From Nitrospirota bacterium (GTDB lineage Bacteria; NPL-UPA2; JAADIA01): a stretch of DNA of 19,235 bases. The notes under the pieces were generated by a model. The model was not told the DNA's origin, did no database searches, and saw nothing but the letters and a program-made list of their open reading frames with translations. Positions within the stretch are counted from its first letter, which is position 1. Each line of letters opens with the position of its first letter. The stretch covers positions 1 through 19,235 of the forward strand of contig JAADIA010000094.1 of assembly GCA_013151555.1 (NCBI GenBank), in the 5' to 3' direction. The position numbers and the translations under genes were made by a program. Shown piece by piece: positions 1 to 19,235 of the stretch.

Positions 1-9
1 GCTTGACCA
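1..9 (+). rRNA. 3' terminus of 23S rRNA (partial)
   Basis: The window opens with GCTTGACCA, which matches the usual last bases of bacterial 23S rRNA (a GGCTTGACCA-like end). It lies about 230 nt upstream of a complete 5S rRNA on the same strand, as expected for an rrn operon. Only nine bases are visible, so the call rests mainly on position. Confidence 0.5.
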
Positions 10-12
10 TTT

Positions 13-61
13 ATACTTCACTTCAGGTGAAGTATTGCAAATTTACAATTATACATTGTAA
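13..61 (+). other. Two hairpins in the 23S-5S spacer
   Basis: ATACTTCAC (13-21) pairs with GTGAAGTAT (27-35) across a 5-nt loop. TTACAAT (43-49) pairs with ATTGTAA (55-61) across another 5-nt loop. Both are perfect stems just after the presumed 23S end. They could be rRNA processing sites or a terminator-like structure; no more can be said from sequence. Confidence 0.5.
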
Positions 62-114
62 AAATGGAGATATTCCTTTACCCTATGTTGTTTTATCTAT
101 TAAATAAAATTAAA

Positions 115-240
115 TCCTAAACTCGAATATCGAAATCCGAAACAAATTCAAAATTCTAATGTTCAAATTTTCAAAACTTAGCATTTTGGTTATTCGATAT
201 TGTTTCGTGTTTCGTGCTTCGGATTTCGAATTTATTTTTT
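115..240. repeat. Long palindromic dispersed repeat, copy A, in the rRNA spacer
   Basis: The left arm (about 118-150) reads ..ACTCGAATATCGAAATCCG.. and the right arm (about 190-235) reads ..TTTCGTGCTTCGGATTTCG.., so the element is a long imperfect inverted repeat with an AT-rich centre. Its reverse complement aligns along most of its length with copy B (2641-2797), and its right arm matches copy C (5386-5470) in the same orientation. Here it lies between 23S and 5S rRNA and ends right at the 5S gene. Confidence 0.7.
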
Positions 241-241
241 T

Positions 242-357
242 CCCCGTGACTATATCGAGAGGGCCACACCTGTTCCCATACCGAACACAGAAGTTAAGCC
301 TCTCAGAGCCGATGGTACTGATCTGGAGACGGATCGGGAGAGTAGGGAGTTGCGGGG
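242..357 (+). rRNA. rrf: 5S ribosomal RNA
   Basis: This is a complete 5S rRNA of about 116 nt. The ends CCCCGTGAC (242-250) and GTTGCGGGG (349-357) form the closing helix I of 9 bp with two G-U pairs. Between them are hallmark 5S segments: CACACCTGTTCCCATACCG, GAACACAGAAGTTAAGCC, GATGGTACTG and GGGAGAGTAGG. A T-rich run (358-364) follows at once, so the terminal helix may help terminate transcription. The downstream gene ricT is convergent. Confidence 0.95.
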
Positions 358-434
358 TTTTTTATTTAAAGCCATACACCAGAAGATTTTACCGGATTTA
401 CCCAGGCAGTAATTAGGTGAGATTGATTTTTTTT

Positions 435-460
435 GACAGGATTAACAGGATTAACAGGAT
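435..460. repeat. GACAGGATTAAC phrase repeat
   Basis: GACAGGATT is followed by AACAGGATT and AACAGGAT, a 9-nt tandem unit repeated about three times. Variants occur at 10177-10202 and, inverted, at 10231-10265. It lies between the 5S gene and ricT, and no gene is visible there. Confidence 0.6.
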
Positions 461-517
461 AATTTTAAAATCTTTAAATTTTCCTAAACTTTCTTTTTCT
501 TTTAGTTTATAAATTAT

Positions 518-592
518 TCAATCTTGTGATAATCTGTGGTTATAAAGTTTTTAAAGTATTTCTCTGTGTTCTCCGTGTCTCTGTGGTTAAAG
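518..592. repeat. TGTGGTTA-type phrase repeats abutting the ricT stop codon
   Basis: Two low-complexity phrases occur in series: TCTTGTGATAATCTGTGGTT (about 521-540) and TCTCTGTGTTCTCCGTGTCT followed by CTGTGGTTAA (561-590). The second resembles the phrase at 11565-11600 (CTCTGCGTTCTTTGCGACC, then TCTGCGGTGAAA). The block ends a few bases before the ricT stop codon. I see no coding or RNA-gene signal in it. Confidence 0.5.
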
Positions 593-598
593 TTTTTA

Positions 599-1465
599 TT
601 ATTTAGGGCGGGATTTAGGTTCCTGGCGACGAGCAGGGGTACTCTCTTTCTTCTTTTTCTGGGGCCGGGACCGGGTTATTTTCTCTACCGGAACTTCTAT
701 CTTTTGTCCCTCCGAAAGTTTCACTGTTACCGTCTGCTTGAGGATATTAAGATCGACTATCTCTCCTTCTCCTTGTTCGGTAACTACTTTGGTTCTTTCC
801 TTCGGCAACTTTTTTCCCATTTCTCTGTAGGTCTTGCATTCATAGGTCAGGCAACAGAGCAGCCGACCGCAAGTTCCGGAGACTTTACTCGGGTCTAAGG
901 AAAGCCTTTGTTCTTTGGCCATTCTTATAGTTACCGGTTCGAACTCTTTCAGAAAAGTAGCGCAGCAAAGGGAACGGCCGCAGCATCCATACCCACCCAA
1001 GCGTCTGGCTTCATCCCGCACTCCAATCTGACGCATCTCGATCCTGGCTTTGAAAAGGTGAGCTAAATCTTTGACTAACTCCCGGAAATCTACTCTTTCT
1101 TCCGCTGTAAAGTAGAAGGTTATCCGGCTCCGGTCAAAGGAATACTCTGCATCAACTAACTTCATGGGCATTTCTCTCTCCTCTATCTTCTTGAGGCAGG
1201 CCTGTAAGGCTTCAGCTTCTTTGACCTTATTCTCTTTTAGCCTTTTATTATCCTCGGGAGAGGCTATTCTTCTTATTTTTTTGATAGGTTTTCCTCTTCT
1301 ATCTTCTCGGAGAGCAAAAGATTGCGGGGATATTACTTCTCCGAATGCTTCCCCTCGGTCTCCTTCTACAATTACTTTCTCACCGGCCTTAAGGTTGAAT
1401 TCCTGAGCATGGAAAGAAAGAATCTTACCGCTTTCCCGTAATCGTACCTGGATTATTTTGGACAT
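599..1465 (-). CDS. ricT: PSP1-domain protein RicT (YaaT)
   Basis: This 288-residue protein belongs to the PSP1/YaaT family. In Bacillus subtilis RicT acts with RicA and RicF, binds Fe-S clusters and helps RNase Y mature mRNAs; in other phyla the role is less clear. The diagnostic region is the Cys-rich stretch with GYGCCGRSLCC (C161, C162, C167, C168) and SGTCGRLLCCLTYEC (C199, C204, C205, C210). The C-terminal 20 or so residues are basic and low in complexity. The ATG at 1465 is preceded by GGAGGAA about 8 nt upstream. The gene overlaps the end of holB by 41 bp, indicating coupled translation; the order tmk-holB-ricT is the one known from Bacillus. Confidence 0.9.
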   Translation of the reverse strand: MSKIIQVRLRESGKILSFHAQEFNLKAGEKVIVEGDRGEAFGEVISPQSFALREDRRGKPIKKIRRIASPEDNKRLKENKVKEAEALQACLKKIEEREMPMKLVDAEYSFDRSRITFYFTAEERVDFRELVKDLAHLFKARIEMRQIGVRDEARRLGGYGCCGRSLCCATFLKEFEPVTIRMAKEQRLSLDPSKVSGTCGRLLCCLTYECKTYREMGKKLPKERTKVVTEQGEGEIVDLNILKQTVTVKLSEGQKIEVPVEKITRSRPQKKKKESTPARRQEPKSRPK

Positions 1466-2618
1466 CTTTTAATTCCTCCTGCATTTTCATCATCATTGCT
1501 TCTAAAGATAGGCGGAGGTTGACATGATGGTCAAGGGATTGTTTTGTTTTCTCAATTAGTTCTATATTCTTCCTTATCCGAAGAGGAGAAACATCTTTGG
1601 CCTTCATTTGGAGTTCTTCCTTCCTGTCTGAATTTATAAGCCAAGCTTCTTCTCCACCCTCTTGCAGGATCAAGAGATCCCGATACCAGTCAATGATGAT
1701 GTCTAAGACCTCTTCTGTTTTCTTCTTGGACTCTCCTTCTATGAAAGCTTTCCTTTCTTCCTTGATTTCCCGAATCTGTTCCTTAGCAAACATCTCTTTT
1801 TGCTCTTTCGGGGTCTCTTTCTTTAACTTTTCTTCTAACCTTCGTTTAAAATCGGATAATATTTTCCCGATCTCTGCCGCTCGCCTGAGCAGCTCTCCCA
1901 GATCGTCGGTGGGAGAGGTCCGGCTTGCAATATCCAGAACTTTTTTTCTTTCCTCGCGAGCTGTTTTCCCTCTTAAAAGAAGGGCTTTTCCTAACCTTCC
2001 TCCGGAAAGCCGAGATAAAAGCTGTGCTTCCTCGGAGGGAAGCTTATACTTGGATACCAGGTGGTCTTTGATCTCTTTTAGGGGAAGGGGAGAAAATCTA
2101 AGGATCTGGCACCGGGAGATTATCGTCGGGAAAAGAGAAGCGGGATGAGAAGTTAAAAGAATGAGAAGAGAATTAGTCGGTGGCTCTTCCAGAGTTTTGA
2201 GAAGGGCGTTACTGGCTTCGGCAGTCATTCTATCTGCCTCGGTGAGCACAAAGATTTTTTTTCGCCCCGCATAGGCTTTTAAGGATATTTGATGGCAGAG
2301 ATTCCGAACGTCATCTATTCCTATCCGGCGCGATAATCCTCCTGGTTTTACCCAGGTTACATCAGGATGGGAGAAATTCTCAATTTTCCGACAAGATGAA
2401 CATCTCCCGCAAGCATCTAAATTGTCCCTCCCTGCCTGTGCCGGCCCGGCAGACAAGTCACAGTTAATTGCCTGAGCCAATATCCTGGCCACTAACCTTT
2501 TTCCTACTCCTTCCGGACCAATAAAAAGATAGGCGTGAGATATTCGCCCCTCTTTTAGAGAACGTTGGAGGACCTTGATTGCCGGTTCCTGACCACCGAT
2601 AACCTCACTGAAGGACAT
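1425..2618 (-). CDS. holB: DNA polymerase III subunit delta'
   Basis: This is the clamp-loader subunit delta', an AAA+ protein of the replisome; 397 residues, somewhat longer than usual. Visible motifs: the VIGGQEPA start typical of DnaX/HolB AAA+ modules; a degenerate P-loop GPEGVGKR (34-41), with Arg where ATP-hydrolysing homologues have Ser/Thr; zinc-binding cysteines C53, C70, C73, C76; NALLKTLEEPP (138-147); and the SRC motif (168-170). The C-terminal third is charged and helical, probably the collar domain. The spacing C53-x16-C70 is about 8 residues longer than the C-x8-C of E. coli delta', and the extra DNA holds a palindrome. It lies between tmk and ricT. Confidence 0.92.
   Translation of the reverse strand: MSFSEVIGGQEPAIKVLQRSLKEGRISHAYLFIGPEGVGKRLVARILAQAINCDLSAGPAQAGRDNLDACGRCSSCRKIENFSHPDVTWVKPGGLSRRIGIDDVRNLCHQISLKAYAGRKKIFVLTEADRMTAEASNALLKTLEEPPTNSLLILLTSHPASLFPTIISRCQILRFSPLPLKEIKDHLVSKYKLPSEEAQLLSRLSGGRLGKALLLRGKTAREERKKVLDIASRTSPTDDLGELLRRAAEIGKILSDFKRRLEEKLKKETPKEQKEMFAKEQIREIKEERKAFIEGESKKKTEEVLDIIIDWYRDLLILQEGGEEAWLINSDRKEELQMKAKDVSPLRIRKNIELIEKTKQSLDHHVNLRLSLEAMMMKMQEELKDVQNNPGTITGKR
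2433..2461. repeat. Palindromic segment inside the holB zinc loop
   Basis: TGCCGG-C-CCGGCA (2439-2451) is a perfect 6+1+6 palindrome. It encodes part of SAGPAQAG, which expands the loop between the first and second zinc cysteines of HolB. GC-rich palindromes of this style recur in the intergenic regions of this window, so a repeat-derived in-frame insertion is inferred. Confidence 0.4.
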
Positions 2619-2640
2619 TTATATAACTTAACCTCTTTTT

Positions 2641-2797
2641 AAAAAGGCACAAAGGCACGATAATTAGAAACTCGAAATTCGAAGCACGAAATACGAAACA
2701 AATTCAAATGACCAAAATGCGAAGGACCGAAACAATGTTTGGAGTTTTGAAAATTAGAGTTTAGAATTTGTTTCGAGTTTCGGATTTCGGATTTCCC
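2641..2797. repeat. Long palindromic dispersed repeat, copy B
   Basis: The element begins with AAAAAGGCACAAAGGCACG, then an arm with CTCGAAATTCGAAGCACG (about 2671-2688) and an opposing arm with TTTCGAGTTTCGGATTTCGG (about 2771-2790). It corresponds to copy A in reverse orientation, and the AAAGGCACA edge is shared with copy C. It fills the gap between holB and tmk, and the frameshift-corrected tmk reading frame runs into it. Confidence 0.7.
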
Positions 2798-2905
2798 CAA
2801 ACTTTGGGCCTTGTTTCTCTATCAATTCATCCACACATTGCCTGATTCTAACTTGAGTTTCCTCAATAGAGCCGACGACTTTAATTACCTTTATTCTCTC
2901 CGGCT
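2754..2905 (-). other. Displaced C-terminal coding segment of tmk (frameshifted)
   Basis: A different frame from the tmk ORF encodes EPERIKVIKVVGSIEETQ and onward through RQCVDELIEKQ, a normal thymidylate kinase C-terminus. It then reads through repeat copy B (EIRNPKLETNSKL) to a TAA at 2754-2756. The switch point is a tandem CTTCC-CTTCC on the plus strand (2906-2915). Removing one 5-bp unit restores a continuous ...AKE-EPERIKV... reading frame. Confidence 0.75.
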
Positions 2906-3439
2906 CTTCCCTTCCTTGGCTGACTTCAAATATCCGTTTCTCACCCTCTGATGAAATTCAATCTTTTCTTGCTCTATCCGGTCTCCCTTGCCTTTTCCCC
3001 GGGCTCTCTTTATTCCCTGGGGAATCTCGATGTCAAGGAGAAGGGTTAAATCCGGTTTGATTTCCCGGGCGGCCAGACGATTGAGGTCGTTGACCAAAGT
3101 TCTATCCAAACCCCGGCCATAGCTCTGGTAGGCTACCGTGGCATCTGTGAAACGGTCGGATATAACTATCTTCCCTGCGCTTAAAGCGGGTCTGATTACC
3201 TCTTCTACATGTTGAGTCCGGACGGCTAAATAAAGGAAAAGTTCTGTCCAGGCGTTCATCTCTTTGCTCGTGGGGGAGAGGAGGATTCTCCTTATTTTTT
3301 GTCCTATTTTCGTTCCTCCCGGTTCCTGAGTGATGATATTCCCAAACCCTATTTTCCTCAGGTAACGGGAAAGTTTTCTTGCCTGAGTGGATTTACCACT
3401 GCCCTCCGGTCCCTCTAAAGTAATAAATAGGCCCCGCAT
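2891..3439 (-). CDS. tmk: Thymidylate kinase (C-terminus displaced by a frameshift)
   Basis: Tmk phosphorylates dTMP to dTDP for DNA synthesis. The 182-residue frame shows the P-loop GPEGSGKST (10-18), QEPGG (38-42), the DRF motif (95-97) followed by AYQSYGRG, and a LID region around RGKGKGDRIEQ. It stops about 25-30 residues short of the family length of roughly 205-215. The missing end is encoded in another frame (2754-2905) after a 5-bp tandem duplication. This could be a real mutation, a sequencing or assembly error, or slippage during expression; the core active site is intact. The ATG at 3439 lies 2 nt from a mini-palindrome array that replaces any normal leader; the only SD-like bases (GGAG) come from that repeat. 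Confidence 0.88.
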   Translation of the reverse strand: MRGLFITLEGPEGSGKSTQARKLSRYLRKIGFGNIITQEPGGTKIGQKIRRILLSPTSKEMNAWTELFLYLAVRTQHVEEVIRPALSAGKIVISDRFTDATVAYQSYGRGLDRTLVNDLNRLAAREIKPDLTLLLDIEIPQGIKRARGKGKGDRIEQEKIEFHQRVRNGYLKSAKEGKSRRE

Positions 3440-3441
3440 GC

Positions 3442-3624
3442 TTAGCTCGCTCCGCTCACGGTTTAGTCCGCCTCCGGCGGACGGTTATAGTCAGCTACAC
3501 TGACGGGAAATGATAGTTCGCTTCGCTTACGGGGAAGACTTTCCGCCCGAAGGGCTAATTCCGTTCGCTGCAGGCGAACTTCTCCCGTCCGCCTAAGGCG
3601 GACTATTCCGTCACGAAGTGACTG
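3442..3624. repeat. Array of eight mini-palindromes (TAG-core-CGG), four forward and four reversed
   Basis: Four units read TAG-core-CGG, with cores at 3446-3458, 3467-3481, 3491-3503 and 3517-3529. Four further units read CCG-core-CTA (CTT or CTG in two), with cores at 3546-3554, 3564-3578, 3588-3602 and 3611-3621. The cores differ: TCCGCCTCCGGCGGA, TCAGCTACACTGA, CCCGAAGGG, TTCGCTGCAGGCGAA, TCCGCCTAAGGCGGA and TCACGAAGTGA are self-complementary. The other two, CTCGCTCCGCTCA and TTCGCTTCGCTTA, resemble each other but are not palindromes. The constant flanks and head-to-head layout show an ordered structure. It fills most of the gap between the Yip1-family gene and tmk. Confidence 0.8.
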
Positions 3625-3629
3625 TTTTC

Positions 3630-3680
3630 TGTGGATAAGTTGTGTAAATCCTCTGAAATTTGCTTTTCTCCTGTGGATAA
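3630..3680 (-). promoter_or_regulatory. Pair of perfect DnaA boxes
   Basis: TGTGGATAA occurs at 3630-3638 and 3672-3680, i.e. two exact TTATCCACA boxes on the minus strand, 42 bp apart (about four helical turns). A weaker match (TGTGTAAAT) lies between them. The pair is about 190-240 bp upstream of tmk and ends next to the Yip1-gene stop codon. It could be a DnaA-responsive site or an origin remnant; two boxes without dnaA or a clear AT-rich unwinding region do not make an origin. Confidence 0.5.
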
Positions 3681-3681
3681 C

Positions 3682-4287
3682 TTAGATATAATTCATCGCA
3701 AAGGGAAAAAATCGGAAGATATCGGTAAGGCTCAGAAAGAGAGCAGCTACAAAAAGTAAGAAGAGAATCGTAAGTGCCAACCCTATTCCAACAAGAGGAT
3801 AGATAAAGATAGCCGCTGTTTTTTCCCAGGAGATGTGATAAACCTCCCGAATCCCGATAATAAATAAGGATACTGTCCATCCCAGGATGATCAACCATAA
3901 GGGAAGGAAGACAAGGAACCCTTCCTTTCCCAGCGATTTCAGGATGATGGCTAAGGGAGTGAGCAGCCAGAAAGGGAGAAGAGCTAAGGAAAACACCGTG
4001 TAAAGAGCAGAACCTTTTCCGGAACCTCCCCTGATGTCAGCTACTAAATGGAAGATAGCTGTGAGGAGGAAGAGTATTCCGAAAACCATGATTAAATTAA
4101 TGGCCAGGCCTATGCTTAGGACAATTTTAGCTTCGGTAATAGTCCCCGGAAACATCAGGAGTCTGCCAATGAGGCTGCTCAAAACGGCTAAGATTACCAC
4201 CAGATATGCCAGAGGCAATGTTTTTTCTTCCGAAGCCCGGCGCATTCCCAAAGAAGGCATAACGAAAAGTTGATAAATCAGTTCCAA
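3682..4287 (-). CDS. Yip1-family integral membrane protein
   Basis: This 201-residue, very hydrophobic protein has about five membrane segments: roughly residues 27-48, 55-82, 92-113, 122-146 and 157-187. The start MELIYQLFVMPSLGMRRASEEK, followed by several helices with small and aromatic residues, matches the Yip1 domain family; in bacteria the function is mostly unknown. There is no signal peptide apart from the first membrane segment. It lies 45 nt downstream of sppA on the same strand and is probably co-transcribed. The C-terminal stop abuts a DnaA box. Confidence 0.7.
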   Translation of the reverse strand: MELIYQLFVMPSLGMRRASEEKTLPLAYLVVILAVLSSLIGRLLMFPGTITEAKIVLSIGLAINLIMVFGILFLLTAIFHLVADIRGGSGKGSALYTVFSLALLPFWLLTPLAIILKSLGKEGFLVFLPLWLIILGWTVSLFIIGIREVYHISWEKTAAIFIYPLVGIGLALTILFLLFVAALFLSLTDIFRFFPFAMNYI

Positions 4288-4332
4288 ATATCTTCTCCCT
4301 AACTGATAATTTATAACTAATAACTTATGACT

Positions 4333-5301
4333 TTACAAGGAAGGAGGATAGTAAATATACTGAACCGGCAAATGAGAACCCTCCAACTGTGCCAACAACT
4401 TGGAAAGAACTTCTTCCTTGGGTCCGGCCCGGGAAGATAAGAAAAATCTTTCCCATGGGAACTTATCTCCTTCGTTGAGAACCGGTTTGCCTTTGATGCC
4501 GGCCTTCTCAGCGGCTACCCGGATAGCTTCCTGAAATCCTCCCAATTGGTCGATTAACTTTAACTTCAAGGCTTCTTCCCCCGTAAAAACTCTTCCATCA
4601 GCTATTTCTTGCACTTTCTCTATTTTCAGATGCCTTCCCTTGGCTACGGCGGTTACGAATTGCATATAAACGCTGTCCACCATTTTCTGAAGAAGGGTTC
4701 TCTCTTCCTCGGTCATCTGCCGCCAACTGGAGAGAATATCCTTATATTTTCCGCTCTTGATAATATTCATCTTCAGGCCCCATTTGCTCATCAGTTCCTG
4801 AAAGTTAATGTTGCCTATCACTACTCCGATGCTCCCGGTAACCGTCCCCGGATTAGCTAAGATGTAATCGGCGGCAGAGGAGATGTAATAACCGCCTGAA
4901 GCAGCTACATCACCCATGGAAACAATAACTTTTTTCCCTTTTGCTCTGGCCCTGAGAATCTCATTATATATTTCCTGGGAAGCCCCTACTGACCCTCCGG
5001 GGCTGTTTATTCTGAGGATAATTGCTTTTACCCTGGGACTATCCGACAAGCGTTTAATTCTGTCCACATAATAGTCTGCCCCTCTTTCCTGGAGAGCAAA
5101 CGCCCCCCCCGCTCTCTGAATGTTAATTATCCCATAAATTTTAACTACGCCGATGACGTCCCGGCCCCGACCCGCAGTTAAAGCGGGCAGCTCGGAAGAG
5201 GGAGGAGCTTCTTTTCTTAACTGAAAGATGAGGACGAGTCCACTAAGCAGAGAAAGAAGGAAGGATGCTAAAATAATCGTTGCTGCTAATCGTTGCCGCA
5301 T
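4333..5301 (-). CDS. sppA: Signal peptide peptidase SppA, short (36K) type
   Basis: SppA is a membrane-anchored serine protease of the S49 family that degrades cleaved signal peptides. The 322-residue protein has an N-terminal membrane anchor (about 5-27). Conserved motifs are INSPGGSVGASQEIY (99-113), DVAASGGYYIS (131-141) and the lysine motif KSGKYKDI (182-189). The likely catalytic pair is S135 and K187, 52 residues apart, the same distance as S147 and K199 of B. subtilis SppA. The ATG at 5301 has a strong SD (GGAGGT about 7 nt upstream). The upstream gap to prfB is filled by repeat copy C; the Yip1-family gene follows. Confidence 0.93.
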   Translation of the reverse strand: MRQRLAATIILASFLLSLLSGLVLIFQLRKEAPPSSELPALTAGRGRDVIGVVKIYGIINIQRAGGAFALQERGADYYVDRIKRLSDSPRVKAIILRINSPGGSVGASQEIYNEILRARAKGKKVIVSMGDVAASGGYYISSAADYILANPGTVTGSIGVVIGNINFQELMSKWGLKMNIIKSGKYKDILSSWRQMTEEERTLLQKMVDSVYMQFVTAVAKGRHLKIEKVQEIADGRVFTGEEALKLKLIDQLGGFQEAIRVAAEKAGIKGKPVLNEGDKFPWERFFLSSRAGPKEEVLSKLLAQLEGSHLPVQYIYYPPSL

Positions 5302-5324
5302 TTTATTACCTCCTTGAACTCAGC

Positions 5325-5500
5325 GTGCCTTTGCTATGCCCCGGCCACAAAGGCACAGAGTTAAGAGAAGTCTTAGAAAAACCTGAAATTCTAAATCCTA
5401 ATTCCCGAAATTCTAAACATGGTTTTGGTAATTCGATATTGTTTCGCATTTCGGGCTTCGAATTTAGAGTTTTAATTATTCTTTGTGCCTTTGTGCCTTA
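5325..5500. repeat. Composite palindromic dispersed repeat, copy C
   Basis: The outer parts carry CACAAAGGCACAGAG (about 5346-5360) and, inverted, CTTTGTGCCTTTGTGCC (about 5482-5498). Inside are AT-rich arms including TCGATATTGTTTCGCATTTC (about 5433-5452) and GGGCTTCGAATTTAGAG. The inner part matches the right arm of copy A in the same orientation, and the outer AAAGGCACA matches copy B. It fills the 205-bp gap between prfB and sppA. Confidence 0.65.
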
Positions 5501-5506
5501 TATTTA

Positions 5507-6602
5507 TCATCGGAATTTCTTCAGGTACGCTTCGATAAAAGGGTCGATATTACCATCCATAACGGCCTGGACATTCCCTATTTCCAGGTTGGTGCGGTGG
5601 TCTTTGACGAGAGAGTAGGGATGGAAGACGTAGGAACGGATCTGGCTTCCCCAGGCGATATCCTTTGCTTGTCCTCTTTTTCGGTTCATTTCCTCTTCTT
5701 GCTTTTTACGGTAATGCTCAAAGAGACGAGCCCGAAGAATCTTCATGGCCACAATCTTATTTTGGTATTGAGACCTTTCATTTTGACATTGAGCTACCAT
5801 CCCTGTGGGAAGGTGAGTAATGCGCACTGCTGAATCGGTAACATTCACGTGCTGTCCCCCCGCCCCGCTGGCCCGGTAAGTATCGATCCTTAAATCCGCG
5901 TCTTTTATCTCTACTTTTAATTCCTCCTCCACCTCGGGAATGATGTCTGCTGAGGCGAAAGAGGTGTGGCGACGACTACCGGCGTCAAATGGGGAAATGC
6001 GTACCAATCGGTGTACACCCCTCTCTGCTTTAAGCAACCCATAAGCATAGGTCCCTTTTATGAGGACAGTTACATTTTTTACTCCCGCTTCTTCTCCGGG
6101 AAGGATGTTAAGAATTTGACTCTGGTATCCTTTCTTTTCACTCCACCTCAGGTAGAGACGAAGGAGCATATTAGCCCAGTCGCAGGATTCGGTTCCGCCG
6201 GCTCCGGCATGAAGAGTGAGAATAGCATTATAACGATCGTATTTATCTCCCAAAATACTCTTCAGCTCTAAAGCCTCAAGGCCCTTGTTTAAACTCTCTT
6301 TACCCTCCCTGATATCTGCTAAGAGGCTCTCTTCTTTTTCCTCCTCGGCCAGTTGAAGCAGTTCGGAGAGTTCCTCTTCCTTCTTTTTCATCTCTTTCCA
6401 GGGAGTAACATCCGATTTTAAACTATTGACTTGATTGATAATCTCCTGAGCCTTTTTGTTATCATTCCAGAAACCGGGGCTTTCCCTTTTTTCTTCAAGC
6501 CGATTGATTTCTGTTTCTTTTTTATCAAGGTCAAAGATATCCTCTCATTTCCAGAAGTTTCTTCCTGATAATTTCCAATTCCTGCTTTAGTTCTTGAAAC
6601 AT
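5507..6602 (-). CDS. prfB: Peptide chain release factor 2, with programmed +1 frameshift
   Basis: RF2 releases peptides at UGA and UAA codons. Translation starts at ATG 6602 (SD AGGAGG 9 nt upstream), runs 23 codons to ...RGYL and meets an in-frame TGA (6533-6531). A +1 shift at CTT-TGA-C then continues to 5507, giving about 364 residues, the normal RF2 length. The main frame shows the RF2 anticodon-like SPF motif in RISPFDAGSRRH and the catalytic GGQ in ASGAGGQHVN. The N-terminal part is helical and charged. The gene ends in TGA, itself an RF2 codon. It heads the run sppA - Yip1 gene - tmk - holB - ricT. An ATG at 6391 within the main frame is internal and not the true start. Confidence 0.95.
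6530..6546 (-). promoter_or_regulatory. RF2 autoregulatory +1 frameshift site
   Basis: On the minus strand the bases read AGAGGA-TAT-CTT-TGA-C. CTT (6536-6534) is the slippery codon, TGA (6533-6531) the in-frame stop, C the weak stop context, and AGAGGA an SD-like stimulator 3 nt upstream of CTT. This is the arrangement of the E. coli prfB site (AGGGGG-TAT-CTT-TGA-C). When RF2 is scarce the ribosome shifts to GAC and makes more RF2. Confidence 0.93.
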
Positions 6603-6635
6603 AACTCTTTCCTCCTGTTTATCTTTATCTCCGTC

Positions 6636-6664
6636 ACTATATCATAAGATAAAGACAATATCAA
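6636..6664 (-). promoter_or_regulatory. Sigma70-type promoter for prfB and its downstream genes
   Basis: The minus strand has -35 TTGATA (6664-6659), a 17-nt spacer and -10 TATAGT (6641-6636), five of six matches in each box. Predicted start is about 6629, giving a leader of about 27 nt with SD AGGAGG. No equally good promoter was seen before the next genes, so it may drive much of the run to ricT. Confidence 0.65.
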
Positions 6665-6771
6665 CCAGAAACAAAACATGTCAGACAGGTTATGTCCTGC
6701 GGAAAGGGATTAACTATGCCGGGAGGAGATGCAAGGAGAAAGAATTCCTAATGTGAATAAGGAGAAAATCC

Positions 6772-6790
6772 TGAAATGGGCCCGGTCAGG
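6772..6790 (-). terminator. Weak hairpin at the end of the HD-GYP gene
   Basis: CCTGA (6772-6776) pairs with TCAGG (6786-6790), with GGGCCC in the loop, and T-rich sequence lies on both sides. The stem is only 5 bp and overlaps the stop codon, so termination here is uncertain. Confidence 0.3.
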
Positions 6791-8258
6791 GTTTTTTTGA
6801 GTTTGCCATTATCTGTAACCATAAGCCGCTCTTTGTATTCAAGATGGAAAGGAAAGCTTTTACCACCTCAGGATCAAACTGAGTTTTCGCCCCTTTCTTT
6901 ATTTCAGCAATAATTTCGGGTAAGGGGCAAGCGTTCCGGTAGGGCCGGGCAGAACTCATTGCATCAAAAGTATCTGCTAAAGCTAAGATGCGCGCCCCTA
7001 TAGGTATCTGTTTTCCCTTGAGCTTATCTAAGTATCCCCGGCCATCATAACGTTCATGATGATGGTAAACCGTGAGCAATATATCTTCCAACATCCTTAA
7101 AGGTTTTAAAATATCTCTCCCGATGAGGGGATGCATCTTGATTTCTTTCCATTCCTTAGGAGTCAATTTCCCGGCCTTATTAAGGATGCTGTTATTTATC
7201 CCTATCTTACCAATATCATGCAGTAAAGCAGCTTGTTTAATGTTGCTTTTCTCTTTCTCTGACAGGTCCATCTCTTCAGCGATAAGAAGAGCATATTTCA
7301 TCACTTTCTCTGAATGTGCATGGGTGTAATGGTCATTAGCGTCAACGGCTTCTGCCAGGGACATAATTGCTTCCAGAACAACCTCTTCTCTATCTTTCTG
7401 TAAACGAGAATTTTCTATAATTATGGCCACCTGATTAGTGAGCGCTGTCGCCAACTGCAGGTCATCCTCCGTAAAGTTTCCCCCCAGGGTTGTTCTGTTT
7501 AGATTCAGAACTCCGATTACTTTATCCTCTATCTTTAAGGGAACATATAAAGATGATTTAATCTCTTCCTGCCCTCCGAAACGGGAGAAGCGCATTTTCC
7601 GGCTGAATTCATTAACAAGGAGAAGAGGATTTTTTTCTTTAACTACTCGATCGATAATTTCTCTTTCCGTCTTCTTTAAGACTGTTTTTATTGTTTCATT
7701 ATCTAAACCTTTAGTTACTTCGATACTTATCCTTTTATTATCAACAAGCATTATAGAACCGCTATCAGCTGTTAATAGCTGAATGGATACATCCATGAGC
7801 CGGTTCAGCAAGCTTCTTGGATTGGCTCCGGGGGCCATTTTCGAAATCAGGTCGAAAAAGGTTGTTACCTGAAGAGACTTCTCCCGACCCTGCTCTCGTT
7901 CCGTTAAGGCTTTCCCGATGAGGTCTAACACCTGGTTTGTGTTGAAAGGTTTGTTAATATAATCGTAAGCCCCTAACTTCATTAATTCTACTGCTACCTG
8001 GGCGCTATCGATGTTGGTAACCATGATTACCGGTGTATAACGGTTAATCCTATGTATTTCTTTTAAAACATCCGGACCGTTCATCCCCGGCAGTATATTA
8101 TCAAGGAGCACCAGGTCCGGGACTTCTTTCTTTGCTTTTTTTACGGCTTCTTCACCACTGCAGGCCAGGTCCACGATATACTTGTCCTGGAGAATTTGAT
8201 TAAATGTTTCTCGTATCCCCAATTCATCGTCAACTACCAATATCTTATTTTTAAACAT
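6786..8258 (-). CDS. Response regulator with REC, GAF and HD-GYP domains (putative c-di-GMP phosphodiesterase)
   Basis: This 490-residue three-domain protein has a receiver domain (about 4-120) with acidic pair D10/D11, phospho-acceptor D53, T81 and K103 (NKPF). A GAF sensor domain follows (about 140-285), then an HD-GYP domain (about 290-475). The last shows LLHDIGKIGI (H347, D348), HPLIG (H376), HHHERYDGRGYL (400-410) and ALADTFDAMSS (D429). HD-GYP proteins hydrolyse c-di-GMP. The signature proline is replaced: DGRGYLDKLKG rather than DGxGYP, but the metal ligands are present. No sensor kinase is nearby, so it is an orphan regulator. A good promoter lies upstream. The PilZ protein at 15134 is a possible partner through c-di-GMP. 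Confidence 0.9.
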   Translation of the reverse strand: MFKNKILVVDDELGIRETFNQILQDKYIVDLACSGEEAVKKAKKEVPDLVLLDNILPGMNGPDVLKEIHRINRYTPVIMVTNIDSAQVAVELMKLGAYDYINKPFNTNQVLDLIGKALTEREQGREKSLQVTTFFDLISKMAPGANPRSLLNRLMDVSIQLLTADSGSIMLVDNKRISIEVTKGLDNETIKTVLKKTEREIIDRVVKEKNPLLLVNEFSRKMRFSRFGGQEEIKSSLYVPLKIEDKVIGVLNLNRTTLGGNFTEDDLQLATALTNQVAIIIENSRLQKDREEVVLEAIMSLAEAVDANDHYTHAHSEKVMKYALLIAEEMDLSEKEKSNIKQAALLHDIGKIGINNSILNKAGKLTPKEWKEIKMHPLIGRDILKPLRMLEDILLTVYHHHERYDGRGYLDKLKGKQIPIGARILALADTFDAMSSARPYRNACPLPEIIAEIKKGAKTQFDPEVVKAFLSILNTKSGLWLQIMANSKKP

Positions 8259-8335
8259 TTTTTAATTCCCCCCGCCAGCTTTTAATCTGTTAGAGAAAAG
8301 AAAAGCTTCCGAAGTTAGCAATCGCATTAGGTCGT

Positions 8336-8363
8336 ATTCTATCATACTTCTGATAGTTGTCAA
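8336..8363 (-). promoter_or_regulatory. Promoter and possible operator of the HD-GYP regulator gene
   Basis: The minus strand reads -35 TTGACA (8363-8358, perfect), 16-nt spacer, -10 TAGAAT (8341-8336, 5/6). A perfect inverted repeat CTATCA-N6-TGATAG (8339-8356) lies between and overlaps the -10 box, a good place for a repressor or activator. Predicted start is about 8329, with a leader of about 70 nt. Confidence 0.6.
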
Positions 8364-8370
8364 GTAAATT

Positions 8371-8392
8371 GCCCAAAAAGTTGGGCATTTTT
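8371..8392 (+). terminator. Terminator-like hairpin
   Basis: GCCCAA (8371-8376) pairs with TTGGGC (8381-8386) across an AAAG loop, followed on the plus strand by ATTTTTTAG. The form is that of an intrinsic terminator on the plus strand, but no plus-strand gene precedes it. It lies just upstream of the HD-GYP promoter and could insulate it. Confidence 0.45.
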
Positions 8393-8671
8393 TAGGGTAG
8401 AGAAAAATATAAAAGATTAATCCTGGAAGCACAGAACTAAAGAACCTGGAAGAATTATTCTTTTTCGGGTTTTTCAGTCCTTCAGTGGCCCCGGATTTGA
8501 GGATGGAAATAGACAGGAAAGAAGAGGATACTTGGCTGGGATTATAAATAAGATAACAGCAAGGCAAGTAAACAAGGATTTAAATGGGGTAAGACTTTCC
8601 TCTCAGCAAGCCGGGCATAAGCCCGCCCGAGGCGGACTGTTTCAGCCTGCCGTATAAAGATGAATTTCTCT
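8393..8671. other. Gene-free stretch between spoVG and the HD-GYP gene
   Basis: I see no convincing gene here. An open frame of 101 codons (8262-8567, minus) crosses the promoter and hairpin and has no recognisable domain, so I reject it. The stretch holds a GC-rich patch with GGGC-ATAA-GCCC and CCGCCCGAGGCGGAC (about 8611-8638), resembling the palindrome cores of the 3442-3624 array. Confidence 0.5.
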
Positions 8672-8697
8672 CCGGGTTTTTTTAGATAAAAACCCGG
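8672..8697. repeat. Perfect 10-bp hairpin
   Basis: CCGGGTTTTT (8672-8681) and AAAAACCCGG (8688-8697) are exact reverse complements around a 6-nt loop. It follows the spoVG terminator on the minus strand and lacks a proper T-tract after the stem, so it may be a backup structure or another palindromic insert. Confidence 0.6.
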
Positions 8698-8702
8698 GGG
8701 GT

Positions 8703-8767
8703 AAAAACTTGCTTCAGATATTTAGACGAAGCAGGCAAGAGATACCTGCCGGCGCCGTTAAGCAAGT
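8703..8767 (-). terminator. Branched intrinsic terminator of spoVG
   Basis: On the minus strand, starting 8 nt after the spoVG stop, ACTTGCTT (8767-8760) pairs with AAGCAAGT (8714-8707), followed by TTTT (8706-8703). Between the arms a smaller hairpin GCAGG/CCTGC (8731-8749) and a GGCGCC self-complementary hexamer can form. Confidence 0.5.
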
Positions 8768-8774
8768 TAGTAAG

Positions 8775-9173
8775 TTAGTAAGTTGTTGTTTCAGAGGATA
8801 CTTTAGCTTTTTCCGCCTCATAGGCTTCTAAGACTTTCCCCTGGATATACTCCCGGGCTTGGGAGGTAATCGGATGAGCCAGATCTCTATGCTCACTCTT
8901 CGGTTCCCCGCTTCCCTCGGGCGATCTGGCGATGTTTTCCAGGCGGTGTCCACATTGGCTACAGAACTTATTCCTGATCTCGTTGCCAAACCGGCATTCC
9001 GGACAACTTTCTCGCAGCTTCCGGCTGGGCATGGCCACGAAGAGACCCTTTTTACCTTCGATAACCTTCACGTCCCTGACTACAAACTCGTGGTCGAAGG
9101 TCATAGTCGCATAAGCCTTTAACTTTTTATCTGTATTATTTCTCAACCGAACTCTAACCTCTGTGATCTCCAC
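8775..9173 (-). CDS. spoVG: SpoVG family protein with inserted zinc ribbon
   Basis: SpoVG proteins are small nucleic-acid-binding regulators, best known in Bacillus and Staphylococcus. The first half matches the family: [29 protein letters not shown] and [10 protein letters not shown] (up to residue 52). So does the last part: [20 protein letters not shown] (95-114). Between them, where ordinary SpoVG has a few residues, lies an insert of about 40 residues with C57-x2-C60-x10-C71-x2-C74, a zinc ribbon. Total length is 132 versus about 97 in B. subtilis. I recall similar variants in PVC-type bacteria but cannot check. The start is GTG at 9173, with SD GGGAGGT 7 nt upstream. It lies 74 nt downstream of ispE, an association also seen in Firmicutes. 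Confidence 0.9.
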
Positions 9174-9247
9174 TTGAACTACCTCCCCACGAAGTCAAAA
9201 AGTTAAAAGTGGTAAAGGTAAAAACCCTCACTTTCAACTTTAGGTTT

Positions 9248-10162
9248 TTACTGAATTACCCTTGCTCCCCCCGAAAAAGTTTTTGCTATATAAACTTCTC
9301 CTTTCCCGACCCCGGATTGTCTTACCTCAGGCGTACTATCAAGTTCTTCTTCAATGATTGCTCCCGCCTCCTCGGCTTGCCGCCTTTCCGGGAAAACCCC
9401 GAAAACGGCAGGACCGCTACCGGACATAAGAGCTATCCCGCCCAGAGCTTGAAGTCTCTCCTTTATCCTCTTCACATGAGGATATCTCTTTTCTGTCACC
9501 TCCTCTAACCTATTGTAGAGAACCGAACTCCAATCTTTTCCTGGCCAGGTTTTAAGGTCGTCTATAATTATTTTAGTCTGCTTTCTTTTTCTTGTCAAGC
9601 CCAAATTTAGACTCTGATATACCCAAGCTGTGGAAACTTTGGAAGCGGGAATAACTACCGTTAGCCAGAAGGGTTGCCACTCTTTTAGAAGGGTTAATTC
9701 TTCTCCTCTTCTTTCACCCAGAGCCCTTCCTCCTTTAAGGAAAAAGGGAACGTCCATTCCCAGTTCTTCAGCCAAACTCTGCCATCTTTCCTTCCTTAAA
9801 TTCCTTAGACTCCAGAGTTCCTTTAATCCTACCAGGACAGCAGCAGCGTTACTGCTTCCTCCCCCCAGTCCTGCAGCTACCGGAATCTTCTTTTTAATCT
9901 CGATTTCCACCCCTCTCTGCAGGTGAGTTTCTTTGAGGATAATCTCGGCGGCCCGATAAGCCAAATTTTCTTTTCCCAGGGGAACCCCTTCCTTCAGACA
10001 GATAATCTTTATCCCTTTTTTTCTTTCTCTCAAGATAACTTCGTCATGTATATCTATAGCTTGAAAGATAGTTTCTATCTCGTGGTATCCGTCTTTTCTT
10101 TTGGAAAGGACCTTAAGAAAAAGGTTTATCTTGGCTGGGGAAAGGACTTTTATTTCTTTCAT
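9248..10162 (-). CDS. ispE: 4-diphosphocytidyl-2-C-methyl-D-erythritol kinase
   Basis: IspE phosphorylates CDP-methylerythritol in the MEP pathway of isoprenoid synthesis. The 304-residue protein is a GHMP kinase. It has the substrate motif SPAKINLFLKV (8-18) with K11, the ATP-binding motif PVAAGLGGGSSNAAA (94-108), LGMDVPFFLKGG (134-145) with catalytic D137, and motif 3 LMSGSGPAVFGVF (245-257). The ATG at 10162 is the only reasonable start, yet no Shine-Dalgarno sequence precedes it; the upstream DNA is AT-rich and merges into a GACAGGATTAAC repeat. It lies between the TPR gene and spoVG on the same strand, probably in one transcript. Confidence 0.93.
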   Translation of the reverse strand: MKEIKVLSPAKINLFLKVLSKRKDGYHEIETIFQAIDIHDEVILRERKKGIKIICLKEGVPLGKENLAYRAAEIILKETHLQRGVEIEIKKKIPVAAGLGGGSSNAAAVLVGLKELWSLRNLRKERWQSLAEELGMDVPFFLKGGRALGERRGEELTLLKEWQPFWLTVVIPASKVSTAWVYQSLNLGLTRKRKQTKIIIDDLKTWPGKDWSSVLYNRLEEVTEKRYPHVKRIKERLQALGGIALMSGSGPAVFGVFPERRQAEEAGAIIEEELDSTPEVRQSGVGKGEVYIAKTFSGGARVIQ

Positions 10163-10176
10163 AGAATAAAATATTT

Positions 10177-10265
10177 GACAGGATTAACCCGATTAACAAG
10201 ATTTTTTACTTTTTTTCAGCTTTTATTTCTCTTATTAACCCTGTTGAATCCTGTGAATCCTGTCT
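10177..10265. repeat. Inverted pair of GACAGGATTAAC phrases at the TPR-ispE junction
   Basis: The left arm (10177-10202) has GACAGGATTAACCCGATTAA. The opposing arm (10231-10265) has TTAACCCTGTTGAATCCTG followed by TGAATCCTGTC. The arms can form a long imperfect stem; the TPR stop codon (10216-10218) falls in the loop. The unit is the one seen at 435-460. Confidence 0.6.
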
Positions 10266-11472
10266 TGTTCTTGTTTTGTATTTTTTTAATTTTCTCTCGG
10301 ACCTTGTCATTCTTAGGATCCAACTCCAGAGATTTTTTCCATTGCCGGAGAGCTTCCTTGACCATTCCCTTGGCGAAATAGGCATCCCCTAAGTGACTGC
10401 GAATGATAGCGTCGTCTTCGTCCCGGGCAACGGAGAGCTTCACGGCCCGTTTCAATTCTTTCAGGGCTTCGTTGAACTTTCCTTTCTTAAAAAGGGCCCA
10501 ACCAAGACTATCCATCATATAACTGCTGTCCGGTTTTACCTCTAAAGCCCGCCGGATCAATTTGATGGCTTCATCAAGCTTGATTCCTTGTTCGGCATAG
10601 AGATAACCAAGATAATTAAGAGCCTCGGCATTCTTAGGGTTCAGCTCTATCGCCTTCTTCAATTCTAAAATGGACTCTTCTCTCTTACCCTGGCTATCCA
10701 GGTCAGCTCCCAGATAGAAGTGAACTATATCGTTATCGGGGTCCAGCTTTAAATACTCCTGATATCGGGAAATGGCTTTATCGTAATTTCCTTCTTTACT
10801 ATAGGCTATACCCAGGAGAAAGTAGATACCTCGTTGTATATCTTCCTGGTAATCCCGGGAGCCGCCGCGGGGGAGAAGATAAAGGTCGGATTTCCGGAGA
10901 TAAAGCTCCCGGCCCTTTTCCATAATTTTAATTCCTTTCCCGGGAAGGTTTCTTTTCAAATAGAGCCGTCCTAATTGCATATAGGCTTCGATAGCTTTAG
11001 GGTTAAGTTTTATGATCTCCGCCAAGGTGCTGGTGGCTTTTTTCAGCTTCCCGGCATCTTCATAGACGGTTGCCAGAGAGAAACGAAAGGCGGTATTTTT
11101 GTCAGGGTCATCGTACCGGAGTTTCAAGAAAGATTCATAGCTTTGGATGGCTTTTTCCTGTTTCCCTTGTCGCCGGTACATATGTCCCAGCCAGGCATAA
11201 TCATTAGCCAGTTGAGAGGTGATCTCGGAAGAACGCGGAGCGAACCGGAGAGCTTGCCGATACTCTTTTACCGCTTTCTCGAATTCGCCCTGCTTGTCAT
11301 AGATTAAGCCCATGAGATAATGAGCATAAGCCGAGCCGTTGGCAACTTCCGGTTTCTTCCCGGGAGTGGCTATCTTCTCAGCCGGCTTTGCCGCTACCCG
11401 GGCAAAACCGGTCAGGAGAAGAGCTGCTGCAAGAAAGAGAACCAGCGAATTTCTCATCTTTTTTAAAAGCAT
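10216..11472 (-). CDS. Exported tetratricopeptide-repeat protein
   Basis: This 418-residue protein has an N-terminal signal sequence (basic start, hydrophobic stretch about 9-24, then ARVAA). About nine TPR units follow from residue 48 to about 400; clear ones are AHYLMGLIYDKQGEFEKAVK, YFLLGIAYSKEGNYDKAISR, VHFYLGADLDSQGKREESI, ALNYLGYLYAEQG and DSLGWALFKKGKFNEAL. It probably serves as an envelope scaffold; no enzymatic domain is visible. The last 15 or so residues (KTGFTGFNRVNKRNKS) are translated from the GACAGGATT-type repeat, so the original C-terminus seems to have been replaced or extended. The start at 11472 has a G-rich SD-like run very close to it; MRNSL five codons later is an alternative. 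Confidence 0.85.
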   Translation of the reverse strand: MLLKKMRNSLVLFLAAALLLTGFARVAAKPAEKIATPGKKPEVANGSAYAHYLMGLIYDKQGEFEKAVKEYRQALRFAPRSSEITSQLANDYAWLGHMYRRQGKQEKAIQSYESFLKLRYDDPDKNTAFRFSLATVYEDAGKLKKATSTLAEIIKLNPKAIEAYMQLGRLYLKRNLPGKGIKIMEKGRELYLRKSDLYLLPRGGSRDYQEDIQRGIYFLLGIAYSKEGNYDKAISRYQEYLKLDPDNDIVHFYLGADLDSQGKREESILELKKAIELNPKNAEALNYLGYLYAEQGIKLDEAIKLIRRALEVKPDSSYMMDSLGWALFKKGKFNEALKELKRAVKLSVARDEDDAIIRSHLGDAYFAKGMVKEALRQWKKSLELDPKNDKVREKIKKIQNKNKTGFTGFNRVNKRNKS

Positions 11473-11564
11473 AAGCCCCCGGTGAACATAGAAAAACAGA
11501 ACCTTTACCTAATTACTGCTGGGGACGCCGAGGTCGCCGGGAAAATAAAAATTATATTTAAGCA

Positions 11565-11600
11565 ATCTCTGCGTTCTTTGCGACCTCTGCGGTGAAAATT
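11565..11600. repeat. CTCTGCG phrase repeat
   Basis: CTCTGCGTTCTTTGCGACC followed by TCTGCGGTGAAA resembles the phrase at 561-590. It occupies the 168-bp gap between hisG and the TPR gene, where nothing else is recognisable except AT-rich DNA. Confidence 0.5.
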
Positions 11601-11640
11601 ATCTTGATGGTGTTTACCTATAGTGACAAGTTTTCTTGCC

Positions 11641-12510
11641 TTAATAGATTACTTTATTCAAGGCATACTCGATGATACCCTGGGCTCCGGCCCCTTTCAA
11701 CTTGGGGATAATATCCCGCACCGTCTTCTCATCGATTATCGTCTCCAGGGCACACCAGTTCTTCTCGCTCAAGGTAGAGATAGTCGGCGTTCTCATCGCC
11801 GGCAGGATGGAGATAACTTTTTTTAACTTGTCCTGAGGGACATTCATCTTCAACCCTACCTTTTCCTCAGCTCTCAGAGCGCCTTTGAGGAGAAGAGCTA
11901 TATTATCTATCTTCTTTTTCTTCCACTTATCCTGGTAGGCCTTCTTATTGGCAATAAGCTTGGTAGTCGATTCCATGACCGTGTCGATAATACGCAGATT
12001 ATTAGCTCGTAACGAGCTTCCCGTCTCTGTCAATTCCACAATAGCATCTACCAACTCCGGAGGTTTTACTTCCGTAGCTCCCCAGGAAAACTCTACCTCG
12101 GCCTTGACTTTATTTTTTCTCAGGTAGGCTTTGGTTACATTTACCAGTTCCGTAGCAATTCTTTTCCCCTTGAGACCTTTAACGCTTTTAATGGGAGCGT
12201 CCTTAGGAACAGCCACCACCCATCTCACCGGCCGCAAACCCTGTTTGGCATAGATAAGATCGGCTATTTCCACCACCCTGGATTTGTTTTCCATAATCCA
12301 ATCTTGTCCCGTCAACCCGACATCGAGCACTCCTTCCTCGACATAACGGGATATCTCCTGAGCCCGGATCAAGACAGCCTCTAACTCCTCATCGTCAATT
12401 ATGGGAAAGTAAGACCTCTCGCTACGAGAAATATTAAACCCTGCTTTCTTGAACATCTGGAAAGTAGCTACCTCTAAACTCCCTTTAGGCAACCCGATTT
12501 TTAATTTCAC
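11641..12510 (-). CDS. hisG: ATP phosphoribosyltransferase, long form
   Basis: HisG joins ATP and PRPP in the first step of histidine synthesis. The 289-residue protein is the long form with a C-terminal regulatory ACT-like domain (about 210-289, with [20 protein letters not shown]). The catalytic part shows [10 protein letters not shown] at the start, [20 protein letters not shown] and the PRPP-site loop [19 protein letters not shown] chose GTG 12510, with SD GGAG 8 nt upstream, so that [10 protein letters not shown] starts as in the family. A longer frame from 12537 (MMCSLGEKQ) begins inside a palindromic repeat and is rejected. No other his genes are adjacent. A strong promoter lies about 240 bp upstream, leaving a long structured leader. 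Confidence 0.93.
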
Positions 12511-12522
12511 CTGTTTTTCTCC

Positions 12523-12567
12523 TAATGAGCACATCATCCGCCTGAGGCGGATGATCAGTGCGAATTA
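12523..12567 (-). repeat. 45-bp palindromic element, copy 1, directly upstream of the hisG SD
   Basis: ATCATCCGCCT and AGGCGGATGAT are perfect inverted arms around one base, flanked by TAATGAGCAC and AGTGCGAATTA. The reverse complement matches the element at 15571-15614, with one indel and one substitution seen by eye. In the hisG direction it ends in TGCTCATTA and the SD GGAG follows at once. Confidence 0.85.
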
Positions 12568-12573
12568 CCCTGA

Positions 12574-12693
12574 GAAATTCGAAGAATTTCCAGGACTTTG
12601 GTCCCTGAAATTGCTTTTAGCAATTTCTAGGGGTCCCGCTGAGTATGCTAAAAATTATTGGAAAGAATTTTCGCATATCTTACGAAGCGGGAC
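12574..12693 (-). promoter_or_regulatory. Tandem hairpins in the hisG leader
   Basis: Four consecutive structures are visible. GAAATTC-GAA-GAATTTC (12574-12590). CAGGAC/GTCCCTG (12591-12607, one bulge). GAAATTGCT-TTT-AGCAATTTC (12607-12627, perfect). A long arm closed by GTCCCGCT (12633-12640) and AGCGGGAC (12686-12693), with inner pairings ATGC/GCAT and AAAATT/AATTTT. All lie downstream of the predicted hisG start site, so the RNA leader would be a chain of hairpins. I recognise no known riboswitch or T-box; a cluster of palindromic inserts is equally possible. Confidence 0.55.
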
Positions 12694-12745
12694 AAGCTCA
12701 ACCAGCTAACTTGCTTCACATTCCGTAAGTTGCAATTTCCTTCTA

Positions 12746-12775
12746 ATTATATCACGGCAACAATTCTCTCGTCAA
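12746..12775 (-). promoter_or_regulatory. Promoter of hisG
   Basis: The minus strand reads -35 TTGACG (12775-12770, 5/6), 18-nt spacer ending in TGA (extended -10), and a perfect -10 TATAAT (12751-12746). The predicted start is about 12739, leaving about 230 nt before the hisG GTG. Confidence 0.7.
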
Positions 12776-12787
12776 CCTTCTTTGTAT

Positions 12788-12816
12788 TTGCAGCAACTTT
12801 TTGTCTATGGTAGAAT
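12788..12816 (+). promoter_or_regulatory. Extended -10 promoter of tsaE
   Basis: TGGTAGAAT (12808-12816) is an extended -10 element; a poor -35 (TTGCAG, 12788-12793) lies 17 nt upstream. The -10 box ends only 9 nt before the tsaE ATG, so transcription would begin at or within a few bases of the start codon. Confidence 0.5.
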
Positions 12817-12825
12817 ATGTAAACG

Positions 12826-13287
12826 ATGCTTACTCTAAAAACCGGAAACGCCGGGGAGACGAAGTCCCTGGGGGAAAAGATAGGTAAAAAGCTGCAAGGG
12901 GGCGAGGTGATTGCCCTCATTGGAGAGTTAGGAGCAGGGAAGACCTGTCTGACCCAGGGGCTGGCCTTAGGACTGGGAGTAAACCCCCGGGAATATGTTA
13001 CCAGCCCTTCTTTTACCCTGGTTAATGAATACCAGGGAAGGGTGCCTCTCTATCATATAGATCTCTTCCGCTTGAAAAATAGGGAGGAAGCGGAAGCCTT
13101 AGGATGCGAAGAATATTTTTATGGGGAAGGAGTGACTGTCGTCGAGTGGGCCGATAAGGCGGAAAACCTCTTCCCGGCGGAGGAATGCCTGCGCATCGAA
13201 TTAACTCCTCTCGGCGAGGACCAACGCCGAATTATCTTAAAACCCTTTGGCCGGCGCTACCGGGAAATCTTAAGGGATATCCTCTAA
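12826..13287 (+). CDS. tsaE: tRNA t6A biosynthesis ATPase TsaE
   Basis: TsaE is the ATPase that cycles the TsaB-TsaD complex making N6-threonylcarbamoyladenosine at position 37 of ANN-decoding tRNAs. The 153-residue protein has the P-loop GELGAGKTC (33-41), the family motif TSPSFTLVNEY (59-69), HIDLFRL (77-83) and VVEWADK (105-111). No SD precedes the ATG; a -10 box ends 9 nt upstream, so the mRNA is probably leaderless. tsaB follows after 38 nt. tsaD is not in the window. Confidence 0.93.
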   Translation: MLTLKTGNAGETKSLGEKIGKKLQGGEVIALIGELGAGKTCLTQGLALGLGVNPREYVTSPSFTLVNEYQGRVPLYHIDLFRLKNREEAEALGCEEYFYGEGVTVVEWADKAENLFPAEECLRIELTPLGEDQRRIILKPFGRRYREILRDIL

Positions 13288-13325
13288 AATTCAGGCCTAA
13301 TGAATATTATGTCAGGAATGAAAAT

Positions 13326-14051
13326 ATGAGAATCTTAGGGATAGAAACTTCTACGCGGACAGGCAGCGTTGCCCTCGTTCAAGGAGAAGGAGTAATCGCT
13401 GAATATACTCTGAATAGCAAAGAGACGCATACGGCCCGGCTTATGCCGATGATAGATCACATTCTTAAAGATGCTCACTTGACCATCCGGCAGATGGATG
13501 CAGTGGCTGTATCTCTTGGCCCCGGTTCCTTTACCGGATTGCGGATTGGGATTGCTACTGCCAAGGGACTATGCTTGGCTCTCCGCAAACCCCTTATCGG
13601 GATCTCCACCCTGGATGCTCTCGCCCATAATATAGGTCATACCTCTCAGCTCATCTGTCCCCTTCTGGATGCCCGGAAAGGAGAAGTTTATACCGCCATC
13701 TACCGTTACCGGTTGCCGGGTAAGAAGCAGAGGTTAGAAAAGTTAAGTAAGGATATGGTCTTGTCCCTGGACAAGCTCCTCTCTAAGATAAATGCTTCTA
13801 CGGTCTTCCTGGGGGATGTTTTTGACAGCTATCGGGACCTGATTGGGAAGAGACTGGGGAAGAAAGCATCCTTTGCTCCTCCGGCTTTAAATTTTCCCCG
13901 GGCTGCCAATGTGGCTGTCTTAGGATTAGAAAAACTGCAATCCGGGGAGGAAGAACCCGGCCTGTCGGAGATAGAACCTCTCTATGTCCGCCGGCCGGAA
14001 GCTGAAGTACAGTGGGAAAAGAAGCATCCAAAACGGAAAGAGCCGACTTGA
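13326..14051 (+). CDS. tsaB: tRNA t6A biosynthesis protein TsaB
   Basis: TsaB is the ASKHA-fold partner of TsaD in t6A synthesis. The 241-residue protein begins MRILGIETSTRTGSVAL, the phosphate-loop region of the fold, and carries the signature SLGPGSFTGLRIGIATAKGL near residue 59. LLDARKGEVYTAIYR (about 112-126) is also typical. I chose ATG 13326, with AGGA 8 nt upstream; a longer open frame from 13185 overlaps tsaE and reads unrelated sequence. The stop TGA overlaps the proposed TTG start of rimI (TTGA), indicating translational coupling. Confidence 0.93.
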   Translation: MRILGIETSTRTGSVALVQGEGVIAEYTLNSKETHTARLMPMIDHILKDAHLTIRQMDAVAVSLGPGSFTGLRIGIATAKGLCLALRKPLIGISTLDALAHNIGHTSQLICPLLDARKGEVYTAIYRYRLPGKKQRLEKLSKDMVLSLDKLLSKINASTVFLGDVFDSYRDLIGKRLGKKASFAPPALNFPRAANVAVLGLEKLQSGEEEPGLSEIEPLYVRRPEAEVQWEKKHPKRKEPT

Positions 14052-14494
14052 AACAAATTTATATCGAGAAGATGGAGGAAGAAGATTTAGAGGAAATAAT
14101 AGCTATAGAAAGAGTGTCTTTTCCTTCTCCCTGGACGAAGAATATGTTCCTGCAGGAGCTGAAAGACAGCGATCTTTCCCACTTTTTAGTAGCCAGGATG
14201 GATGAAAGTGTCGTTGGCTATGGAGGATTCTCCCGTTTTTTTGACAAGGCTCACATCAGTAACCTGGCCGTCCATCCCCGTTTTCGGCGCCGGAAGATAG
14301 CAGAGAAACTTTTGCTATCTATGCTCGACCTGGCTAAAGCGCAAGGAATAAGAGAAGCCACCCTGGAAGTGCGGGCTGGAAACCTGCCCGCTCAGAACCT
14401 CTACGGGAAATTCGGTTTTAAAGTCACCGGCCGCCACCAGCGGTATTACCAGGACACCCGGGAAGATGCCCTCATTATGTCCCTTAAATTATGA
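14048..14494 (+). CDS. rimI: Ribosomal-protein-alanine N-acetyltransferase
   Basis: RimI is a GNAT enzyme that acetylates the N-terminal alanine of ribosomal protein S18 in E. coli; its place after tsaB is common. The 148-residue protein shows MEEEDLEEIIAIE at the start, SFPSPWTKNMF, and motif A ISNLAVHPRFRRRKIAEKLL. It also has EVRAGNLPAQNLYGKFGFK and RYYQDTREDALIMSL. The acetyl-CoA loop is RRRKIA, with K and A where most members have glycines. I prefer the TTG at 14048, which overlaps the tsaB stop; GTG 14012 would add 12 residues not typical of the family. Confidence 0.88.
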   Translation: MKQIYIEKMEEEDLEEIIAIERVSFPSPWTKNMFLQELKDSDLSHFLVARMDESVVGYGGFSRFFDKAHISNLAVHPRFRRRKIAEKLLLSMLDLAKAQGIREATLEVRAGNLPAQNLYGKFGFKVTGRHQRYYQDTREDALIMSLKL

Positions 14495-14512
14495 TAATAT
14501 TTGTTTATGCCT

Positions 14513-14551
14513 GTCAAAAGAAAAGCCCCTGCTCTTCCCGACTGAGCAGGG
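14513..14551 (-). terminator. Intrinsic terminator of the Cys-rich small gene, possibly bidirectional
   Basis: CCCTGCTC (14527-14534) pairs with GAGCAGGG (14544-14551) across a 9-nt loop. On the minus strand the stem is followed by GCTTTTCTTTTGAC, a good U-tract. On the plus strand, T-rich CTTTTGCTTTTG follows some bases later and might also serve rimI. Confidence 0.75.
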
Positions 14552-14600
14552 ACTTCCAAACTTTTGCTTTTGACTCTACCGATGAAGCGAATAACCCGGG

Positions 14601-14726
14601 TTAACCGCAACAACAACCTCCTTCTTTCTTTTCTTCTGCCGGGGCTACCGGTGCTGCCGGCTCGGGGGGAGAGTCTTCTTTCTTCGGTTCGCAACAAGAA
14701 CCTTCTTTTTTCTCCTCTTCCATCAT
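14601..14726 (-). CDS. 41-residue acidic Cys-rich protein, unknown function
   Basis: An open frame too short for usual gene calling has a strong SD, GGAGGT 7 nt before ATG 14726, and its own intrinsic terminator. It encodes MMEEEKKEGSCCEPKK (1-16), then a Pro/Ala/Glu linker and the end EEKKEGGCCCG (31-41). Thus there are two similar modules: EEKKEGSCC near the N-terminus and EEKKEGGCCCG at the C-terminus. Five cysteines in CC and CCC clusters suggest metal binding or redox/thiol chemistry, which is inference. I do not recognise the family. It is convergent with rimI and stands alone. The alternative start ATG 14723 would remove one residue. Confidence 0.65.
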   Translation of the reverse strand: MMEEEKKEGSCCEPKKEDSPPEPAAPVAPAEEKKEGGCCCG

Positions 14727-15133
14727 GTCTACCACCTCCTTAATAATCTGTCCGGGGTCAAGAAATCCCTCAACTTTGATACTTGTACCCTTTTTATCAC
14801 TTAACTAAATCCTAACATACCCGGACGGAAGAGGCAAGGGATTAAATTCAAGATTTGAACTCAAAACCGGTAAAGCCTGGGACTTTTTCTCTTCTCTTTC
14901 CAGGGAAAGTATGCTAAGATAAGAAAATTATTCCCGGAAAGAGAAATCCCTTTTAAAACTCTTTTAATCCCAGATAGACACAAATTAAAAACAAAAAACC
15001 AAAAATATTTAAAAGTTAAACCACGAAATCAATCCAAGATTTATACGAATAATAAGAAGATTTAATTTTTTAAAGAGAAATCCCTGGGAAAAAGGAAAAA
15101 GTGGAATTATAAAAGGAGGGGATTGCCGAAACT
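14727..15133. other. AT-rich gene-free region with a 14-bp direct repeat
   Basis: No gene is visible. AAAGAGAAATCCCT occurs at 14938-14951 and again at 15072-15085. GTCCGGGGT (about 14750-14758) and ACCCGGAC (about 14819-14826) are near-complementary in the leader of the small Cys-rich gene. A TATAAA (about 15109-15114) next to the PilZ SD is a possible promoter element, but no -35 box is convincing. Confidence 0.5.
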
Positions 15134-15562
15134 ATGGAAAACAAAGAAGCGCATATTTGCAAAGATTTAAAGAAGAGAAGATTCGACCGCTTTATCTGCA
15201 CCGTAGATATCTTCACCGAAATATCTTACGGCCGCGATGATGAATACCAGCGGGCGGGAGGCTCCGGATACTTAATTATTCCGGGTCCTGAGAAACAGAG
15301 AGCAAAAGTTATAGACCTGAGCCTGGGCGGGGCTAAAGTGCTGATAAAGGTTCCTATTAATGTAGGCAGCCCGGTTGCTATTCGGATAGAAGGCTCTTCG
15401 GAAATGCCGTTAATTAAAGGAAAAGCCAAAATAGTCTGGCAGAAGAACCTTAAATCAGAGATGGCTTATCTTGCAGGAATTGCTTTTCATAGCCTGGGAT
15501 GGCGCGAACGCTTCCGGCTAAAAAGACTTATCAAACGGTTAAGCAGGAAAAAAACTTCCTGA
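15134..15562 (+). CDS. PilZ-domain protein (putative c-di-GMP receptor)
   Basis: This 142-residue protein consists mainly of one PilZ domain. It has the c-di-GMP binding signatures RRFDR (15-19, the RxxxR motif) and DLSLGG (61-66, D/NxSxxG). Between these are about 25 extra residues rich in Gly and charged residues ([16 protein letters not shown]), longer than in minimal PilZ proteins. The C-terminal end is strongly basic ([17 protein letters not shown]), which may contact nucleic acid, membrane or protein. An AGGAGGGG run lies 12-14 nt upstream of the ATG, a long spacing. Such proteins change the activity of a partner when c-di-GMP binds; the HD-GYP regulator in this window may set the signal level. 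Confidence 0.85.
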
Positions 15563-15570
15563 CAGCATCT

Positions 15571-15614
15571 TAATTCGCACTTATCATCCGCCTAGGCGGA
15601 TGATGTGCTCATTA
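15571..15614 (+). repeat. 44-bp palindromic element, copy 2, directly upstream of the Trm112-gene SD
   Basis: ATCATCCGCCT is followed directly by its reverse complement AGGCGGATGAT, a perfect 22-bp palindrome, flanked by TAATTCGCACTT and GTGCTCATTA. It is almost identical to copy 1 (12523-12567) and has the same orientation relative to its downstream gene. The SD AAAGGA follows at once. Confidence 0.85.
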
Positions 15615-15629
15615 AAAGGAATGGACTTG

Positions 15630-15800
15630 ATGATTGATAAAGATCTCCTGGATATCTTAGCTTGCCCGGCTTGTAAGGGCGATGTGGAGCTGAAAGAAAA
15701 AAAATTAGTCTGTATCGAGTGTGGCCGGCGGTATCCTCTTAGAGATGATATCCCGGTTATGCTTATTGATGAAGCGGAAGTGTCTGAGGATACCCCGTAA
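15630..15800 (+). CDS. Trm112-like zinc protein (YcaR family)
   Basis: This 56-residue protein of the Trm112/UPF0434 family begins [17 protein letters not shown], followed by [20 protein letters not shown]. The four cysteines (CPAC and CIEC) form a zinc-binding site. In eukaryotes and archaea Trm112 activates methyltransferases; the bacterial role is less clear. I chose ATG 15630 (AGGA 9 nt upstream). A frame starting at 15600 (MMCSLKGMD) begins inside the palindromic element and is an artefact. The mfd gene follows after 47 nt. Confidence 0.88.
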
Positions 15801-15847
15801 CTAACTGTGTTTGCCGGGCGCTCCTGCGCATTCGTTAACCTACTTTT

Positions 15848-18800
15848 ATGTCTCTGACCGACCCTTTATCCTGTCTGGAAAAGTCTTCTTCTTATACGGC
15901 GATAGCCAAAGCTATGGAAGGAGGGGCCGGAGAGTTCTGTATCAACGGACTCTGGGGTTCTTCCCGTTCCTACCTGGCCGCTTCCCTCCGGAGAAGGTTT
16001 CCTCTTCCTTCTTTATTCATTGTCTCTACCATAGAAGAAGCGGAGAAGACTGAGGATGAGCTGAAGGCTATCTCCGGAGATGAAATTTATCTCTTTCCCG
16101 CCCGGGAAACTCTCCCCGGCGAGGATATTGCTCCCCATCCCGATATTGTCTCCGACCGGCTCCAAGTCCTGGAGAGACTCCTGTCTTATAACCTTAAACC
16201 TTCAACTTTAAACTTTAAACCCTTAGTCGTTGCTCCCTTGCAAGCCCTTCTCAACGGAGTGGTCTCCCCCGCTGTTCTCCGTTCCCGTTTGCTAAGACTT
16301 ACCGTTGGACAGACGATGAATAGAGATAAACTGATGAAGAAATTAATCAACTATGGCTATGACCATACCTCTATAGTAGAAGAAAGGGGAAATTTCAGCC
16401 GCCGGGGAGGAATTTTGGATATCTATCCGAGCACCGGGGAATATCCCCTGCGCCTGGAATTTTTTGCCGATACGATCGAATCCATTCGGCCCTTCTCCGT
16501 TACCAGCCAGCGGTCCCTGGAGAGGATAAATGCGGTTACTATCCTCCCCAACGGGGAGCACATCCTGAGAGATAAGGGGAAGAAATTAACTACCCTGTTA
16601 GCTTATTTCTCCCGGGATAGTCTGGTTTTTCTGGATGAACCCGCCCGGCTCCGGGCTGCCGGGGAGCAAACGCAATGCCGCCTACCGGCGAAAACTCTTC
16701 CTTCCTTATCCTCCTTCCCCATAAATTTTGACCGGATTTTAGCCGCCTGCCGGGAGAAACGGCTCATCCGGATGTCTCTCCTCCCCCAGACCATCCCGGA
16801 GATGAAAACGGTTCCCGCTGAACATTTCCCCATTCAGTCGCTGGAGACTTATCGGGGACAATTCGAAGAACTGGCAAAGAAGATTAAAGAGTGGAAAAAA
16901 GACGGCTACCGGATAATTTTCGTCTGCAATAATGAAGGAGAGAAAAGAAGACTTAAAGAACTTCTGCGGGAACGAGAGGTAAAAGTAGGGGGAAAATTAT
17001 CTATTTGTCTCGGCCGTTTACAATCAGGATTCCTCTTCCCGGAAATAAAATTAGCCTTGATTGCCGATCAGGAGATATTCGGACGTTATCGCTTGAGACG
17101 TCCCCGCCGCCGGTTCAAGGGAGGCGTTCCCTTGTCCCGCTTCGACGATTTGCAGGAAGGTGACTACTTAGTACATGTCGATCAGGGAATCGGAAGATAC
17201 CTGGGAGTAGAAAGGATCCCATCTGAGGGTCGGGAAAGGGACTTCCTGACTCTGGAATATCTGGATAAAGATAAACTTTATGTTCCCGTAGAAGAACTTC
17301 ACCTTGTCCGGAAGTATACGGGTGTGGAAGGACGGGCTCCCCGCCTGTCCCGGTTGGGAGGACGTTCCTGGGAACGGACCAAAGAAAGAGTAAGAAAATC
17401 CATCCGCGATTTAGCCAGTGAACTCCTGGAACTCCATGCGGCCCGGGAAGCGAGAGGCGGGTTTGCTTTTTCCTCCGACACCCCCTGGCAGCACGAATTT
17501 GAAGCGGCTTTTATCTATGAGGAGACCCCGGACCAACTCCGGACTTTAGAAGAAGTAAAACGGGATATGGAAACCCCCGAGCCCATGGACCGGCTTATCT
17601 GCGGTGATGTCGGTTACGGGAAGACGGAAGTAGCCATTCGGGCGGCTTTCAAATGTGTCATGGACGGGCGGCAAGTAGCTATTCTGGTTCCTACCACTAT
17701 CCTGGCTCAACAGCACTATACCACTTTCTCCGACCGCATGGCCGACTATCCCATAAACATTGCTATGCTCAGCCGTTTCCAGGCCCGGTCCGGGCAAAAG
17801 GAGATAATCGAGAACCTGAAAAAAGGAACGGTAGATATCGTGATTGGAACCCATAGACTCCTTCAGGACGATATCGCCTTCAAAAACCTGGGCCTGGTCA
17901 TCGTCGATGAAGAACAACGCTTCGGCGTAGCCCACAAGGAGAAACTGAAAAGATTAAGGAAATTAGTCGATATCCTTACCCTCACCGCTACCCCTATTCC
18001 CCGCACTCTTCATATGTCCCTAATGGGACTGAAAGATATGAGCCAGATAGATACTCCTCCCGAAGACCGACTCCCTATCCAGACCCTCGTTACCGAGTAT
18101 GATGAACAGACCATCTCCGCCGCTATCCACCGGGAGATGAGCCGGGACGGACAGATATTTTTTGTCCATAACCGGGTAAAAGGGATTGAGAGGATGGCTG
18201 AGAAACTGCGCCGTATCGTTCCTGAAGCGAGGATTGCCGTTGCGCACGGTCAGATGCGGGAGCGAGAGTTAGAGAAAGTAATGAGCGATTTTCTTAACTA
18301 TAAGATTGACGTCCTGGTAGTTACCACCATCATCGAATCCGGCCTGGACATTCCCAATGTCAATACCATTATTATCAACCGGGCCGATGCCTTCGGCCTC
18401 TCCGATTTATATCAACTGCGGGGAAGAGTAGGGCGGTTCAAACACTTAGCCTTTGCTTATCTCCTCTTCCCCAAATATTCAGCTCTCTCCGAAGTGTCCC
18501 GGAAGAGACTGAAAGCCATTGAAGAGTTCAGTGACCTCGGGTCCGGTTTCCGTATTGCCATGCGGGACTTACAGATACGAGGAGCCGGTAACCTCCTCGG
18601 CCCCGAGCAACACGGATACATCGTAGAGATAGGATTCGACCTTTATTGTCAACTGTTAAGACAAACAGTGCGGGAACTGAAAGGGGAAAAACCGAAAGAA
18701 GAGATAGATGTGCACCTGGACCTGGGTCTGGAAGCCTATATCCCTGACGATTATGTTCCTGATACCAGACAGAGACTATCCATTTATCGCAAAATGGTGG

Positions 18801-19066
18801 AAATTACCAACGAAGCGGGACTGAAAGATTTGCAGGAAGAGCTGCAAGACAGGTTTGGTCCCTTGCCGCCCCCGGCGAAACGTTTTCTTTCCCTCCTTGC
18901 CCTCAAACTGAAATCCTTCCGGTTGGGCCTGACTTATCTGGGCCGGAAAGGGAACCTGCTGACAGTTAAATTCAGAAATAATGAGACGATGACTCTCACC
19001 CTCCGTCCCCGAGAAAAAGAGAACCTCCTCCAGACCATCGAAAAATTCCTGCAAGTGTTAAAATAG
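15848..19066 (+). CDS. mfd: Transcription-repair coupling factor Mfd
   Basis: Mfd removes RNA polymerase stalled at DNA lesions and recruits UvrA for nucleotide excision repair. The 1072-residue protein has a UvrB-like N-terminal module (about 1-330, with RGGILDIYP) and the RNA-polymerase interaction domain (about 430-500, with EGDYLVHVDQGIGRYLG). The RecG-like helicase follows: P-loop GDVGYGKTE near 586, DEEQ near 686, LTATPIPRTL, and QLRGRVGR near 855. The C-terminal TRCF domain is about 950-1060. Residues 114-124 (YNLKPSTLNFK) interrupt a normally short link in LERLLS...PLVVAP and look repeat-derived. No SD is seen before ATG 15848. The stop codon touches the GGGACAGACAC phrase upstream of a transposase. 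Confidence 0.95.
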   Translation: MSLTDPLSCLEKSSSYTAIAKAMEGGAGEFCINGLWGSSRSYLAASLRRRFPLPSLFIVSTIEEAEKTEDELKAISGDEIYLFPARETLPGEDIAPHPDIVSDRLQVLERLLSYNLKPSTLNFKPLVVAPLQALLNGVVSPAVLRSRLLRLTVGQTMNRDKLMKKLINYGYDHTSIVEERGNFSRRGGILDIYPSTGEYPLRLEFFADTIESIRPFSVTSQRSLERINAVTILPNGEHILRDKGKKLTTLLAYFSRDSLVFLDEPARLRAAGEQTQCRLPAKTLPSLSSFPINFDRILAACREKRLIRMSLLPQTIPEMKTVPAEHFPIQSLETYRGQFEELAKKIKEWKKDGYRIIFVCNNEGEKRRLKELLREREVKVGGKLSICLGRLQSGFLFPEIKLALIADQEIFGRYRLRRPRRRFKGGVPLSRFDDLQEGDYLVHVDQGIGRYLGVERIPSEGRERDFLTLEYLDKDKLYVPVEELHLVRKYTGVEGRAPRLSRLGGRSWERTKERVRKSIRDLASELLELHAAREARGGFAFSSDTPWQHEFEAAFIYEETPDQLRTLEEVKRDMETPEPMDRLICGDVGYGKTEVAIRAAFKCVMDGRQVAILVPTTILAQQHYTTFSDRMADYPINIAMLSRFQARSGQKEIIENLKKGTVDIVIGTHRLLQDDIAFKNLGLVIVDEEQRFGVAHKEKLKRLRKLVDILTLTATPIPRTLHMSLMGLKDMSQIDTPPEDRLPIQTLVTEYDEQTISAAIHREMSRDGQIFFVHNRVKGIERMAEKLRRIVPEARIAVAHGQMRERELEKVMSDFLNYKIDVLVVTTIIESGLDIPNVNTIIINRADAFGLSDLYQLRGRVGRFKHLAFAYLLFPKYSALSEVSRKRLKAIEEFSDLGSGFRIAMRDLQIRGAGNLLGPEQHGYIVEIGFDLYCQLLRQTVRELKGEKPKEEIDVHLDLGLEAYIPDDYVPDTRQRLSIYRKMVEITNEAGLKDLQEELQDRFGPLPPPAKRFLSLLALKLKSFRLGLTYLGRKGNLLTVKFRNNETMTLTLRPREKENLLQTIEKFLQVLK
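16187..16219 (+). repeat. Repeat-like in-frame insert in mfd
   Basis: The bases read CTTAAACCTTCAACTTT-AAACTTTAAA, a T/C/A phrase unlike the GC-richer mfd codons around it but like intergenic phrases such as that at 9195-9245 (CACTTTCAACTTTAGG). It encodes YNLKPSTLNFK. Confidence 0.5.
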
Positions 19067-19081
19067 GGACAGACACTATTT
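19066..19081 (+). other. GGGACAGACAC phrase upstream of the transposase gene
   Basis: GGGACAGACACTATTT begins at the last base of the mfd stop codon and lies about 40 nt before the transposase start. I recall similar GGGACAGACAC phrases near RAYT genes in other genomes, but cannot verify. It may mark the left end of the element. Confidence 0.35.
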
Positions 19082-19119
19082 AATTTGACAAACAAATCAG
19101 TTCGTTGTAATGTTTAAGC

Positions 19120-19235
19120 ATGTCACGCAGTGCAAGAATCGTTGTTCCAAATTTTCCCTACCATATTACCCAAAGAGGAAATTATCGTCAGGATATTTTT
19201 CAAGACGATGAAGACCGCTTAAGATATCTTTCCTG
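19120..19235 (+). CDS. REP-associated tyrosine (IS200-like, Y1) transposase, 5' part
   Basis: The first 38 codons before the window edge read MSRSARIVVPNFPYHITQRG, NYRQDIFQDDEDRLRYLS. The block PYHITQRGNYRQDIF is the conserved N-terminal motif of RAYT/Y1_Tnp proteins, HUH single-strand transposases that act on hairpin-forming sequences. The HUH and catalytic Tyr motifs lie beyond the window. No SD is evident before the ATG. A TTGACA (about 19085-19090) could be a -35 box, but the -10 is poor. Its presence matters because the window is rich in short palindromes. Confidence 0.88.
   Translation, partial: MSRSARIVVPNFPYHITQRGNYRQDIFQDDEDRLRYLS

Follow-up and report, generated by a model that had tools for sequence, protein, structure and literature searches.

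A composite array of tagged mini-hairpins next to tmk in a Nitrospirota genome: probably one copy of a lineage-specific dispersed repeat

Introduction

Eight short palindromes stand in a row at the start codon of tmk in a 19,235-nt stretch of DNA from a Nitrospirota bacterium (contig JAADIA010000094.1, the whole of which is here called the window). They share their ends and differ in their cores, which raises the question of what kind of element this is and how it came to be there. Most knowledge of REP-type repeats comes from cultured bacteria, and a family usually has one stem type. The source is a 1.81-Mb metagenome-assembled genome of 99 contigs that is 94% complete, in which the window is contig C78; eight other genomes, all from outside its own family, represent the phylum in the comparisons.

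The array is probably a copy of a composite, non-autonomous repeat of the REP/BIME/REPIN kind that is specific to its lineage. A composite element with several kinds of hairpin in a fixed order, found in eight states of gain and loss, can show how REP-type repeats grow and change, and its copies form a natural set for asking what a mobilising enzyme reads: the tag, the stem or the fold.

Structure of the array

Table 1. Features of the tmk array and its surroundings (positions in the window)
Feature	Position	Strand	Description
tmk, thymidylate kinase	2891..3439	-	start codon 2 nt from array
Whole array element	3442..3626	-	drawn on the presumed strand of co-transcription with tmk, running from unit 8 to unit 1 at the tmk start
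Unit 1, forward, class h1	3443..3461	+	TAG-CTCGCTCCGCTCA-CGG, bulged hairpin, abuts tmk
Unit 2, forward, class B	3464..3484	+	TAG-TCCGCC TCC GGCGGA-CGG
Unit 3, forward, class C	3488..3506	+	TAG-TCAGCTACACTGA-CGG
Unit 4, forward, h1-like	3514..3532	+	TAG-TTCGCTTCGCTTA-CGG, bulged hairpin
Central palindrome, orientation flip point	3533..3544	none	GGAAGACTTTCC
Unit 5, reversed, class D	3543..3557	-	CCGCCCGAAGGGCTA
Unit 6, reversed, class B	3561..3581	-	CCGTTCGCTGCAGGCGAAC-TT, flank CTT not CTA
Unit 7, reversed, class B	3585..3605	-	CCGTCCGCCTAAGGCGGACTA
Unit 8, reversed, class E	3608..3624	-	CCGTCACGAAGTGACTG, flank CTG not CTA
DnaA box	3630..3638	-	TTATCCACA
DnaA box	3672..3680	-	TTATCCACA
Second repeat family, site	12524..12567		
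Second repeat family, site	15571..15613		

The array is a two-level palindrome: tagged mini-hairpins are oppositely oriented in the left and right halves, and the halves are also able to pair with each other (Table 1). All eight units reported in the initial annotation, four forward and four reversed, are present between 3443 and 3624 with a single flip at the centre, and its placement of the array 2 nt from the tmk start codon and beside two perfect DnaA boxes was correct. The fixed flanks that it described, TAG and CGG or in reverse CCG and CTA, hold for most units, with units 6 and 8 as the deviations. Likewise, the units are palindromic in general, but units 1 and 4 form only about four pairs, interrupted by an internal mismatch. 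Adjacent units are separated by 1–8 nt. The DnaA boxes, 42 nt apart, lie between the array and the upstream gene.

Five classes of hairpin can be distinguished: h1 (TTCGCTTCGCTCA, bulged), B (TCCGCC/GGCGGA, TTCGCC/GGCGAA or TCCGAC/GTCGGA), C (TCAGC/GCTGA), D (CCC/GGG or CTC/GAG) and E (TCAC/GTGA or TCGC/GCGA).

The initial annotation would have been refuted had such clusters been no commoner than in shuffled intergenic DNA; they far exceed the shuffles. With a strict unit defined as TAG, a perfect stem of at least three pairs and CGG, four of the eight tmk units qualify, whereas Markov-shuffled windows hold at most one per 183 nt. In the loci read from the genome itself, strict units are confined to the eight arrays described below, save one stray match. 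The array also has five 5-bp hairpins; 5000 sequences simulated from its own dinucleotides average 0.61 and never exceed 4. Folding, which had been proposed as a check, gives a z-score against shuffles of −6.7 as RNA, and of −5.4 and −5.3 for the two strands as single-stranded DNA. In the predicted folds the two halves are paired with each other, and the minimum free energy is −88.5 kcal/mol for one long hairpin vs −60.8 kcal/mol for local hairpins only. The only Rfam match in the window is 5S rRNA.

Copies in the genome and turnover of units

The array occurs at eight places in the genome, the tmk copy and seven more found by blastn. A covariance model (R1), made for the right half from these same copies, with a duplicated unit omitted to shorten some training rows, recovers all eight and no convincing ninth. 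At an E-value of 0.001 this model has no match in 289 other genomes, which include the eight of the phylum. A laxer model search of the phylum genomes finds no array, the weak matches being a second repeat family or single cores. The initial annotation had looked to the tmk upstream region of relatives for gain or loss of units. The relatives compared are distant, and the array is absent from those tmk upstream regions that can be read, and from the genome of G002 by model search; turnover of units is instead seen among the copies within the genome.

Searches farther afield gave candidates that were rejected. Two pattern scans of viral contigs returned chance matches only, in unrelated sequence. 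A public genome collection, the search of which may omit this genome or very near ones, has 75 stretches with the exact unit TAGTCCGCCnnnGGCGGACGG, none of which is the array. They are other elements that share the core, many of them in Desulfobacteria, Dehalococcoidia and other groups, and they score at most 25 bits in the model, driven by that core. Metagenome-assembled genomes of Desulfobacteria/Deltaproteobacteria (ALJrbin.32, BM002, bin435) carry a high-copy dispersed repeat, attccccgTAGTCCGCC-nnn-GGCGGACGGggttagcgagcgaactacaataaaatgg, with variable parts of its own (L034, L038, L039, L041, L048, L050, L058, L066, L070, L078 and other loci). In the Dehalococcoidia genome 277c_29 another repeat, tcattgcgaggagcgTAGTCCGCCGCAGGCGGACGGcaatctcggg, is built around the same core (L037, L047, L068, L105).

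The order h1-B-C-centre-D-B-E is common to the copies, with departures from it. Copy L002 is without C and L006 without the left B; the left end of L003 is broken. L004 has an additional E-type unit at the centre; L005 has a second E, as well as several tens of inserted nucleotides. Most of the left half of L007 is gone and an odd CTCCGA hairpin is present, and in L008 both outer units are doubled and the inner C/D part is inverted. What is dispersed is the array as a whole, in eight copies that keep the order of hairpin classes. Because this order is kept at unrelated loci, the array appears to have spread as a block, and the differences between copies suggest that single hairpins were gained or lost afterwards. 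Repeated insertion at one target, one of the origins first proposed, is not favoured for the same reason. The initial view that this is not a decayed simple tandem repeat is borne out: the flanks are fixed while the palindromic cores change, and units are gained, lost and inverted among the copies.

Genomic position and evidence for insertion

All eight copies are located at gene junctions, mostly co-directional with transcription. Besides the copy 2 nt before tmk, arrays precede truB and dnaJ by 4 nt each and leuD by 64 nt; one follows a PilZ gene by 2 nt, one separates mnmE from rsmG, and the last two flank a gene for a 23S-rRNA-intervening-sequence protein (PF05635). The two flanking arrays (L005 1500–2196, contig C62) have the same orientation, in the manner of a composite cassette. 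Intergenic DNA makes up 3538 of about 18,800 nt in the window, and sites within 4 nt of a start codon are about 2% of that. Three of the eight copies at such sites is therefore more than random placement would give, by a rough estimate from one contig.

The case for insertion is strongest at nrnA and truB. In copy L002, nrnA reads into the array, and its TGA stop lies inside unit E, so that the stop codon is supplied by the array. G004 is a relative from the same taxonomic order; at the site that the array occupies here, its nrnA and truB overlap (TATATGATGGATGG). The comparison points to an insertion, as judged from the sequence of one relative whose TruB is 70% identical. No target-site duplication is definable by comparison with relatives at this distance, none of which is a close one with a high-identity empty site.

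The unit-1 end also carries signals that resemble translation starts. At tmk and dnaJ it has GGAG 10–12 nt ahead of the start codon, and there is an in-frame GTG in unit h1 before rsmG and before the PF05635 gene, with GGAGG upstream in L008. The rsmG and PF05635 frames are open into the array (L008 1526–1600; L007 1446–1500), and the GTG could be their start codon. The arrays directly before the starts of tmk, truB and dnaJ raise the question of how these genes are translated.

Stem pairing and proposed mobility

Across all copies, the outer stem pairs of units other than h1 are kept in 232 of 235 cases, with changes on both sides of the stem. In the alignment of the right half, 99.4% of cells are paired and four pairs have changed on both sides; the covariation score was reached by none of 500 shuffles, a figure that is not a probability since the copies are related. 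Pairing between B units across the halves is less well kept (75/84). Conservation of the long hairpin only was considered and rejected, as local pairing is better kept although the long fold is the more stable. Paired changes in the stems could also come from mutation within palindromes, with selection not required. It should be pointed out that h1 units in the other copies nearly always keep the internal mismatch, contrary to what simple correction to a perfect palindrome would be expected to give.

Given this anatomy, movement by an enzyme that acts on single strands can be inferred. The array would spread as a folded single strand, perhaps on the lagging-strand template, and a candidate enzyme would read the AT-rich TAG end together with the hairpin, as TnpA-REP does with REPs. 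Template switching between near-identical palindromes, with selection for folding, might let the cores change yet stay paired. After insertion, the transcribed hairpins would join the intercistronic mRNA. There is no transposase gene beside any array copy within the stretches of about 3 kb that were read.

A second repeat family

The initial annotation saw the TCCGCC...GGCGGA core recur at 12.5 and 15.6 kb. The core is indeed common to these sites and the array, but the palindromes there belong to a different repeat family, AATGAGCAC-core-GTGCGAATTA. With 23 sites in this genome (L153–L181) it is commoner than the array, and six more sites occur in G001, G003 and G005, three further genomes from the phylum; a reversed control pattern has zero occurrences everywhere searched. 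Its cores are unrelated between copies (e.g. CACTTAG, ATCCGCC, CAATTTACG, ACTTATG), and nearly all are paired over about 10 positions. A design of fixed flanks and exchangeable palindromic cores is thus widespread in this lineage. Other modules of several hairpins (CCCTGAAATTGCTTTTAGCAATTTCTAGGGGT and similar) adjoin this family, as at 12560–12710 of the window and at L119.

Alternative explanations

The strongest alternative, possible but on balance unlikely, is that the array is a selected intercistronic RNA element: in the operon's sense it would fold into a cluster of hairpins or one long hairpin that stops just short of the following start codon, and would control mRNA processing, stability or translation. 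The covarying stems, the positions 2–4 nt before three genes, and the GGAG and GTG signals are all in keeping with this. In addition, the unit-1 end is toward the downstream gene in seven of the eight copies, provided that the flanking sequence at L005 is a tRNA 5′ side, a reading that ARAGORN leaves unconfirmed. However, seven of eight is weak with so few sites (two-sided p about 0.07), and the L003 copy is reversed. The genes downstream form no evident regulon, the composition of the array is different at each site, and it is absent at tmk in relatives.

It is more doubtful that a protein of the genome's own, related to REP-associated tyrosine transposases, moves the array specifically. Two Y1_Tnp genes of this kind are present (contigs C1 and C42), one of them above the curated cut-off for REP-associated tyrosine transposases, and the unit design of a tag beside a hairpin is REP-like. 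The C1 gene (L013 1430–2170), however, has inverted repeats of its own, of the GTAGCCTGTCCCC type: it lies between AAAGGGGACAGGCTAC and GTAGCCTGTCCCCTTT with no array unit nearby, a pattern similar to that of transposases with flanking TIRs (PMC3733652). The contig breaks off within the C42 gene, so that the gene's downstream side lies beyond it, and no array hairpins are beside the visible part. In none of the 45 array units is TAG preceded by G.

Equally doubtful is a process in which palindromic cores are swapped as modules between repeat families of the phylum while the flanks stay fixed, an active exchange rather than point mutation with selection. Were it to operate, the array would be its most elaborate product, inserting between stop and start codons and bringing its own stop codon and translation start.

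An array of protein-binding sites, with a nucleoid, gyrase-like or replication protein that reads the TAG and CGG ends with help from the DnaA boxes, is improbable. Fixed flanks with free cores would suit such a protein, as would the two perfect boxes at 3630 and 3672, but no boxes are seen beside the other seven copies, spacing between units varies, and pairing of the cores is conserved, not the flanks alone. Finally, assembly from integron-like attC sites or by a retroelement, as first suggested, is largely refuted: conserved ends around variable, imperfect palindromes are similar to attC in outline, but this 94% complete genome has no integron integrase (TIGR02249) over the cut-off and no reverse transcriptase, and the closely spaced units have no cassette genes between them and a symmetric reversed half.

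Relation to known repeat systems

Bacterial MITEs such as ERIC, NEMIS and Nezha are 100–300 bp in length, intergenic, palindromic and variable in length, and the array is like them in all these respects. It differs in that it consists of serial hairpins with no target duplication defined. MITE terminal inverted repeats are 15–30 bp; the array ends share only about AATAG...CTATT, but its halves are longer, imperfect inverted repeats. ERIC, NEMIS and Nezha are listed in PMC3733652.

REPs are tagged units with alternative complementary stem residues that form head-to-head dimers and clusters and lie between unidirectional genes (PMC3733652). The GTAG-tagged REPs, among them the SMAG, Pseudomonas and E. 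coli REPs, and their BIME clusters likewise have a fixed tag beside a short hairpin stem, and in some GTAG families the opposite side of the stem has a fixed motif of 3 nt (PMC3733652), as in the array. They also share with it the alternative complementary stem residues, the dimers and clusters of opposite orientation and an intergenic location, mostly between co-directional or convergent genes (PMC3733652). At 15–22 nt, the array units are slightly short of the 20–40 bp REP palindrome, and compensatory stem variants are present. The differences are in the tag, which is ATAG (33 of 45 units) or TTAG (12 of 45) and never GTAG, in the presence of at least five unrelated stem classes in a fixed order, and in copy number, which is low (eight arrays, each with several units). 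In addition, no transposase gene is found flanked by array units, the C42 gene being visible only as far as its contig end. It should be noted that TnpA-REP enzymes of different groups weigh the tag and the hairpin differently (PMC8266576).

CGTC-tagged REPs (dRS3, Rickettsia RPE-6 and RPE-4) are short palindromes without a known transposase (PMC3733652), and reversed array units often have CCGTC. In the array, however, the GTC is within the stem and pairs with GAC, with no unpaired tag, and CCG is outside or at the foot of the stem. The stems do not begin with two A/T pairs, and h1 and D units are without CGTC.

REPINs are inverted REP doublets that form one hairpin and replicate as a unit, with compensatory changes (PMC3116915). 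Two inverted halves that form one long hairpin are found in the array as well, and these also appear to move as a unit; each half is, however, several different hairpins and not one REP. The highly conserved, near-identical terminal 16-mers of REPINs are lacking, the outer units h1 and E being only partly complementary. Judged by its sequence, then, the array would seem to work like a REP/BIME/REPIN element, but it belongs to neither the GTAG- nor the CGTC-tagged superfamily.
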